DNA from: Planotetraspora mira
GTDB lineage: Bacteria > Actinomycetota > Actinomycetes > Streptosporangiales > Streptosporangiaceae
Length of the DNA: 64,000 nt
Assembly (NCBI RefSeq): GCF_016863275.1
Contig: NZ_BOOO01000010.1
Span: 1-64,000 of the forward strand
Direction of reading: 5' to 3'
Shown one piece after another: positions 1 to 64,000 of the stretch (its first letter is position 1; each line of letters starts with the position of its first letter). The position numbers and the translations under genes were made by a program. A model generated the notes under the pieces. It was not told the origin of the DNA. It saw nothing but the letters and a program-made list of their open reading frames with translations, and ran no database searches.

Positions 1-1328
1 CGGCCGGATTGACCGGAGTGACCCAGATCTCCGCCGGCGGCGAGCACAGTCTCGCGCTGCGCTCGAACGGCACAGTGATGGGATGGGGCGCCGACAACGG
101 CGGGCAACTCGGCGACGGAGGCATCGGCACCGGCACCGAGCGCCACACCCCGGTAGCGGTCAAGGGGCTGACCGGGGTGGTCCAGATCGACGCCGGCGGT
201 GGCCACGGTCTCGCGGTGCGCTCAGACGGCACCGTGTGGGCGTGGGGAGACAACACCTATGGGCAAGTCGGTGACGGCAGCTACTACGCGAACGTCCGCA
301 CCACCCCGGTAGCGGTCGAGGGCCTGACCAACGTCGTCCAGGTCAGCGGGAGCCTCGACGACAGTGTCGCGGTGCGCTCGAACGGCACCGTGGCGGTGTG
401 GGGAAACAACTCCCTCCTCCACGGGCAGCGCGCTGACGGCACCCCCGTCACCCGTCCCGGCACCTGGCCGCATGTGGGGTGGAAATCCCCGGTCTACGTG
501 CCTGGGCTGAGCTCGGTCACCCAGATCTCGACCGGAGGCTCCCAAACGCTGGTGAAGGTGGGCCCGCCGACGTTGGCCGGCAAGGCGTCGATCACCGGCA
601 CCGGCGCCGTCGGCACCAAGCTGACCTGCAAGACCCCGTTCGTCGCCGCCACCTCGGTCAGCTACACCTGGTCGCGGGACACGACCCCGATCTCGGGCGC
701 GACCGCCTCCACCTACACCCCGGTGACCGGCGACGCCGCCCACAAGGTGACCTGCAAGGCCACCGCCACCAACAACCTGGGCAGCACCGACACCACCGCG
801 AGCATCAGCGCCTACATCCCGGCGAAGTTCAGCACAGGGACTCCGCCGGTCGCGCAGACCGGTAAGTACTTCATCTACCAGTTCGCCGCCACCGGGACCC
901 CCACCCCCAAGGTCACCCTCGCCTCCGGGACGCTCCCGTCCGGCCTGAAGCTCGCCACCGGCGGCACCCTGTCCGGCACCCCAAGCAAGGGCGGCTCCTA
1001 CACCTTCACCCTCCAGGCGACCGGCGGCATCGGAACCCCCACCAAGGCCTCCAAGACCGTCATCGTCAACGGCCCAGCCAAATTCACCACCGCCACCCCA
1101 CCCACCGCGCGGGCCGGCAAGTACTACATCTACAAATTCCCGACCACCGGATACCCCGCACCCAAGGTCACCCTCGCCTCCGGGAAACTCCCCACCGGCC
1201 TGAAGTTGGCCACCGGCGGCACCCTGTCCGGTACCCCCACCCGCAAGGGCACCTACAAGTTCACCCTCAAGGCGGCCAACGGCATCGGCACACCCGCGAC
1301 CACCACCAAGAGCGTCACCGTCCAGTAG
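1..1328 (+). CDS. RCC1-repeat protein with Ig-like C-terminal repeats (5' end outside window)
   Basis: The reading frame is open from the first bases, and the first in-frame residues (AGLTGVTQISAGG) are already inside an RCC1 repeat, so the gene starts before the window. About four RCC1-type blade repeats (GLTxVxQIxAGGxHxLAxRSxGTVxxWGxN) fill the first ~190 visible residues. The third and fourth are degenerate. They are followed by one Ig-like domain with two Cys residues (LTCK, VTCKATATN) and two putative-Ig repeats, each with an LASGxLPxGLKLATGGTLSGTP core. Such proteins are usually secreted or cell-surface beta-propellers with adhesive modules. No membrane anchor or sorting signal is visible at the C-terminus. 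Function is unknown. The near-identical last two repeats suggest recent internal duplication. Confidence 0.85.
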   Translation, partial: AGLTGVTQISAGGEHSLALRSNGTVMGWGADNGGQLGDGGIGTGTERHTPVAVKGLTGVVQIDAGGGHGLAVRSDGTVWAWGDNTYGQVGDGSYYANVRTTPVAVEGLTNVVQVSGSLDDSVAVRSNGTVAVWGNNSLLHGQRADGTPVTRPGTWPHVGWKSPVYVPGLSSVTQISTGGSQTLVKVGPPTLAGKASITGTGAVGTKLTCKTPFVAATSVSYTWSRDTTPISGATASTYTPVTGDAAHKVTCKATATNNLGSTDTTASISAYIPAKFSTGTPPVAQTGKYFIYQFAATGTPTPKVTLASGTLPSGLKLATGGTLSGTPSKGGSYTFTLQATGGIGTPTKASKTVIVNGPAKFTTATPPTARAGKYYIYKFPTTGYPAPKVTLASGKLPTGLKLATGGTLSGTPTRKGTYKFTLKAANGIGTPATTTKSVTVQ

Positions 1329-1345
1329 GCAGCGCGAATCCGTGA

Positions 1346-1380
1346 TCCCGGGGAATCGGCACATCACCGACTCCCCGGGA
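1346..1380 (+). terminator. Stem-loop after the RCC1-repeat gene
   Basis: TCCCGGGGA at 1346-1354 is perfectly complementary to TCCCCGGGA at 1372-1380, and additional pairs are possible inside. It lies 18 bp after the stop codon at 1328. There is no T-tract, which is common for actinomycete terminators. Confidence 0.5.
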
Positions 1381-1443
1381 CCCCCGACAGAAGATCAAAA
1401 CGGAACAAGCACACAACGGGCACGGAAGCCGAAGAAGGCCGCT

Positions 1444-1460
1444 GTGCTACGTCGTAGCAC
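1444..1460. promoter_or_regulatory. Perfect palindrome, likely operator of the toxin-antitoxin pair
   Basis: GTGCTACGTCGTAGCAC is a perfect inverted repeat with 8-bp arms and a 1-bp centre. It ends 29 bp before the antitoxin start. A TANNNT -10 element (TACCCT, 1478-1483) sits 6 bp before the GTG start at 1490, so the palindrome overlaps the expected -35 position and the transcript may be leaderless. Phd/YefM-type antitoxins are known to repress their own promoters through such palindromes. That this one is the operator is inference. Confidence 0.6.
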
Positions 1461-1489
1461 TTGATGGCACGCGGCTGTACCCTCGAAGA

Positions 1490-1810
1490 GTGAGTACTCC
1501 TGAACCGGACCCCTCGCACCAGATCTCTCAGCGCGACCTTCGCAACCGATCAGCCGAGATCATGGACGGCTTGGAAAGGGGCGAGCGATACGCCGTGACG
1601 CGCAACGGCCACCACATCGGCGACCTCGTCCCTATCCGCCGGCGGCGCCGAGCCGTCTCTCGGGCGGAGTTCGCCGCCGTTTCCCGAGGGATGCCTCTGC
1701 TGGACGACCGGAAGTATCACGAAGACATGGATCGCCACGTCAACGACGATCTCTACGACCCTTATGACCGCGCCTACGGCAGAGGCGAGTTCGTCGAGGG
1801 CGAGGAATGA
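1490..1810 (+). CDS. Phd/YefM-family antitoxin
   Basis: This 106-residue protein has the Phd/YefM N-terminal fold signature: ISQRDLRNRSAEIMDGLERGERYAVTRNGHHIGDLVPI (described here by its key parts, residues ~12-49). That region is the DNA-binding and dimerisation half. The acidic C-terminal tail (residues ~70-106, ending GEFVEGEE) would wrap the toxin. The stop codon overlaps the toxin start by 4 bp (ATGA), the classic translationally coupled antitoxin-first order. It is expected to neutralise the PIN toxin encoded next and to autorepress at the palindrome at 1444-1460. The GTG start is chosen because residues upstream do not match the family and the -10 element lies just before it. Confidence 0.88.
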   Translation: MSTPEPDPSHQISQRDLRNRSAEIMDGLERGERYAVTRNGHHIGDLVPIRRRRRAVSRAEFAAVSRGMPLLDDRKYHEDMDRHVNDDLYDPYDRAYGRGEFVEGEE

Positions 1811-2217
1811 CCCACCCTCACGGCCTGCTCGACACCAACATCCTCATCCTGCGCGCAGCCATCGACCCCGACGAACTGCCCGACGAGATGATGATCAGCG
1901 CCATCACCACCGCCGAACTGTCTGTCGGCGTGCTGGTGGCGACCGGACCACAGGAACTCGCCCAGAGGATGAAGATCCTGCAGACCGTCGAGGCCGAGTT
2001 CGATCCCCTGCCCTTCGACGACACCGCCGCGCGCGAGTACGGCCAACTCTGGACCGCTGTCATCGCCTCAGGCCGCAAACCTCGTCCCCGGACAGCAGAC
2101 TTGATGATCGCCTGCGTGGCCATCGCCAACCGGCTGCCGCTCTACACCTGCAACCCCAAGGACTTCAAGGGCCTCGACCACGTGCTGTCAGTGGTCCCTG
2201 TCACCCGCCCACGATGA
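1807..2217 (+). CDS. VapC-like PIN-domain ribonuclease toxin
   Basis: This 136-residue PIN-domain protein shows the acidic residues that bind the metal ion: Asp in LLDTNILIL near the N-terminus, Glu in TTAELSVG, Asp in LPFDDTAAREYG and Asp in TADLMIACVA. VapC-type toxins are Mg-dependent endoribonucleases, usually cleaving tRNA or rRNA. The gene overlaps the antitoxin by 4 bp, so the two are almost certainly co-translated. All four acidic positions are kept, so nothing suggests inactivation. The exact RNA target cannot be read from sequence. The pair could equally be called a Phd-VapC hybrid module because the antitoxin is Phd/YefM-like rather than VapB-like. Confidence 0.9.
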   Translation: MTHPHGLLDTNILILRAAIDPDELPDEMMISAITTAELSVGVLVATGPQELAQRMKILQTVEAEFDPLPFDDTAAREYGQLWTAVIASGRKPRPRTADLMIACVAIANRLPLYTCNPKDFKGLDHVLSVVPVTRPR

Positions 2218-2304
2218 GGCATCACGCACCAAATGCTGCCTCTGGCCGACGACGGCAACTCGACAAGCTGATCGGGCAAGGAAGCGCCAGGCCAAATAAA
2301 GATC

Positions 2305-2343
2305 AAAGCCCAGGTCGGGAAAAATATCCCTGACCTGGGCTTT
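2305..2343. terminator. Bidirectional terminator between vapC and tRNA-Ala
   Basis: AAAGCCCAGGTC (2305-2316) pairs perfectly with GACCTGGGCTTT (2332-2343), and an inner GGGA/TCCC extends the stem. A/T runs flank both sides, so it can end the vapC transcript (plus) and the tRNA-Ala transcript (minus), which ends 9 bp away. Confidence 0.75.
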
Positions 2344-2351
2344 CGTATGGG

Positions 2352-2424
2352 TGGAGCCTAGGAGATTCGAACTCCTGACATCCTGCTTGCAAAGCAGGCG
2401 CTCTGCCAGCTGAGCTAAGGCCCC
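2352..2424 (-). tRNA. tRNA-Ala (anticodon TGC)
   Basis: On the minus strand the gene begins GGGGCCTTAGCTCAGCTGG and folds into a complete cloverleaf. The acceptor stem GGGGCCT pairs with AGGCTCC, the anticodon loop reads CTTTGCAAG with anticodon TGC, and the T-arm contains GTTCGAATC. The 3' CCA is not encoded (CCC follows the discriminator A), so maturation needs the CCA-adding enzyme encoded at 53557-54993. Confidence 0.97.
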
Positions 2425-2577
2425 GAAAGCGAGTCACTGACCAGGAACAACGCCGTCTGTGGTGCGACTTGTTCCGGATGCACACCGTAGCAACAGCCCG
2501 GCCCGCGCGCCACTCGACTTCCTCCGTCACCGCATGGAAAACGGTTCCACCTGCGGACGAGCCGAGACGAGCACCTG

Positions 2578-3306
2578 TCAGGCAGGGGTGACGATCTCGC
2601 CCGCACCGACCTCGCTCGCACCGACGTCGCCGCCGAGGATCAGCGAAGGGAGATCGGCGATCGAGTCGATGATGTGCGTCGCCCCGGCGCCGAGCAGGCG
2701 TGCCCGGCTGTGGCCGCCCGTCATCACACCGGCGACGATCGAGGCACCCGCACGACGACCAGTGAGCATGTCGCTCTCGGAGTCGCCGGCCACGGCCACC
2801 TCCCTGACGTCCTCGATCCCGGACCGCAGGCCCGCCGTCAGCACCAGGTCGGGATAGGGGCGCCCGCGCCCGGCGTCCTGCGGGGACAGCGCAAGATCGA
2901 GCTTGTCCGCCCAGACGAGCGCGCTCAGGACCCGGCTGAGCGTGGACCTGCTGAAGCCGGTGATGAGGGCGATCTTCACCCCTGCGTCACGCAGCTTCTC
3001 CAGGGCCTCGACGGTTCCGGGCAGAGGAACGAGCCCGCTCCGGTCGATGGCCCCTTCATACGCACGCTCGAACGTGAGGTTCGCCGCCCGTGCCTGGGCC
3101 TCGTTGTCCGGGAAGATCCCGTGGAAGACATCGATCTTCGGGCAGCCCCGGGACCGGTGCACATGCACCATGGCACGCGCATATGCGCTGGTCCCGGGAA
3201 CGATGCCCTGTGTGGCGATCGCCTCGGCGAATGTTCGCTCCACCATGGCGATGTCACCGATCGTGGTTCCCGCCAGATCGAGGCAGGCCAGTTTCACGGG
3301 TGCCAT
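2578..3306 (-). CDS. Phosphonatase-like HAD hydrolase
   Basis: This 242-residue HAD-superfamily protein has motif I as DLAGTTI, with Ala at the +2 position. That is the phosphonoacetaldehyde hydrolase (PhnX-like) variant rather than the usual DxD phosphatase form. Further motifs are LITGFS (motif II), a basic residue near PYPD (motif III), and GDSESDM (motif IV, metal-binding acids). A cap-domain segment PKIDVF carries a Lys that may correspond to the Schiff-base Lys of true phosphonatase, but this is uncertain. The ATG at 3306 (MAPVKLAC) is chosen because it starts just before motif I and follows GGGAAGGG. An alternative in-frame ATG lies at 3336. It lies between tRNA-Ala and the DLW-39 gene. 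Its substrate is unknown. Confidence 0.8.
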   Translation of the reverse strand: MAPVKLACLDLAGTTIGDIAMVERTFAEAIATQGIVPGTSAYARAMVHVHRSRGCPKIDVFHGIFPDNEAQARAANLTFERAYEGAIDRSGLVPLPGTVEALEKLRDAGVKIALITGFSRSTLSRVLSALVWADKLDLALSPQDAGRGRPYPDLVLTAGLRSGIEDVREVAVAGDSESDMLTGRRAGASIVAGVMTGGHSRARLLGAGATHIIDSIADLPSLILGGDVGASEVGAGEIVTPA

Positions 3307-3345
3307 TCCCGGACCCTTCCCACGATCAAGACCCATCTCGGGTAA

Positions 3346-3465
3346 TCAGTTCTCGCTACCTGTCGCCTCGGTCCACAGGTCAAGCTCGGCGCGGTTAGTC
3401 TGCACCTTGCGCCAGACCAGCAGCCCTCCGAGAGCGACCAGCGCGAGAACGAGCAGCTTCTTCAC
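3346..3465 (-). CDS. DLW-39 family small protein
   Basis: A 39-codon gene reads on the minus strand from a GTG at 3465 to a TGA at 3346-3348. The product starts VKKLLVLALVALGG, a single hydrophobic helix followed by VWRKVQTNRAELDLWTEAT. The length of 39 residues and the central AELDLW motif identify the actinobacterial DLW-39 family, named for these features. The family usually sits near the gyrA/tRNA-Ile/tRNA-Ala region and its function is unknown. A short membrane-anchored role is inferred from the N-terminal helix. Here it is about 19 kb from tRNA-Ile but only 0.9 kb from tRNA-Ala. Confidence 0.85.
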   Translation of the reverse strand: MKKLLVLALVALGGLLVWRKVQTNRAELDLWTEATGSEN

Positions 3466-3793
3466 GGTGTGACCCCACTTCTCAACGGTCTCACCTGCCG
3501 GGTGAGACAACGCCCGGTTCTACGGTTCTCTGCAGCCTAGCAAGGGTTCGGCGCGTCACCCTGATTGCTTGAGAATCGGTTGCACCAGATCAATAATTAA
3601 CGGCCTGCCTGCCGGGCATGCCGTACGGCTTGCGCCACCGGTTGGTGAATCATGACTGCCCAGGTCACACCTTAGCTAACCCTCGTACCACCCGGTCGGC
3701 GAGCGATCACTTGGGCCCCGTTTCGGACACGACACCTCGGCTCTGCCGTGAGCGTAAGACCGTCCGAGCCGGCGGAAAGAGCCCCGGCGACCT
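3466..3793. other. Intergenic region upstream of the DLW-39 gene
   Basis: This 328-bp stretch separates the end of a minus-strand ATPase gene from DLW-39. It presumably holds the DLW-39 promoter on the minus strand, but no convincing -35/-10 pair stands out. The plus-strand open frame at 3618-3833 has no plausible ribosome-binding site or family features and is judged spurious. Confidence 0.4.
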
Positions 3794-4186
3794 TCAGGGA
3801 AGATCCACGCAAAGCCGTAACGTCGTGCCGTGAGGCCCCGTCCTGACGTCCCGGTGGGCCAGACGATTCATCAGCCAGAGACCACGCCCTCCGAAATCGA
3901 ACCGGGTCGACGGATAGTCGAGATCAAGGGCCTTGGCGGGGATACCGGGCCCCCTGTCGGACACCTCGCAGATCAGCTGACCGGACTCCGTCCACAGCGC
4001 GATGCCTCGTGGCGGCAGGCCGTGCCGTACCGCGTTGGTCAGAGCCTCGTGGACGGCCAGCACGAAGTCCTCCAGCGCGGCACCCTCCAGCCCGGCGTCG
4101 CGCGCGGACTCCGTGACGAGATGCCGCACCCTTGTGACCGAACCGAGTTCGAAATCCAAGGTAAGCAGGCTGCTCACCAACGTCAT
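3794..4186 (-). CDS. HATPase_c (anti-sigma/serine kinase-like) ATP-binding protein
   Basis: This 130-residue single-domain GHKL ATPase resembles RsbW/SpoIIAB. The N-box is EALTNAVRHG, the G1 box DRGPGIP, and the G2 region GGRGLWLM. Filamentous actinomycetes carry many such stand-alone ATPases. Some phosphorylate anti-sigma antagonists or bind sigma factors, but most have no known target. No partner STAS or sigma gene is next to it. The ATG at 4186 is preferred over 4189 because it gives better spacing to GGAAGG. It lies downstream of the XRE gene on the same strand, separated by 139 bp. Confidence 0.75.
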   Translation of the reverse strand: MTLVSSLLTLDFELGSVTRVRHLVTESARDAGLEGAALEDFVLAVHEALTNAVRHGLPPRGIALWTESGQLICEVSDRGPGIPAKALDLDYPSTRFDFGGRGLWLMNRLAHRDVRTGPHGTTLRLCVDLP

Positions 4187-4325
4187 CATCGCCTTCCGCT
4201 TTCACACAGTGGCAAATACTCCCCTTACCACCGAGGTGCACCTGACACATCTTGCCTGCCGATTGGGCACTTTTTCGCAGCATGACAGAGCTGTTGCCGA
4301 AGGGAACGGCGGGGCGAAAGCGGGC

Positions 4326-5231
4326 TCAGAGGTCCGCTGAGATCTCGTGGAGGATGCGCCGGGTGTCCGTCGCCGGCTTGGCCTTGATGCACAGGCGCTC
4401 CATGACCGCGAGATAGCGGTCGACGTCCTCTCGCTTGTCGAGATAGACCGCACTGGTGAGCTGTTCGAGGTAGACGACGTCGGGGAGGTCGGCCTCGGCG
4501 AAGCGCAGGATGCTGAAGGGTCCCCCCGCGGCCGCGTGACCGCCGGCGCTGAACGGCACCACCTGCAGGGTGACGGTGGGCCTCGCCACCAACTCCAGAA
4601 GGCGGTCGATCTGGCTCCGCATGACGGCCGGGCTGTCGGGTGAGCGCCGCAGCACCGACTCGTCGACGACGGCCCAGACATGCGGCGGGTCCGGCCGGGT
4701 GAGGATCTCCTGGCGGGCCATCCGGAGCTGGACGCGGCGCTCGACATCCTCCGGACGGGCGTCGGGATGCCCGAGCCTGATCACCGATCGCGCGTAGTCC
4801 TCGGTCTGGAGCAGTCCGGGAACGAACTGCACCTCGTAGTTCCGGATGCCGGTGGCCGCCTGTTCGAGGCCGACGTATGCCTCGAACCATGAGGGGAGCA
4901 CGTCGTCGTAGTTGTGCCACCAGCCGGGGACGTTGGCCTGGGACACCAGGGCCAGCATGGCGGCGCGCTCGTCCTCGTCGGCCACGCCGTACAGGGTGAG
5001 CAGGTCCGCGACGTCTCGACCTCGGATGCCGACCCGGCCGAGCTCCATGCGGCTGATCTTGGAATGCGAGGCGCGGATGGCCCGCCCGGCTTCCTCCAGC
5101 GTGATGCGCCTGCTCTCACGCAGGCGGCGCAACTGGGTGCCCAGGAGGATCCGCAGGACCGTGGAAGTTCGAGGTGGTGCAGTGGGGGTGCGCGGGTGAG
5201 GCTGTGCGCCCTCCGTCGGGGCCGTAGTCAT
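4326..5231 (-). CDS. XRE-family helix-turn-helix regulator with DUF5753 domain
   Basis: This 301-residue protein has an N-terminal helix-turn-helix (LGTQLRRLRESRRITLEEAGRAI, residues ~31-53, with recognition helix HSKISRMELG) followed by a DUF5753 domain (GLEQAATGIRNYE, VPGLLQTEDYARSVI, and a C-terminal DVVYLEQLTSAVYLDK). This is the BldB-era actinomycete architecture of XRE-DUF5753 regulators, which are paired with small DUF397 proteins. One such protein lies 79 bp upstream on the same strand. Genetically, these pairs affect development and secondary metabolism in streptomycetes. The specific target here is unknown. The ATG is preceded by AAGGA with 6-bp spacing. Confidence 0.88.
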   Translation of the reverse strand: MTTAPTEGAQPHPRTPTAPPRTSTVLRILLGTQLRRLRESRRITLEEAGRAIRASHSKISRMELGRVGIRGRDVADLLTLYGVADEDERAAMLALVSQANVPGWWHNYDDVLPSWFEAYVGLEQAATGIRNYEVQFVPGLLQTEDYARSVIRLGHPDARPEDVERRVQLRMARQEILTRPDPPHVWAVVDESVLRRSPDSPAVMRSQIDRLLELVARPTVTLQVVPFSAGGHAAAGGPFSILRFAEADLPDVVYLEQLTSAVYLDKREDVDRYLAVMERLCIKAKPATDTRRILHEISADL

Positions 5232-5310
5232 TCCAGGTCCTTTTGGGCCGTTCCAATGATTTACGCCTCGTTAACAATACCCGCGCGACCCTTTTTGGCA
5301 AGCCGTAATG

Positions 5311-5550
5311 CTAGTCCTCGAGGAAATCGTCGAAATCGCCATTTTCAACGGAGTGCGCGAAGGCAACAAAGTCGTCGCGCGTGTAAACGAGAACAGGGCC
5401 TGCCGCGTCTCTGGAATTTCTCACGGCCAACCGCCCGTCGGGGAGCTCGGCGATCTCCACGCAGTTGCCGTTCGGATTGCTGTGCCTGCTCTTGCGCCAA
5501 ACGAGGCCGGGCAGTTGCGACGCGTTCATGCCGTTGCGGATCTCGGTCAT
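5311..5550 (-). CDS. DUF397 protein
   Basis: This 79-residue DUF397 protein has the family core LVWRKSRHSNPNGNCVEIAEL, then the conserved VAVRNSRD-like strand (LAVRNSRDAAGP) and an FVAF helix near the end. DUF397 proteins are small partners or antagonists of XRE-DUF5753 regulators such as the one encoded directly downstream. The start is supported by GGAGGTGA 7 bp upstream of the ATG. It may be co-transcribed with the regulator (79-bp gap). A divergent HATPase gene begins 157 bp away on the other strand, completing a typical XRE/DUF397/HATPase cluster. Confidence 0.88.
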   Translation of the reverse strand: MTEIRNGMNASQLPGLVWRKSRHSNPNGNCVEIAELPDGRLAVRNSRDAAGPVLVYTRDDFVAFAHSVENGDFDDFLED

Positions 5551-5707
5551 CGGAACCTCACCTCCGGTTCACCGGTCAGGATACGGCTCCACACCTCCGC
5601 GACGGGCTGCACGTGCATCCGCACTTGCATAAGGACAGCAAAAGGGAGCATTATGACTAACCGATTCATCTCATCACATACCTGACAGGGACCGCACAGG
5701 GCTCTTG

Positions 5708-6274
5708 ATGACTGGGATTCGAACGGACGGCGCTTCCCTGGTGGAAGCCGACGGCGACGGCTGGGAACGGTGGTCTGACACCGCCGACCAGGCGTTTCCG
5801 ATCGGCAGGGTCTGGCCGTGGGAGGCCGTCGAGCGGGGCGGCGGGCAGCGTGAGCTGGAGGTCGCGGCGCACGAGTGCCACCGTGACCTCGCCGCGGCCG
5901 GTACGGCACGGCGCTTCACGACGGGCGTGCTGCGGACCTGGGCCATGCCTGACATCATCGACGACGCCTCGTTGGCGGTCAGCGAACTCGTCGCCAACGC
6001 CGTCGGCCACGGGTTGCGCCGGCCGACCTCCGAGCCCCATCCCGTGCGGCTCTACCTTTTCCGGTCGCGCCATTCGGTGGTGTGCATGGTCACCGATCCC
6101 AGCAACGATCCACCGATCCTGCGCGCACCCGACCACGTCGCGGAGAGCGGCCGGGGCCTGCAACTCATCGCCGCGGTGAGCCACCGGTGGGGCTGGACGC
6201 CCCTGCGCCCTCTGGGCAAGGCGGTCTGGGCGGGTTTCATCGACAGGACGATTCGCCGGGCGTCCGGTCACTGA
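5708..6274 (+). CDS. HATPase_c-type ATP-binding protein
   Basis: This 188-residue protein has a GHKL ATPase domain in its C-terminal half: N-box SELVANAVGHG, a divergent G1 region (VTDPSNDPP, where the usual DxGxG is lost) and a G2 box ESGRGLQLI. The ~70-residue N-terminal part has no recognised domain. It is a stand-alone regulatory ATPase of the RsbW-like class common near XRE-DUF5753/DUF397 genes. The weak G1 box makes ATPase activity uncertain. An in-frame TTG at 5705 is a possible alternative start. Confidence 0.7.
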   Translation: MTGIRTDGASLVEADGDGWERWSDTADQAFPIGRVWPWEAVERGGGQRELEVAAHECHRDLAAAGTARRFTTGVLRTWAMPDIIDDASLAVSELVANAVGHGLRRPTSEPHPVRLYLFRSRHSVVCMVTDPSNDPPILRAPDHVAESGRGLQLIAAVSHRWGWTPLRPLGKAVWAGFIDRTIRRASGH

Positions 6275-6565
6275 ACGAGAGAAATCACTGAAACATTTCC
6301 ACGGTTTCCCGGAATTCAATTCACTCCGGACTCCGAGAACCCGGCGGAAATCTCTTCTTTAGGCGAAACCCCCGGTCGAATGCCGTTGACGCGCCGGCTC
6401 GACCGTACGCGCGGGTGAATGTCACCGAGCGGCCGGAGAAGTGAGAACGTCCCCGCGACCCGGCCCCTGCGACTCCGGCTGAACTCCCCCCGCCTCCCGC
6501 GCGTACCTGCCTGTGAATCCTGTCTGCGAATCAGGCGAACCACGGCGCGGGAACGAGGACATGCC

Positions 6566-7156
6566 ATGAAAAGGTCGCTCACGGTCATGGCCGCGGCAGT
6601 CGGAATCGTCGTGGCGTCGTCGACCGGGTGCTCCGCCGTCTCCGGATCCGCGGCCTACGGACAGGACGCGGCCGCCGCACCCGCCGCCGACAAGGGCAAG
6701 GCCGGTCACAACGACGCGGACGTGCGCTTCTCCCAGGAGATGATCCCCCATCACTGGCAGACCATCCAGATCGCCGCGCTCGCGTCCGAACGTGGGTCCG
6801 ACTCCTACGTGAAGACCCTCGCCAAGGAGATCACCGAGCACGAGGCCGCCGACATCCGCGTGATGTCCGGGTGGCTGCGGTCCTGGCAGGTCGAGGTGCC
6901 GAGTGGCGACATCGACATGGGTCACGACATGCCAGGGATGATCTCCAAGACGCAGATCCTGGCGCTCGAGGGCAGGTCAGGTGCCGACTTCGACCGGTTG
7001 TGGCTCTCGGTCCTGGCCAAGCACCTCGACGCCGGCGTCGCGATGGCCGAGAAGGCGGCCGGCTCGGGTGAGCACCAGGGAACCAAGGATCTGGCCAACA
7101 AGATCGTGAAGACGCAGCGCGCCGAGATCGAGCAGATCGTCGACCACCTTCAGTGA
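6566..7156 (+). CDS. DUF305 lipoprotein
   Basis: This 196-residue protein begins with a lipoprotein signal peptide. The basic MKR start is followed by a hydrophobic stretch and the lipobox SSTGC, with Cys at residue 22. The DUF305 domain follows, with FSQEMIPHHWQTIQIA, a DMGHDMPGMI Met/His segment and a second ferritin-like helix HLDAGVAMAEKA. DUF305 forms a four-helix ferritin-like bundle. The His- and Met-rich pattern suggests metal (often copper) binding outside the membrane, but no role has been proven. The ATG is chosen because it opens the signal peptide. It converges with the GH15 gene. Confidence 0.85.
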   Translation: MKRSLTVMAAAVGIVVASSTGCSAVSGSAAYGQDAAAAPAADKGKAGHNDADVRFSQEMIPHHWQTIQIAALASERGSDSYVKTLAKEITEHEAADIRVMSGWLRSWQVEVPSGDIDMGHDMPGMISKTQILALEGRSGADFDRLWLSVLAKHLDAGVAMAEKAAGSGEHQGTKDLANKIVKTQRAEIEQIVDHLQ

Positions 7157-7183
7157 GCCTCGTCAGCCAGCGCGCGATCGAGG

Positions 7184-9007
7184 TCAGCCCAGCGCGCGAT
7201 CGAGCTTGAAGGCGGCGCTGATCAGCGCGAGATGTGTGAAGGCCTGCGGGAAGTTGCCGAGTTGCTCCCCCGTGTGCCCGATCTGCTCCGCGTACAACCC
7301 CAGGTGGTTGGCGTAGGTCAGCATCTTCTCGAAGGCCAGCCTGGCCTCGTCGAGTTGCCCGGCGAGAGACAGCGCCTCGACGTACCAGAACGAGCAGATC
7401 GAGAAGGTGCCCTCGTCCCCCCGCATGCCGTCGGGGGTGGCCACGGGGTCGTAGCGGTACACCAGCGAGTCCGAGACCAGCTGCCTCCCCAGGGCGTCCA
7501 GCGTGGACAGCCACTTGGGGTCGGTCGGGGAGACGAACATGGCGAGCGGCATCATCAGGACGGCCGCGTCGAGCACGTCGTCGTCGTAGTGCTGGACGAA
7601 CGCACTCAGGCCGGTCGACCAGCCGCGTCGCATGATCTGCCGGTAGATGGCGTCGCGGGACTCACGCCAGCGTTCGATGTCGGCCGGCAGTCCCCGCCGC
7701 AGCGCCATCCGGATGGCCCGCTCGATCGCGACCCAGCACATCAGGCGGGAGTAGACGAAGTCCTTGCGTCCGCCGCGGGTCTCCCAGATGCCTTCGTCCG
7801 GCCGGTCCCAGTTCTCACAGACCCAGTCGACGAGCACGCCCACCTGGTCCCATCGGTCGCTGGAGATGGGCCGCGCCCACTTGTCGTACAGGTAGATGCC
7901 GTCGATGAGCGCTCCGTAGATGTCGAGCTGAAGCTGGTGGACGGCTCCGTTCCCCGTTCGCACCGGCCCGGAGCCCTCGTAGCCCTCCAGGTGCCCGAGT
8001 TCCTGTTCCGGCAGGTCGGTACGGCCGTCTATGCCGTACATGATCTGCAACGGGCCCGACGGGCCGACGCCGCACATCGTGACGTGGGTCGACAGGAAGT
8101 CCATGAACGCCTCGGCCTCACCGACGAAGCCCAGTCTGAGCAGCGCGTACACGCAGAACGCGGCATCGCGGATCCACACGTAGCGGTAGTCCCAGTTGCG
8201 CTCGCCGCCGATCTGCTCCGGCAGGCTGGTCGTCGGGGCGGCGACGATCCCCCCGGTCGGGGCGTAGGTGAGCAGCTTCAGCGTCAGCGCGGAACGGTGG
8301 ACCATCTCCCGCCACCGGCCGCGGTAGCGGGACGAGGACAACCAGTTCCGCCAGAACCGCACGGTCGCGGCGAACTGCTCCTCGGCCTCCGCGAGCGGGC
8401 AGCCCTTCAGCCCGACGTCCTCACTGACGCGATCGAGCGCGAAGACGGCGGACTCGCCCTCGAGAAGCTTGAACTCCGACCAGACGTCCGTGCCGTCGCT
8501 CTCCATCGGGACGCTGGTGGTCAGCGCGAGGCTGAGCGACGGCGCTTCGAAGATCGCCTGGTGATCCTCGATGCGCAGGGTGTGCTCCTCGGTCCCGTAG
8601 GAGAACCGGGGGGCCACCCGGGCCCGGAAGGGCAGCGTGCCGCGGACGCACAGGACGCGCCTGATCAGGCGGTGTCGGTCGACCTCGCGTGATTCATCCT
8701 CAACGGGCATGAAGTCCTGGATCTCCCCCACCCCGTCGGCGGCGTAGAACCGGGTGATCAGGACATTCGTGTCCGGGAAGTAGAACTGCTTGGTCCGCGA
8801 CGGCACACACGCGGCCAACTCGAACGAGCCGCCGCGGTCGGCGTCGAGGATCGATCCGAACACACTCGGAGCGTCGAAGCGCGGGCAGCAGTACCAGTCG
8901 ATCGTGCCGTTGGTGCCGACCAACGCCACGGTACGGAGATCACCGATCAGCCCGTGATCGGCGATGGGCAGGTAGCGGGAGCCCGTAGGAGATCCGGATT
9001 GCGTCAT
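7184..9007 (-). CDS. Glycoside hydrolase family 15 protein (trehalase/glucoamylase-like)
   Basis: This 607-residue protein matches the actinobacterial GH15 family. The N-terminal beta-sandwich starts RYLPIADHGLIGDL...TNGTIDWYCCPRFDAPSVFG, and the (alpha/alpha)6 barrel carries GGERNWDYRYVWIRDAAF near residue 270 and an acid-rich EGIWETRGG near residue 415, where the catalytic Glu residues of the family lie. It has no signal peptide, so it probably acts in the cytoplasm. Mycobacterial relatives are trehalases, while others act on short alpha-glucans. The last codons sit in a 16-bp direct duplication (7167-7182 and 7189-7204). It may be co-transcribed with the dehydrogenase gene upstream (103-bp gap). 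Confidence 0.88.
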   Translation of the reverse strand: MTQSGSPTGSRYLPIADHGLIGDLRTVALVGTNGTIDWYCCPRFDAPSVFGSILDADRGGSFELAACVPSRTKQFYFPDTNVLITRFYAADGVGEIQDFMPVEDESREVDRHRLIRRVLCVRGTLPFRARVAPRFSYGTEEHTLRIEDHQAIFEAPSLSLALTTSVPMESDGTDVWSEFKLLEGESAVFALDRVSEDVGLKGCPLAEAEEQFAATVRFWRNWLSSSRYRGRWREMVHRSALTLKLLTYAPTGGIVAAPTTSLPEQIGGERNWDYRYVWIRDAAFCVYALLRLGFVGEAEAFMDFLSTHVTMCGVGPSGPLQIMYGIDGRTDLPEQELGHLEGYEGSGPVRTGNGAVHQLQLDIYGALIDGIYLYDKWARPISSDRWDQVGVLVDWVCENWDRPDEGIWETRGGRKDFVYSRLMCWVAIERAIRMALRRGLPADIERWRESRDAIYRQIMRRGWSTGLSAFVQHYDDDVLDAAVLMMPLAMFVSPTDPKWLSTLDALGRQLVSDSLVYRYDPVATPDGMRGDEGTFSICSFWYVEALSLAGQLDEARLAFEKMLTYANHLGLYAEQIGHTGEQLGNFPQAFTHLALISAAFKLDRALG

Positions 9008-9110
9008 TTTGGCCCTCTTGTCACCGGATTCCTCTCACGCTATTCCGCGTGGACGGTCCGCCAGGTCTGCCCCGGCCCAAGGAGCGGCCAGCTTTCCCCC
9101 AATCCGTCGC

Positions 9111-10070
9111 TCACGTCCCGTCCGGCAACACGGCGAGAGCGCGCCCCGCCGCCTCGCGGAGGGCGACGACGCTGCGTTCGAGGCCGGCGCGCTCGTCCTC
9201 CGACATGGCGGGCTCGTACATCTGCTGAACGCCGCCGGCCCCGAGCACGCTGACCAGCGAGAGCGTCGTCCCGTACGGCGGGTAGTAGGCCGCCACCGGC
9301 AGCACGGCCCGCTCGTCGCGCAACACGGCCTCGACCAGGAGCGCGGACACGACGCCGATGCCGTACTGGCTGGCGCCGGTCCCCTCGATGATGGTGATGT
9401 TGGCGAAGCGGATGTCGTCCTCGATCTCCCGCCGAATCAGGTCGACGGGCTCGCCGCACCGGGCCAGCAGGTCGAGGACGGGAGTGCCCCCGGCCGACGC
9501 GGACGACCACAGGAGCACCTCGGACGTCCCGTGCTCGCCGACGACCATGGCCTGGACGTCCCTGGGCCTGACCTTCAGACGATCGGCGAGGTGGACGCGG
9601 AATCGCAGGCTGTCGATCAGCGTGCCGGTGGAGAACACCCGGTCGTGCCCGGCCAGACGCCGCGTGAGGACGGCCAGCGGATCGGGCGGGTCGGTGACCA
9701 CCATCAGCACCGCCTCCGGCGCCGCGGCGACGACCCGGGGCACGATGCCGGCGTAGATCTCGGCGTTCGCCCCGATGAGCCGCAGCCGGCCTTCGGGGTC
9801 GGAGCGGTCGGTGGCGCCTCCGGTCTTCTCGTTCAGCCCCGCCGTGATGATCACCACCGCGGCCCCGGACAGGTCGTCGTAGCCGCCCGCGCGCACCTCC
9901 ACGGTGGGCGACAGCGGCGTCGCGTAACGCATGTCGGCCGCCACTCCCGCGGCCCGCCGGGAGTCGAGATCCACCAGGACGATCTCCCGGCACATCCCGC
10001 CCCGCTCGATGAGGGACAACGCGGTGGCCGCCCCGACCGCGCCGACTCCCACCACCCCGACCTTCACCAT
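9111..10070 (-). CDS. Lactate/malate dehydrogenase family protein
   Basis: This 319-residue NAD-dependent dehydrogenase starts with the Rossmann loop VGVVGVGAVGAA and a DLD nucleotide-binding acid near residue 36. Family catalytic residues are visible: Asp153 and Arg156 in IDSLRFR and the proton-relay His180 in VVGEHGTSEV. The usual TNPVD motif is TDPPDP. The active-site loop has an insertion (NEKTGGATDRSDPEGR), so whether lactate or malate is preferred cannot be told. The ATG at 10070 directly opens the Rossmann fold. A longer in-frame upstream reading is rejected. The gene diverges from a pyruvate-using PoxB homologue, suggesting both act at the pyruvate node. Confidence 0.82.
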   Translation of the reverse strand: MVKVGVVGVGAVGAATALSLIERGGMCREIVLVDLDSRRAAGVAADMRYATPLSPTVEVRAGGYDDLSGAAVVIITAGLNEKTGGATDRSDPEGRLRLIGANAEIYAGIVPRVVAAAPEAVLMVVTDPPDPLAVLTRRLAGHDRVFSTGTLIDSLRFRVHLADRLKVRPRDVQAMVVGEHGTSEVLLWSSASAGGTPVLDLLARCGEPVDLIRREIEDDIRFANITIIEGTGASQYGIGVVSALLVEAVLRDERAVLPVAAYYPPYGTTLSLVSVLGAGGVQQMYEPAMSEDERAGLERSVVALREAAGRALAVLPDGT

Positions 10071-10225
10071 CCACCGCCTCAGGTCTCGACCCCATCGGAC
10101 TTCCCCGCGGAACGGATGATCCGGCGCCGTGTGCGGCAGATTTTGGCCGCCACTGACGGGCGAAAACCAGAAAATGGGACACTCGGATAGGGAAGGTGAC
10201 AATACGGAAGGCAGGGGGCGTCGCC

Positions 10226-11968
10226 ATGGCCAGACGCACGGTCGCCGACCAGTTCGTCGAGATCCTGCTCGCCGCCGGTGTCCGGCGAATGTACGGGGTC
10301 GTGGGGGACAGCCTCAACCCCGTCGTCGACGCGGTCCGCCGCCACGACGACATCCAATGGGTGCACGTCCGCCACGAGGAGACCGGCGCGTTCGCCGCGG
10401 GCGCGGAGGCACAGCTCACCGGGAGGCCCGCCGCGTGCGCGGGAAGCTGCGGCCCCGGCAACGTCCACCTGATCAACGGGCTCTACGACGCCCACCGAAG
10501 CATGGCCCCGGTGATCGCACTCGCCGCCCAGGTGCCGAGCACCGAGATCGGCACCTCCTACTTCCAGGAGACCACTCCCGGCCTCTACTTCCGGGAGTGC
10601 AGTTACTACTGCGAGACGGTCTCACGGCCCGAGCAACTGCCGCGGGTGGCCCAGATCGCGATCCAGGAGGCGATCGGCCGGGCCGGTGTCGCGGTCGTCG
10701 TCCTGCCCGGTGACGTGGCCGACCAGCAGGCGACCGCGACCTATCTGGAGCATCCGTACCGTCTCGAGCAGCAGCCGACCGCACGGCCGTCGGACGCCGT
10801 GCTGGAGGAACTCGCCCAGATGATCGACCGGGCCAGGCGGGTCACCCTGTTCTGCGGCCGCGGTGTCGCCGGCGCACACGATGACGTGGTGGCGCTGGCC
10901 GCGCGGATCAAGGCCCCCATCGGTTTCGCACTTCGCGGGAAGGACTGGATCGCCTACGACAATCCGTACGAGGTGGGCATGTCGGGCCTGCTCGGCTACG
11001 GCGCCTGCTATGACGCGATGCACGAGTGCGACCTGCTGGTGCTGCTGGGCACGGACTTCCCCTACGTGCAGTTCATGCCGTCCGAACCGAAGGTCGTCCA
11101 GGTCGACCTGCGACGCGAGCGTCTCGGCCGCCGGTCCAAGCTGGATCTCGGCGTGTGGGGAGACGCGGGGGAGACGGTCCGCGCGTTGCTTCCCCGAGTC
11201 GCGGAAAAGTCCGACTCCTCCTTCCTCGACCGGATGCTCCGCCGGCACGAGGAACTCGTCGGCCGGCTGCGGACCTACGCCGAGGAGGTGAGCGACCGCC
11301 GTCCGATCCATCCGGAACATGTGGCGTCCACGCTCGACCGGTTCGCCACCGACGACGCGGTCTTCACCGTCGACACCGGCATGTCCACCGTCTGGGCGGC
11401 GCGCCTGATCAACGCCACGGGACGGCGCCGTCTCCTCGGCTCGTTCGTCCACGGCTCGATGGCCAACGCGCTGCCCCAGGCGATCGGCGCGCAGGTCGCG
11501 TATCCGGGACGGCAGGTCGTCGCCCTGTGCGGGGACGGCGGCTTCGCCATGCTCATGGGCGACTTCCTCACCCTGCTGCAGTACGACCTGCCGGTGAAGG
11601 TGGTCATCTTCAACAACGGCTCGCTCGGCATGGTCGCCCTGGAGATGCTCGTCGCCGGCTATCCGCCGTACCAGACCGGTCTCAAGAACCCGGACTTCGC
11701 GGCCATGGCGCGCGCGGCGGGGGTGAAGGGCATCCGCATCGAGGACCCCGCCGACGTACGGCAGGGCCTGCGCGAGGCCCTCGAGACGGACGGGCCGGTC
11801 CTCGTCGACGTGCTCACCGACCCCAACGCCCTGTCGATGCCGCCCAAGATCAAGGGGGAGCAGGTCAGGGGGTTCGCCCTCGCGATGACGAGGCTGGTGC
11901 TGGCCGGGGAGGCCGACGAGGTCGTGAACATGGCACGCAGCAACCTGCGCAACCTTCCCCGACCCTGA
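10226..11968 (+). CDS. Thiamine-diphosphate enzyme, pyruvate dehydrogenase (quinone)/PoxB-like
   Basis: This 580-residue protein has the three-domain layout of the acetolactate synthase/pyruvate oxidase superfamily. The N-terminal PYR domain has the catalytic Glu in VRHEETGAFAAGAEA. The middle domain carries an FAD-binding-like region, and the C-terminal PP domain has the ThDP motif GDGGFAMLMGDFLT...VVIFNNG. PoxB-type enzymes decarboxylate pyruvate to acetate at the membrane, passing electrons to quinone. The length matches PoxB (~572). The ATG at 10226 is preferred because CAGGGGG lies just upstream. The GTG at 10196 lacks such a site. Oxidase, dehydrogenase or another 2-oxo-acid decarboxylase activity cannot be separated from sequence alone. 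Confidence 0.85.
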   Translation: MARRTVADQFVEILLAAGVRRMYGVVGDSLNPVVDAVRRHDDIQWVHVRHEETGAFAAGAEAQLTGRPAACAGSCGPGNVHLINGLYDAHRSMAPVIALAAQVPSTEIGTSYFQETTPGLYFRECSYYCETVSRPEQLPRVAQIAIQEAIGRAGVAVVVLPGDVADQQATATYLEHPYRLEQQPTARPSDAVLEELAQMIDRARRVTLFCGRGVAGAHDDVVALAARIKAPIGFALRGKDWIAYDNPYEVGMSGLLGYGACYDAMHECDLLVLLGTDFPYVQFMPSEPKVVQVDLRRERLGRRSKLDLGVWGDAGETVRALLPRVAEKSDSSFLDRMLRRHEELVGRLRTYAEEVSDRRPIHPEHVASTLDRFATDDAVFTVDTGMSTVWAARLINATGRRRLLGSFVHGSMANALPQAIGAQVAYPGRQVVALCGDGGFAMLMGDFLTLLQYDLPVKVVIFNNGSLGMVALEMLVAGYPPYQTGLKNPDFAAMARAAGVKGIRIEDPADVRQGLREALETDGPVLVDVLTDPNALSMPPKIKGEQVRGFALAMTRLVLAGEADEVVNMARSNLRNLPRP

Positions 11969-11970
11969 CG

Positions 11971-12915
11971 TCAGCTGGGGCGCGGCGCGATCTTGTCGAG
12001 CTCGGCGAGCGCCTGCTCGTCCGGGACCCATGCGCCGGCCGCGGCGTTGGCCTTGACCTGCTCGGGCTTGGTCGCACCCGCGATCACCGAGCCCACCGCC
12101 GGCTGGGCGAGGAGGCCGCCGATCGCGACGTCGAGCAGCGTGACGCCCTGCCGCTCGGCGAACGCCTCCAGCGCCTCGACGACGTCGAACCGGGCGTCGG
12201 TGAGGTACTCGGGACGGCTGGCCAGCCGGGTGCCCTCGGGCCGGTCCTGGCCGCGGCGGTACTTGCCGGTGAGCAGGCCGTTGGCCAGCGGGAAGAACGG
12301 CAGCAGGCCGATGCCGTGGTGAACCAGCGCGGGGCTGAGCTCACGCTCCACCCCCCGGTTCAGGAGGCTGTACTCGTTCTGTGCGCTGATGAAGCGCTCG
12401 TGCCCTTCGGTGCGGGCGATCCACTCGGCGTCGGTCACCTGCCAGCCGGCGAAGTTCGACGAGCCCACGTAGCGCACCTTGCCCTCGCGGACGAGGTCCG
12501 CCAGCGTCGAGATCGTCTCCTCCAGCGGCGTCGACGGGTCCGGGACGTGCATCTGGTAGAGGTCGATCCAGTCGGTCTGCAACCGGCGAAGTGACCGCTC
12601 GACGGCCTTCCGGATGTACCGCCGGGAGCCCCTCGCCCCCCAGTCGGGGCCGTTGGCGCCCCCGGTGTCCATGCCGAACTTCGTGGCCAGCACCACGTCG
12701 TCACGGCGGCCCTTCAGGACCTCGCCAAGGAACGCCTCGGACTCGCCGTAGATGTCGGCCGTGTCTATGAGGGTGATCCCCACCTCGAAGGCCGCGTCGA
12801 CGACCACTCTCGTCGCGTCGATGTCGATCCTGCGGCCGAAGTTGTTGGCGCCCAGTCCGACGGCCGAGACGACGAGTCCCGAGTCTCCGAGCCGCCGGTA
12901 GGTCATGTCCGCCAT
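11971..12915 (-). CDS. Aldo/keto reductase
   Basis: This 314-residue AKR has the complete catalytic tetrad, Asp51, Tyr56 (DTADIYGESE), Lys79 (LATKFG) and His123 (QMHVPDP). It also has the C-terminal NADPH-binding segment SVIAGATKPEQVKAN. It belongs to the YdhF/Tas-like (beta-subunit) AKR group, which reduces aldehydes and ketones. The true substrate is unknown. The ATG at 12915 follows GAGGAG with 9-bp spacing. The longer upstream reading consists of Arg/Gly-rich sequence antisense to the neighbouring gene and is not credible. It is convergent with the poxB-like gene, 2 bp apart. Confidence 0.9.
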   Translation of the reverse strand: MADMTYRRLGDSGLVVSAVGLGANNFGRRIDIDATRVVVDAAFEVGITLIDTADIYGESEAFLGEVLKGRRDDVVLATKFGMDTGGANGPDWGARGSRRYIRKAVERSLRRLQTDWIDLYQMHVPDPSTPLEETISTLADLVREGKVRYVGSSNFAGWQVTDAEWIARTEGHERFISAQNEYSLLNRGVERELSPALVHHGIGLLPFFPLANGLLTGKYRRGQDRPEGTRLASRPEYLTDARFDVVEALEAFAERQGVTLLDVAIGGLLAQPAVGSVIAGATKPEQVKANAAAGAWVPDEQALAELDKIAPRPS

Positions 12916-12953
12916 GTTCACTCTCTCCTCATACGTAAGCCAGGTCACACACG

Positions 12954-13817
12954 TCAGCGCCGTTCGCGCCGGACCAATTCCACTACGGCGGCGATGTCGG
13001 CCTCCGCCCACCCCAGCTCGGCGGCCTCCTCGTAGAGCCGCTCGACGAGGTGGGCGAGCGGCAGGACGACCCCGTGCTCCTCCGAGACCTCCCGGGCGAG
13101 CCGTACGTCCTTGGCGCCGAGCCGCGTGGTGAACCATCCCTCATGGGCGCCGCCCACGATGTCGTCGAGCCGGTTGCGCAGGATGGGCGGAACGGTCGCC
13201 CACCTGAAGAGCTGGTTGCGCACCCCCGCCATGTCGAATCCCGCGGCCTCCGCCGTGACGACGACCTCGGACACCAGGACGACGTTCGCCATGAGCAGGT
13301 AGTTGTTGAGCAACTTCAGGGTCACCGCGCAACCGGGATCGTCGCCGCAGTAGGCCGAGGAGGCGAAGGCGTCCCTCCAGACCGGCTCCAGCCGCTCGGC
13401 GGCCATCTGATCGCCGCCGAGCAGGACCCGCGCGTTGCCCAGCACGAGGTCGAGCGGCCCGCCGAGGATCGGGGCGGCCAGGAACCGGCCCCCCGGCATG
13501 AGATCACGCAGGGCGCGCGACGTGCCGGGGGAGACCGTGCTCGTGTCGGCCACCACGAGGTCGTCCCCGCCCGGCACGGCGTCGACGAGCCGGGTCATGA
13601 CGTCACGGACGGCCCGGTCGTCGGTGAGGGACATCAGGACCGCGTCCGCCCCCTGCGCGGCCTCGGCCGGCGTGAACGCCTCCGTGGCACCGTCCTGCAC
13701 CACCTGCCCGGCCTGGCCGGGCGTCCGGTTCCACACCGTGACGGAGAAGTGCTGGGTGAGCAGGCGCTGCGCGAGCGCCCGGCCCATCCGGCCCATTCCG
13801 AGCACGGCTATCCGCAT
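12954..13817 (-). CDS. NAD(P)-binding 3-hydroxyisobutyrate dehydrogenase/imine reductase-like protein
   Basis: This 287-residue beta-hydroxyacid-dehydrogenase-family protein has the Rossmann loop LGMGRMGRAL (7-16), substrate loop ILGGPLDLVLG at about 117-127 and catalytic Lys168 in TLKLLNNYLLMAN. WNRT after the second strand suggests NADPH preference. The family covers hydroxyisobutyrate, tartronate semialdehyde and glyoxylate reductases as well as imine reductases. The exact reaction is not determined. It lies 38 bp upstream of the aldo/keto reductase on the same strand and is likely co-transcribed, diverging from the Nudix gene. Confidence 0.85.
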   Translation of the reverse strand: MRIAVLGMGRMGRALAQRLLTQHFSVTVWNRTPGQAGQVVQDGATEAFTPAEAAQGADAVLMSLTDDRAVRDVMTRLVDAVPGGDDLVVADTSTVSPGTSRALRDLMPGGRFLAAPILGGPLDLVLGNARVLLGGDQMAAERLEPVWRDAFASSAYCGDDPGCAVTLKLLNNYLLMANVVLVSEVVVTAEAAGFDMAGVRNQLFRWATVPPILRNRLDDIVGGAHEGWFTTRLGAKDVRLAREVSEEHGVVLPLAHLVERLYEEAAELGWAEADIAAVVELVRRERR

Positions 13818-13896
13818 ACGTCACCCCCCTTCCCAATTGTCGCTTTCTCCATATCCCGGTGGGACGTAGGGGTGGGCGTGCAGCAGGATGATGCTC

Positions 13897-15252
13897 ATGC
13901 GACCTCCGCGGCACAGCGTCCGAGCGATCCTTTACGACGGCGACGAGATCGTCCTCTTCAAGCGGATCCGCCCGGGGCGCGAGCCGTACTGGATCACTCC
14001 CGGGGGCGGAGTCGAGCCCACGGACGCCACTTTGGAGGCGACCCTCCGCCGCGAGCTCGACGAGGAGCTCGGCGCGACGGCCGGGCCGGCCCTGCGCGTG
14101 CTCACCATCGTCGAGCAGGACAGGCTGACCACGGTCTACGTCTGCCGGTTGGTGCACATGGACCTGAGCCGGCGCAGCGGACCCGAGTTCCTCGACCCGG
14201 AGAACGGCATCCACGAGATCGTCCGGGTGCGGCCGGAGAAGGTGCGGGAGCTGAACCTGATCTCCCCGGAGCTGGCGGACTTCATCGCGGACGGCGCCGC
14301 CACCTTGCCCGCGCTCCTGGCCGCGGCCACCGACGCCCCCGGCCGCTACCGGCCGATCGTGGACGTCCACCTCCTGCTCTTCGACGACGAGGGACGCGTG
14401 CTGCTCGGCCGCCGGCAGAACACGGGATACGCCGACGGCGAGTGGCAGATCATGCCGTCGGGGCATCTTGAGGAGGGCGAGTCGATCATCGACGCGACCG
14501 CGAGGGAGGCGAGGGAGGAACTCGGGATCGACGTGTCCGGCCTGACCGTCGCCCACGTGACGCACCACCGCAACCCCGGCGGCACCGCCCGTGTGGGGAT
14601 GTTCCTGGTGGCCCGCACGACGAGCGGCACGCCCGTCAACGCCGAGCCCCACAAGTGCGCGGAGCTGGCGTGGTTCCCCGTCGACGACCTGCCGGACCGG
14701 ACCGTCCCCTATGCCCGGGCGGGCATCGAGGCCGTTCGCGACGAACTCGGCTTCTCGCTCCACGGCTGGGATCTCCCGACCATGGCCCTGCTCGAGGCTG
14801 AGGCCGTACGAGCCGGGTTCGAGGAGTTGTCGGTGTCGCTCATCGGGCACCACGACGGCGGTGTGCTCGTGCTGTCCGACGAGGAGACCGACCGCCTTCC
14901 CTCCACGGTCGCGCGGCACGGGCTCCAGGCCGCCGTCCGTGTCCTGACGGATTCCGATCAGGCGCGGTTCGTCGGCGCGGACGACTACATCTCGGTCGAC
15001 GGCAGGCGCGGACGGCGGTTCGTCTTCGCCGCTCCGCTGCCCGCCGGCACACCCGCTCTCGGCTCCACCGCGGTTTCACGTGAATCCACAGCCCCCTCAG
15101 AGGTCGGCGCGGGACGCCCGGCGCGAGTCCGCCGGCTGTCCGCGGAGGCCGTCGACGCGGGACGCATGCCGCACGCCGAACGTGTGCTGGTCGCACAGTG
15201 GCTCCGCGGAGAACGACGACCTGGAACCGATCGCCCGGGCGAGGACGGCTGA
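13897..15252 (+). CDS. Tandem Nudix-domain hydrolase
   Basis: This 451-residue protein has two Nudix domains plus a C-terminal extension. The second box, GHLEEGESIIDATAREAREELG (positions ~190-211, key residues G, E, REARE, ELG), fits the consensus exactly. The first (GGVEPTD...RRELDEELG) has one extra residue and Asp for the first Glu, so it may bind metal poorly. Nudix enzymes cleave nucleoside diphosphate-X substrates. One domain may be regulatory. The C-terminal ~150 residues are unassigned and include HAERVLVAQWLRGERRPG. The ATG at 13897 is chosen because AGGA lies 8 bp upstream. Two earlier ATGs (13888, 13891) overlap that site. A degenerate parS-like site is embedded at 15072-15087. 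Confidence 0.8.
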   Translation: MRPPRHSVRAILYDGDEIVLFKRIRPGREPYWITPGGGVEPTDATLEATLRRELDEELGATAGPALRVLTIVEQDRLTTVYVCRLVHMDLSRRSGPEFLDPENGIHEIVRVRPEKVRELNLISPELADFIADGAATLPALLAAATDAPGRYRPIVDVHLLLFDDEGRVLLGRRQNTGYADGEWQIMPSGHLEEGESIIDATAREAREELGIDVSGLTVAHVTHHRNPGGTARVGMFLVARTTSGTPVNAEPHKCAELAWFPVDDLPDRTVPYARAGIEAVRDELGFSLHGWDLPTMALLEAEAVRAGFEELSVSLIGHHDGGVLVLSDEETDRLPSTVARHGLQAAVRVLTDSDQARFVGADDYISVDGRRGRRFVFAAPLPAGTPALGSTAVSRESTAPSEVGAGRPARVRRLSAEAVDAGRMPHAERVLVAQWLRGERRPGTDRPGEDG

Positions 15253-15334
15253 CTCACCGGAACCGAGACGGGAGAGGCTGCGGGCTCTCCGGCCATCGGG
15301 TCCACCCGGCCCCTCCGGTCGGCGTCTGATCGAG

Positions 15335-16174
15335 TCAGGATGTGAGGGCACGGACGACGGCCGCCCTCAGGGTCGTGGCGGGACGGCCGAGCACCCGCGA
15401 AAGGTCCTCGGTCTGGGTCTCCAGGGCACCCGCACGAACCTGTCCGTGGAGCCAGGCGAGCGGACCGGCGACGCTGTCCGGATCCTCCCGATGGGCCACG
15501 GGAGTGCCGGACACCTCGGTCAAGGTCTCGGCGAGCTGTGGATAAGTCCACAACGGTCCGGTGAGGTCGTAGGCGAGACCCAGGTGGCCGTCCCCTGTGA
15601 GCACGTTCGCGGCGGCCTCCGCGAGGTCGGCGCGGAACGCGGTGTTGAGACCGCGGCCTCCGGTGCCGCCGGCCAACTCACCGGCCGTCACGGCTGCCCG
15701 AAGACCCGGGTTGATGAACGCCTCGCCGTAGAAAGGGTTGCGCAGCATCGTGTACGGCAGACCGCTGTCCAGGATCGCCTGCTCAGTGGCGTGATGCGCC
15801 GCGGCGACGCCCGCGCCGCCCGTGTCCGCGCCGAGAACGCTGGTGTAGGCGATCGCGCCGACCCCGACGTCCTTGGCCGCCTTGACGGCGGCGAGATGCT
15901 GGGGAACGCGACGGGCCGGATCCAGTTCCGGCGAGGAGATCAGCAACAGCCGACCGGCGCCCTCGAAGGCGTCATGCAGACTCGCCGTGTCGTCGTAGTC
16001 GCCTCGTCGCACTCGAATGCCGCGCTCCGCCAGGTCGGCTGCACGGCCGGGGTCACGGACGGCCGCGACGATCCGGCCGGGGGAGACACGGGCGGAGAGA
16101 TGGTCGACGACCAACCGGCCGAGCGCACCCGACGCGGCCGAAATAACGATCATGGAATCATTCACGAGGCTCAC
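15335..16174 (-). CDS. NmrA/QOR-like NAD(P)H-binding SDR protein
   Basis: This 279-residue atypical short-chain dehydrogenase has the nucleotide loop ISAASGALGRLV (matching GxxGxxG), a VAAVRDPGRA NADPH-phosphate-binding Arg, and the GVGAIAYTSVLGAD and HHATEQAILDSGLPYTMLRN segments typical of NmrA/quinone oxidoreductase-2-like proteins. These sense or reduce using NADPH. Several family members lack the catalytic Tyr-x3-Lys, as this one appears to. The GTG at 16174 has GGAA 5 bp upstream. An ATG at 16153 is a plausible alternative. It faces the small secreted protein genes across a 289-bp gap. Confidence 0.8.
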   Translation of the reverse strand: MSLVNDSMIVISAASGALGRLVVDHLSARVSPGRIVAAVRDPGRAADLAERGIRVRRGDYDDTASLHDAFEGAGRLLLISSPELDPARRVPQHLAAVKAAKDVGVGAIAYTSVLGADTGGAGVAAAHHATEQAILDSGLPYTMLRNPFYGEAFINPGLRAAVTAGELAGGTGGRGLNTAFRADLAEAAANVLTGDGHLGLAYDLTGPLWTYPQLAETLTEVSGTPVAHREDPDSVAGPLAWLHGQVRAGALETQTEDLSRVLGRPATTLRAAVVRALTS

Positions 16175-16463
16175 GGTCGTTCCACGGGCGGGCCCGCGTC
16201 AACCGAATTACGCGGCGGACCGTCTCCGGCTGTGCACGAACTTCGAAGCCCATGCTTGACGAATCCGAACATTTCCCCTGAATTGCCGATCAAGCCGACA
16301 ACCGCGCCGAGATGACGAAGACAAAGAACGGGTAATCATCTGCGCTTTAGACCATTCGGCGGGGGACCGGCGCCCGGTCGCAGGGTATGCAGGCTCACGT
16401 TATCCATGTCCGCGCCGACAAAGGCGACCACCAGCGAATGACGTGAGAGGCAGGTGCGCGACA

Positions 16464-16826
16464 ATGCGTCGTCATCGTGCGGGAAGTTCGTTTGCCGGCG
16501 TGGTCGTCACCGCACAGCTGCTGGCATTGACCACGGCCGCCTTCGCCCTTTCCGGAATCACCGCCATCGCGCAGGCGAGCGCGAGTAGGGGAGCCTCGGA
16601 AAGCCCCTGGGCACCCATCATCGGCGAAGGGCACGGCCCCGTCTGGAACCGCAACCAGGGACGGCACAACCAGAACGCACCTGCCATCAACAGCCCGACC
16701 ACCGTCACGGGCGTGCAGCAGGTCAGCAGCGTCAGCGAGAACACCAACACGCAGTCCGGCCTCTGCAAGAGGGGCGCCCGGGTCTGCAAGATCCATCAGA
16801 AGCTCAACTTCTTCCGTGGCTGGTGA
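16464..16826 (+). CDS. Small secreted protein with paired-Cys C-terminal motif (A)
   Basis: This 120-residue protein is of unknown family. The N-terminus is a signal peptide (basic MRRHR, hydrophobic core, cleavage likely after AQA near residue 38). The mature part is Asn/Gln/Ser-rich (WNRNQGRHNQNAP) and ends with VSSVSENTNTQSGLCKR then GARVCKIHQKL, with two Cys at 101 and 108. The protein encoded at 17043-17537 has the same LC[KR]...RVCxIxQK motif, so the two form a family within the window. A disulfide between the Cys pair is inferred. The Asn/Gln spacing loosely resembles curlin-type repeats, but there are too few to assign. The ATG at 16464 is chosen for the signal peptide and an AGG about 10 bp upstream. 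Confidence 0.6.
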   Translation: MRRHRAGSSFAGVVVTAQLLALTTAAFALSGITAIAQASASRGASESPWAPIIGEGHGPVWNRNQGRHNQNAPAINSPTTVTGVQQVSSVSENTNTQSGLCKRGARVCKIHQKLNFFRGW

Positions 16827-17042
16827 CGACCGGCCCACCCCTGCGGCCATCGGGAAAACAGCCGCGCATTCACCGGAGTCGATTGAATTTCCCGTTCTTC
16901 TTCGTTCCCCGGCAATCATGCGGTAATAACGCGCGCCCCGACCGCGTGAAACATGAGCGATCACACCCCGCCAAGTAAGCTGTCGACGGCTCCGGGCGGC
17001 AGGAATACCTGCCAGGACTCGATCGATTCAGCGGGGGGACCG

Positions 17043-17537
17043 ATGATTTGCCAGCGGTACGGCAGGGCACCCGGAAGGAAGACCCTCGCCGCGTACGTCG
17101 TCGCGGGTGTTTCCGCATCGGCGGTATTCATCGGCGCCCTGGCGCCTTTTCCCGCGAATGCGGACGGCAAAGACCCCCGGCCGACGAAGACCGAGGGACC
17201 CGACGTTCTTTCCGCCAAGAGCGAAACCTCGCTCTACGGCCGGCAGAACACGTCGACGACCACGACCGCGGGCGCGACGAGCGTGCAGAACGCCCTGTGC
17301 CGCAACTCCCGGGTCTGCAACATCACGCAGAAGGTCGTCGTGGTCTCCCCAGAGGTCACGCCGACTCCCGTGCCGGCCGTGACCCCTGAGGTGGTCATTG
17401 CTCCTGAGGTGGTCGTGACCCCTGAAGTCGTCGAGACACCCACACCGGTGGCCGTTCCCGTCGTCGCCCCCGAGCCGGTACAGCCGGCCCTGCTCAGCCT
17501 GGGATTGCTCCTGTTCCTTCACGGCGGCATGCAGTGA
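17043..17537 (+). CDS. Small secreted protein with paired-Cys motif and Val/Pro-rich tail (B)
   Basis: This 164-residue protein has a signal peptide with likely cleavage after PANA (residue 40). It is followed by a Ser/Thr-rich stretch (QNTSTTTTAGATSVQN) and the motif ALCRNSRVCNITQK with Cys86 and Cys92, shared with its neighbour at 16464-16826. The tail has repeated [VI][TA]PEV units (VTPEVVIAPEVVVTPEVVE) and ends in a short hydrophobic LLSLGLLLFLHGGMQ. This could be a membrane-retention or assembly segment. The GGGGGA 3 bp before the ATG supports this start over upstream options. Function is unknown. A surface or aerial-structure role is only a guess. Confidence 0.6.
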   Translation: MICQRYGRAPGRKTLAAYVVAGVSASAVFIGALAPFPANADGKDPRPTKTEGPDVLSAKSETSLYGRQNTSTTTTAGATSVQNALCRNSRVCNITQKVVVVSPEVTPTPVPAVTPEVVIAPEVVVTPEVVETPTPVAVPVVAPEPVQPALLSLGLLLFLHGGMQ

Positions 17538-17690
17538 CCTGACTTTCTCCGGCGTCTCCGTGGTGCCCTCTCCTGAAAGGAGCGGTCCCGTGCGGAGAAA
17601 GGAAAGTCCCGGCGGTCCGTCCGATCAGGACGTGCCACCGGGACATCCGATGAAGTCGCGGCTTCGCCGTGCCGCCGGCCGTGGAGACGG

Positions 17691-18434
17691 TCAGACGCCC
17701 ACGACAGCGGCGGGTGCTCCAGCGGTCCGCCTGCCGAGAGCACGGTCGGTGAGACCGCCGAACAGCAGGCCCAGCGTCCCCCACACCGTGAGCTGAATGG
17801 CGAGCGAGGCCAGTCGGAACCGCCACAACACGGTCGCAGAGAAGTCGGCCGGAACCTCGTTCACCGTCGGCATCACCACATAGATGATCCCGATGATGAC
17901 GGCGAAGACGCCCACCGCCACCAGCGCGGCGTTCCAGGCGCCGAGCCGGGGTGCGAGCCTGCGGCCCGCGTACAGCGCGACGGCGGTCGTGAACAGGCTC
18001 AGCACGATCATCGTGACGTACAGCGTGGTACGGGAGCCGATGGTGTCCTCGCTGCCCACCGCGGGCGGGTTGGGCGGGTACTTCAGGAACGGGACGACAT
18101 AGATCACCACGAATCCGACCAGCGCCACCAGAGCAGCGGTCGTCCGCGGCCGGAAGTCGCCGATCCGCCCGTGCGCGAAGGCGAAGGCGATGGAGAACAG
18201 GCCGCCGAAGGCCACGCCGTACACGACGAGTGCGGTGATTAGGCCGAACGTCTCCTGCACGGTACGGCTGACCAGCTCGTGCTCGTGCATCTCGCCGGAC
18301 GCCGCCGCCTTGGCCTCTTCGAACGAGATGGCCAGGGCGACCTGGGGCTCACCGAGGAACCATGCGACGACGTAGGCGAGGGCGGCCGCGGCGAGCCCGA
18401 CGAGCATGCCGCGGATCAGCAGAGTTCGCATCAT
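17691..18434 (-). CDS. cbtA: CbtA-type cobalt transporter subunit
   Basis: This 247-residue integral membrane protein has five to six predicted segments (for example GMLVGLAAAALAYVVAW and VGVFAVIIGIIYVVMP) and the CbtA hallmarks: an HEHELVSRT His/Glu-rich loop near residue 52, LVVYGVAFGGLF and PFLKYPPNPPAVG. It follows CbtB by 18 bp and both are under a cobalamin riboswitch. CbtAB is regarded as a cobalt uptake system because of this riboswitch control and its metal-ligand motifs, and the inference is accepted here. Transport in this organism has not been shown. Confidence 0.9.
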   Translation of the reverse strand: MMRTLLIRGMLVGLAAAALAYVVAWFLGEPQVALAISFEEAKAAASGEMHEHELVSRTVQETFGLITALVVYGVAFGGLFSIAFAFAHGRIGDFRPRTTAALVALVGFVVIYVVPFLKYPPNPPAVGSEDTIGSRTTLYVTMIVLSLFTTAVALYAGRRLAPRLGAWNAALVAVGVFAVIIGIIYVVMPTVNEVPADFSATVLWRFRLASLAIQLTVWGTLGLLFGGLTDRALGRRTAGAPAAVVGV

Positions 18435-18452
18435 GAGAGCGAGTCCCGGCCG

Positions 18453-18665
18453 TCAGTGGCAGGGGAAACCGAGTAGGTGACGTCCGTCGTGGACGAACTC
18501 GTGCACAGTGCTGCCGCTGATGATCGACGTGGCACCCTGCTCGGCGCCGACGAAGTACAGCAGGGCCAGTCCGAGCACCGCGGCGAAGACGGCCCAGGGA
18601 ACGATCTCGCGCACCGGGATACGGAGCGGAACGGGCTTGCCTGAAGGAACGACGACGTTGGCCAC
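18453..18665 (-). CDS. cbtB: CbtB cobalt transporter subunit
   Basis: This 70-residue protein has one membrane helix (IVPWAVFAAVLGLALLYFVG) followed by a His-rich tail HEFVHDGRHLLGFPCH. That tail is the CbtB signature thought to bind the incoming cobalt ion. The GTG at 18665 is chosen because AGGAG lies 6 bp upstream. An in-frame upstream ATG lies inside the riboswitch leader. It is the first gene of the cbtBA pair. Confidence 0.9.
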   Translation of the reverse strand: MANVVVPSGKPVPLRIPVREIVPWAVFAAVLGLALLYFVGAEQGATSIISGSTVHEFVHDGRHLLGFPCH

Positions 18666-18705
18666 GGTTTCTCCTCTCGGGGTCACGCGCCCCGACGACG
18701 GAGGA

Positions 18706-18856
18706 CAACGGGTCAGTCTTCTGACTCCCGAGCGCCGCTCTCCCCTGCCTTTCCGCCTGTCACAACGGTGGCCACCTCAGGGAGGGACTTCTCGGTCACA
18801 GCGGCGGGACCGTCCTGGAATCGCACCAGGTTCCTGCGCACCATTGCCTCAATGTT
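18706..18856 (-). ncRNA. Cobalamin riboswitch upstream of cbtBA
   Basis: Read on the minus strand, this leader contains the cobalamin-riboswitch core: GGAACCTGGTGCGATTCCAG (P3/P4 region), GACGGTCCCGCCGCTGTGA, and near the 3' end GAGTCAGAAGACTGACC, a close match to the B12-box consensus. It ends about 40 bases before the cbtB start. Such riboswitches repress downstream genes when adenosylcobalamin is plentiful. The 3' hairpin region overlapping the start would fit translational or terminator control. Boundaries are approximate. Confidence 0.85.
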
Positions 18857-19026
18857 GATTTGTCCCCCAGAGACTCCCTCCTTCCTGCTTGTGACGTCAA
18901 GACCGCTTTGAACATTGTCTTCCGGATCACATGCCAGGAGACTCCGCAGGGCACTCATGGGGCGCAAGCGAACGACGGTCACGCTCGTCCAGGGGTGCGC
19001 AGCCGTTCTGTGCCACCGGGAGAAGT

Positions 19027-19032
19027 TAGACT
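19027..19032 (+). promoter_or_regulatory. -10 element of the trpS leader transcript
   Basis: TAGACT at 19027-19032 fits the actinobacterial -10 consensus and lies 7 bp before the A of the leader-peptide ATG at 19040. The mRNA would therefore start at or next to the leader start codon (leaderless). No clear -35 is visible. Confidence 0.5.
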
Positions 19033-19039
19033 GATCGTC

Positions 19040-19081
19040 ATGCATCGTCTGTCGTGTCCGAGTTGGTGGCGCTCCACTTAG
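19040..19081 (+). CDS. Trp-Trp leader peptide of the auxiliary trpS gene
   Basis: A 13-codon ORF encodes MHRLSCPSWWRST with tandem Trp codons (19064-19069) followed by a stop at 19079-19081. It ends 27 bp before a terminator hairpin and 120 bp before trpS. Regulation of auxiliary, indolmycin-resistant TrpRS genes by Trp-codon leader peptides and ribosome-mediated attenuation is known in Streptomyces. This ORF fits that model. Low charged tRNA-Trp would stall the ribosome on the WW codons. Confidence 0.85.
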   Translation: MHRLSCPSWWRST

Positions 19082-19139
19082 GAGCGGCCATCACTCGTGC
19101 ACGACCTGGGCCGTTCAGATGGACGGCCCTTTCGCGTTT
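19068..19139 (+). promoter_or_regulatory. Transcription attenuator of trpS (alternative hairpins)
   Basis: Three mutually exclusive pairings are visible. The first is CGCTCC (19070-19075) with GGAGCG (19081-19086), a protector hairpin directly after the Trp codons. The second is GCGGCC (19084-19089) with GGCCGT (19109-19114), an antiterminator with one G-U pair. The third is GGGCCGTTC (19108-19116) with GGACGGCCC (19121-19129), a 9-bp terminator stem with an AGAT loop, followed by TTTCGCGTTTC. A ribosome stalled at the WW codons would block the first pairing, free the second and prevent the terminator. The pairings are seen in the sequence; the mechanism is inferred. Confidence 0.8.
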
Positions 19140-19201
19140 CTTCCTGGAATGTGCCGTCCCCGTCAGACCCGGCGGACCGCCTCACCTTTCAGGAGAACCA
19201 C

Positions 19202-20302
19202 ATGATCACCGACTTTGGTCTCGACTACTCGGCCGAACCTCCGGTCCCCGCAGATGGGATCTCCACCGTCCAGCGCCGCAGTGCCGCGCTGGAGGAGCTG
19301 ATCCATCGGGATCCCGGGCGGTTCCGGGTGCTGACCGGCGACCGTCCGACAGGCCGGCTGCACCTGGGGCACTATTTCGGCACTCTCCACAACCGCGTCC
19401 GCCTGCAGGACCTGGGGGTGGAGATGTTGGTGATCATCGCGGACTACCAGGTCCTGACCGATCGCGACGTCGCCGACCATCTCACCGAACACGTTGAGGA
19501 CCTGGTGCTGGACTACCTGGCCGTCGGCGTGGACCCGGAACGGGCCACGATCTTCACCCACAGCGCGATTCCGGCGCTCAACCAGTTGCTCCTGCCGTTC
19601 CTCAGCCTGATCACCGTCGCGGAGCTCAGCCGTAATCCCACTGTCAAGGAGGAGATCGCCCAGTCCCAGCAATCCTCCGTCAGCGGGCTGATGTTCACCT
19701 ACCCCGCGCACCAGGCCGCCGACATCCTGTTCTGCAAGGCCAACCTCGTGCCGGTCGGCCAGGACCAGTTGCCTCACCTGGAGGTCACGCGCACCATCGC
19801 CCGCCGTTTCAACAACCGCTACGGCAACGGCGTTGCGGTCTTTCCCGAGCCTGACGCCCTGCTCTCGGCGGCTCCGCTGCTGCTGGGGACCGATGGCACC
19901 AAGATGAGCAAGAGCCGCGGCAACGCCATCACCCTGGCAGCGAGCGCCGACGAGACCGCCAAGCTGATCCGCGGCGCCAAGACCGACGCCCACCGGCACA
20001 TCACCTACGAGCCCGCCACACGGCCTGAGGTGTCCAGCCTGGTCCTCCTCGCCTCCCTGTGCCTCGGCAGCGACCCCCACCAGGTCGCCGAGGACATCGG
20101 CGGCCGGGGCGCGTCGGCGTTGAAGGAGACCGTCACCGAAGCGGTCAACACGTTCCTGGCCCCCATCAGAGACCGGCGCGCCCTGTACGCCCAGGATCGC
20201 GGCCACATCCGGAAGGTGCTGCGTGACGGCAATGAACATGCCACCGCCATCGCCCAGACCACCCTCGACGAAGTCCGGGCCACGATGAACGCCCTCTACT
20301 GA
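19202..20302 (+). CDS. trpS: Auxiliary tryptophanyl-tRNA synthetase
   Basis: This 366-residue class I synthetase has HIGH as HLGHYFG and KMSKS as TKMSKSRGN, plus the GxxPTGxLHLG entry loop in the form GDRPTGRLHLGHYFGTLHNRVRLQ. The form with Arg (not Gln) before PTG and the YFGTLxNRVxLQ extension resembles the auxiliary TrpRS class of streptomycetes, known for indolmycin resistance, rather than the housekeeping enzyme. It charges tRNA-Trp in the cytoplasm. Expression appears controlled by the leader peptide and attenuator immediately upstream. The ATG follows AGGAG with 7-bp spacing. A longer reading from 19097 would include the terminator hairpin and is rejected. No housekeeping trpS is in this window. 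Confidence 0.92.
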   Translation: MITDFGLDYSAEPPVPADGISTVQRRSAALEELIHRDPGRFRVLTGDRPTGRLHLGHYFGTLHNRVRLQDLGVEMLVIIADYQVLTDRDVADHLTEHVEDLVLDYLAVGVDPERATIFTHSAIPALNQLLLPFLSLITVAELSRNPTVKEEIAQSQQSSVSGLMFTYPAHQAADILFCKANLVPVGQDQLPHLEVTRTIARRFNNRYGNGVAVFPEPDALLSAAPLLLGTDGTKMSKSRGNAITLAASADETAKLIRGAKTDAHRHITYEPATRPEVSSLVLLASLCLGSDPHQVAEDIGGRGASALKETVTEAVNTFLAPIRDRRALYAQDRGHIRKVLRDGNEHATAIAQTTLDEVRATMNALY

Positions 20303-20377
20303 ATCGAGGGCGGCCGCTCCGCCGTGCTCCGCATACCCAGTGGCCGTCCGGCCGGGGACTCCGCAAGGATCGTGGGC

Positions 20378-21406
20378 ATGAACGTGCGATACCCCGCCCC
20401 GTTGCGTCCTGGTGACCATATCGGTGTCACCGCCCCCTCCAGCGGAGTGGACGAGCACCTGCGAGATCGCCTCCAGGTGGGCATCCGCACCGTGGAAGAG
20501 CACGGGTATCAGGTGATCGTCGGGGAATGCATGGACGGCGCCGGGCACGTCAGCGCGCCGGCGGCCGACCGGGCCCGCGAACTGATGGAGATGCTCACCG
20601 ACCCGTCCATCAAGGCCGTCGTACCGCCGTGGGGCGGGGAGACCGCGATCGATCTGTTGCCCCTGCTCGACTGGGACGCCCTGCGTGAGGCCGACCCGAC
20701 ATGGGTCGTCGGCTTCTCCGACATGTCGACGATCATCACGCCCCTCACCCTGCTGACCGGGGTCGCGACCATCCACGGCAACAACCTGATGGACACGCCG
20801 TACCGCGCGCCCGAAGGACTGCTCACCTGGCTGGACATAGCGACGATGGCCCCGGAGACGGCGTTCAGGCAGACTCCGCCGAACCGCTACCGGGCGCAGG
20901 GATGGGACGACTACCGAACCAATCCGGAAGTGCGCGAGTTCACGCTCGACACGCCAGGGCGATGGACGCGGCTGGACGGCGACGGTGACGTGCAGGTTGA
21001 GGGGCGGCTCATCGGAGGCTGCGTCGAAACCCTGTGCAACCTCACCGGCACGCCGTATGGAGACATCGCGGCCTTCGCGAGAGACATGGCGCCCGAGGGG
21101 CTGATCGTCTATGTCGAGGCCTCAGGGGACGACGCGCCGACCATCTGCCGGAACCTGCACGGGATGCGGCTCGCCGGGTTCTTCACCAACGCGAACGCGA
21201 TCCTCGTCGGTCGCACCCGGGCACCGGACGCCGGCTCACTCACTCAGCATGAGGCGGTGCTCGACGCCCTCGGCAGCCTGGCCGTGCCGATCATCGCCGA
21301 TGTCGAGTGTGGTCATGTCCCGCCGTACCTGCCCCTGGTCAACGGCGCTCGCGGCCAGGTGGTGTTCACCGGAGACCGCAACGAACTCACGCAGACGCTC
21401 TGCTGA
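20378..21406 (+). CDS. S66-family peptidase, MccF/LD-carboxypeptidase-like
   Basis: This 342-residue protein shows the S66 Ser-Glu-His triad at spacing close to MccF: Ser114 in GFSDMS, Glu247 in VEASGDD and His313 in DVECGHVPPY. It also has the PWGGE loop (84-88) typical of the oxyanion region. S66 enzymes include LD-carboxypeptidases that trim peptidoglycan tetrapeptides and MccF proteins that inactivate microcin C-type aminoacyl-nucleotide antibiotics. The gene follows trpS by 75 bp on the same strand and may share its attenuated transcript. That context favours, but does not prove, a MccF-like protective role. The ATG has AAGGA upstream. Confidence 0.85.
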   Translation: MNVRYPAPLRPGDHIGVTAPSSGVDEHLRDRLQVGIRTVEEHGYQVIVGECMDGAGHVSAPAADRARELMEMLTDPSIKAVVPPWGGETAIDLLPLLDWDALREADPTWVVGFSDMSTIITPLTLLTGVATIHGNNLMDTPYRAPEGLLTWLDIATMAPETAFRQTPPNRYRAQGWDDYRTNPEVREFTLDTPGRWTRLDGDGDVQVEGRLIGGCVETLCNLTGTPYGDIAAFARDMAPEGLIVYVEASGDDAPTICRNLHGMRLAGFFTNANAILVGRTRAPDAGSLTQHEAVLDALGSLAVPIIADVECGHVPPYLPLVNGARGQVVFTGDRNELTQTLC

Positions 21407-21514
21407 ACCCGGTGTTGTGCGCGTGCCCTCGGGGACCACATGCCCCAGGGCGTTCGCCACCCGTGGTTCGCGAATTCGTTGGACAACGCGTGTGTCCACG
21501 GCGATCGTTGAGCA

Positions 21515-22282
21515 GTGCGACAGGACGAGATCTGGGACGTCGATGCCGCCCGGCGCTATGACACGCCGGGCACCGGCATGTTCGCGCCCGAGGTCCTCGG
21601 GCCGACCGTGGACCGCCTCGCCGAACTCGCAGGCGACGGTCAGGCGCTCGAGTTCGCCATCGGGACCGGCCGCGTGGCCGTCCCGCTCTCCGAGCGAGGG
21701 GTGCCCGTCACCGGCCTCGAGTTGTCATCTCCGATGATCGACCAACTGCGAACCAAGGTGGACGAAGCGACGATCCCGGTAATCGTCGGCGACATGGCGA
21801 CCACCGTCGCCCCCGGGAAATACACACTCGTCTACCTCGTCTACAACACGATTTCGAATCTGCTCACCCAGGCCGAGCAGGTCGCGTGCTTCCGCAACGC
21901 CGCCCGCCACCTCACGCCCGGCGGCCGGTTCGTGATCGAGCTGTGGGTGCCTGAGCTGCGCAAGCTCCCACCGGGTCAATCGGCCACGGTGTGGCATTCC
22001 GAGTCCGGCTACATCGGCTTGGACACCTACGACGTACTGCGTCAGCACGTCGTCTCGCACCACTTCACGTTCGACGAGAGCGGACAGGCTCAGCTGTTCC
22101 GCAGCCCACATCGCTACATCTGGCCGGCAGAGCTCGACCTCATGGCGCAGTTGGCAGGGTTCGAGCTGGAGACCAGGCACGCGGACTGGTCCGGAGCCGA
22201 CTTCACCGCCGAGTCGCGTTCCCACGTGTCCGTCTACCGCATCCCGGCTGAGCCGGGGGCGCACCGCGGCTTCGGCGCATGA
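21515..22282 (+). CDS. SAM-dependent methyltransferase
   Basis: This 255-residue class I methyltransferase has the SAM-binding motif I as ALEFAIGTGRVAVPL, an acidic residue at the end of strand 2 (TGLELSSPMI) and post-motif VGDMATT. The motif IV region is LVYLVYNTISNLL, a pattern seen in small-molecule methyltransferases. The C-terminal half (WPAELDLMAQLAGFELETRHADW) fits the Methyltransf_25/11 type. The GTG start has only a weak ribosome-binding site. The substrate is unknown. It lies between the S66 peptidase and tRNA-Ile. Confidence 0.8.
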   Translation: MRQDEIWDVDAARRYDTPGTGMFAPEVLGPTVDRLAELAGDGQALEFAIGTGRVAVPLSERGVPVTGLELSSPMIDQLRTKVDEATIPVIVGDMATTVAPGKYTLVYLVYNTISNLLTQAEQVACFRNAARHLTPGGRFVIELWVPELRKLPPGQSATVWHSESGYIGLDTYDVLRQHVVSHHFTFDESGQAQLFRSPHRYIWPAELDLMAQLAGFELETRHADWSGADFTAESRSHVSVYRIPAEPGAHRGFGA

Positions 22283-22306
22283 TCGGAAAAGTGGTCACGC
22301 GGGTAC

Positions 22307-22343
22307 GAGAAAGGCCGCTCTCCGATGATCGGAAAACGGCCTG
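22307..22343 (-). terminator. Terminator after tRNA-Ile
   Basis: On the minus strand AGGCCG pairs with CGGCCT, with an inner TCCGAT/ATCGGA stem, then TTTCTC. It lies just beyond the tRNA 3' end. Confidence 0.7.
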
Positions 22344-22350
22344 TGAACTG

Positions 22351-22427
22351 TGGTGGGGCTACCAGGACTTGAACCTGGGACCTCTTCCTTATCAGGGAAG
22401 CGCTCTAACCGTCTGAGCTATAGCCCC
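22351..22427 (-). tRNA. tRNA-Ile (anticodon GAT)
   Basis: Minus-strand sequence begins GGGGCTATAGCTCAGACGG. The acceptor GGGGCTA pairs with TAGCCCC, the anticodon loop is CTGATAA with anticodon GAT, and the T-arm contains GGTTCAAGTCC. The 3' CCA is encoded (22351-22353), unlike tRNA-Ala at 2352-2424. It lies downstream of the gyrB-gyrA-DUF3566 genes, its usual actinobacterial place. Confidence 0.97.
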
Positions 22428-22598
22428 GCGTTGCGCAAGGAACGTTACCGCATCCCGTATCGGGAGGCGAATCACGCCTGAACGAGGAAAAGCTTACCGT
22501 GTCCGCACCGCTCCCGCGCCTTCCCACATGGCCGCGGGCTCTTCCGTTGTGATCCGTACGGCTACCGCCCGCGCCCGGGGCGGTAGCCGTACGACCGA

Positions 22599-23816
22599 CT
22601 ATTCGGCCTCGCTGAAGGTCACTTCGACGCCGCCGACGAACTCGGCGCACACGTTGTAGATCACCGCACCGAGAGTGCAGAGAGCGGTGATGAGAACGAC
22701 GTTGATCGCGCCCAGCAGACCCGCGTAGCCCAGGATTCGCCCAGGGGCGAACCAACTGCTGATGTCAAGGGTGCTGGCGGTCTTGCTGTCACCGGTGGTG
22801 AGCTGCGTGACCGCGTCCGTGATCGAGCTGAACACGCCGATCCCCGACAGCACGCCGTACAGGATCGCGACCGCCACAAACAGGATGACGAAGCAGACGA
22901 TCGAGATGACGAAGCTGAACTTCATGGCTGACCACGGCTCAATCCGGCGCAACACCAGGTGGGCCTTGCGGGGCCCCTTGGCGTCGGCCTTCTTGGCCTT
23001 GCCCTTGGCCGTGCCGCTCGTGGCCTCCGGCCGCTCCGCCAAGCCGAACGCGGACCCCCGGGCAGGGGCGTCCTGCGCCGGTGTGACCGGCGAAGGAACG
23101 ATCGGCGACGCGGAGACCGGGGGCGCCGGGGACGAGGCGCCGGTTACTGGAGAGGTTCCAGGCCGGGAGCCGTCCCCAGAGGAGTAGGTCGGCCTCGGGA
23201 ACGTCGCGGTGGGACCAGCGGACTCGGACCCGGGCGGCGTGGCGGACCCTGACGTGACGGGCCCGCGAGCACCGCCCCTCGGCCCTGTGTTGACATCCGG
23301 CTTTCCGCCGCCGATCGGCTTGTCGCCACCGAACGGCTTGTCGCCACCGGGCTTGGGCTTGCCGGCACCCGATCCGGACTTGCCGAACCCGGAGCCGGAT
23401 CCCGGACCGGAGGCGGCCGACTCGTTCACCGCGGGCTTGGCCCCGGTGGGCCCGCCGGCCTTGCCACTGCGGTCGGCAGGAGCGGCGGCGGACGGTGTCG
23501 CGACGGCGGGTTTGGCGAAGGGAGCGGTCTCGGGACCGGACTGACGATCGGCCGGCTTCTCGCCGTCCTTGGACGACTGCGACTTCCACGGCTGATCGGC
23601 CGCGGAAGTGCGGATGCGCACAGTCGCGTTGTCGGAGTCGGACTCGGGCTTCCCAGCCGGAGTCGCATCTTCTTTCTCGGACGCCACCTCGACGACGTTA
23701 TCGTCTTTGTCCACCCGCTCGGTAACGCCGTCCCTCATTGAGGACGACGCCGGACGGGCGCCCGGCGATTTTTTTCTGGCCGCCCCGGTCGCCCGCGCAC
23801 CGCCGCTATCACTCAT
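22599..23816 (-). CDS. DUF3566 transmembrane protein
   Basis: This 405-residue protein has a long low-complexity N-terminal part (~270 residues rich in Pro, Ser, Gly, Lys and Asp) and a C-terminal DUF3566 domain with two membrane segments. The first is [21 protein letters not shown], and the second lies around [22 protein letters not shown]3566 genes follow gyrA in most actinobacteria. Mycobacterial relatives have been linked to cell shape and wall synthesis, but the function here is unknown. The start overlaps the gyrA stop by 4 bp (ATGA), so the two are translationally coupled. Confidence 0.88.
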
Positions 23817-26389
23817 GCGTCGTCTCCTGCCCCGTTTTCCTCGATCTCCAGTGACTCGAGCTCTGTCGGCTCGGTCTCGGCCGATTCGAAGGACTCCGAC
23901 TCGATTTCATCCGAGTTGGCGTCCAAAGCCTCGGCATTGCGGGCAAGGGCGACGACGCTGTCCCCATCAGCGAGGTTCATCAGGCGCACCCCCATGGTCT
24001 GGCGGCCCGACTGCTTGATCTCGCCCGCACTGGTCCGGATCACCCCTCCGGCCGATGTGATGGCGAAGACCTCGTCCTCGGGCCTCACCATGACGGCTCC
24101 AACCAGCTTGCCACGGGCGCTGACGATCTTCGCTGTCAGCACCCCCTTGCCACCCCGTCCCTGCACGGGGTACTGGTCCGCGGGAGTGCGCTTGGCATAG
24201 CCGCCCTCCGTCGCGATGAGCACGTCATCACCGTGACTCACGACGTTCATCGCGAGGAGTTCGTCCCCGTCGAGGAAACGCATGCCGATGACACCACTGG
24301 TGGCGCGGCCCATCGGGCGAAGAGCGTCATCGGAGGCGGTGAAACGAATCGACTGCGCGTTCTTGGAAACGAGCAGCAGATCGTCCTCCTCCGACACGAG
24401 TCGTGCGGCGATCACCTCGTCATCTTCGCGCAAATTGATTGCGATGAGGCCACCAGATCGGGGCGAATCGTATTCAGACAGCCGTGTTTTCTTGACGAGG
24501 CCGCTTTGGGTCGCCAGTACGAGGTACGGCGCGACCTCGTAGTCCCGTAGATCGAGGATCTCCGCGACGTGCTCGTCGGGCTGCATGGCGAGCAGGTTGG
24601 CCAGGTGCTGTCCCCGCGCGTCGCGGCCCGAGTCCGGCAGTTCGTACGCCTTGACCCGGTAGACCCGCCCCTTGTTGGTGAAGGCCAGCAGCCAGTGGTG
24701 GGTCGTGGTCACGAAGAAGTGCTCGACGATGTCGTCCTGGCGGAGCTGGGCGCCGCGGACTCCCTTGCCGCCGCGCTTCTGCGCCCGGTAGAGGTCCATG
24801 TTGGTGCGCTTGGCGTAACCACCACGGGTGATCGTGACGACCATGTCCTCTTCGGCGATCAGGTCCTCGATGGACATGTCGCCTTCGTAGGCGATGATCT
24901 CCGTCTTACGGTCGTCGCCGAATCGGGCGAGGATCTCGCTGAGCTCGTCGGAGACGATCTGCCGCTGCCGGGGCTCGGAGGCGAGGATGTCCTGGTAGTC
25001 GGCGATCTGCGTCATCAGGCCGTCGTACTCGTCCTGGATCTGCTGCCGCTCCAGGGCGGCCAGCTTGCGCAGCTGCATGTCCAGGATGGCCTGCGCCTGG
25101 ATCTGGTCGATCTCCAGCAGGGTCATCAGGCCGCCCTGCGCCTCGGCCGCCGAGGGCGATCGGCGGATGAGGGCGATGACCTCGTCCATCCGGTCGAGCG
25201 CCTTGAGCAGTCCAAGCAGGATGTGGGCCCGCTCCTCGGCCTTGCGGAGCAGGAACCGGGTCCGCCGGACGACGACCTCGATCTGGTGCTCGATGTAGTA
25301 CTTGACGAACTGGTCGAGACGCAGCGTCCGCGGCACGCCGTCCACCAGGGCGATCATGTTGGCGCCGAAGGTGGTCTGCAGCTGGGTGTGCTTGTAGAGG
25401 TTATTGAGCACGACCTTGGCGACGGCGTCGCGCTTCAGCACGATCACCAGGCGCTGGCCGGTCCGGGAGGAGGTCTCGTCGCGGACGTCGGCGATGCCGG
25501 TGACCTTGCCGTCCTTGACCAGTTCGGCGATGGTGAGCGCGAGGTTGTCCGGGTTCACCTGGTACGGCAGGGCCGTGACGACCAGGCACTGCCGGCCCTT
25601 GGCGTCCTCCTCGACCTCGACGATCGCCCGCATCGTGATCGAGCCGCGCCCGGTGCGGTAGGCGTCGTCGATGCCGCGGCGGCCGACGATCAGCGCGCCC
25701 GTCGGGAAGTCGGGGCCCTTCACCCGGGCGATGAGCCCTTCGAGCAGTTCCTCGTCGGTCGCCTGGTAGTTCTCCAGCGCCCACTTGACGCCCTCGCCGA
25801 CCTCGCGGAGGTTGTGCGGCGGGATGTTGGTCGCCATCCCGACCGCGATGCCGGCGGCGCCGTTGACGAGCAGGTTCGGGAACCGCGACGGCAGGACGAT
25901 CGGCTCCTGCGACCGCCCGTCGTAGTTGGGCTGGAAGTCGACGGTGTCCTTTTCGATGTCCCGGAGCATCTCCATGGCGATCGGCGCGAGGCGGCACTCG
26001 GTGTACCGCATCGCGGCCGCCGGGTCGTTGCCCGGTGAGCCGAAGTTGCCCTGTCCGTCGACCAGCGGATAACGCAGCGACCAGGGCTGCGCGAGCCGTA
26101 CGACGGTGTCGTAGATCGACGCGTCACCATGCGGGTGGTAGGAGCCCATGACGTCACCGACGACGCGCGAGCACTTGAAGTAGCCGCGGTCGGGGCGGTA
26201 GCCACCGTCGAACATCGCGTACAGGACGCGCCGGTGCACGGGCTTGAGGCCGTCCCGGGCGTCCGGCAGCGCACGGGACACGATGACGGACATCGCGTAG
26301 TCCATGTAGCTGCGCTGCATCTCGGACTGGATGTCGACCGGTTCTACGCGATCGGCGGGCGGTCCCGGAGGCGTGTTCACTTCCGTCAC
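23813..26389 (-). CDS. gyrA: DNA gyrase subunit A
   Basis: This 858-residue subunit breaks and rejoins DNA strands. The catalytic Tyr is in AAMRYTE, within the breakage-reunion domain that begins [21 protein letters not shown]. The C-terminal six-bladed beta-pinwheel contains the GyrA box [10 protein letters not shown]. It follows gyrB by 15 bp. The quinolone-resistance-determining region reads [17 protein letters not shown], with Ala at the Ser83 position (E. coli numbering), as in mycobacteria. The acidic tail ([16 protein letters not shown]) is typical of actinobacteria. The GTG start has AAAGGA upstream. Confidence 0.97.
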
Positions 26390-26404
26390 GGAAAAGTCCT
26401 TTTG

Positions 26405-28683
<2,279 letters not shown>

Positions 28684-29208
28684 TCACCCGTAACTGTCTC
28701 CGGGGCCCTGGCTGCCGTGGACCCGCAGACCGCCCGTCGGACGCGGCCCCACGTTCGGGCCGTGCACCTTCACGCGCGTGACCGTGCCGTCGCCCAGCTC
28801 CTCGTTCAGCCTTCTGACCAGCGTAGACGCTAAAAGGCGCACCTGCGTGGCCCAAGCGGTCGAGTCCGCGGCCACGACGACCTCACCGTCCGCGAAGGTC
28901 TCCGGGGTGGTGTGGCCGGCCAGTTCGGGCCCGACGATCTCCCGCCAGCGGCCGAAGACGCCGCCGATGGCCGCAGGCTGCTCCCAGCCGCGGTCGGCCA
29001 GCAGGTCCCGGATGGCACGGCCGAAGAGCTGGGGATCGCCGGCGTCCCGCTTCGGCCCGCCCTTGCGGCGGCGTGGTTCCGACCGGGGGAGCTGTCCGCG
29101 TTTCACGGCGTCGGCCTTGGCCTGCGCCAGCTTCTCGCGGGCCATCGCGGCGCCCTTGGCCGCGGTCCCCTCCGGGGACTGGTCCCCACCTGTGGATTCA
29201 GCGGACAC
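28684..29208 (-). CDS. DciA-like (DUF721) protein
   Basis: This 174-residue protein has a DUF721/DciA domain in its centre ([52 protein letters not shown], abbreviated here by its hallmark WREIVGPxLAxHTxPE) followed by [18 protein letters not shown]. The N-terminal ~60 residues are basic and disordered. DciA is the ancestral loader/operator of the replicative helicase DnaB in bacteria lacking DnaC, consistent with its place beside recF and gyrB. The gene overlaps recF by 11 bp. Confidence 0.85.
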
Positions 29209-30409
29209 GCAGCACGCTCCCTTCGGTCACGTCGAATCGGGACCCCGCGAGCTGGGCCGGAACGTCGTCCGGCACCGCGGCCGTGATGAGGACCTGCTCG
29301 GCCGGGGCGACGATGTCGGTCAGCCGCCTGCGCCGCTGGTCGTCGAGTTCGGCGAAGACGTCGTCCAGGATCAGCACCGGGTCGCCGCCGTCGGAGCGCA
29401 GAAGGTCGTAGGCCGCCAGCCGCAGGGCCAGGGCGAACGACCATGATTCCCCGTGGCTCGCGTAGCCGCGTGCCGGCAGGTCGCCGAGGGTCAGCAGCAG
29501 GTCGTCGCGATGCGGCCCCACCAGGGTGACGCCTCGGTCCAGTTCAGCTTGGCGCACCTCGGCCAGGCCCGCCCGGAGGCGCTCAGCCAGATCTTCGCGG
29601 TTTGTCCCCAGAACGCTGACATCTGTGGACAACTTATCGTCGGCCTGGTCCTCGCCTGCCGAACTCCGGTATTCCAGGCCCGCCGGCGCGGAGGTCGGCG
29701 CGAGAGTGGCATAGGCCTTGGCGGCCAGTGGCCGCAGCGCGTCGACCAGGTCGAGCCGTCCGGCCAGGAGTTCGGCGCCGTGCCGTACGAGATGGGAGTC
29801 CCACACCTCGAGCGTGCTCATGACGTCCCCGGCCCCGGCGGCCGCGAAGGCGGCGTCGTCGTCCTGCTTGCGGGACCCGCGCCGCCGGCCGGTCTTGGTG
29901 GTCGCCGCCGTGCGCAACAGGGCGTTGCGCTGCTTGAGGACCCGGTCGTAGTCGGCGCGGACCCCGGCGAATCTGGGGGCGCGGGCGACCAGCAGGTCAT
30001 CGAGGAACTTGCGGCGCTCCGACGGATCCCCCTTGGACAGGGCGAGGTCCTCCGGCGCGAAGAGCACCGTCCGCAGGAGGCCGAGGGCCTCGCGCGGCCG
30101 CGGAACGGGGGAGCGGTTGACCCTCGCGCGGTTGGCGCGGCCGGGGTTGATCTCCAACTCGATCAGCGCCCGGCGGTCGTCCTTGACGACCACCGACCGG
30201 ATGATCGCCCGTTGCGCGCCCTGCCGTACGAGCGGGGCGTCCGTCGCGACGCGATGGCTGGAATGCGTCGCGAGGTAACCCACGGCTTCGACGAGGTTGG
30301 TCTTCCCCTGCCCGTTGGGCCCGACGAAGGCCGTGGCCCCGGGCTCGAGATCGAGCTCGACCGCGGGGTACGACCGGAAGTCGGTGAGGGAGAGGCTGGC
30401 CACATGCAC
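29198..30409 (-). CDS. recF: DNA replication and repair protein RecF
   Basis: This 403-residue SMC-like ATPase has Walker [10 protein letters not shown], a signature motif upstream of Walker B ([22 protein letters not shown]) and the N-terminal [12 protein letters not shown]. It binds DNA gaps and helps load RecA with RecO and RecR. Length and motifs are standard. An inserted basic segment ([14 protein letters not shown]) sits near residue 165, as in many actinobacterial RecF proteins. It overlaps the dciA start by 11 bp. Confidence 0.95.
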
Positions 30410-30488
30410 GCCGCAAGGCTACTAACGCCCGGACGCCCGCGTCGTACGGCGGACGCGTTCAGTCAGTTCCCGTCGATCAGAACACGGT

Positions 30489-31433
30489 TCAGTGCTGGAC
30501 TTCGCGGGGCGGCGCGACGTCGGCGCCGGGGGCGTCCGCACCCTTGCCCGTCTGGCCTTCCACCGAGGCGACCGCGTGCCCGCCGAACTGGTTGCGCAGC
30601 GCCGCGATCATCTTCATCGAGGGGGAATCGGCCTGGCGCGAGGTGAAACGCGCGTAGAGGGCTGCCGTGATCGCCGGCAGCGGCACCGCGTGATCCACAG
30701 CCGCCTGCACCGTCCACCGGCCCTCGCCGGAGTCCTCGGCATACCCCTTGAGCTCGGACAGGTCGGGGTCCTGCTCCAGAGCCCGCACCATCAGGTCGAG
30801 CAGCCAGGAGCGGATGACCGTGCCGTGGCGCCAGCTCGCGAACGCACCGGGGACGTCCGTGACGACGTCACTGGCCTCCAGCAGTTCCCAGCCCTCGGCG
30901 AAGGCCTGCATCATGCCGTACTCGATGCCGTTGTGGACCATCTTCGCGAAGTGACCGGCGCCGACCGGTCCGGCGTGGACGAAGCCGTCCTGTCCTCCGG
31001 GCCGGAGGGTGGTGAAGATCGGGTCGAGCCGACGCACGTCCTCGGCCGTACCCCCGACCATCAGGGCGTAGCCGTTCTCGAGCCCCCAGATGCCGCCGCT
31101 GACCCCGACGTCGACGAAGCCGACGCCCTTCTCGGCGAGGTCGGCGGCGTGCACCTGGTCGTCCTTGTAGTGCGAGTTGCCCCCGTCGACGATCAGGTCA
31201 CCGGGGGAGAGCAGGTCACGCAGTTGGCTGATCGTGGCCTGGGTGGGCTCGCCGGCGGGCACCATCACCCACACGGCACGGGGCGCCTCGAGCCTCTCGA
31301 CGAGGTCGGCCAGACTGCCGACGTCGCTGACGGCGGGATCGCGGTCGTATCCGACCACGTCATGACCGCCGCGGCGAAGCCGCTCGGCCATGTTCCCGCC
31401 CATCTTGCCGAGACCGATCATGCCGATCTGCAT
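30489..31433 (-). CDS. gnd: 6-phosphogluconate dehydrogenase (decarboxylating), short type
   Basis: This 314-residue protein belongs to the short GndZ/YqeC-like class, which is often NAD-dependent. The nucleotide loop is GMIGLGKMGGNMA, the catalytic Lys is in FAKMVHNGIEY, and VDGGNSHYKDD lines the substrate pocket. It oxidises 6-phosphogluconate to ribulose 5-phosphate and CO2. It sits between dnaN and recF, a known actinobacterial arrangement. The ATG at 31433 is chosen because AGGGG lies 8 bp upstream. Confidence 0.92.
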   Translation of the reverse strand: MQIGMIGLGKMGGNMAERLRRGGHDVVGYDRDPAVSDVGSLADLVERLEAPRAVWVMVPAGEPTQATISQLRDLLSPGDLIVDGGNSHYKDDQVHAADLAEKGVGFVDVGVSGGIWGLENGYALMVGGTAEDVRRLDPIFTTLRPGGQDGFVHAGPVGAGHFAKMVHNGIEYGMMQAFAEGWELLEASDVVTDVPGAFASWRHGTVIRSWLLDLMVRALEQDPDLSELKGYAEDSGEGRWTVQAAVDHAVPLPAITAALYARFTSRQADSPSMKMIAALRNQFGGHAVASVEGQTGKGADAPGADVAPPREVQH

Positions 31434-31525
31434 GTGAGCCACCCCTTAGCCTCCGGATCCACCGCGAGGCACGCCTACCCGTGTGCGGGCCCTCAAATCG
31501 GCCCCGGTAGATGGTACGCCCCGGG

Positions 31526-32665
31526 TCAGCTGGACAAGCGGATGGGCATGATGAGGTAGCGATAGTCCTGGATTTCCCCGTCATCCACAGGCTTTCCGCC
31601 TGTGAGGATGGCGGGCTTGGTGGATGTCGTGAACTGCAGACGCGCCACGTCGGAGTCGATCGCGCCGAGCCCTTCCAGCAGGAACTGGTGGTTGAAGGCG
31701 ATGTTGATCTCCTCGCCGTCGAACTCGACGGGCAGAGCCTCCACCGCCTGGGCCTCGTCGCCGCTGCCGGCCTCCAGGATGACCTCGTCGCCGCGGAAGG
31801 CCAGCCGTACGGGGGTGTTGCGCTCGGCCACCAGCGCGACGCGCTTGACGGCCTCCACGAACGCGGCTGTGGACAAGTCCGCGTGAGCGGAGAACTGCGT
31901 CGGAAGCAGCGAGCGGTACTTGGGGAACTCGGGGTCGAGAAGCCGCGTCGTGGTCCGCCGCCCGGAACTGGAGAAGCCGATCATCCCCTCGCCGGTGCCG
32001 CCCGCGGAGCTGAGCGCGATCTCGACCTGAGCCCCGGTGGCGCCCAGCGCCTTGGCCGTGTCGGCCAGGGTCCTGCCGGGGACCATGGCGATCGCCTGGA
32101 AGTCGGGCTGCTCCGGCTGCCACTTCAGTTCACGTACGGCCAGGCGATACCGGTCGGTGGCCGCGAGGGTGACCGTGTCGCCCTCGATCTCCATCCGGAC
32201 GCCGGTGAGCATCGGCAGGGTGTCGTCCTTGCCCGCGGCGACGGCGACCTGGCCGACGGCGGAGGCGAAGACGTCGCTGCCGATCCGGCCGGCCGCGGGC
32301 GGCATCGCGGGGAGGGACGGGTAGTCCTCCACCGGCATGGTCAGCAGCGTGAACCGCGCGCTTCCACAGGTGACGACCGCCTTGGCGCCGTCGACGACGA
32401 AGTCGACCGGCTGAGCGGGCAGCGCCCGGGTGATCTCGGCGAGGAGCTTGCCCGACACGAGGACCACACCGGCTTCGCCGACCTGGGGGTCGAGGGTCAC
32501 CTCCGCCGACACCTCGTAGTCGAAGCCGGAGAGCTTGAGTTGGCCCTCCTGTGTGACTTCGAGCCTCATGCCCGCCAGCACCGGCACCGAGGGCCGGGCC
32601 GGAAGGCTGCGTGCGGTCCACGCCACGGCTTCGGCGAGCACGTCGCGATCGATCCGGAACATCAC
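31526..32665 (-). CDS. dnaN: DNA polymerase III beta sliding clamp
   Basis: This 379-residue clamp has three repeated domains, starting MMFRIDRDVLAEAVAWTARSLP and ending YLIMPIRLSS, where the clamp-binding pocket residues lie. It encircles DNA as a dimer and tethers polymerase and repair partners. It faces oriC on its upstream side. Confidence 0.97.
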   Translation of the reverse strand: MMFRIDRDVLAEAVAWTARSLPARPSVPVLAGMRLEVTQEGQLKLSGFDYEVSAEVTLDPQVGEAGVVLVSGKLLAEITRALPAQPVDFVVDGAKAVVTCGSARFTLLTMPVEDYPSLPAMPPAAGRIGSDVFASAVGQVAVAAGKDDTLPMLTGVRMEIEGDTVTLAATDRYRLAVRELKWQPEQPDFQAIAMVPGRTLADTAKALGATGAQVEIALSSAGGTGEGMIGFSSSGRRTTTRLLDPEFPKYRSLLPTQFSAHADLSTAAFVEAVKRVALVAERNTPVRLAFRGDEVILEAGSGDEAQAVEALPVEFDGEEINIAFNHQFLLEGLGAIDSDVARLQFTTSTKPAILTGGKPVDDGEIQDYRYLIMPIRLSS

Positions 32666-33191
32666 GGGGATCAGCCTCCTGGATTTCGCTGCATCGTCAA
32701 GTGTGCACTCTCTGAGCCCTTGGCTCCTCCAGAACCCCTTCTATGGTTCTTGAGTTCTTAGGAGAGAGATATATAGGTCTTCTCATTAGGGGCCGTGGAT
32801 ATGTGGATGTCGAGCATGTTCGCAGGTCAGGACCAAGGTTTAATCCACTGCGGGTGTGGGCGAGAGGTGCATGTGAACCGTGTTGCTGTGGGGAACGGCT
32901 GCTTCCCCACAGCGGTTCCCCAGTCTCGGGCCCCTTCATCCACGAGTTACCCACGAGGTTTCCACCGGTTGTCCACGGGGTAGAAGGCGCCGCCGCGGGG
33001 GCCTGGACCGGTCGCGCACAGGGCGTCCCCAAGTCGTCCACGAGTAGTCCCCAGGCCATCCCCAGGATTTCCCCACATCCGTCCCCCACCTCTTAATGGT
33101 GCATTTCGGGTAACCAACGGGCTGGTGACGCCCAGAAGGCTTCACGGGTGTGTGCGGGGTTTGATCCACAGCGATATCCACAGGCTGTGCA
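32666..33191. other. Origin of replication (oriC) with DnaA-box cluster
   Basis: The dnaN-dnaA intergenic region (526 bp) contains many DnaA-box-like sites. Close to the actinomycete consensus TTGTCCACA are TTGTCCACG (32969-32977) and TCGTCCACG (33034-33042). Related sites are ATATCCACA (33174-33182), TGATCCACA (33162-33170), TTCCCCACA (32903-32911, 33069-33077 and reversed 32887-32895), TTACCCACG (32947-32955) and TGTGGATGT (32802-32810). An AT-richer stretch (32750-32790) containing GATATATAGG could unwind. In streptomycetes oriC lies between dnaA and dnaN, matching this position. That replication starts here is inferred. Confidence 0.88.
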
Positions 33192-34811
33192 TCACGCGTT
33201 GCGTGCGCGCTGCTTGACCCGGGTCGTGAGCTCGTTGACCTGGTTGTACATCGAGCGCCGTTCCGCCATGAGCGACCGGATCTTGCGCTCCGCGTGCATC
33301 ACCGTGGTGTGGTCGCGGCCGCCGAACTGCTGCCCGATCTTCGGGAGGGACAGGTCGGTGAGCTCACGGGCCAGGTACATGGCGATCTGCCGGGCGGTGA
33401 CTAAGGCACGCGACCGGGAGCTGCCGCACAGATCGTCGAGCGAGACCCCGAAGTACTCGGCCGTCGTCGACATGATGAGGGAGATCGTGATCTCGGGGCT
33501 GGCGTCCTCGCTGATCAGGTCCTTGAGGACGACCTCGGCCAGCTGGATGTCCACAGACTGCCGGTTGAGACTGGCGAACGCGGTGACCCGGATGAGTGCG
33601 CCCTCCAACTCGCGGATGTTGGTGGCGATGCGGCTGGCGATGTACTCGAGCACGTCGGGAGGCGCGGCCAGTCCTTCCTGGATGGCCTTCTTCCTGAGGA
33701 TCGCGATGCGGGTCTCCAGCTCGGGCGGCTGCACATCGGTGATCAGGCCCCACTCGAAGCGGTTGCGGAGCCGGTCCTCCAGCGTGACGAGCTGTTTGGG
33801 CGCCCGGTCACTGGAGATGACGATCTGCTTGCTGGCGTTGTGGAGGGTGTTGAACGTGTGGAAGAACTCTTCCTGCGTCTGTTCCTTGCCCTCCAGGAAC
33901 TGGATGTCGTCCACCAGCAGGATGTCGACCGCTCTATACCGCGAGCGGAAGCCGTCGGCCTTGTGGTCGCGGATCGAGTTGATGAAGTCGTTGGTGAACT
34001 CCTCGGAGCTCACGTATCTCACCCGGGCGCCGTCATAGAGGCTCTGGGCGTAGTGGCCGATCGCGTGCAGCAGGTGAGTCTTGCCCAGCCCGGAGTCTCC
34101 GTAGATGAACAACGGGTTGTACGCCTTGGCCGGCGTCTCCGCGACGGCGACCGCCGCCGCGTGGGCGAACCGGTTGCTCGCGCCGATGACGAAGGTCTCG
34201 AAGGTGTACTTCGCGTTGAGCCGAGCCGGCTCGCTGGTGGTCCGCGCGCCTCGGCTGTCCCACCGGTTCTGCACGGGCTCGGGCTTCGGCGCCGGAGGCG
34301 GCTCGGGGGAGTAGACGGGGGTCGGCTGTGGATACTGCTGCGACCCGTACGGCTCCTCCACGGGCGACGGGCCGTCCTGGCCGAAGGAGGGGAAGCCCTG
34401 CTGCTGTGGACGGTGTTGTGGATAGTCGGTGGACGGGCTGAGCGGCTCGGGCCGGTGTTGCCTGCCGTAGCCGGGCTGCGGCTGTCCACCGTGGGGATAA
34501 CCCTGATCCTGCGGCTGGGGATAGACGTCGTGCTGGGCTCCCGCGGAGGAGGTCGCACCGGGATCGACCATGACGGCGATCCGCACCGGGCGGCCGAACT
34601 CCTGGGAAAGCGCGTGCGCGATCAGCGGCCGCAACCGGACCTCGAGGACTTCCTTCGCGAAATCGTTGGGAGCGGCCAGGAGAATCGTGTCGTTGATGAG
34701 CCCGGACGGCTGGGTCATCTGGAGGAACGCGCGCTGTTGTCCCGAAACGCCCTCGTCAAGAAGGGTTCCGAGCGCCCGAGACCATACCGCGTTGAGGTCG
34801 ACGCCTTCCAT
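33192..34811 (-). CDS. dnaA: Chromosomal replication initiator DnaA
   Basis: This 539-residue AAA+ initiator has domain I at the N-terminus, a long Pro/Gln-rich domain II (residues ~95-190) typical of actinomycetes, and domain III with Walker [11 protein letters not shown] and Walker [10 protein letters not shown]. Domain IV carries the DNA-binding signature [15 protein letters not shown]. It binds boxes in the adjacent oriC, melts DNA and recruits the helicase. Upstream sequence also contains boxes (perfect TTGTCCACA at 35038-35046), consistent with autoregulation. Confidence 0.98.
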
Positions 34812-35399
34812 GGCTCCGCCCCTCCCTCCCTTGCGCGGCCCCCGCTCGCACGCCGCGATTCGTTTCCACTTCAGCCCGGCCCGGGATGACCCGGCGGTGT
34901 TCAGCCCCCGTTAGCTGATCCACATGAGATCCACATGTTGTGCACAGTCGGTGCGATGTTTCCCGGGCGCATTCACGGTGACAGAGGGAAAGGCCGGAGG
35001 GTTGACAGTAGCGGTGGAGCAACATGCGTTCAAGACGTTGTCCACAAGCCTAGTGGGCTGTGGACGCCCGCCGTACGCGCTTGTTCCTTCCGGTGCGTCG
35101 GGGCGTCCCGCGCACTCGCCGGGGGAGGTCACGGGGTACCGTCCGGGGGCCGGGGTGGCCTGCGGGGCCACTTGATCGTCATGCTTGGGGACGCGCTCAC
35201 GGATTAGGCGGACGACGGTCCGAGGGCGATAGAGTGGCTGGTCGGGTTTGACCTGGCGTGGGGTCGGCCCGTAACGTATGCCGGTCGGCTAATCACGCGA
35301 CGGCTATTTCGCATGCCCACGCAGCTGACGAGCCGTAACCTTGGAATGTCCCGCGCCCGCAAACTTTGCGTGCGTATCTGAAGTCTTGGGAGCCCACTC
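34812..35399. promoter_or_regulatory. dnaA-rpmH divergent intergenic region
   Basis: This 588-bp region between divergent dnaA and rpmH holds a perfect actinomycete DnaA box TTGTCCACA (35038-35046), a reverse box TGTGGACGC (35059-35067) and ATCCACATG repeats near 34918-34940, suggesting DnaA autoregulation. A good rpmH promoter is visible: -35 TTGACC (35248-35253), 18-bp spacer, -10 TAACGT (35272-35277). Open frames in this region lack family or ribosome-binding support. Confidence 0.6.
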
Positions 35400-35537
35400 G
35401 TGAGCAAGCGTACTTACCAGCCGAACAACCGTCGCCGCGCGAAGACCCACGGCTTCCGGCTGCGCATGCGCACCCGCGCGGGCCGTGCGATCCTGGCCAG
35501 CCGGCGCCGTAAGGGTCGCGCCGAGCTGACCGTCTGA
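35400..35537 (+). CDS. rpmH: 50S ribosomal protein L34
   Basis: A 45-codon gene starts with GTG and begins [20 protein letters not shown]. It continues with [19 protein letters not shown] and ends ELTV, the full L34 signature. GGGAG lies 8 bp upstream of the start. It is first in the rpmH-rnpA-yidD-yidC cluster conserved across bacteria. Confidence 0.98.
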
Positions 35538-35608
35538 CGACGAGAAGCCCGCCGTCGCCCGCCGTCTGTTCCGTCGGCGGGCGACAGCCGTACCTAGAGG
35601 AACACGCG

Positions 35609-35986
35609 GTGCTGCCGTCCGAGTCGCGGATGCGACGAGGTGACCAATTCGCCGACGCGATACGCCGCGGGCGACGCGCCGGTCGTCCCATGCTGGTCGC
35701 ACATTTTTCCGTGCGCGAAACCGATGAACCACCGGTGGTGGGTTTCGTCGTGAGCAAGGCGGTCGGGGGTGCGGTGATCAGAAACCAGGTCAAGCGCAGG
35801 CTCAGACACCTCATGCGGGACCGTGTAGTGCGGCTCCCTAGAGGTAGCCTGCTTGTGGTACGCGCCAATCCACCGGCCGCGTCCGCGCGAAGCGAGAATC
35901 TGGCCGCCGAACTCGACGTCGCGCTGGATCGTTTACTCCGGCGGAGGGGGTCCGAGCCCCGGACCCTGACGGATGGACGGTCATGA
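35609..35986 (+). CDS. rnpA: Ribonuclease P protein component
   Basis: This 125-residue basic protein has the RNR motif [16 protein letters not shown], and [23 protein letters not shown] begins the fold. It assists the RNase P RNA in maturing tRNA 5' ends. The GTG start follows AGAGGAA. The stop overlaps the yidD start by 4 bp. Confidence 0.96.
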
Positions 35987-36306
35987 CAGCGGAGCAGCCG
36001 ATTCCGGAGTCCGGAATCGCGGTGACGGACCCCCGGCCGGTAGACCCGGCGGGCCCGGTCGCTCGGGTTCTGGTTGTCCCGATCCGGTTCTACAGGGCCT
36101 TCATCAGCCCGATGCTCGGCCCGCGATGCCGGTTCGAGCCGTCTTGCAGCGCCTACGGCCTCGAGGCGATCACCGTTCACGGGGCACTACGCGGGGTATG
36201 GCTGACCGTTAGGCGTATCGGGCGGTGCCACCCGTTCCATCCTGGAGGTTTCGACCCGGTGCCCCCACCCCGAGTCCGGTCTCACGACGAAACGCAAGGG
36301 AGCTAG
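35983..36306 (+). CDS. yidD: Membrane protein insertion efficiency factor YidD
   Basis: This 107-residue protein has the YidD core [29 protein letters not shown] and [15 protein letters not shown], with conserved Cys residues. The N-terminal ~28 residues are an actinobacterial extension. It associates with the inner membrane and helps YidC insert proteins. It overlaps rnpA by 4 bp and lies 4 bp before yidC. Confidence 0.95.
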
Positions 36307-36310
36307 CTCG

Positions 36311-37264
36311 GTGGAGCTGCCATTCCTGAATTGGCTGTACACGGCCGTGGCCTGGGTGATCACCCAGATCCATGCCGGATACAGCACATTCATCCCCTCA
36401 GATAACGGGCTCAACTGGGCGCTCACCATCATCACGCTCACCGTGCTGATGCGCCTGCTGATCTTCCCCCTCTTCATGAAGCAGATGCGCTCGTCGAGGA
36501 AGATGCAGGAGCTCGCGCCCAAGGTCCAAGAGCTGCGCAAGAAGTACAAGAACGACAAGCAGCGCATGAACCAGGAGGTCATGGCCCTTTATCAGGGGGC
36601 CGGGGCCAACCCCCTCGGCGGCTGCCTGCCGGTCGTCGCGCAGTTCCCGATCTTCATCTCGATGTTCACCGTGCTGCGGGCCATCGCCGAGGATCGTGCG
36701 ACCTTCGGAATGACGCGCGAGTTGGTGGACAGTGCGCGTGCGGCCCACATCCTGGGCGCTCCGCTGCCGGCGACCTTCTGGTCGAGCGCCAGTGAGATCT
36801 CCAAGTTCGGCGCCGACCCGGTGGTCACCAAGATCGTGCTCGCCGTCTTCGTCGCGATCAGCTCGGGCACGACGTTCCTCACCGTCCGGCAGAGCGTGAC
36901 GCGCTCGATGCAGCAGATGCCGGACAACCCGATGGCTCAGCAGCAGAAGATCCTGATGTACATCTCGCCGCTGTTCGCCATCTTCAGCCTGAACTTCCCC
37001 CTCGGCCTGATCCTTTACTGGGTGACGACCAACCTGTGGACGCTCAGCCAGCAACACTGGTTCTACAGTCGCCATCCCATGCCGGTCGTCGACGAAAAGG
37101 GCAACATGACGACGCCCCCACCGACCAACGGCATCTTCACCAAGCTGGTGGGCAAGCCGAAGGCCGCGTCTGAGGAGCCGCCGCCGGCGCCAGAGCCTAA
37201 GATCGTCCGTCAGCAGCCGACGCGCCAGCCCCGTAGCAAGCGCACCGGCAGCAAGAAGCCGTAG
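36311..37264 (+). CDS. yidC: Membrane protein insertase YidC
   Basis: This 317-residue Oxa1-type insertase has five membrane segments, including ALTIITLTVLMRLLIFPLFMKQM and, near the end, FPLGLILYWVTTNLW. The polar C-terminal tail is Lys/Arg- and Pro-rich (PKAASEEPPPAPEPK...KRTGSKKP) for ribosome contact. The short periplasmic part is typical of Gram-positives. The GTG start follows AAGGGAG with suitable spacing. Confidence 0.96.
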   Translation: MELPFLNWLYTAVAWVITQIHAGYSTFIPSDNGLNWALTIITLTVLMRLLIFPLFMKQMRSSRKMQELAPKVQELRKKYKNDKQRMNQEVMALYQGAGANPLGGCLPVVAQFPIFISMFTVLRAIAEDRATFGMTRELVDSARAAHILGAPLPATFWSSASEISKFGADPVVTKIVLAVFVAISSGTTFLTVRQSVTRSMQQMPDNPMAQQQKILMYISPLFAIFSLNFPLGLILYWVTTNLWTLSQQHWFYSRHPMPVVDEKGNMTTPPPTNGIFTKLVGKPKAASEEPPPAPEPKIVRQQPTRQPRSKRTGSKKP

Positions 37265-37283
37265 CAGAAAGAGAGTCCCGGAC

Positions 37284-37778
37284 GTGACCGAAGCTGAGGA
37301 CAGCCCGAAGCCTGCTCCCGACGTCGAGGCGTTGGAGCAGGAGGGGGAGATCGCGGCCGACTACCTCGAGGGCCTCCTCGACATCGCCGACATCGATGGC
37401 GACATCGACATGGACGTCGAGGGCGATCGCGCCGTGGTGTCGGTCGTCGACATCAAGGGCGTCGACCTGACGGGTCCCGCCGGCGAGGTGCTCGAAGCCC
37501 TCCAGGAGCTCACCCGCCTCGCGGTGCACCGGCAGACCGGTGAGCGCTCCAGGCTCATGCTCGACGTCGGTCGTTACCGCGAGCGCCGCAGGGTGGAACT
37601 CACCAAGATCGGCTCTGCCGCGGCCCATGACGTCAAGCGCAGCGGAGAGCCCAAGGCCCTCCAGCCGATGACGCCCTTCGAGCGGAAGATCGTGCACGAC
37701 GCGGTCGCCGCGGCCGGGCTCAGGAGCGAGTCGGAGGGGGAGGAGCCGCGTCGATTCGTCGTCGTCCTCCCCGTCTAG
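37284..37778 (+). CDS. jag: Jag/KhpB-type RNA-binding protein (KH and R3H domains)
   Basis: This 164-residue protein has an acidic N-terminus, a divergent KH-like domain (residues ~40-95) and an R3H domain with VGRYRERRRVELTKIGSAAAHDV and MTPFERKIVHDAVAA. The SpoIIIJ-associated N-terminal Jag domain of Firmicutes is absent. KhpB proteins bind small and structured RNAs and affect cell division and envelope control. It follows yidC by 19 bp and ends at a strong terminator. Confidence 0.9.
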   Translation: MTEAEDSPKPAPDVEALEQEGEIAADYLEGLLDIADIDGDIDMDVEGDRAVVSVVDIKGVDLTGPAGEVLEALQELTRLAVHRQTGERSRLMLDVGRYRERRRVELTKIGSAAAHDVKRSGEPKALQPMTPFERKIVHDAVAAAGLRSESEGEEPRRFVVVLPV

Positions 37779-37793
37779 TCTCTCTTCGTACGG

Positions 37794-37826
37794 AAAGCCG
37801 CCGGACTCCTCGGAGCCGGCGGCTTT
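37794..37826 (+). terminator. Terminator after jag
   Basis: AAAGCCGCCGG (37794-37804) pairs with CCGGCGGCTTT (37816-37826), an 11-bp perfect stem followed by TGTCGTTT. It ends the rpmH-to-jag transcript and isolates rsmG-parA. Confidence 0.85.
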
Positions 37827-37983
37827 GTCGTTTCCACAGGCTCAGCCGATCAAGCGATGGATCGTGGGCCGCGCGCCTGCTGAGTCCCTCGTGGCAGGGC
37901 ATGATTTGTCAGACACGACCTTCAGGTTCGTGCGGGGATGGGCCACTACCCTTGGCCCGAGACGGTTCGCGAATGAGTGAGTG

Positions 37984-38673
37984 ATGACGGAGAGCAACGA
38001 GCTGCCCGAAGTGCCGATCGTGGCGCGGGAGGTTTTCACCGGTGACGCGCTGGGCCGGGCACGGCTGTTCGCGGAACTGCTTGCGGGGCCGGGGGTCGTC
38101 CGCGGCCTCCTCGGGCCCCGTGAGATTCCTCGCATATGGGAGCGTCACCTGCTCAACTGCGCCGTCGTCGCCGAGGCGATCCCGCAGGACGCCCGCGTCG
38201 TCGACATCGGCTCGGGGGCGGGCCTGCCGGGCCTGGTCCTGTCGATCGTGCGCCCGGACATCAGGGTGACGTTGCTGGATCCGCTTCTGCGGCGCACCGT
38301 CTTCCTGTCCGAGGCGGTTGAGGCGCTGGATCTCGCCAATGCCGAAGTGGTGCGCGGCCGGGCGGAGGAACTCGCGGGCAAGCGGGCGTTCGACGTGGCG
38401 ACGGCCCGCGCGGTCGCGCCCCTCGACCGGCTTCTCGAGTGGTCGTTGCCACTGCTCCGCGAGGACGGGCAACTGCTGGCGATGAAGGGGGAGCGGGCCG
38501 AGGAAGAACTGGAGGCCGCCAGACCTCAATTGAAGGCTTCTGGGGCGCGTTCGGCTGAGCTTGTTACGGTAGGGCGCGGTAGGGTCGATCCGCCCGCCAC
38601 CCTCGTTCGCGTAGTCGCGGGAGCATCCCCCGAGTCGAGTGGACGTGGTGCACGGCGGCGACGGAAGAGGTGA
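37984..38673 (+). CDS. rsmG: 16S rRNA (guanine-N7) methyltransferase RsmG
   Basis: This 229-residue SAM enzyme has motif I VVDIGSGAGLPGLVLSI and the RsmG fold opener IPRIWERHLLNCAVV. It methylates a guanine near position 527 of 16S rRNA, and its loss gives low-level streptomycin resistance. The basic C-terminus (GRGARRRRKR) likely contacts rRNA. A GTG at 37981 is an alternative start. The stop overlaps the parA start by 4 bp, coupling the two genes. Confidence 0.94.
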   Translation: MTESNELPEVPIVAREVFTGDALGRARLFAELLAGPGVVRGLLGPREIPRIWERHLLNCAVVAEAIPQDARVVDIGSGAGLPGLVLSIVRPDIRVTLLDPLLRRTVFLSEAVEALDLANAEVVRGRAEELAGKRAFDVATARAVAPLDRLLEWSLPLLREDGQLLAMKGERAEEELEAARPQLKASGARSAELVTVGRGRVDPPATLVRVVAGASPESSGRGARRRRKR

Positions 38674-39755
38674 GCGTCTTGCTGGATGCGACAGCGGGCC
38701 TGGGTTGGCCGACGAGTCCGGTCGCCCTACCCTGGGAGATCGCGACAGCAAGCCGGCCGTCGGGGCTTGGCTGGCCTCGATTTTCCGTTTCGCAGGTCGA
38801 AAGGACGGCGACCGTGTCCCAGACCCCCCTTCAACCTGGCGATTCACCGTTGGTACGAGAGGCATTGAGCTCCGTGGTTTCACGTGAAACAGCCGCACCC
38901 CCACTGGTGGCTGAATCTTCTGTCGGTTATTCGACCCGTAGTGGCGGGGATTGGCCGCGGCCTCCCCGCTGCCGGGTGCTGACCGTGTCCAACCAGAAGG
39001 GTGGGGTGGGCAAGACCACCACGTCGGTCAACCTCGCGGCGGCGCTGTCCATGCACGGGCAGCGCGTCCTCGTGGTGGATCTGGACCCGCAGGGGAACGC
39101 CTCGACCGCTCTCGCGACGGACCACCGGGCGGGAACGCCCTCGGTCTACCAGGTGCTGGTGGACGACCTGCCGCTCTCGTCGATCGTGAAGCCGGTGCCG
39201 GACATGCCCGGGCTCTTCTGTGCGCCCGCCACACTCGATCTGGCCGGCGCGGAGATCGAGCTGGTTCCCATGGTGGGCAGGGAGACGCGCCTGAAGCGTG
39301 CGCTGGCCGCCTTCGAGTCCATGGAATTCGACTACATCTTCATCGACTGCCCGCCATCCCTCGGCCTGCTGACCGTGAACGCGATGGCGGCGGCGCAGGA
39401 GGTGCTGATCCCCATCCAGTGCGAGTACTACGCGCTGGAAGGTCTCAGCCAGCTCCTGCAGAACGTCGAGCTCGTCCGCGTTCACCTGAACCAGACGCTG
39501 GCGCTGTCGACGATCCTCCTCACGATGTACGACGGCCGTACGCGGCTCGCGTCACAGGTCGCCGATGAGGTGCGGTCCCACTTCGGCGACACGGTTCTCG
39601 ACTCGGTGATCCCGCGCAGCGTCCGTCTGTCGGAGGCGCCGAGCTATGGGCAGTCGGTCATGACCTACGACCCGGGTTCGAGTGGTGCGATGGCGTACAT
39701 GGAGGCGGCTCGGGAGATCGCCTACCGTGCCGCGGCGCTCGCGGGAGCCTCGTAG
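38670..39755 (+). CDS. parA: Chromosome-partitioning ATPase ParA (Soj)
   Basis: This 361-residue Walker-type ATPase has a deviant Walker A NQKGGVGKTTT, Walker A' LVVDLDPQGN and Walker B IFIDCPP. The first ~100 residues precede the fold and are a poorly conserved extension. Within that extension, codons for VSRETA encode a near-perfect parS site at 38876-38891. ParA uses ATP-dependent DNA binding to move ParB-parS complexes and, in filamentous actinomycetes, polar chromosome segregation. The GTG start overlaps the rsmG stop. Confidence 0.95.
   Translation: MSVLLDATAGLGWPTSPVALPWEIATASRPSGLGWPRFSVSQVERTATVSQTPLQPGDSPLVREALSSVVSRETAAPPLVAESSVGYSTRSGGDWPRPPRCRVLTVSNQKGGVGKTTTSVNLAAALSMHGQRVLVVDLDPQGNASTALATDHRAGTPSVYQVLVDDLPLSSIVKPVPDMPGLFCAPATLDLAGAEIELVPMVGRETRLKRALAAFESMEFDYIFIDCPPSLGLLTVNAMAAAQEVLIPIQCEYYALEGLSQLLQNVELVRVHLNQTLALSTILLTMYDGRTRLASQVADEVRSHFGDTVLDSVIPRSVRLSEAPSYGQSVMTYDPGSSGAMAYMEAAREIAYRAAALAGAS
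38876..38891. other. parS site inside parA
   Basis: GGTTTCACGTGAAACA matches the consensus TGTTTCACGTGAAACA at 15 of 16 positions. It is read in frame as V-S-R-E-T in the N-terminal extension of parA. ParB would load here. Confidence 0.9.
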
Positions 39756-40236
39756 TCCGCTGCTGGGCCGTTCCCGTCGCGCGCAGCCGCGATGATTTCT
39801 CACCGCATCGCCGTTCATCGCCGCTGTCATCGCAGTCGCCGGCCGGAGGCGCCCGCTCCGAAGCCGCCCTCCGGCCTTCCCTCCATATGTCTGCCTCGCG
39901 CCCGCGACATGTGGGCCCTGGCGAACCTCCTCGTGTGGCGGGTGGACCGCGCGACAAGTGGGGGAGGGATGGCCCCCACGCCGTCCGGACCCGTGAGCGA
40001 ACTCCGGCCCCAGGATGCGTTCTTTCACGGTTCCCGGATCGACGGCCGATCACCTGCCGCCGGAGTCGCCCGTGGCGCCGACTGACCCATCACCTCGCTT
40101 GCCGTTGAGCCAGACTCTGTGCGCCGATGCTCATGCAGGGGGCCGCGCGGCGGTAACCTCTCGTGGTGTGTGCGTGAAGTGCCCAGTGGTCTCGGCCGCT
40201 GGGCACAGCCTTCTGTGCGGTGCGTAAGGAGCAGCG
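39756..40236. other. parA-parB intergenic region with hairpin
   Basis: This 481-bp gap has no credible gene. Frames on both strands lack family features. A strong hairpin precedes parB: GTGCCCAGTGG (40179-40189) pairs with CCGCTGGGCAC (40196-40206) around TCTCGG, one G-U pair, with no T-tract. It could end the parA transcript or shape the parB leader. AAGGAG lies 5 bp before the parB GTG. Confidence 0.45.
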
Positions 40237-41196
40237 GTGACTCAGCAGCGTCGGGGACTGGGCAAGGGGCTTGGAGCTCTGATCCCCACGGGGCCGATCG
40301 TGGATCCATCGGTCGCAGCGAGTTCTCCCGCTGAGGAATCAGTGGATTCGGGGTTGAAGCCCGTCGACGGGGCCTACTTCCAGGAGATTCCGGTCGCGGC
40401 GATCTCCCCCAACCCCCGCCAGCCGCGTGACGTCTTCGACGAGGACCGCCTCGACGAGCTGGCCGCCTCCATCAAGGAGGTGGGTCTCCTCCAGCCGGTC
40501 GTCGTGCGCTCGTTGGGGGGCGGACAGTTCGAGCTCATCATGGGGGAGCGTCGGTGGCGGGCCTCCCAACTCGCCGGTTTCGAGACCATCCCGGCCATCG
40601 TCCGTAGCACGCAGGACGACGAGATGCTGCGCGAGGCGCTCATCGAGAACCTCCAGCGCGAGCAGCTCAACTCGCTTGAGGAGGCGGCGGCCTACCAGCA
40701 ACTGCTCGACGACTTCGGAGCCACGCACGAGGTGCTGGCCCGGAAGGTCGGCCGGTCGCGTTCGCACATCACCAACACGCTGCGGCTGCTGAACCTCCCG
40801 CCGAACGTCCAGGTGCGCCTCGCCGCGGGTGTGATCAGTGCGGGGCACGCGCGTGCGCTGCTTTCGCTGGACGACCCGGCCGCACAGGATCGGCTCGCCG
40901 GACGGATCGTGGCCGAGGGACTGTCGGTCCGGACGGTGGAGGAGATCGTGGCGCTGGGAGACGCCAGCTCTGGTCCCGCCCCTCGGCAGCCGAGGAAGAA
41001 GCAGCCGACCGCGCCGGCTCTGCGTCACTTGGCCGACAGGCTCTCGGATCATTTCGAGACCAAGGTGAGGGTCGACCTCGGCCAGCGGAAGGGAAAGATC
41101 GTGGTGGAGTTCTCCACGATCGACGACCTGGAGCGCATCATCGGCACGATGGCGCCGGAGGCGAGCAACGCGATGCGAGGGCTTTCCCCGGAATAG
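40237..41196 (+). CDS. parB: Chromosome-partitioning protein ParB (Spo0J)
   Basis: This 319-residue CTP-binding clamp has the N-terminal ParB domain, with ERRWRASQLAG (CTP-binding box) and ENLQREQLNSLEEA. The HTH that reads parS is AAAYQQLLDDFGATHEVLARKVGRSRSHITNTLRLL in part, with VGRSRSHI as recognition helix. The C-terminal dimerisation domain ends the protein. It spreads from parS sites and anchors ParA and SMC activity. Four parS sites lie nearby (one in parA, three just downstream). Confidence 0.96.
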   Translation: MTQQRRGLGKGLGALIPTGPIVDPSVAASSPAEESVDSGLKPVDGAYFQEIPVAAISPNPRQPRDVFDEDRLDELAASIKEVGLLQPVVVRSLGGGQFELIMGERRWRASQLAGFETIPAIVRSTQDDEMLREALIENLQREQLNSLEEAAAYQQLLDDFGATHEVLARKVGRSRSHITNTLRLLNLPPNVQVRLAAGVISAGHARALLSLDDPAAQDRLAGRIVAEGLSVRTVEEIVALGDASSGPAPRQPRKKQPTAPALRHLADRLSDHFETKVRVDLGQRKGKIVVEFSTIDDLERIIGTMAPEASNAMRGLSPE

Positions 41197-41225
41197 GAGC
41201 GCTTCCCCGGAATGGAGGGCGGCGC

Positions 41226-41395
41226 TGTTTCACGTGAAACAGCGCCGCCTCGTCGTCTCTCCACACCCCGCCGTCGATGTTTCACGTGAAACGGGTCGCG
41301 GTAAGAGGATGCCCGGTCGCTCAGACCGGTACGTGCCACGCCGGGGGAGTGGCTCCCCTCGTTGTGAGGCGGCGGGGCGTGTTTCACGTGAAACG
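41226..41395. other. Three parS sites downstream of parB
   Basis: Site 1 is TGTTTCACGTGAAACA at 41226-41241, a perfect consensus embedded in a longer perfect palindrome 41221-41246. Site 2, TGTTTCACGTGAAACG, is at 41278-41293. Site 3, the same sequence, is at 41380-41395. With the parA copy they form a four-site loading centre close to oriC, the usual position for the chromosome segregation origin. Confidence 0.93.
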
Positions 41396-41402
41396 TTGAG
41401 CT

Positions 41403-42353
41403 TCACCCGCGGCGAGCGGCCGCCTCAAGAAGGCCCTTGCAGAGAGCGCCGAGATCCCGGCCCGCCGCCTCGGCTGCCATTGGCAGCAGTGACGTCTCGG
41501 TCATGCCGGGCGCGACATTCACTTCCAAGAAGTACGGCCGACCGGCGGCGTCGACGATGAGGTCGGTTCGGGAGACGTCCCGAAGCCCGAGGGCGGTGTG
41601 AGCGGCAACGGCCATCGCCGCACACGCCTGGGTCGCCTCCTCGGACAGCCGGGCGGGGGCGAAGAACTCCGTGTGGCCGGCCGTGTAGCGCGCCGCGTAG
41701 TCGTAAACCCCTCCGTCGGGCACGATCTCCACCGGAGGTAGCGCGAGCGGACCATCACCGAGGTCGACGACGGACACGGCGACCTCGACGCCCGTGATGT
41801 ATTTCTCGATCAGTGCGGTGTCGCCGTACGCGAAGCAGCCGACCATGGCGGCGGGCAACTCGTCGGCGGTGCGCACGATCGAGGCCCCGAGCGCCGAGCC
41901 GCCGCGTGACGGCTTGACGAACAGCGGCAGCCCGAGGTTGTCCACGATCCGCGCGAGGACGGCCGTCGCGCCCAAGTCGTGGAAGGTCTCCTTGGGCAGT
42001 GAGACCGAGTCGGGGGTGTTCAGTCCCCAGGACCGCACGACCGCCTTCGCCGTCGGCTTGTCGAAGGCCACCCGGCACGCGTCAGGAGTCGCTCCCACGT
42101 ACGGAACGCCGAGGAGTTCGAGGACGGTCCGGATGGCGCCGTCCTCGCCCGCGCCGCCATGAAGGGTCACGAACGCCGCATTCGGCGGGTCCGACAGCAC
42201 GGCCGGCACGAGCGAGGCGTCGGTGTCGCGGGTCTCCACATCGACGCCCGCCGAGCGCAGCACGTCGGCGACGCGACGTCCGGAACGGATGGACACCTCG
42301 CGCTCATAGGAAAGGCCGCCCGCGAGAACGAGCACGTGGCCGAGATCGCTCAT
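41403..42353 (-). CDS. ddl: D-alanine--D-alanine ligase family protein
   Basis: This 316-residue ATP-grasp ligase has GGLSYEREVSIRSG near the N-terminus, the ATP-grasp Lys/Gly loop FVKPSRGGSALGAS and the metal-binding end FLEVNVAPGMTETSLLP. It joins two D-Ala residues for peptidoglycan. At 316 residues it is closer to E. coli DdlB than to the longer actinobacterial Ddl, so it may be a secondary ligase. A 31-codon ORF upstream overlaps its start by 4 bp (ATGA), suggesting coupling. Confidence 0.88.
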   Translation of the reverse strand: MSDLGHVLVLAGGLSYEREVSIRSGRRVADVLRSAGVDVETRDTDASLVPAVLSDPPNAAFVTLHGGAGEDGAIRTVLELLGVPYVGATPDACRVAFDKPTAKAVVRSWGLNTPDSVSLPKETFHDLGATAVLARIVDNLGLPLFVKPSRGGSALGASIVRTADELPAAMVGCFAYGDTALIEKYITGVEVAVSVVDLGDGPLALPPVEIVPDGGVYDYAARYTAGHTEFFAPARLSEEATQACAAMAVAAHTALGLRDVSRTDLIVDAAGRPYFLEVNVAPGMTETSLLPMAAEAAGRDLGALCKGLLEAAARRG

Positions 42354-42445
42354 GCCTGCCTCCCAGGGCGCGGCCCGGCGGTCCCGGGCCGCGGCTCGAT
42401 CTGCGGCAGGGGCATGAAGTGTTCGGTCATCGTTCGCTTGCTCAC
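42350..42445 (-). CDS. Small ORF coupled to ddl
   Basis: A 31-codon ORF begins at a GTG (42445, GAAAGG upstream) and reads through MTEHFMPLPQIEPRPG to a stop overlapping the ddl ATG as ATGA. No family is recognised. The exact overlap and a reasonable ribosome-binding site argue for translation, but its short length leaves real doubt. It may be a regulatory leader peptide or a small coupled protein. Confidence 0.45.
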   Translation of the reverse strand: MSKRTMTEHFMPLPQIEPRPGTAGPRPGRQA

Positions 42446-42512
42446 GGAGAGGGCCTTTCTCTCGCGCAGGAGTCCTGTAGGGCGGGCCCGATCAGGCTAG
42501 CCCCACCTGTCC

Positions 42513-43838
42513 TCAGGCGAGATCTGGGCCGGGCGTGTCGATTCCGGCATGCCAGCGGGCGGAGCCCGTGCCGAACGTGTCGCGCAGCTGCAACTCCTGC
42601 TCGATCACCCCGGCCAGGCGGCGCACACCCTCGCGGATGCGGTCGGGCTGGGGATAGCAGTAGGACAGTCGCATGTGCTGCGCGCCGCCGCCGTCGGAGT
42701 AGAAGCCGGTCCCCGGGACGAACGCGACGCGCTCGGCGACCGCGCGCGGCAACAACGCCTTGGAATCGAGCCCCTCAGGCAGGGTGGCCCAGACGAAGAA
42801 GCCGCCAGAGGGACGCGTCCAGGAACACCCCGCCGGCATGAACACCTCGAGCGAGTTGAGGAGCGCGTCGCGCCGCTCGCGGTAGAGCTCCCGGAAGGTC
42901 TTGATCTGCTCGCGCCAGGGCTGGGTCGCGAGGTACTGCCCGACGGCGAGCTGAGTGAAGGTCGAGTGCGACAACACTGCGGACTCCATCGCCAGCACGA
43001 GCTTGTCGCGGACCGCGTGCGGAGCCAGTGCCCAGCCGACGCGGAAGCCCGGCGCCAGCGTCTTGGAGAACGAGCCGAGATAGACGACGCCGTCAGGATC
43101 GTCGGCCCGCAGTGCGCGCAACGGCTCCCCGTCGAAGCCGAGCAGCCCGTAGGGGTTGTCCTCGACCACCAGGACTCCGGCCCGCTGGCAGATCTCGAGC
43201 ACCTGGCGGCGGCGGACCTCGTTGAGCGTGACCCCGGCGGGGTTCTGGAAGGTCGGGATCGTGTAGAGGAACTTGATGCGGTTCCCCGCGGTCTGCAGCG
43301 CGTAGATGGTCTGCGCGAGCGACTCGGGAATGAGCCCCTGATCGTCCATGGCGACATGCACGACCTTGGCCTGGTAGGCGCCGAACGTGCCGAGCGCGCC
43401 CACGTAGGAGGGCCCCTCCGCCAGAACGACGTCACCCGGGTCGATGAAGATCCGGGTGATCAGGTCGAGGGCCTGCTGAGAGCCCACGGTGACGACGACG
43501 TCGTCGGCGCCGGCCTCGATGCCCTCCATCCGCATGACCTCGCAGATCTGCTCGCGAAGGTCGGGGTCTCCCTGGCCTGAGCCGTACTGCAGGGCGACGG
43601 GACCGCGTTTGGCGACGAGATCGGCGACGAGCTCGCCGACCACGTCGAGGGGGAGGGCCGTGACGTACGGCATGCCGCCGGCGAGTGAGACCACCTCGGG
43701 CCTCGACGCGACGGCGAAAAGAGCTCGGACTTCGGAGGCGACCATGCCGGCTGCGCGTGCGGCGTACCGGTCGATGTAGGCGTCAATTCGCGACCCTTGG
43801 GCCGCGTTCGTTCGACCGTGATCGAGTTCATGGGTCAC
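42513..43838 (-). CDS. PLP-dependent aminotransferase (class I, 2-aminoadipate-like)
   Basis: This 441-residue fold-type I enzyme has the PLP Lys in GSFSKTLAPGFRVGW, plus FQNPAGVTL and VVEDNPYGLLGFDG, features of the KAT/AadAT-like class also used by MocR regulators (here without a DNA-binding domain). The N-terminal ~40 residues precede the fold. The amino donor and acceptor are unknown. It lies 67 bp upstream of the ddl-coupled ORF on the same strand and is divergent from the GNAT gene. Confidence 0.85.
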   Translation of the reverse strand: MTHELDHGRTNAAQGSRIDAYIDRYAARAAGMVASEVRALFAVASRPEVVSLAGGMPYVTALPLDVVGELVADLVAKRGPVALQYGSGQGDPDLREQICEVMRMEGIEAGADDVVVTVGSQQALDLITRIFIDPGDVVLAEGPSYVGALGTFGAYQAKVVHVAMDDQGLIPESLAQTIYALQTAGNRIKFLYTIPTFQNPAGVTLNEVRRRQVLEICQRAGVLVVEDNPYGLLGFDGEPLRALRADDPDGVVYLGSFSKTLAPGFRVGWALAPHAVRDKLVLAMESAVLSHSTFTQLAVGQYLATQPWREQIKTFRELYRERRDALLNSLEVFMPAGCSWTRPSGGFFVWATLPEGLDSKALLPRAVAERVAFVPGTGFYSDGGGAQHMRLSYCYPQPDRIREGVRRLAGVIEQELQLRDTFGTGSARWHAGIDTPGPDLA

Positions 43839-44123
43839 GGTCCACCTCCGATCACGTAGCCGAGAAATCCAGAGTACGGTAGCGCGCCACGCCGATCACA
43901 GCAGGGCCTTGACCATGAAGGGCGCTTGACCTTGCCGCTGCGCGCCGTCGGCGGGCGGCCGGCAAGGGCTCCGGAGAGGGGCTCCGACACCCGCCGAAAC
44001 AGGGGCAGGGGAAGGTTGTGGCGTCCGGCCTCCGCCCCCATTCCCTGGGTTACGATGCCAGCTGGAGACGCCGTATTCGCGCGCTTTTCCTGGCAACACT
44101 CCTGGCGGGGATTGGGGCAACAC

Positions 44124-44741
44124 GTGTCGCGTCGGCTGGCCAACGTCACCCTCGACAACCTTGACGACCTGCCACGCCGTTGCCGGCAGTGCGTGTTCTG
44201 GGAGCTCGACCCGGTCGGTGGCGAGCGTGCCGTAAAGGCCGGCGACCCGGGCCTGGAGAAGGAGGCGTGGATCTCCGGAACGCTCCTGGACTGGGGGAGC
44301 TGCGGGAAGATCGTCTATGTCGACGGAGTGGCTGCGGGATTCGTGCTCTATGCGCCGCCGCTCTACGTGCCCCGCTCGATCGCCTTCCCGACCTCGCCGG
44401 TCAGCTCCGACGCGGTGTTGCTCATGACGGCGCACATCATCCCCGAGTTCTCCGGGGGAGGGCTCGGCCGGATGCTCGTCCAGGGGGTGGCCAAGGATCT
44501 GACGCGCCGGGGGGTGCGGGCGATCGAGGCGTTCGGCGACCTGAAATGGGAACAGCCCAGCTGCGTCATGCCAGCCGAATATCTGCTTTCGGTTGGTTTT
44601 AAAACGGTTCGCCCGCATTTGCGCTTCCCCCGGCTCCGGCTGGAGCTCAAGACGGCCGTCTCCTGGCGTGAGGACGTCGAGGTGGCCCTCGAACGCCTCC
44701 TTGGATCAATGAGTCCAGAGAGAGCGCTACGGCCCGTCTGA
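44124..44741 (+). CDS. GNAT-family N-acetyltransferase
   Basis: This 205-residue protein has the start GTG-SRRLANVTLDNLDDLP and the CRQCVFWELDPV segment typical of a conserved actinobacterial GNAT group near parB/trxA. The acetyl-CoA loop region is IPEFSGGGLGRMLVQGV. A longer upstream frame lacks family features. GGGG lies 7 bp before this GTG. The acetyl acceptor is unknown. The paired Cys (CRQC) early in the protein could be redox active or bind metal. Confidence 0.8.
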   Translation: MSRRLANVTLDNLDDLPRRCRQCVFWELDPVGGERAVKAGDPGLEKEAWISGTLLDWGSCGKIVYVDGVAAGFVLYAPPLYVPRSIAFPTSPVSSDAVLLMTAHIIPEFSGGGLGRMLVQGVAKDLTRRGVRAIEAFGDLKWEQPSCVMPAEYLLSVGFKTVRPHLRFPRLRLELKTAVSWREDVEVALERLLGSMSPERALRPV

Positions 44742-44963
44742 GACGATCTCAGCCCGTCGTCTCGCCCCAACCGTCCCTTGAGAACCGCCAGAGTGGTCAG
44801 GCCGGGCCGTACGAACCGGGCCTGCGGGACGCCGTGGGAACTCGGGCGTCGTAAGAACTCGGAAATCGTGGGCCGGCACGCCCGGCACGCCCGCGCGCAC
44901 CTGAGCAACGTGGAAGCGCGCCGCGAAGTCCACGCCTTCGAGCCGGCGCGTCGTGAAAACCCG

Positions 44964-44997
44964 AAAGCCCCCCGCGCCGCTGGGCGAGGGGGGCTTT
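44964..44997. terminator. Bidirectional terminator between GNAT and trxA
   Basis: AAAGCCCCCC (44964-44973) pairs with GGGGGGCTTT (44988-44997), with CTTG after it. It lies between two convergent genes and serves both strands. Confidence 0.8.
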
Positions 44998-45058
44998 CTT
45001 GTGGGTGTGTTCCGCCGGAAAGGCGGTGGTACGGCTCACGCCGCAGGGGGCACGACCG

Positions 45059-45382
45059 TCAGATGATGCCCTCGAGCTCGCGGAGCAGCATCGCCTTCGG
45101 CTTGGCGCCGATGATCTGCTTCACGACCTCTCCACCCTTGTAGACGTTCAGCGTGGGGATCTGGAGCACGCCGTAGTCGCGCGGAGTCGCCGGGTTCTCG
45201 TCGATGTTCAGCTTGACCACGGTCAGCTTCTCGGCGTTCTCGCTCGCGATCTCCTCGAGGATCGGGGCGACCTGGCGGCAAGGACCGCACCACTCAGCCC
45301 AGAAGTCCACGATGACCGGCTTGTCACTCTTGAGGACCTCGGCATCGAAGGTGCCGTCGGTCACGCTCTTGATGGCGCCCAA
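45059..45382 (-). CDS. trxA: Thioredoxin
   Basis: This 107-residue thioredoxin has the redox motif [12 protein letters not shown] and the cis-Pro segment [12 protein letters not shown]. It is reduced by the thioredoxin reductase encoded 64 bp upstream on the same strand and supplies electrons to ribonucleotide reductase and disulfide repair in the cytoplasm. Confidence 0.97.
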
Positions 45383-45446
45383 GGTATCTCTCCCCTTGAT
45401 ATGTGTGGTCGGTGTAACCGCGGAGCCTGCCCGCGCATTCCCGGCG

Positions 45447-46376
45447 TCAGCTGTGGTCGGTGAGCCAGCGCTCGGCGTCGAGCGACGCGGCGCATCCCGT
45501 CCCCGCCGCGGTGATGGCCTGCCGGTAGGTGTGGTCGACGACGTCGCCCGCCGCGAACACTCCGTCGAGGTTGGTCTTCGTCGTCGGCGCGTCGACCAGG
45601 ATGTATCCCTCGTCGTCCAGGTCGATCTGCCCCCGGACCAGATCCGTGCGCGGGTCGTGGCCGATGGCGATGAACAGACCGGACGCGGGAAGCTCGGTCT
45701 CCTCGCCCGTCTTCAGGTTCCGGACGCGCACCGCGGACACGCGCGTCTCGCCCAGGATGTCGACGACCTCGCTGTCCCAGACGAAGCGGATCTTCTCGTT
45801 GCCGAACGCCCGATCCTGCATGATCTTGCTGGCGCGCAGTTCGTCACGCCGGTGCACGATGGTCACCGACTTGGCGAAACGGGTGAGGAACGTCGCCTCC
45901 TCCATCGCGGTGTCGCCCCCGCCGACGACCACGATGTCCTGGTCGCGGAAGAAGAACCCGTCACAGGTGGCACACCAGGAGACGCCGCGGCCGGACAGGC
46001 GCTTCTCGTTAGGCAGCCCCAGTTCGCGGTAGCCCGACCCGGTCGCGAGGATCACGGACTTCGCGTAGAAGGTGTCGGTGTGCGTCTTGACGACCTTGGG
46101 GTCGGCCGCGAGGTCGACTTCGGTCACGTCGTCGGCCACCAGTTCGGCGCCGAACCGCTCCGCCTGCTTGCGCAGGTTGTCCATGAGGTCAGGACCCATG
46201 ATCCCGTCAGGGAAGCCGGGGAAGTTCTCCACATCGGTCGTGTTCATGAGAGCGCCGCCGGCGGTGACCGATCCTTCGAACACGAGCGGCTTGAGGTCGG
46301 CTCGGGCGGAGTAGACGGCCGCCGTGTAGCCGGCGGGGCCCGACCCTATGATGATCACGTTACGGACGTCGCTCAA
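45447..46376 (-). CDS. trxB: Thioredoxin reductase (NADPH)
   Basis: This 309-residue flavoprotein has the FAD loop [13 protein letters not shown], the redox-active [10 protein letters not shown] and the NADPH loop [13 protein letters not shown]. It passes electrons from NADPH to thioredoxin. The TTG at 46376 ([11 protein letters not shown]) is chosen because GGAAGG lies 8 bp upstream and the FAD loop follows shortly. A longer upstream frame is arginine-rich and unlikely. It precedes trxA. Confidence 0.95.
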
Positions 46377-46550
46377 CGGATTCGCCTTCCGGGTGCTGTT
46401 CGATGCAGTGGCGTCAACAGATCCTAGGTGTTCAGGATTCCCGCCACGCTCACCGTGGACACGACGCCCCATCAGTGGTGCCCAAGTGACTGGTTCCGCC
46501 TCGTGAGTCGTGCTGTGCGCAGGGCCCCGGCGCGTCGTGCGCCCTGACCG

Positions 46551-47180
46551 TCAGGAGACCCCGGCGACCTTCGGTCCTCTGGTCAGGCCCGGCCGGCTCC
46601 GCAGATGCGAGAGCATGGGCACGAGTTTGGCCCGCCCGCGGGAGCAGCGACTCTTGACCGTTCCTGCCGGTACGTCGAGCACGATGGCCGCGTCCTCCAC
46701 CGAGTACCCCATCATGTCGACCAGCACCAGAGCCGCCCGCTGGTCGATGGGAAGTCGCTTGAGCGCCGCCTCGATCTCCATCGAGATCTCATGCTCATCC
46801 GTCTGGTCGGCGAGAGAGACCTCCCGGTCGGCGGCCTCGATGAGCTCGTCGTCGGCCACGGGCCGTACAGGTTTGCGGCGCATCCGGTCGAGACAGGCGT
46901 TGACCACGATGCGGCGAAGCCACGTGGTGACCGCGGCCTCGCCGCGAAAGCTCCCCGCCTTGCGGTAGGCGGAGACGAAGGCGTCCTGTACGGCGTCCGC
47001 CGCCTCGTCGGGGTCGCCCAGCGTCCGCAGGGCGACCACCCACAGGCGCTCGCGATGTCGTTTGACGATCTCGCGGAACGCGTCGGGGTCGCCCCCGAGG
47101 TGACGACTCAGAAGATCGGCATCCGTCAGCGCCGGGCGCGTTGTGTGCTCAGCGGGCGGGGGATCGTCTGAGTAGGTCAC
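46551..47180 (-). CDS. sigM: ECF sigma factor SigM
   Basis: This 209-residue ECF sigma factor has region 2 DAFREIVKRHRERLWVVALRTLGDPDEAADAVQDAFVSAYR in part (motif DAVQDAFVSAYRK) and region 4 YSVEDAAIVLDVPAGTVKSRCSRGRAKL. It lies in the conserved actinobacterial sigM-trxB-trxA order downstream of murJ and the pseudokinase. In mycobacteria and streptomycetes SigM responds to envelope or redox stress. No anti-sigma gene is adjacent in the usual downstream position, although the upstream pseudokinase may sense the envelope. Start gap to the kinase stop is 8 bp. Confidence 0.92.
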   Translation of the reverse strand: MTYSDDPPPAEHTTRPALTDADLLSRHLGGDPDAFREIVKRHRERLWVVALRTLGDPDEAADAVQDAFVSAYRKAGSFRGEAAVTTWLRRIVVNACLDRMRRKPVRPVADDELIEAADREVSLADQTDEHEISMEIEAALKRLPIDQRAALVLVDMMGYSVEDAAIVLDVPAGTVKSRCSRGRAKLVPMLSHLRSRPGLTRGPKVAGVS

Positions 47181-47188
47181 ATACCCTG

Positions 47189-48694
47189 CTATGCGGATGC
47201 GGGAGAATGGACCAGTATGTCATAAATTGTCCCGCGATACTTCCCTTCGAAGTAGGGAAGTCGCGTGAACCAGACCAGGACGTATTGACCGGTTACGGCC
47301 TTGCTCGGCGTGAGGGTGACCGACCCGGAGGCGTTCTCGTTCTTGGCCACGGACTTGAGCGAGGACAGATCGGCCGCGTCGCCGACCCTGAGTTCCACGC
47401 TCGCGCCGTCGGCGTTCGGCAGCGAGAGGGTGACGTTGGAGACCTGAATCGGCTTGCCCATGTCGAGGATCAGGCCGACACCCGACTTGAGCCGCCCCAG
47501 TTCGGCGCTCTTGTATGTGTCGGTGTGCCAGTCGGTCGAGGACTTGCCGTCGATCGCCGCGCTCGCGTATTCGGGGTTCTCTTCCTTGTCGTCACCCAGG
47601 GGGTCGAAGCCCGTGGCGCTGACCGGCTTGACGGTGACCGGCTTGGCCGAGGGCGCGGAGGACGTGGGGCCGGCGCTGCTGTTGTGCGCCACCGGCGGGG
47701 TGTTGCCCAGATTCTTGCCGACGGTCCACGCGCCGAGGCCGACGGCGGCCATGACCAGCAACACGATGATGGTCAGCAGGACCTTGCTCGCGGGTCCGGT
47801 CTGCGAGCGCTGACCGTGTTGCGGTCCCTGGGCGGGCGGCTGCGGCGAGGGCGTCGGCCACGGGTCCATCGTGTCCGGCGCCTCGGAACGCAGGTTCAGC
47901 GAGGGCGGCGCGGAGGAGATGGGTGCGGGCGTCGGCCGCGGCACCTCGGAGAGAGCCTCGGCGACCTCCGCGGGGGTGGTCAACGGCGGCTGGCCCCGGC
48001 GGGGCTCCTGGAGGAGCACCCGGCAGGTGATGGCGTCGAGATAGCCCGGGACGCCCGCGGTCACCTGACGAGGCGTGCACAGCCGTCCGTAGTCGAGGGG
48101 GGCGGGAGGGAGGCCGCAGTCCATGTCGCCTGGCCAGTGGCCGGTCAGGGCGGCGTACAGGAGGCGTCCCAGCCCCTCGGTGTCCTCCCGGACCGGATCG
48201 TCGCTGGACAGGCCCAGGATCGCGGCGTCGACCGCGACGCCGAGCAGTTTGACGGTGCCGCCACTCGTCCAGACGAGGCGACTGGGCGTCAGGTGGAGAT
48301 GCGTGAGGCCCGCCGCGTGGGCGTGGGCGAGCGCCTCGGCGGCCTCGGCCACCAGCGCCGCGCCGCGTTCGGGTTCGATCGGCCGGCTGGTCAGCAGGTC
48401 GAGGAGGGACTCACCGCTGACCCACTCGCTGACCACGTAGGCGGTGCCGTCCTGGTCGGCCGCGTCGAACACCTGGGTGAGGCGGGGGTCGGTGAGGCGA
48501 CTGGCCGCGCGCGCGGCGAGCACCACCTCGTTCACGCGGGGGAACTCGGGGCTGAAGGTGTGGACGGCGACCGGCCGGGCGAGGATCTCGTCGATGGCCT
48601 TCCAGAGCGTCGCACCGCCGAATTCGGTGACCCTGTCCTCCAGCCGGAAACGATTCGCCAGCCGGGTCCCTGGTTCGACTGCGGACATACTCAT
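47189..48694 (-). CDS. Membrane pseudokinase with extracytoplasmic discoidin-like domain
   Basis: This 501-residue protein has an N-terminal kinase-like fold (residues ~1-260) in which the catalytic motifs are lost: PVAVHTFS in place of VAIK, HLHLTPSRLV in place of HRDLKPxN, and KLLGV in place of DFG. A Pro-rich linker leads to one membrane helix (VLLTIIVLLVMAAVGLGAW, ~305-325) and a C-terminal extracytoplasmic beta domain (ASAAIDGKSSTDWHTD, residues ~380-501, F5/8-type carbohydrate-binding-like). In Mycobacterium the same parts are fused to MurJ (MviN). Here they are separate, next to murJ. Confidence 0.85.
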   Translation of the reverse strand: MSMSAVEPGTRLANRFRLEDRVTEFGGATLWKAIDEILARPVAVHTFSPEFPRVNEVVLAARAASRLTDPRLTQVFDAADQDGTAYVVSEWVSGESLLDLLTSRPIEPERGAALVAEAAEALAHAHAAGLTHLHLTPSRLVWTSGGTVKLLGVAVDAAILGLSSDDPVREDTEGLGRLLYAALTGHWPGDMDCGLPPAPLDYGRLCTPRQVTAGVPGYLDAITCRVLLQEPRRGQPPLTTPAEVAEALSEVPRPTPAPISSAPPSLNLRSEAPDTMDPWPTPSPQPPAQGPQHGQRSQTGPASKVLLTIIVLLVMAAVGLGAWTVGKNLGNTPPVAHNSSAGPTSSAPSAKPVTVKPVSATGFDPLGDDKEENPEYASAAIDGKSSTDWHTDTYKSAELGRLKSGVGLILDMGKPIQVSNVTLSLPNADGASVELRVGDAADLSSLKSVAKNENASGSVTLTPSKAVTGQYVLVWFTRLPYFEGKYRGTIYDILVHSPASA

Positions 48695-48895
48695 AGGGCC
48701 GCCTCAATCCGCGGCTCATCGGCATACATCAGCCGATGCCGGGTGGTTTCGCCCACGCCTTCCCGCTTCCGCTCGCCGGTCGAACTCTAGGCGCACCATG
48801 CTAGTGCCGTGCCGGTCCTGCCCGCCTTCCCGATCGAAGAGGTCTGAATCGGACTTTTGGTCAAGCCTCTACCGTTCGGTCACTCTTGAGGACTC

Positions 48896-50494
48896 TTACC
48901 GTCCTACCCGGCTCGTAACGAGTCCAATGATGGAGCTCACCTCGGTGACACGCATCCGGTGCGCGGCCAGCAGGTAGAGCAGCAGGCCGAAACCGCCGCC
49001 TGCCGCCAGGATGACGGCGGAGCTGAGTGCCGTGATCGGTGTGATCTCCCTGGTCAGCCACAGGACTGCCAGCGCGACGACGGCTGCGGGGATCGCCGCG
49101 ACGTACATGCGGGAGAGCCCCGACGCCACCGACCGGCCGCCGAGCCCACGGATCCTCCGGCTCGCCAGCAGCCACGCGATTCCACTGCCGATCACGTACG
49201 TCAACGTGAACGCGAAGGCCAGACCGATCACGATGTATCGGGCGGGAAGCGTGAAATACGCAATAAGGCTCAAAGTTGCATTTATTGCGACATTTACCCC
49301 AGCAATAAGCGCCGGGGTCTTCGTGTCACCGAAGCTGTAGAAGACCCGGAGGAGAAGCTGGAAGATCGAGAACGGCACGAGCGCCAGCCCGAAGACCTGT
49401 AGCACGTTGCCGATGTAGAGCGCGTTGGCCGCGGTCATGTTGCCCCACGAGAAGATCAGCGTGGTGACGGCGGGGCCGAGCACCATCAGGAGCAGGCCGG
49501 CCGGGACGATGACCGAGGAGACGAGGCGCACTCCGGAGCCGAACTCCGTCCGGGCCGCGTCGAACTCCCCGTCCGCGACGTACCGGCTCATCCGGGGGAG
49601 CATCGCCGTGATCACCGACACCGCGATGATCCCGTACGGCAACTGGAACAGCTGGAACGCGTAGGAGTAGGAACTGTTGCCCGCACCGGGGGCCCGCTCG
49701 CCGGCGCCGGTGGCGAGCTTGGTGGTGACCCAGAAGCCGAACTGGGTGATGCCGACGTAGGCGAAGGTCCACACCGCCGTCCTGCCGGTCTCGCCGAGTC
49801 CCGTGTCACGCAGCCCGAGGCGGGGCCGGAACCGGAAACCGGCCCGGTGCAGTGCGATGACCAGCACGATCGACTGGACCACGATGCCGGCCGTGGTGCC
49901 GACGCCGAGCAGCGTCAGGTCCTGGTCGGTGACGTGCTCGATGTCGGACGACCCGACGGCCAGGTAGGCGGCCGCCACCCCGATCACGACGAGGTTGTTG
50001 AGCACCGGCGCCCACATGGGGGCGGCGAACCTGTCCCGCGTGTTCAGGATCGCGCCGGCCATGGCGCCGATCCCGAAGAACGCGATCTGCGGAAGGATGT
50101 ACCTGGCAAGCGTGCTCGCCACGTCGATCTTGTGCGACGACCAGTTGGACGCCGTGTAGAGCTCCATGATCGGTCGTGCGAGGAGCACGCCGACGGCGGC
50201 GATCAGGGCGAGCACCACGATCGCGAGCGTCATCAGCCGCTGCTCGAAGGCCTGCCCTCCGTCCGCGTCCCGCTTCTTCGCGCGGACGATCATCGGGACG
50301 ATCACACTGCTCAGCACGCCGCCGATCAGCAGGTCGAACAGGATGAACGGGATCTGGTAGGCGGCGTTGTACGCGTCACCGAGCGCGAAGGTGCCGATGG
50401 CCGCGGCGAGCACCGCCGTACGCAGGAAGCCGGTCAACCTGGACACCATCGTGCCGGCCGCCATGATCGCGCTGGCCCGAAGCATCCTGCTCAT
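48896..50494 (-). CDS. murJ: Lipid II flippase MurJ (MviN)
   Basis: This 532-residue membrane protein has about 14 hydrophobic segments and the MurJ opening LRASAIMAAGTMVSRLTGFLRTAVLAAAIG, with DAYNAAYQIPFILFDLLIGGVLSSVIVP. It exports lipid-linked peptidoglycan precursor. Unlike the mycobacterial protein, it has no fused pseudokinase domain. That domain is encoded by the next gene downstream on the same strand. It is followed by DUF6049 upstream. Confidence 0.95.
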   Translation of the reverse strand: MSRMLRASAIMAAGTMVSRLTGFLRTAVLAAAIGTFALGDAYNAAYQIPFILFDLLIGGVLSSVIVPMIVRAKKRDADGGQAFEQRLMTLAIVVLALIAAVGVLLARPIMELYTASNWSSHKIDVASTLARYILPQIAFFGIGAMAGAILNTRDRFAAPMWAPVLNNLVVIGVAAAYLAVGSSDIEHVTDQDLTLLGVGTTAGIVVQSIVLVIALHRAGFRFRPRLGLRDTGLGETGRTAVWTFAYVGITQFGFWVTTKLATGAGERAPGAGNSSYSYAFQLFQLPYGIIAVSVITAMLPRMSRYVADGEFDAARTEFGSGVRLVSSVIVPAGLLLMVLGPAVTTLIFSWGNMTAANALYIGNVLQVFGLALVPFSIFQLLLRVFYSFGDTKTPALIAGVNVAINATLSLIAYFTLPARYIVIGLAFAFTLTYVIGSGIAWLLASRRIRGLGGRSVASGLSRMYVAAIPAAVVALAVLWLTREITPITALSSAVILAAGGGFGLLLYLLAAHRMRVTEVSSIIGLVTSRVGR

Positions 50495-50578
50495 AGTGTT
50501 CCTTCAACTCGGCGGCCCGTTCGGCCGTGTCCGTGCGCCGGGCGGGTCCTGACGCCCATCCTCGGAGTCTCCCAGAGG

Positions 50579-52840
50579 CTATGTCGGCGGCGACTCCCGC
50601 TGGTCCGCGGGAACGGCCTGGGCCTCCCCCGGCGGGGGCACGGACTCGGGCCCCGCGGGCTCGGCAGGGCTGAACGGGAAGGACTTCCTGGACCGGCGGC
50701 GAAGGATCCGCATCACCACGGCGGCCAGCATGATCGTGAGCGCCGCACCGACGATGACCAGCGCGATGCCGGTGTAACCGGTGGCGCGGACGGTGACATG
50801 GACGGCGTCGCCGTAGCGCTTGCCCTCGGCCGTCAGGAGTTGGATGGCGATGGTCGCCTCGCCGCCGCCCTGCGGCACGGTCACCGGCACGTTCTCGAGC
50901 AGGGTGCGCGACTTGAGGATCGTGGTCTCGGGGGTCTCGTAGACCCCTCCGGGGGCGTCGATCCCCAGTCTCGACGTGTTGTCCGAGGTGACCCGGATCT
51001 TTATCCGGATGGGTTTGTCGAGGCTGTTGGAGACGCTGACCGGCACCTGGCCGTTCGCCCCGGCCACCGCCCGTGGCGTGTCGGCCACCAGCACATCATC
51101 GATGCGGGTGTCGACGGCCTTCTCCACCTGCGCGGCGAAGGCGGTCGCCCGCTTCGAGTCTCCGCGCCATGACGACGAGGTCAGCCGGAGGATGGCGTCG
51201 TGGAAGAGCTGGGTGTGCTCCTCCGTCACCGTCGCCGCCGCGTCGGCCTTGTCGCTGATCTTGCGCACCGTGGCCAGGTAGGCCTTCCCCAGCTCGGCTT
51301 GGCGGTCGCGGGTGGTGTAGACGAGGTCGGACCTGTGCACCTGGGCCTTGGTCGGCTTGACGGAGTCGAGCGTGGTCATCCGCAACCACGGAGCCGCTGA
51401 CACGGTTTTGAGAAGCGCCGACACGAACTTGGGGTCGGGGTTCCACAGCTCAGCGGGAGGCGCCACGACGATCGTCCTGGCCGTACGGGCACCCCCGGTC
51501 GCCTGGCCGCCTCCGGTTGTTTGGCCGCCTCCGGTTGTTTGGCCACCCCCGGTTGTTTGGCCGCCCGTCAAGGGCGTTCCCTGGGACTGCGAACCCGGTG
51601 GCTCGAACGCGATCATCGCGGTCTCGGCGATGAACCGCTGCCGCGCGAGCAGCGCGCTTCCGGGAGCGGTGACGTCACCACCGAGGAGCTGGCTCAGCGT
51701 CGGATCGGAGACGAGCGCCGCGACGGGCCCGGACACGGTGTCCAGGCGCGACGCGGCGTCCGGAGTGGTGGCGACGGGCGGGTCGGGGGGGAGGGTGTCG
51801 CCGGAGAGCAGCACGGACTTCACCCCGGCCGTGGCCAACTCGTCGACCGCGTCGCGGTCCACCGCACCGCCGGACGGCCATGCGATGGAGGTCGGCACCT
51901 CGCGGCCGAGCTGCGCCGACGCCGCCGCCGCACCCCTCTGGATGGCGGCCGCGGCCGGCGCGTCGAGCCCGTTGTGGACGAGTGCCGTGACGTCCGGATC
52001 CCCGTACGGCGTCGCCATGACGGACTTGTCGGCGAGAGCCGTACGAACGGACTCGAACCACTGGGCCGCGGCCGCGTCCGGCGCCTTGTGGGTGTTCTCG
52101 TCACCCTTCACCACGGTGTACGGCCCGGCAGAGGACTGGCGGACGTCATCGAGGACGGCGGGATCGAGGAACCATGTCACGGTCTTCCCCGTGCCCTGGA
52201 CCAGTTCGAGCAGCTTCGACAGGCGCCCTGAGGTGATCGACGCGTGGAGATCGTCGTCCATGAAGGTCGAGTCGTCGGCGCGGTGGGGCCGGTCGACGAG
52301 CGGCAGGGCGACGGCCAGCTTGATCTTCGGGGTCTGCTGGCCCTTGGGCACGTAGGTCAGGAACGTGCGATCAATGGCGATCTGCGCACCCGTGTTGCCG
52401 TCGAGCACCTCGATGCCGAACGGGTAGACCCCCGTCTGGGTCATGCCGAGTTCCTGCGGCGTCACGTTGAAGTCGAACGCCAGCTTCCCCGACTGATCGA
52501 GCGTCGTGACCTGGACCTTGGTGCTGTACGAGGTGGTGACGATTCCCTGACCGGCGGCGAATTGCGCCATGTCGGCCCGGGTTCGGAACGGCTGTCCGGG
52601 TGAATAGTGAATGCGGACGCGCACAGGGGCCATTGGGGTGCCCGTGACCGTGCCCGAGACCAGGATGGGGGTGGTCGGCTCGCGCGGCACCTCAGGTGTG
52701 ATCCGCCCCACCAGGAGCGGGTTCGCGGGAGCAGCGATCTTGCCCAGACCTCGGGGAGCCGCGACAGCCGTACCGGCCATGCTCGGGGGGACGAGCAGGG
52801 CAGTGGTCAGCAGGGCGAGTAGGGCGGCCTTACGGATCAT
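50579..52840 (-). CDS. DUF6049 secreted/membrane-anchored protein
   Basis: This 753-residue protein has an N-terminal signal peptide (ALLALLTTALLVPPSMAG), a large extracytoplasmic part and a C-terminal membrane helix (GIALVIVGAALTIMLAAVVM) with a cytoplasmic basic tail. A six-residue tandem GGQTTG repeat encoded by an 18-bp DNA repeat lies at 51500-51566. The gene precedes murJ in the conserved actinobacterial DUF6049-murJ-pseudokinase-sigM cluster, suggesting envelope biogenesis. The function is unknown. Confidence 0.82.
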   Translation of the reverse strand: MIRKAALLALLTTALLVPPSMAGTAVAAPRGLGKIAAPANPLLVGRITPEVPREPTTPILVSGTVTGTPMAPVRVRIHYSPGQPFRTRADMAQFAAGQGIVTTSYSTKVQVTTLDQSGKLAFDFNVTPQELGMTQTGVYPFGIEVLDGNTGAQIAIDRTFLTYVPKGQQTPKIKLAVALPLVDRPHRADDSTFMDDDLHASITSGRLSKLLELVQGTGKTVTWFLDPAVLDDVRQSSAGPYTVVKGDENTHKAPDAAAAQWFESVRTALADKSVMATPYGDPDVTALVHNGLDAPAAAAIQRGAAAASAQLGREVPTSIAWPSGGAVDRDAVDELATAGVKSVLLSGDTLPPDPPVATTPDAASRLDTVSGPVAALVSDPTLSQLLGGDVTAPGSALLARQRFIAETAMIAFEPPGSQSQGTPLTGGQTTGGGQTTGGGQTTGGGQATGGARTARTIVVAPPAELWNPDPKFVSALLKTVSAAPWLRMTTLDSVKPTKAQVHRSDLVYTTRDRQAELGKAYLATVRKISDKADAAATVTEEHTQLFHDAILRLTSSSWRGDSKRATAFAAQVEKAVDTRIDDVLVADTPRAVAGANGQVPVSVSNSLDKPIRIKIRVTSDNTSRLGIDAPGGVYETPETTILKSRTLLENVPVTVPQGGGEATIAIQLLTAEGKRYGDAVHVTVRATGYTGIALVIVGAALTIMLAAVVMRILRRRSRKSFPFSPAEPAGPESVPPPGEAQAVPADQRESPPT
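51500..51566. repeat. 18-bp tandem repeat in the DUF6049 gene
   Basis: About three and a half copies of an 18-bp unit (core CCGGTTGTTTGGCC) encode Gly-Gly-Gln-Thr-Thr-Gly repeats. Slippage here would change the linker length without a frameshift. Confidence 0.8.
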
Positions 52841-52886
52841 GTGCGGGCCTGCAGTGGGGTTCGGCGCACGCCCAGAATGCTATGGC

Positions 52887-53423
52887 CTAAGCCGTACTCA
52901 TTGGGCTGGCCACACTCGCCAGGCCGCGTCGTCTGGGCGTCGTGAGGTCGACGGGCTTGCCCGTCATCAGGTCCAACAGGTGAAAAGCACGTAGTCGTAG
53001 CGCTGTGGACCGCTCTCCCGTGGCTGTGACGACAGGTTCATCCGGATCCAGGCCGTCGATGAGGCGTTGGTCGATGAGGATGGTCAGATGCTCGGGAAGC
53101 AGAAGGGGGCAGACCAGGCCGTCCGCGTAGTCGGTGGCCGAATTCACCACGAACGCGGAGGCGGGCACGACGCGCCGGGCACGGAACAGCGCTCCGACGG
53201 CCTTGGCCTTGGGCGGGGTGTCGACGGTCCCGACGACGGCGACCGGGTCCCGGCCGTCCTGGGACGAGACCTCGAACACCCGTACGCTCACGCAGGTCCC
53301 GGCACCTATCCCGAGAACCTCGGGAAGCTCCTCCGAGGATGTCAACGCACGAGGAAGCCGTACGATCTCATGGTGGATCTGATGGGCGAGGAGCCAGCGG
53401 TGAATCGCGAGAGCGTCTTTCAT
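52887..53423 (-). CDS. YbaK/EbsC-like aminoacyl-tRNA deacylase
   Basis: This 178-residue protein of the YbaK/ProX/EbsC fold has FVVNSATDYADGLVCPLLLP and the N-terminal HRWLLAHQIHHEIVRLP typical of the family. YbaK proteins hydrolyse misacylated tRNA such as Cys-tRNA-Pro. The family's conserved Lys is not obvious (the segment VPPKAKAVGALFRA holds candidate Lys residues). It is divergent from the CCA-adding enzyme gene by 133 bp, so two tRNA-maturation functions share a locus. Confidence 0.75.
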   Translation of the reverse strand: MKDALAIHRWLLAHQIHHEIVRLPRALTSSEELPEVLGIGAGTCVSVRVFEVSSQDGRDPVAVVGTVDTPPKAKAVGALFRARRVVPASAFVVNSATDYADGLVCPLLLPEHLTILIDQRLIDGLDPDEPVVTATGERSTALRLRAFHLLDLMTGKPVDLTTPRRRGLASVASPMSTA

Positions 53424-53533
53424 CTCTGAGCTCCTTGCTTTGTCCAGCGCCCCCGAACTGACCGTAGCCTGGTGATTGCTAGGTGTGTATCCCCCCTAGG
53501 TGACACCAGGATGCGACGGGGGAGAATCGTTCC

Positions 53534-53575
53534 GTGACCGAAGGACCTACCCAGCCTTGTCCGTTTCAAATCTGA
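53534..53575 (+). CDS. Possible 13-codon upstream ORF before the CCA-adding enzyme gene
   Basis: GTG at 53534 follows a GGGGGAGA ribosome-binding site with good spacing and encodes a short peptide (MTEGPTQPCPFQI) that stops at 53573-53575, overlapping the main gene start in another frame. It could modulate translation of the downstream gene or be coincidental. Confidence 0.3.
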   Translation: MTEGPTQPCPFQI

Positions 53576-54993
53576 GCGACCGCCAGCAGCGAGCCGTAGA
53601 TGACCTGTTCAGGCGTATTGCCCCGGTGGCCGACGAGCTCGGAGAGCTGTTCGCGGCCCGCGGGCACGAGTTGGCCCTCGTCGGCGGATCCGTCCGCGAC
53701 GTCCTGCTCGGCCGTGTCGGCCACGACCTCGATCTGACCACGGACGCCAGGCCCGAGCGCGTACTGGAAATAGTCAAGGACTGGGCCGAGGCCGTCTGGA
53801 CGATCGGGATCGACTTCGGCACGGTCGGCGTTCGCAAGGGCGGCTGGCAGCTGGAGATCACCACATACCGCAGCGAGTCGTACGACCCCGGCTCGCGCAA
53901 ACCCGAGGTGTCCTACGGCGACACGCTGGACGGCGACCTCCGCCGCCGGGACTTCGCGGTCAACGCGATGGCGGTCCGGGTGCCGAGCCACGAGTTCGTC
54001 GACCCGTTCGGCGGGCTGCCCGACCTCGCGGCGAAGGTGCTGCGCACGCCGGGAACGCCTGAGGACTCGTTCGACGACGATCCGCTGCGGATGCTCCGCG
54101 CGGCGCGCTTCGCCTCCCAGCTCGGTTTCTCGGTGGATCCGAAGGCCGTAGAGGCGATGACGGCGATGGCCGGCCGGATCGAGATCGTGTCGGCCGAGCG
54201 CATCCGCGAGGAGCTGGACAAGCTGATCTGTGGTGCCGGGCCCCGGGACGGCCTGGCCATGCTGGTGGACACGGGCCTCGCGGCCCACGTCCTGCCCGAG
54301 CTGCCCAAGCTCCGGCTGGAGATCGACGAGCATCACCGGCACAAGGACGTCTACGAGCACACATTGATCGTGTTGGAACAGGCGGTGGGGCTGGAGACCT
54401 CCGGCCCCGACCGGGTGCTCCGGTGGGCCGCGCTCCTGCACGACGTGGGCAAGCCGAAGACCCGCCGCAACGAGCCCGGCGGCCGGGTCTCCTTCCACCA
54501 CCACGAGGTGGTCGGGGCCCAGATGGCCAAGAAGCGGATGAGCGAGCTCAAATTCCCCAAGGACGTCGTGGCCGACGTTTCGCGGCTGGTCGAGCTCCAC
54601 CTGCGGTTCCACGGGTACGGCTCAGGGGAGTGGACGGACAGCGCGGTGCGCCGGTACGTCCGTGATGCCGGGCATCTGCTGGAACGGCTGCACAAATTGA
54701 CCCGAGCCGACTGCACGACCCGCAACAAGCGGAAGGCGGCCGCCCTCTCGCAGACGTACGACCAGTTGGAGGAGCGCATCTCCCGGCTGGCCGAGGAGGA
54801 GGAGCTGGCCAAGATCCGGCCGGAGCTCGACGGCAACGAGATCCAGGAGATCCTCGGCATCTCTCCCGGTCCGGTGATCGGCAGGGCCTACAAGCACATG
54901 CTGGACATCCGCATGGACGAGGGCATGATCGGCAAAGAGGCCGCCAAGGAGGCCCTCCTGAAATGGGCCCACTCCCAAGGCATCCTCCCCTGA
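53557..54993 (+). CDS. pcnB: CCA tRNA nucleotidyltransferase
   Basis: This 478-residue class II nucleotidyltransferase has LVGGSVRDVLLGRVGHDLDLTTDA (catalytic Asp residues) and RRRDFAVNAMA, then a C-terminal HD-like metal-binding region (HHRHKDVYEHTLIVLEQ, LLHDVGKPKTR) near residues 270-320. It adds CCA to tRNA 3' ends. tRNA-Ala in this window lacks an encoded CCA. The TTG start at 53557 is uncertain. A better-spaced GTG in another frame (53534) opens a 13-codon ORF ending at 53575, which may be an upstream ORF. Confidence 0.85.
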   Translation: MSVSNLSDRQQRAVDDLFRRIAPVADELGELFAARGHELALVGGSVRDVLLGRVGHDLDLTTDARPERVLEIVKDWAEAVWTIGIDFGTVGVRKGGWQLEITTYRSESYDPGSRKPEVSYGDTLDGDLRRRDFAVNAMAVRVPSHEFVDPFGGLPDLAAKVLRTPGTPEDSFDDDPLRMLRAARFASQLGFSVDPKAVEAMTAMAGRIEIVSAERIREELDKLICGAGPRDGLAMLVDTGLAAHVLPELPKLRLEIDEHHRHKDVYEHTLIVLEQAVGLETSGPDRVLRWAALLHDVGKPKTRRNEPGGRVSFHHHEVVGAQMAKKRMSELKFPKDVVADVSRLVELHLRFHGYGSGEWTDSAVRRYVRDAGHLLERLHKLTRADCTTRNKRKAAALSQTYDQLEERISRLAEEEELAKIRPELDGNEIQEILGISPGPVIGRAYKHMLDIRMDEGMIGKEAAKEALLKWAHSQGILP

Positions 54994-55005
54994 CCCTCCC
55001 CGCTC

Positions 55006-55376
55006 CCCTTGCGCGTGATCATGCACAGGTTCGGTGAGATGGGCGATGACCTGCCCTTCCCTTGGGCGTGATCATGCGCAGGTTCGGTCATGTGGCTGTT
55101 GAGCAGGTGCGATGCACGTCGTGATCATGCACAAGTTCGCGATCAACGGGTCTGACCTGGGCGTTCATTGAGCGTGATCATGCACGCTCATCGGTTGTGC
55201 ATGATCACGGAGCAGGAAACCCCAGATGAACGGCATCGCGCCCGAATCTGCGCATGATCACGAATAGAGAAATCCCAGTTCAGCGACCCTTTGGCCGAAC
55301 CTGTGCATGATCACGCCCAGAGAAAGGGCTGCTCAGAGGGGCTTTCTACGAACGTGTGCATGATCACGCGCAAGGG
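55006..55376. repeat. Eight-copy inverted array with exact 53-bp period
   Basis: Four direct copies of GTGATCATGCAC start at 55015, 55068, 55121 and 55174 (second copy has GCGC). Four inverted copies start at 55197, 55250, 55303 and 55356 (second inverted has GCGC). Spacing within each arm is exactly 53 bp. Outer flanks CCCTTGCGC (55006-55014) and GCGCAAGGG (55368-55376) also match, so the whole 371-bp region is a large, imperfect inverted repeat. The central 12-bp cores (55174-55185 and 55197-55208) form a hairpin with an 11-base loop. Several intervening segments share a further Trp-like GGTTCGG element. No gene is seen in the gap 54994-55408. Confidence 0.9.
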
Positions 55377-55408
55377 AAGAGGGGGGTGGGGGCCTCTAAG
55401 GTGGGGGG

Positions 55409-56692
55409 ATGAACGACGGGGACATTCTTCGGCTGGATGAGGACCATGTGTGGCACCCGTACGCGGCTGTGCCGTCCACCGTCCCCGTCCACGCCGTCCG
55501 CCGGGCGGAGGGTGTGCGGCTGACCCTGGCCGACGGTCGTGAGCTCGTCGATGGCATGTCGTCCTGGTGGGCCGCGATCCACGGATACAACCACCCCCGG
55601 CTCAACGCCGCCGTCCGCGACCAACTCGACGACATGGCCCACGTCATGTTCGGCGGCCTCACCCACGAGCCCGCCGTACGGCTGGCCGGGACGCTGGCCC
55701 GTATGACGGGGCTCGACCGGGTGTTCCTCGCCGACTCCGGTTCGGTGGCCGTCGAGGTGGCCATCAAGATGGCCTTCCAGTACGCCGCGGCCACCGGCCG
55801 CGCGGGCCGTTCGAAACTGCTCACCGTCCGCGGCGGCTACCACGGCGACACCTTCGGGGCGATGTCGGTCTGTGACCCGGTCAACGGCATGCACCACCTG
55901 TTCTCCGGCCTGCTGCCCCAGCACGTGTTCGCGCCGATCCCTCCAGGGGGGTACGGCTCCCGCCCGGGAGAGGCGGTCGAAGCCCGCCCCGACGCGGCCT
56001 ACCTCGGGGAACTGGAGGCCCTCGTCGCGGCGCACGCGCACGAGTTGGCCGCGATCATCGTGGAACCGGTGGTCCAGGGTGCGGGAGGCATGCGGTTCTA
56101 CCATCCGGCGTACCTCCGCCGGCTGCGTGAGCTCGCCGACGAGCACGACGTCCTGCTGATCGCCGACGAGATCGCCACCGGCTTCGGGCGGACGGGTGAG
56201 ATGTTCGGCTGTGACCACGCGGGGATCAGGCCGGACATCATGTGCGTCGGCAAGGCCCTGACGGGCGGATACATGACCCTCGCCGCCACGCTGAGCACCA
56301 GGGAGGTCGCCGACGGCATCGGCGTCCTGATGCACGGGCCGACCTACATGGGCAACCCGCTCGCGACGGCCGTGGCCAACGCCTCCCTCGAGTTGCTGGC
56401 CGAACGCCCCTGGCGGGAAGAGGTCAAACAGATCGAGGCGGCACTCCTGGACGGCCTGGCGGAAGCCGTTCACATGCCCGGGGTCCAGGACGTCCGGGTC
56501 CTGGGCGCGATCGGTGTCATCGAGACGATCGAACCCGTGGATGTGGCGAAAATTCAGGACGTCGTGATGGGCCATGACGTCTGGCTCCGGCCCTTCGGGC
56601 GCCTGATCTACACCATGCCGCCCTACGCGTGCCGGCCCGAGGAGATCGCGATGATCACCCGGGCCATGGTCGCGGCGGCGGCGAGCCTGTAG
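55409..56692 (+). CDS. bioA: Adenosylmethionine--8-amino-7-oxononanoate aminotransferase
   Basis: This 427-residue fold-type I aminotransferase has HVWHPYAA (start-region signature of BioA), [13 protein letters not shown], the PLP region [14 protein letters not shown] and Lys in [11 protein letters not shown]. It converts 8-amino-7-oxononanoate to 7,8-diaminopelargonate using SAM as amino donor in biotin synthesis. The ATG follows GGTGGGGGG. No other bio genes are in the window. It ends just before a 12-bp tandem repeat. Confidence 0.92.
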
Positions 56693-56721
56693 CGCTCAGC
56701 ACGCCTCTCAGCACGCCGCCT

Positions 56722-56865
56722 CAGTCGGTCGTTCAGCCCGTCGTTCAGTCGGTCGTTCAGTCGGTCGTTCAGTCGGTCGTTCAGCCCGTCGTTCAGTCGG
56801 TCGTTCAGTCGGTCGTTCAGTCGGTCGTTCAGTCGGTCGTTCAGTCGGTCGTTCAGTCGGTCGCG
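56722..56865. repeat. 12-bp tandem repeat between bioA and MFS gene
   Basis: Twelve consecutive copies of CAGTCGGTCGTT, or close variants, run from 56722 to 56865. Units 2 and 6 read CAGCCCGTCGTT. The MFS stop codon falls within the last unit. The array opens long frames on both strands (Gln-Ser-Val-Val and Arg-Leu-Asn-Asp repeats) that are not believed to be genes. It may serve as a transcription roadblock or end-of-transcript spacer for the convergent genes. Confidence 0.85.
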
Positions 56866-58154
56866 ACCGCGGGCTCCCGGCCGCCGTTGCCACCGGACAC
56901 CACGAGTCGGTAGACGAGGGCGCCCAGCAGGTAACCCGCGGCGATGACGGCGAGCGCGAAGTAGGACTTGCCGTTCGGCGGGAGCAGTGCCGCCGCGAAA
57001 GCCGCTCCGACCACGGTCGTGCCGTTGAAGAGCATGTCGTAGATGGAGAAGACGCGGCCCAGGTAGGCGTCCTCGATGTCCCGCTGAACGATGGTGTCCG
57101 TGCAGATCTTGACGCTCTGGATGGCCACGCCGACCACGAAGCCGGCCGCCATGATGGCCCACTCCCTGAAGGTCGCGCACAGCGCGAAGCTCAGCACGCC
57201 GCTGCTGACGAGCATCGCCGGGATCCAGGTCTCAAGGCGGAAGCGCTTCCCGGCCCAGGGGGTGATCAGTGCGGCGACGAAGTAGCCGACTCCCGACGTC
57301 CCCACCACGAGCGCGATCCCGCGGAGCGCGGCGTCGGCGTCGGTGGTGAAGTAGTAGCGGTACAGCATGACCACCATCGCGAGGAGCGTGCCGTAGAGCA
57401 GGCGGTGGGTCGCCATCCCGCCCAGCGCTGCGGCCGCCTGCTTCCGGTGCGCGATGTACCGGGCACCGTCGACGAGCCCGCTCAGCACGTGCCGTACGGC
57501 CTCGCGTGCCTGGGGAAGCAGGGGGTCGTAGGCGGGGCCGAGCAGCCCCCTGTCCATCGTCCTCGCGATGAGGGCGCTCAGGCCGAAGACCACTCCCGAG
57601 CTCACCAGCAGCATGGCGGTGCCGTTCGCGTCCGAACCGAACACCTCGCGGAGCACGAACCCGGCCCCGAACCCGATGAAGGTCACGACCGTGCCGGACG
57701 TGGGGGTGACAGCGTTGGCCATCATGAGCCGGTCGGCGGGCACCACGTGGGGAAGGGAGGCCCCGAGAGCCGCCAGGAAGAAGCGGTTCACGCCGAGGAC
57801 TCCCAGCGCGGCGGCGTAGAAGACCGTGTCCGACGCTCCGCCGGCCAGGAGAGCGGCCGTGACGATGAGCAGCGTCCCCCGGACGAACGGCGCGATCAGC
57901 AGGATCTGCCGCCTCGACCAGCGGTCGATGAAGACGCCGACGAAAGGTCCGAGCAGGCTGTACGGCAGCAGCAGCACGGCCATTCCCGCGGCGATCTCAA
58001 GGGCGTTGGTCTGCCGCTCGGGGCTGAAGAACGCATAGCCCGTGACCGCGAACTGGAAGATCCCGTCCGAGAACTGCGAGACCAGGCGGGTGCCGAAGAG
58101 CCGGCGGAAGTTCTGGCCCTGCAGTACCACGCGCAGGTCGGATACGAAGGACAC
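56853..58154 (-). CDS. MFS transporter
   Basis: This 433-residue protein has about 12 hydrophobic segments, the inter-helix loop FIDRWSRRQILL and a central loop near residue 210, as in antibiotic/metabolite exporters of the MFS DHA family (close to the enterobactin exporter class). Substrate unknown. Its 3' end runs into the 12-bp repeat and it converges on bioA. Confidence 0.85.
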   Translation of the reverse strand: MSFVSDLRVVLQGQNFRRLFGTRLVSQFSDGIFQFAVTGYAFFSPERQTNALEIAAGMAVLLLPYSLLGPFVGVFIDRWSRRQILLIAPFVRGTLLIVTAALLAGGASDTVFYAAALGVLGVNRFFLAALGASLPHVVPADRLMMANAVTPTSGTVVTFIGFGAGFVLREVFGSDANGTAMLLVSSGVVFGLSALIARTMDRGLLGPAYDPLLPQAREAVRHVLSGLVDGARYIAHRKQAAAALGGMATHRLLYGTLLAMVVMLYRYYFTTDADAALRGIALVVGTSGVGYFVAALITPWAGKRFRLETWIPAMLVSSGVLSFALCATFREWAIMAAGFVVGVAIQSVKICTDTIVQRDIEDAYLGRVFSIYDMLFNGTTVVGAAFAAALLPPNGKSYFALAVIAAGYLLGALVYRLVVSGGNGGREPAVATD

Positions 58155-58263
58155 GGCGACAGCCTACGCGGGTAGATCAGCCGCACTATCCGGGAGATCC
58201 CTGATCAACCACTGATCGCGCGTCGGCCTGCCGGAACGCACATGATCAAGTACTCTCTGTTGA

Positions 58264-58845
58264 GTGACCTATGACGAACACGTCGTGCTGGTCGATGGCG
58301 AGGGAAATCCGATCGGCACCGCTCCCAAGTCCACGGTCCACGGCGTCGAGACTCCTCTGCATCTCGCGTTCTCGAGTTATGTCTTCGACAGGCAGGCCCG
58401 CGTTCTGCTGTCCCGGCGGGCGGATCACAAGATCACCTGGCCCGGCGAGTGGACCAACAGTTGTTGCGGCCACCCCTTGCCCGGCGAGCCACTGGAGTCC
58501 GCGGTCACCCGCAGGCTCGACTTCGAGCTCGGACTGCACGTCGACTCGATCGATCTGCTGCTGCCCGACTTCTCCTACAAGGCCGTCATGGACAACGGGA
58601 TCATGGAACACGAGCTCTGCCCGGTCTACCGGGTGATCGTGTCGGCCGATGCCGTACCGAATGCGGAAGAGGTCGGCGCGATCCGGTGGATTCCGTGGAA
58701 GGAGTTCGCCGACGAGGTGCTGAGCGGGGAGATGCCGATCTCTCCCTGGGCACGCGAACAGGTGCCGCTCCTCGTCGCGCTCGGTCCGGATCCGCTGACC
58801 TGGCCGGCGGCCGACCGCGCGAACCTGCCGCCTGCGGCCCGCTGA
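58264..58845 (+). CDS. idi: Isopentenyl-diphosphate delta-isomerase (type I)
   Basis: This 193-residue Nudix-related enzyme has the active-site Cys in NSCCGHPLPGE, metal ligands in RRLDFELGL and the Glu/Cys segment GIMEHELCPVY. It interconverts IPP and DMAPP for isoprenoids such as carrier lipids. The GTG start has weak upstream signals but begins at the family's normal end. It converges on ino1, separated by a strong terminator. Confidence 0.93.
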   Translation: MTYDEHVVLVDGEGNPIGTAPKSTVHGVETPLHLAFSSYVFDRQARVLLSRRADHKITWPGEWTNSCCGHPLPGEPLESAVTRRLDFELGLHVDSIDLLLPDFSYKAVMDNGIMEHELCPVYRVIVSADAVPNAEEVGAIRWIPWKEFADEVLSGEMPISPWAREQVPLLVALGPDPLTWPAADRANLPPAAR

Positions 58846-58879
58846 GATCTCATGCAAGCCGCCCATGTGCCTGGACGGC

Positions 58880-58915
58880 AAGATGCCCCGGCTCGCCGTT
58901 GAGCCGGGGCATCTT
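58880..58915. terminator. Bidirectional terminator between idi and ino1
   Basis: A 15-bp perfect stem, AAGATGCCCCGGCTC (58880-58894) with GAGCCGGGGCATCTT (58901-58915), and a GCCGTT loop, lies between the convergent genes, with A/T flanks on both sides. Confidence 0.85.
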
Positions 58916-58985
58916 GTGATCAGGAGACGTACGTGCGTGACGTGCGCCGACATCGGGGCCGAACGCGTCGGCCCGCCGGGTGGGT

Positions 58986-60065
58986 CTAGCGCTCCACCTG
59001 GCCGCGGATGAACTGCTCGACGGCATCACGCGCGGCGTCGTCGGAGTACTGCTCCGGCGGCGACTTCATGAAGTAGGACGACGGCGACAGCAGCGGCCCG
59101 CCGATGCCCCGGTCGAGAGCGATCTTCGCCGCGCGGACGGCGTCGATGATGATGCCGGCGGAGTTGGGCGAGTCCCAGACCTCGAGCTTGTACTCCAGGT
59201 TGAGCGGGGTGTCGCCGAAGGACCTGCCCTCGAGGCGGACGTAGGCCCACTTGCGGTCGTCGAGCCACGGCACGTGGTCGGACGGGCCGATGTGGACGTC
59301 GGCCTTGGCCATCTCGTGCGGGATCTGCGAGGTGACCGACTGCGTCTTGGAGATCTTCTTGGACTGGAGGCGCTTGCGCTCCAGCATGTTCATGAAGTCC
59401 ATGTTGCCGCCGAAGTTGAGCTGGTACGTGCGCAGCAACTCGACGCCGCGGTCCTCGAACAGCTTGGCCAGCACGCGGTGGGTGATGGTCGCACCGACCT
59501 GCGACTTGATGTCGTCGCCCACGATGGGAACGCCGGCCTCGGTGAACTTCGCGGCCCACTCGGCGTCCGAGGCGATGAAGACGGGCAGCGCGTTGACGAA
59601 GGCCACACGGGCGTCGATGGCGCACTGCGCGTAGAAACGGTCGGCCTCCTCCGATCCCACGGGGAGATAGGAGACCAGGACGTCGACCTGGGCGTCCTTG
59701 AGCGCCTGCACGACGTCGACCGGCTTCTCGTCGGACTCCTCGATGATCTCGCGGTAGTACTCGCCGAGACCGTCGAACGTGGGCCCGCGCTGGACGGTCA
59801 CACCAAGCGGCGGCACGTCAGTGATCTTGATCGTGTTGTTCTCGGAGGCGACGATGGCCTCAGAGAGGTCGCGGCCGACCTTCTTGGCGTCCACGTCGAA
59901 CGCGGCGACGAATTCGACGTCCCCGACGTGGTAGTCGCCGAACCGCACGTGCATCAGGCCCGGCACACGGGTGCCCGGATCTGCGTCCCTGTAGTAGTGG
60001 ACACCCTGGACCAGCGACGCGGCGCAGTTACCCACACCAACGATGGCTACGCGCACCGAACCCAT
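58986..60065 (-). CDS. ino1: myo-Inositol-1-phosphate synthase
   Basis: This 359-residue NAD-dependent enzyme has the Rossmann loop [18 protein letters not shown] and [15 protein letters not shown], the actinobacterial Ino1 type. It turns glucose 6-phosphate into inositol 1-phosphate, the precursor of mycothiol and phosphatidylinositol. It is 25 bp downstream of the PadR gene. In mycobacteria the equivalents ino1 and a PadR gene are also adjacent (Rv0046c/Rv0047c). Confidence 0.94.
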
Positions 60066-60090
60066 CGCACCTGCTCCTTTGCTTATTGTC

Positions 60091-60738
60091 TTACTTATCT
60101 GTTTCGGGCCTTTCGGCCCTATCTGATGCTTCTTGTGCCGCCTGCGGCTGATCGGGCTCGGCGGCGTCCCCCTCGTCCGTACGCGGAGTCGTGGTGCTTC
60201 GCCGTTCTGAATCGATCAGCTCGTTCAGCCAGCGGACCTCGCGCTCGACCGACTCCAGCCCATGGCGCTGGAGTTCGAGGGTGTAGCTGTCCAGCCGTTC
60301 CCTGGTTCGGGCGAGAGCCGTACGGACACCCTCGAGACGTTCCTCCAGGCGGCTGCGGCGGCCTTCGAGGATGCGAAGCCGCACCTCTGCCTCCGTGTGG
60401 CGGAAGAACGCGAAGTGGATGCCGAAGCTCTCGTCCTCCCAGGCGGAGGGGCCCGCCTGGGTCAGCAGCTCCTGGAGACGCTCCTTGCCCTCCGCGGTCA
60501 GTTTGTAGACGATCTTCGACCTGCGGCCGAGGACCGTTTCCTGTGGCGGCTCCTCCTCGACGATGAGCCCGTCGTTGAGCAGCCCTCGCAGGCAGGGATA
60601 GAGCGAACCGTATGAGAAGGCGCGGAACATCCCGAGCAGGGTGTTGAGCCGTTTACGCAGCTCATAACCGTGCAGAGGAGTCTCGTGCAGTGACCCCAGG
60701 ACGGCGAGCTCCAGCACACCTCCACGAGAGCCCGTCAC
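60091..60738 (-). CDS. PadR-family transcriptional regulator
   Basis: This 215-residue PadR protein has the winged [54 protein letters not shown], shown here by its LHGYEL and SYGSLYP signature. A C-terminal coiled coil ([29 protein letters not shown]) and a disordered tail follow. The GTG at 60738 is chosen because AGGGGG lies 8 bp upstream. A perfect palindrome at 60763-60783 is the likely operator controlling padR-ino1, which appear co-transcribed. Confidence 0.88.
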
Positions 60739-60762
60739 TGGATCCACCCCCTGTGTCCGACC

Positions 60763-60783
60763 GATGTATCGAACCGATACATC
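60763..60783. promoter_or_regulatory. Perfect palindromic PadR-type operator
   Basis: GATGTATCG (60763-60771) and CGATACATC (60775-60783) form a perfect inverted repeat around AAC, 25 bp upstream of the PadR GTG. PadR regulators are known to bind ATGT/ACAT dyads of this form. That this is the autoregulatory site is inferred. Confidence 0.75.
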
Positions 60784-60864
60784 TGCAGGATACGTCGGGC
60801 CGTCATATCGCGCAACGGATGAATGGTTGGGCAAGGTTCGGCAAACAGTCGTAATCTGGGTCAC

Positions 60865-61248
60865 ATGTGGTCACAGCGGGCGGTCGTGGACTACGGCCTC
60901 GCTAGGCGGGCGACGATTCAGTCGATCCGCTCCGGCCACATGGAGCCGCGTGATGTCTGCGACGCCCATCCGTACCTGCTGCGCGCTGCGCGCTTCCACG
61001 GCGAGCCGACGGAACGCGCCTGCCCCATCTGTGAGCACAGGAACGTGACCAATGTCACTTACGTTTACGGGGACGAATTAGGACGCCTGGCCGGACGCGT
61101 CAAAGTGACGGCCGATCTTGTCGAGATGGCCCAGGAATACGGTGAATTTCGGGTCTACGTGGTCGAGGTCTGTCAAGGTTGTTCTTGGAACCATCTGGCG
61201 GTCTCGTTCGTGCTCGGAACAGGCGACCCCCCGGGCCCCTGCCTTTAG
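60865..61248 (+). CDS. DUF5318 zinc-ribbon-like protein
   Basis: This 127-residue protein matches DUF5318, with MWSQRAVVDYGLARRATIQ at the start, a CPIC (residues ~53-56) and a CQGC (residues ~101-104) that would hold one zinc, and VEVCQGCSWNHL. It sits next to a PBP gene, as DUF5318 does in mycobacteria (near Rv0049 and ponA1). Its function is unknown. The ATG at 60865 is chosen over an earlier frame start because the family begins MWSQR. Confidence 0.83.
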   Translation: MWSQRAVVDYGLARRATIQSIRSGHMEPRDVCDAHPYLLRAARFHGEPTERACPICEHRNVTNVTYVYGDELGRLAGRVKVTADLVEMAQEYGEFRVYVVEVCQGCSWNHLAVSFVLGTGDPPGPCL

Positions 61249-61330
61249 GGCGACTTTCAGCTCCAAGAGGTACGCTCACCGGCCTGTCGACCCGATGTCG
61301 GCGATTTCCCCCAATATCTAACGAGGACGC

Positions 61331-64000
61331 GTGACTTACAGCAGCTACGGCCAAGAGGAACCTTCGGGCTCCGGCGGATCGCCCCGCCCTGGGCGTCGCC
61401 GCCGTTCGCCCGGACCGAGCGGGGACAACCGTGCGACGGCCCGCGGCGAACAGCCCCAGTCAGGACAAGGCCGTCCGCACGCCCAGCAGCCGCCTCCCGC
61501 GGCCCCCCGGCCGGCGCGGCCCAGTGCCCCGGCCGACCCTCGCCGTAGTCAGTCCGCGTTCGAGGACACGGCCGCGATGGGCGCGGTGCAGCCGCCGGCA
61601 GGCGGCCGCCGGCCCGATCAGCGCCAGCCCTCGGGAGACCCCCGCCAGCCCGGCCGCGACCCGCGACAGGGCGCAGGCGCCGGTGGCGCCGGCCCTCGTG
61701 GCGCCGATCCCCGCGGTGCCGGTCCACGGCCGCCTGGCGCCCCCGCTGGACCCGGTGCTCCGGCAGGTCCTGGTGGCGCCCTTGTGCCCGCGGGACCTGG
61801 CAGGTCCGCGCGCTCAGGCGCGCCCGGCGGCCCTGGAGTCCCCGGCGCCGACGGAGGCCGAGGCCGCGGTGGTCCGGGCGCGCCCGGCGACCGTACGCAG
61901 GCTCTGGGAGCGACCGCGGGCGGGTTCCGGCGCGATCAGGACGGTGAAGGCACCCAGGCGATGTCCGCGGGAGGCGCCCGCAGGGCAGGAGGGCCCGGCA
62001 GGCGTCGCATGGGCCCCGGCGGTCCTGGCGGCTCCGACGGCCCGGGCGGTCCCGGTGGCCGCGGGCCCCGCGACCCGTTCGACGACGACGACGATGAGAA
62101 GCGTCGCGACTGGAAGCGGTTCATCCCCAACTGGAAGATCGTCGTAGCCGGCTTCACGATCCTGGCCGCAGGCGTCTTCGGCATGATCGCGGTCGCCTAC
62201 GCGAACACCCCGGTCCCCAAGGTCACCCAGGACGAGGCCCTCGCGCAGGGCAGCGGCATCTACTACTCCGACGGCAAGACGCTCATCTCTCACTACGGGG
62301 CCCCCCGTGAGATCATCCCCATCAGCGACGTCCCCGAGCACGTCCGGGACGCCGTCGTCTCGATCGAGAACAAGACGTTCTATCAGGACTCCGGCATCTC
62401 GGTCCCCGGAATGGCGCGCTCCGTCTGGATGACGGCGACGGGCCAGCAGTTGCAGGGCGCGTCCACGATCACGCAGCAGATGGCCCGCAACTACTACGAC
62501 GGCCTCAGCCAGGACGTGTCGATCAAACGAAAGCTCAAGGAGATCTTCGTCGCGGTCAAGCTCGACAAGGAGCTGACGAAGGACAAGATCCTCGAGCAGT
62601 ACCTCAACACCGTGAACTTCGGCCGTGCCTACGGCATCCAGGCGGCCGCCAAGGCCTACTTCAAGAAGACCGCCAAGCAACTCACCCCGGCGGAGGGCGC
62701 CTACCTCGCGGCCCGCATCCAGACGCCGGCCCTCGAGGCGGACTCTCCGCAACTCCAGGGCCGGTTCAAGGACGTCATCAACGCGATGGCGGCCTACAAC
62801 CCCGGGAAGTACGGCAGCCTGCCGACCACTGCGAAGTTCCCCAAGACGATCAAGTCGAGCATCAACCAGGACCTCAGTGGCTCCAAGGGCTACATGGTCG
62901 AAGTGGCACTCCGGGAGTTGGATAAGAGAGGCATCCAGGCCGACAAGGTCGAGAGCCAGGGGTACAAGATCGTCACGACGTTCGACCGGAAGCTCATGTT
63001 GGCGGCGAAGAAGGCGGTCAAGGCCACGACCAATGGCATGGCCAAGGACTTCCACGCCGGACTCGCGGCCGTCGACCCCAAGACCGGACGGGTCGTCGCC
63101 TTCTATGGCGGAGACGACTACGAGCACGACCCGTGGAACGAGCCGTTCGACTCCAGGAAGCAGGCGGCGTCCGCTTTCAAGCCCTACGTCCTCGCCGCCT
63201 GGCTCGAGGCGGGGTACAGCCTCAACAGCTGGGTGCCCGGGAAGCAGACGGTTCCCGCGGAGCTTCCGGGCACCACGAAGATTTCGAACGATGAGGTCGT
63301 CAATCCTTCCATCGACGTGACCTACGCGACCGCGCACTCGATCAACACGGCCTTCGCCTCGATGGCCTTCGCGTTGCCCGGCAAGCTGGGCGATGTGAGG
63401 TCGCTGGCCGAGCAGGCAGGAATCAGTGAGACGGCGCTGAAGCAGGACGAGAAAGGCGTCAACGGTGAGCACGGGCACGGCTACCAGCTCGCGATCGGCA
63501 GCGTCGGGGTCACGCCGGTCGAGCAGGCCGCCGGCTACTCGATCTTCGCGAACAAGGGTCTGCACGCCGACTACCACGTGATCAAGTCGGTGACGCAGGG
63601 CAAGACGACCGTGCTGCCCGAGCTCAAGTCCCTCCGGCAGGTCATCTCGGAGGAGTCGGCGGCCGACGCGACCTCGGCGATGGAGGAAGTGCTCAAGGTC
63701 GGTACGGCCGCGGGCAAGGGAATCGGCCGTCCGGCGGCCGGCAAGACGGGAACGAACAACGACGAGAAGGAAGCCTGGTTCGTCGGCTTCACCCCGCAGT
63801 TGAGCACCGCGGTCGGGATGTACCGCGAGGAGTGCCGCACCAAGAAGGGCAAGGTCGTCCAGCCCGAGTATTCGAACTGCCCCTGGTCGGACGGGAAGAA
63901 GAACAGCAAGTACACCCCGCAGAAGCCGTACAGCTTGCCCTACGAGGTGTCGCTGCGATTCCAGGGTGCCGGTCCGCCCACCACGATCTGGCGCGCCTTC
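61331..64000 (+). CDS. Class A penicillin-binding protein (bifunctional, 3' end outside window)
   Basis: The reading frame from GTG at 61331 stays open to the window end (890 codons). A ~230-residue Pro/Gly/Arg-rich cytoplasmic head leads to one membrane helix (WKIVVAGFTILAAGVFGMIAVAY). The GT51 glycosyltransferase follows, with SIENKTFYQDSGISV and QGASTITQQMARN, then a transpeptidase with SAFK (SxxK), SINTAF (SxN) and GKTGTNND (KTG). These polymerise and cross-link peptidoglycan. GT motif 1 has Asn-Lys in place of the usual Asp-Arg (ENKTF versus EDRRF). The gene lies 82 bp after DUF5318, like ponA1 next to its DUF5318 neighbour in mycobacteria. Confidence 0.93.
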   Translation, partial: MTYSSYGQEEPSGSGGSPRPGRRRRSPGPSGDNRATARGEQPQSGQGRPHAQQPPPAAPRPARPSAPADPRRSQSAFEDTAAMGAVQPPAGGRRPDQRQPSGDPRQPGRDPRQGAGAGGAGPRGADPRGAGPRPPGAPAGPGAPAGPGGALVPAGPGRSARSGAPGGPGVPGADGGRGRGGPGAPGDRTQALGATAGGFRRDQDGEGTQAMSAGGARRAGGPGRRRMGPGGPGGSDGPGGPGGRGPRDPFDDDDDEKRRDWKRFIPNWKIVVAGFTILAAGVFGMIAVAYANTPVPKVTQDEALAQGSGIYYSDGKTLISHYGAPREIIPISDVPEHVRDAVVSIENKTFYQDSGISVPGMARSVWMTATGQQLQGASTITQQMARNYYDGLSQDVSIKRKLKEIFVAVKLDKELTKDKILEQYLNTVNFGRAYGIQAAAKAYFKKTAKQLTPAEGAYLAARIQTPALEADSPQLQGRFKDVINAMAAYNPGKYGSLPTTAKFPKTIKSSINQDLSGSKGYMVEVALRELDKRGIQADKVESQGYKIVTTFDRKLMLAAKKAVKATTNGMAKDFHAGLAAVDPKTGRVVAFYGGDDYEHDPWNEPFDSRKQAASAFKPYVLAAWLEAGYSLNSWVPGKQTVPAELPGTTKISNDEVVNPSIDVTYATAHSINTAFASMAFALPGKLGDVRSLAEQAGISETALKQDEKGVNGEHGHGYQLAIGSVGVTPVEQAAGYSIFANKGLHADYHVIKSVTQGKTTVLPELKSLRQVISEESAADATSAMEEVLKVGTAAGKGIGRPAAGKTGTNNDEKEAWFVGFTPQLSTAVGMYREECRTKKGKVVQPEYSNCPWSDGKKNSKYTPQKPYSLPYEVSLRFQGAGPPTTIWRAF

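Follow-up and report, generated by a model that had tools for sequence, protein, structure and literature searches.

The gap between a pcnB-like and a bioA-like gene in Planotetraspora mira was found to hold a two-armed DNA array in which a short core word recurs on an exact 53-bp step, and the evidence that this array and its many counterparts are phased, selected, two-armed and placed at the borders of transcription units is strong. An earlier note on this DNA had offered a protein-binding platform as one of several readings, and this is the one that suits the array best. We tentatively favour a host-maintained binding array on which a putative sequence-specific protein would form a bridged, insulating block at the unit borders; that the block insulates is something we infer. 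If true, the arrays would represent a sequence-specific, lattice-forming DNA-binding system that is used hundreds of times per genome at unit borders.

The features of the gap are given below by their position in the window, which is the whole 64,000-nucleotide stretch of DNA analysed. Each was read from the sequence unless another source is named.

53500-54993, + strand: pcnB-like gene (ORF list; Pfam PolyA_pol, PolyA_pol_RNAbd and HD)
54998-55014, + strand: lead-in of the left arm, C-rich and G-poor, ahead of its outermost core
55015-55026, + strand: left arm core 1, outermost, GTGATCATGCAC
55030-55053, + strand: framework of the first link, TTCG at 55030-55033 and GACCTG at 55048-55053 (sequence against the unit profile)
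55068-55079, + strand: left arm core 2, GTGATCATGCGC
55121-55132, + strand: left arm core 3, GTGATCATGCAC
55174-55185, + strand: left arm core 4, innermost, GTGATCATGCAC
55174-55208, no strand: apex, the two innermost cores facing each other, 23 bp start to start
55197-55208, - strand: right arm innermost core, GTGATCATGCAC
55250-55261, - strand: right arm core, GTGATCATGCGC
55303-55314, - strand: right arm core, GTGATCATGCAC
55356-55367, - strand: right arm outermost core, GTGATCATGCAC
55368-55393, - strand: right-arm lead-in, C-rich on this strand
55394-55408, + strand: CTCTAAGGTGGGGGG immediately 5' of the bioA ATG (sequence; alignment with G022, G104 and G125)
55409-56692, + strand: bioA-like gene, class-III aminotransferase (ORF list; Pfam Aminotran_3)

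All eight core positions proposed in the earlier note, four on each strand, were exact, as was the 53-bp step within both arms, and the outer flanks are indeed mirror images, with CCCTTGCGC ahead of the first core and GCGCAAGGG behind the last. The single core word that it described is found in six of the eight cores (GTGATCATGCAC), but the cores at 55068 and 55250 read GTGATCATGCGC. The array holds no credible gene; the ORFs that the mechanical list places across its edges are spurious. The TGA stop of the pcnB-like gene, which is of the poly(A)-polymerase type, is located 21 bp upstream of the first core. Matches to the core word with at most two mismatches numbered 14 in the window, against a mean of 4.9 and a largest value of 10 in 100 shuffles. 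Between 54900 and 55500 none of 4227 Rfam families gave a match up to E 5, and no intrinsic terminator, sought as a G+C-rich hairpin followed by a T run, was found. The word CTCTAAGGTGGGGGG upstream of bioA is kept in three relatives (G022, G104 and G125) and has what we take to be a resemblance to the promoter of a leaderless message; it may be the promoter of a leaderless bioA message.

The array was also considered as a parS centromere, for which a match to GTTTCACGTGAAAC near the origin would be expected. The origin region is indicated by gyrB (26405-28375) and by four perfect parS-like sites at 38.9-41.4 kb (38877-41394), of which three cluster in 170 bp at 41.2-41.4 kb. The array is not itself a parS centromere, as the parS-like sites are at 15.1 (one mismatch), 38.9 and 41.2-41.4 kb, outside it. 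Furthermore, the whole genome (9.03 Mb, 100 contigs) was found to carry GTGATCATGCRC 384 times in forward and 399 times in reverse orientation, while the same pattern read backwards gave no match, and core pairs exactly 53 bp apart numbered 239 and 253 against none in the control. With 783 cores genome-wide, a site special to the pcnB-bioA locus or to the origin, from which the earlier note had placed the array about 22 kb away, is not supported. Hundreds of dispersed copies at random spacing had been named there as the mark of a simple repeat; the hundreds of copies are present, but their spacing is fixed and not random.

The units of an arm follow one plan. In the profile of 222 internal units, core positions 0-9 are each conserved at 99% or more, position 10 is A or G and position 11 is C (0.91), and the link that follows contains a framework of TTCG at 15-18, YGACCTG at 32-38, a weaker AAC.C at 44-47 and C at 52, with positions 19-31 nearly free. 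Since the innermost core of an arm mostly has no such framework behind it, the framework belongs to links that join two cores, and the arm is a fence in which the cores, 11-12 bp long, are posts set every 53 bp and the framework links are the rails. The letters after the core are nearest to consensus in the outermost unit and fade inward, from 0.97 to 0.74 for A at position 10 and from 0.77 to 0.31 for G at position 14, as measured from unit 1 (n=103) to unit 4 (n=35). The tract before the outermost cores is in general rich in C (0.49-0.65) and poor in G (0.11-0.17), unlike other 3' flanks. Some units carry variants that recur throughout a genome, such as GTGATCATGCAG with AAGTTC or AACTTC in G077; in G059 TTCG is replaced by TTCC. 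Such variants give the impression that the recognition word shifted from one lineage to the next.

Same-strand core pairs no more than 80 bp apart were spaced 52-54 bp in 505 of 539 cases; like the arm and centre-spacing statistics, these pairs come mostly from loci fetched with a 53-bp pattern, and the step counts of the named Planotetraspora loci, fetched in that way, lean to 53. Free of this bias are the whole-contig analysis and a whole-genome scan in which any step of 37-65 bp was allowed, and in the latter 53 bp was overwhelmingly the commonest step in genera g1, g59, g34 and g65. It was proposed in the earlier note that all cores lie on one face of the DNA, and this was borne out, as the step of 53 bp (with 52 and 54 tolerated) and that of 41 bp in another genus are about five and four helical turns. 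Tandem repeats of about 30 bp, consisting of a core-like word and a CCCCCTTGG-type flank, were also seen beside arrays at L073 (P. thailandica) and at G125:C1:28555-28625.

Neighbouring arms, defined as having at least two cores each and lying within 300 bp of one another, converge in 63 of 63 cases, a plus arm being followed by a minus arm, and this order is interrupted only by occasional stray single cores. In Planotetraspora the two arms most often meet at a centre spacing of 23 bp, as in 15 of 63 two-armed arrays, and many other spacings occur. Arm lengths were equal in 30 of 61 pairs where 18.4 were expected (P 0.0009, rho 0.43); since orthologous loci are counted in the arm statistics and long gaps could favour both arms, this equality supports a joint complex of the two arms but does not prove it. 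Facing units of opposite arms are 0.41 complementary, hardly above the 0.38 of non-facing units, and coupling of the arms is thus not by base pairing. A second arm is not always required, since 61 of the 158 arms stand alone.

Arrays were found to favour certain gaps between genes. The 26 arrays on two contigs lie in 11 convergent, 15 codirectional and no divergent gaps, compared with 118, 461 and 117 in a background of 696 gaps (P 0.0017 for convergent enrichment), the two contigs being syntenic and hence not independent, and the genes being called by our own script and not taken from curated annotation. The outer neighbour of an arm is a 3' end in 110 of 158 arms, at a median of 13-18 bp, and a 5' end in the other 48, at a median of 80-116 bp; in 26 of the 110 arms adjoining a 3' end the TGA of the gene is inside the outermost core, and a single arm of the 158 lies within a called gene. 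With 3' ends close and 5' ends distant, the arrays mark borders and leave room for promoters, and they sit at transcription-unit borders. The cores are probably gripped by a putative protein that would mark the end of a gene unit. Where a single arm lies in a codirectional gap, it runs sense in 19 cases and antisense in 14, and a directional terminator is not indicated. That arrays replace hairpin terminators was also considered and rejected, since the best hairpins at arrayed 3' ends, although weaker in raw median (-16.7 against -21.9 kcal/mol), did not differ once composition was controlled with dinucleotide shuffles, 16% at arrayed ends against 28% falling below z -2 (P 0.35).

Conservation at the pcnB-bioA gap, which the earlier note had wished to see examined, was confirmed. 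An array is present in all five of the other array-bearing genomes examined there, four of Planotetraspora and that of Planotetraspora sp. A-T 1434 (G059), and is worn down in one of them (G104, with 60 of 96 core letters gapped), while no array was found behind pcnB in 13 genomes of other genera. The identity of the cores to those of the window is 0.97 in G022, 0.98 in G125 (P. kaengkrachanensis NBRC 104272), 0.89 in G077 and 0.89 in G059, and that of the links is 0.82, 0.62, 0.51 and 0.47, respectively. In G125 and G059 the outermost core includes the pcnB stop, and a locus of P. silvatica matches the window at 96% identity. Given an array in the same gap of all five genomes, recent arm duplication and inversion, the second origin allowed in the earlier note, is unlikely to be the sole cause. 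Some units elsewhere are fresh tandem copies: at G125:C1:150746-150863 two adjacent units have an identical 53-bp sequence, a sign of arm growth by tandem copying.

The same picture was obtained over a 382-kb contig of the P. mira genome (G000) that contains 13 arrays. In an automatic test, ten of these had an array of the same polarity at the orthologous gap of G125, two more were shared by position and one was missing. Across 52 orthologous units of the two genomes, in which cores with no more than three mismatches were required on both sides (the pcnB-bioA alignment was made without this requirement), core positions 0-10 differ by 2.4%, TTC by 9%, YGACCTG by 20% and positions 19-31 by 39%. 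Arrays are kept at shared gaps, and selection on the 53-bp period, as had been suggested, is supported. The core words kept amid drifting letters at shared loci argue for selection through use by the host rather than for parasitic copying, and the pattern of substitution points to host-level selection for DNA recognition.

The bacteria that bear such arrays are a small group of soil bacteria with hundreds of core copies per genome. Arrays were found in five of five Planotetraspora genomes examined, in Planotetraspora sp. A-T 1434 and in some related genera of the family. A scan of named genomes for core pairs 53 bp apart gave at least 97 stretches, and the 97 listed (L009-L105) are all from Planotetraspora. 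With a strict motif, 33 of 396 genomes across the phylum had a match, at most two per genome except in P. mira itself. When the core GTGATCWTGYA was allowed any step of 37-65 bp, 16 of 297 family genomes matched, in a scan keyed to this word and escaped by arrays with other cores; the matches include five of five genomes of g1, one of g59, two of g34, four of 15 of g65 and one of g51, and two genomes of g50 had five pairs each without a fixed step. None of four genomes sampled from the order outside the family had a match. In g65 the presence is patchy, with arrays in four of 15 genomes, namely G119, G581, G588 and G610, remnants in one (G594, two pairs) and none in ten.

The loci of g65 and g34 were selected from pattern hits. 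The element of g65 (29 loci) is stereotyped, having three cores in 40 of 48 arms, an apex spacing of 13 bp in 12 of 19 cases, steps of 53, 52 and 54 bp in 72, 14 and 14 occurrences, and an outermost core that hardly varies, being in 48 copies the long word GTGATCTTGTAGTTTGTCGCA, whose tenth letter is T or C. In g34 steps of 53, 52 and 51 bp occur 32, 5 and 2 times, and 16 of 18 steps in g51 measure 41 bp. In a gyrB tree g1 groups with g59, g34 falls inside g65, and array-bearing and array-free genomes of g65 are interspersed, partly with low support. The patchy presence fits repeated loss and repeated gain alike, and G594, with its two remaining pairs, and G104, with its sparse set, look like cases of loss. 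Within g65 this patchiness offers matched genomes for tracing the binding protein.

The same half-motif occurs in g50 and g48 as hairpins or inverted pairs. Tight hairpins were seen in G089 (L194-L198), and inverted pairs without the 53-bp step in g50 (L164-L171; G050 and G090); in several cases the copies in G089 and g50 are near gene ends. In G090 the half-motif copies at L172-L174 and L177 are single or loosely spaced, and the genome has no phased arrays.

Under the binding-array reading that we favour, the putative protein would occupy one core after another and contact the next copy over each intervening link. The two arms would lie side by side, bridged outward from the apex, and the bridged block would halt RNA polymerase, possibly helped by Rho that loads at the C-rich lead-in, and would in this way insulate the genes to either side. 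H-NS filaments in their bridged form are reported to favour Rho-dependent termination in vitro (PMC4337669), and a DNA-bridging filament of this kind, aiding termination, is similar to what is proposed here. Against insulation it can be said that single arms have no clear orientation bias, that the weaker hairpins at arrayed 3' ends vanish under the composition control, that two arms are not always needed and that promoter avoidance alone could produce the gap preferences. A narrower form of the proposal, in which a dedicated protein would zip the inward arms together from the palindromic apex on the 53-bp or 41-bp lattice and the arrays would be direction-independent insulators, seems to us somewhat unlikely. 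If true, bridged DNA-hairpin zippers punctuating the chromosome at unit borders would be a new class of bacterial nucleoprotein, and would parallel in bacteria the insulator or terminator arrays of eukaryotes.

It was also considered that the arrays are chromosome-organising sites, at which bound protein would bridge DNA within and between arrays and so fold or anchor the nucleoid, gene ends being where they do least harm. Hundreds of cores genome-wide, convergent coupled arms, single arms without a clear preference relative to transcription and a frequency of about one array per 30 kb on the two contigs examined are all in keeping with this. However, arrays are not clearly evenly spaced along the chromosome, with CVs of 0.63 and 0.73 where random placement gave a mean of 0.94 and a 5% quantile of 0.61, overlap with stop codons and a C-rich lead-in would be superfluous, and many family genomes, including ten of 15 in g65, are without an array by the GTGATCWTGYA pattern, so that a folding role would have to be dispensable. 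We regard this explanation as unlikely.

Quite unlikely is a set of mobile or selfish repeats, MITE-like or REP-like, that gather between genes because they are least harmful at 3' ends, even though the distribution is patchy, the arms are inverted and the half-motif of g50 and g48 is hairpin-like. The arrays shared with G125 at orthologous gaps and the cores intact in old copies speak against it, as does a viral_contigs collection in which no 53-bp pair of GTGATCWTGYA was found. A MITE or other mobile element, which would be expected at non-orthologous places, is not supported by these shared gaps (ten of 13, and two more by position). REP/BIME elements with RAYT are described as present in more than 100 copies per genome, extragenic, arranged in inverted pairs and species-specific, with proposed roles in chromosome organisation and transcription termination (PMC2817692). 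The arrays are like them in being numerous, extragenic, paired in inverted order and species-specific, but BIMEs alternate in orientation, whereas the arrays are runs of two to six cores facing the same way on an exact 53-bp lattice and converging on a centre. This candidate was set aside because all 63 neighbouring arm pairs converge and because Y1_Tnp (PF01797) was not found in eight of 13 array-bearing genomes, that of P. mira included; it was found in the other five and in five of 14 control genomes.

An RNA element in the 3' untranslated region, serving as the target of an RNA-binding protein or a ribonuclease or folding into a long hairpin, would suit arms that begin shortly after stop codons and an apex that is palindromic, and a large structured RNA or cruciform had been among the readings of the earlier note. 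Nonetheless, 362 distinct units show no helix-like covariation, facing units have next to no excess complementarity, Rfam was empty, a strict step of whole helical turns would be useless in RNA and 48 of 158 arms adjoin a 5' end, which together make this very improbable. The large structured RNA or cruciform is not supported either, on the same covariation, complementarity and Rfam results.

That the cores are DNA-uptake words, a genus-specific 12-mer kept through uptake of own DNA, is hardly credible, since uptake words occur singly and many lie within genes, and here a short genus-specific word in hundreds of copies and in inverted pairs between genes stands in phased rows with conserved links, with one of 158 arms in a called gene. 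The genus-specific word, the hundreds of copies and the inverted intergenic pairs are what the arrays have in common with the uptake sequences of Neisseria and Pasteurellaceae, for which we know of no phased rows or links. Intragenic patterns of uptake words have been described (PMC2346458).

Other described systems were compared with the arrays by their anatomy. An H-NS-type filament differs from the putative protein proposed here in that H-NS is not known to recognise a 12-bp word repeated at fixed lattice intervals. Like the arrays, MIRU are actinobacterial intergenic repeats, tandem, some with units of about 53 bp, and their edges overlap stop codons; whole MIRU units resemble one another and all point the same way, and on this definition MIRU were rejected, as the free link positions of the arrays are near background and the arms converge. 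Eukaryotic polymerase I terminator arrays, such as the Sal boxes of TTF-I, are rows of protein-binding words behind genes that stop the polymerase. The arrays share the rows of words behind genes, but are bacterial, occur at hundreds of loci and have mirrored arms, and their single arms show no clear directional preference. A CRISPR array was rejected because the arms converge and the links share a framework rather than being unrelated spacers.

None of the described repeats compared is known to share the anatomy of the arrays, and a literature search limited mainly to open-access journal papers returned no description of such arrays. Their anatomy is unlike that of REP/BIME, mobile elements, CRISPR, intrinsic terminators, Rfam families and MIRU; on a stricter view they could be a form of extragenic repeats.

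A further repeat was seen in the window 3' of the bioA-like gene, where a 12-bp tandem repeat, TCAGTCGGTCGT, extends over 56721-56863 in twelve copies with 93% matches.
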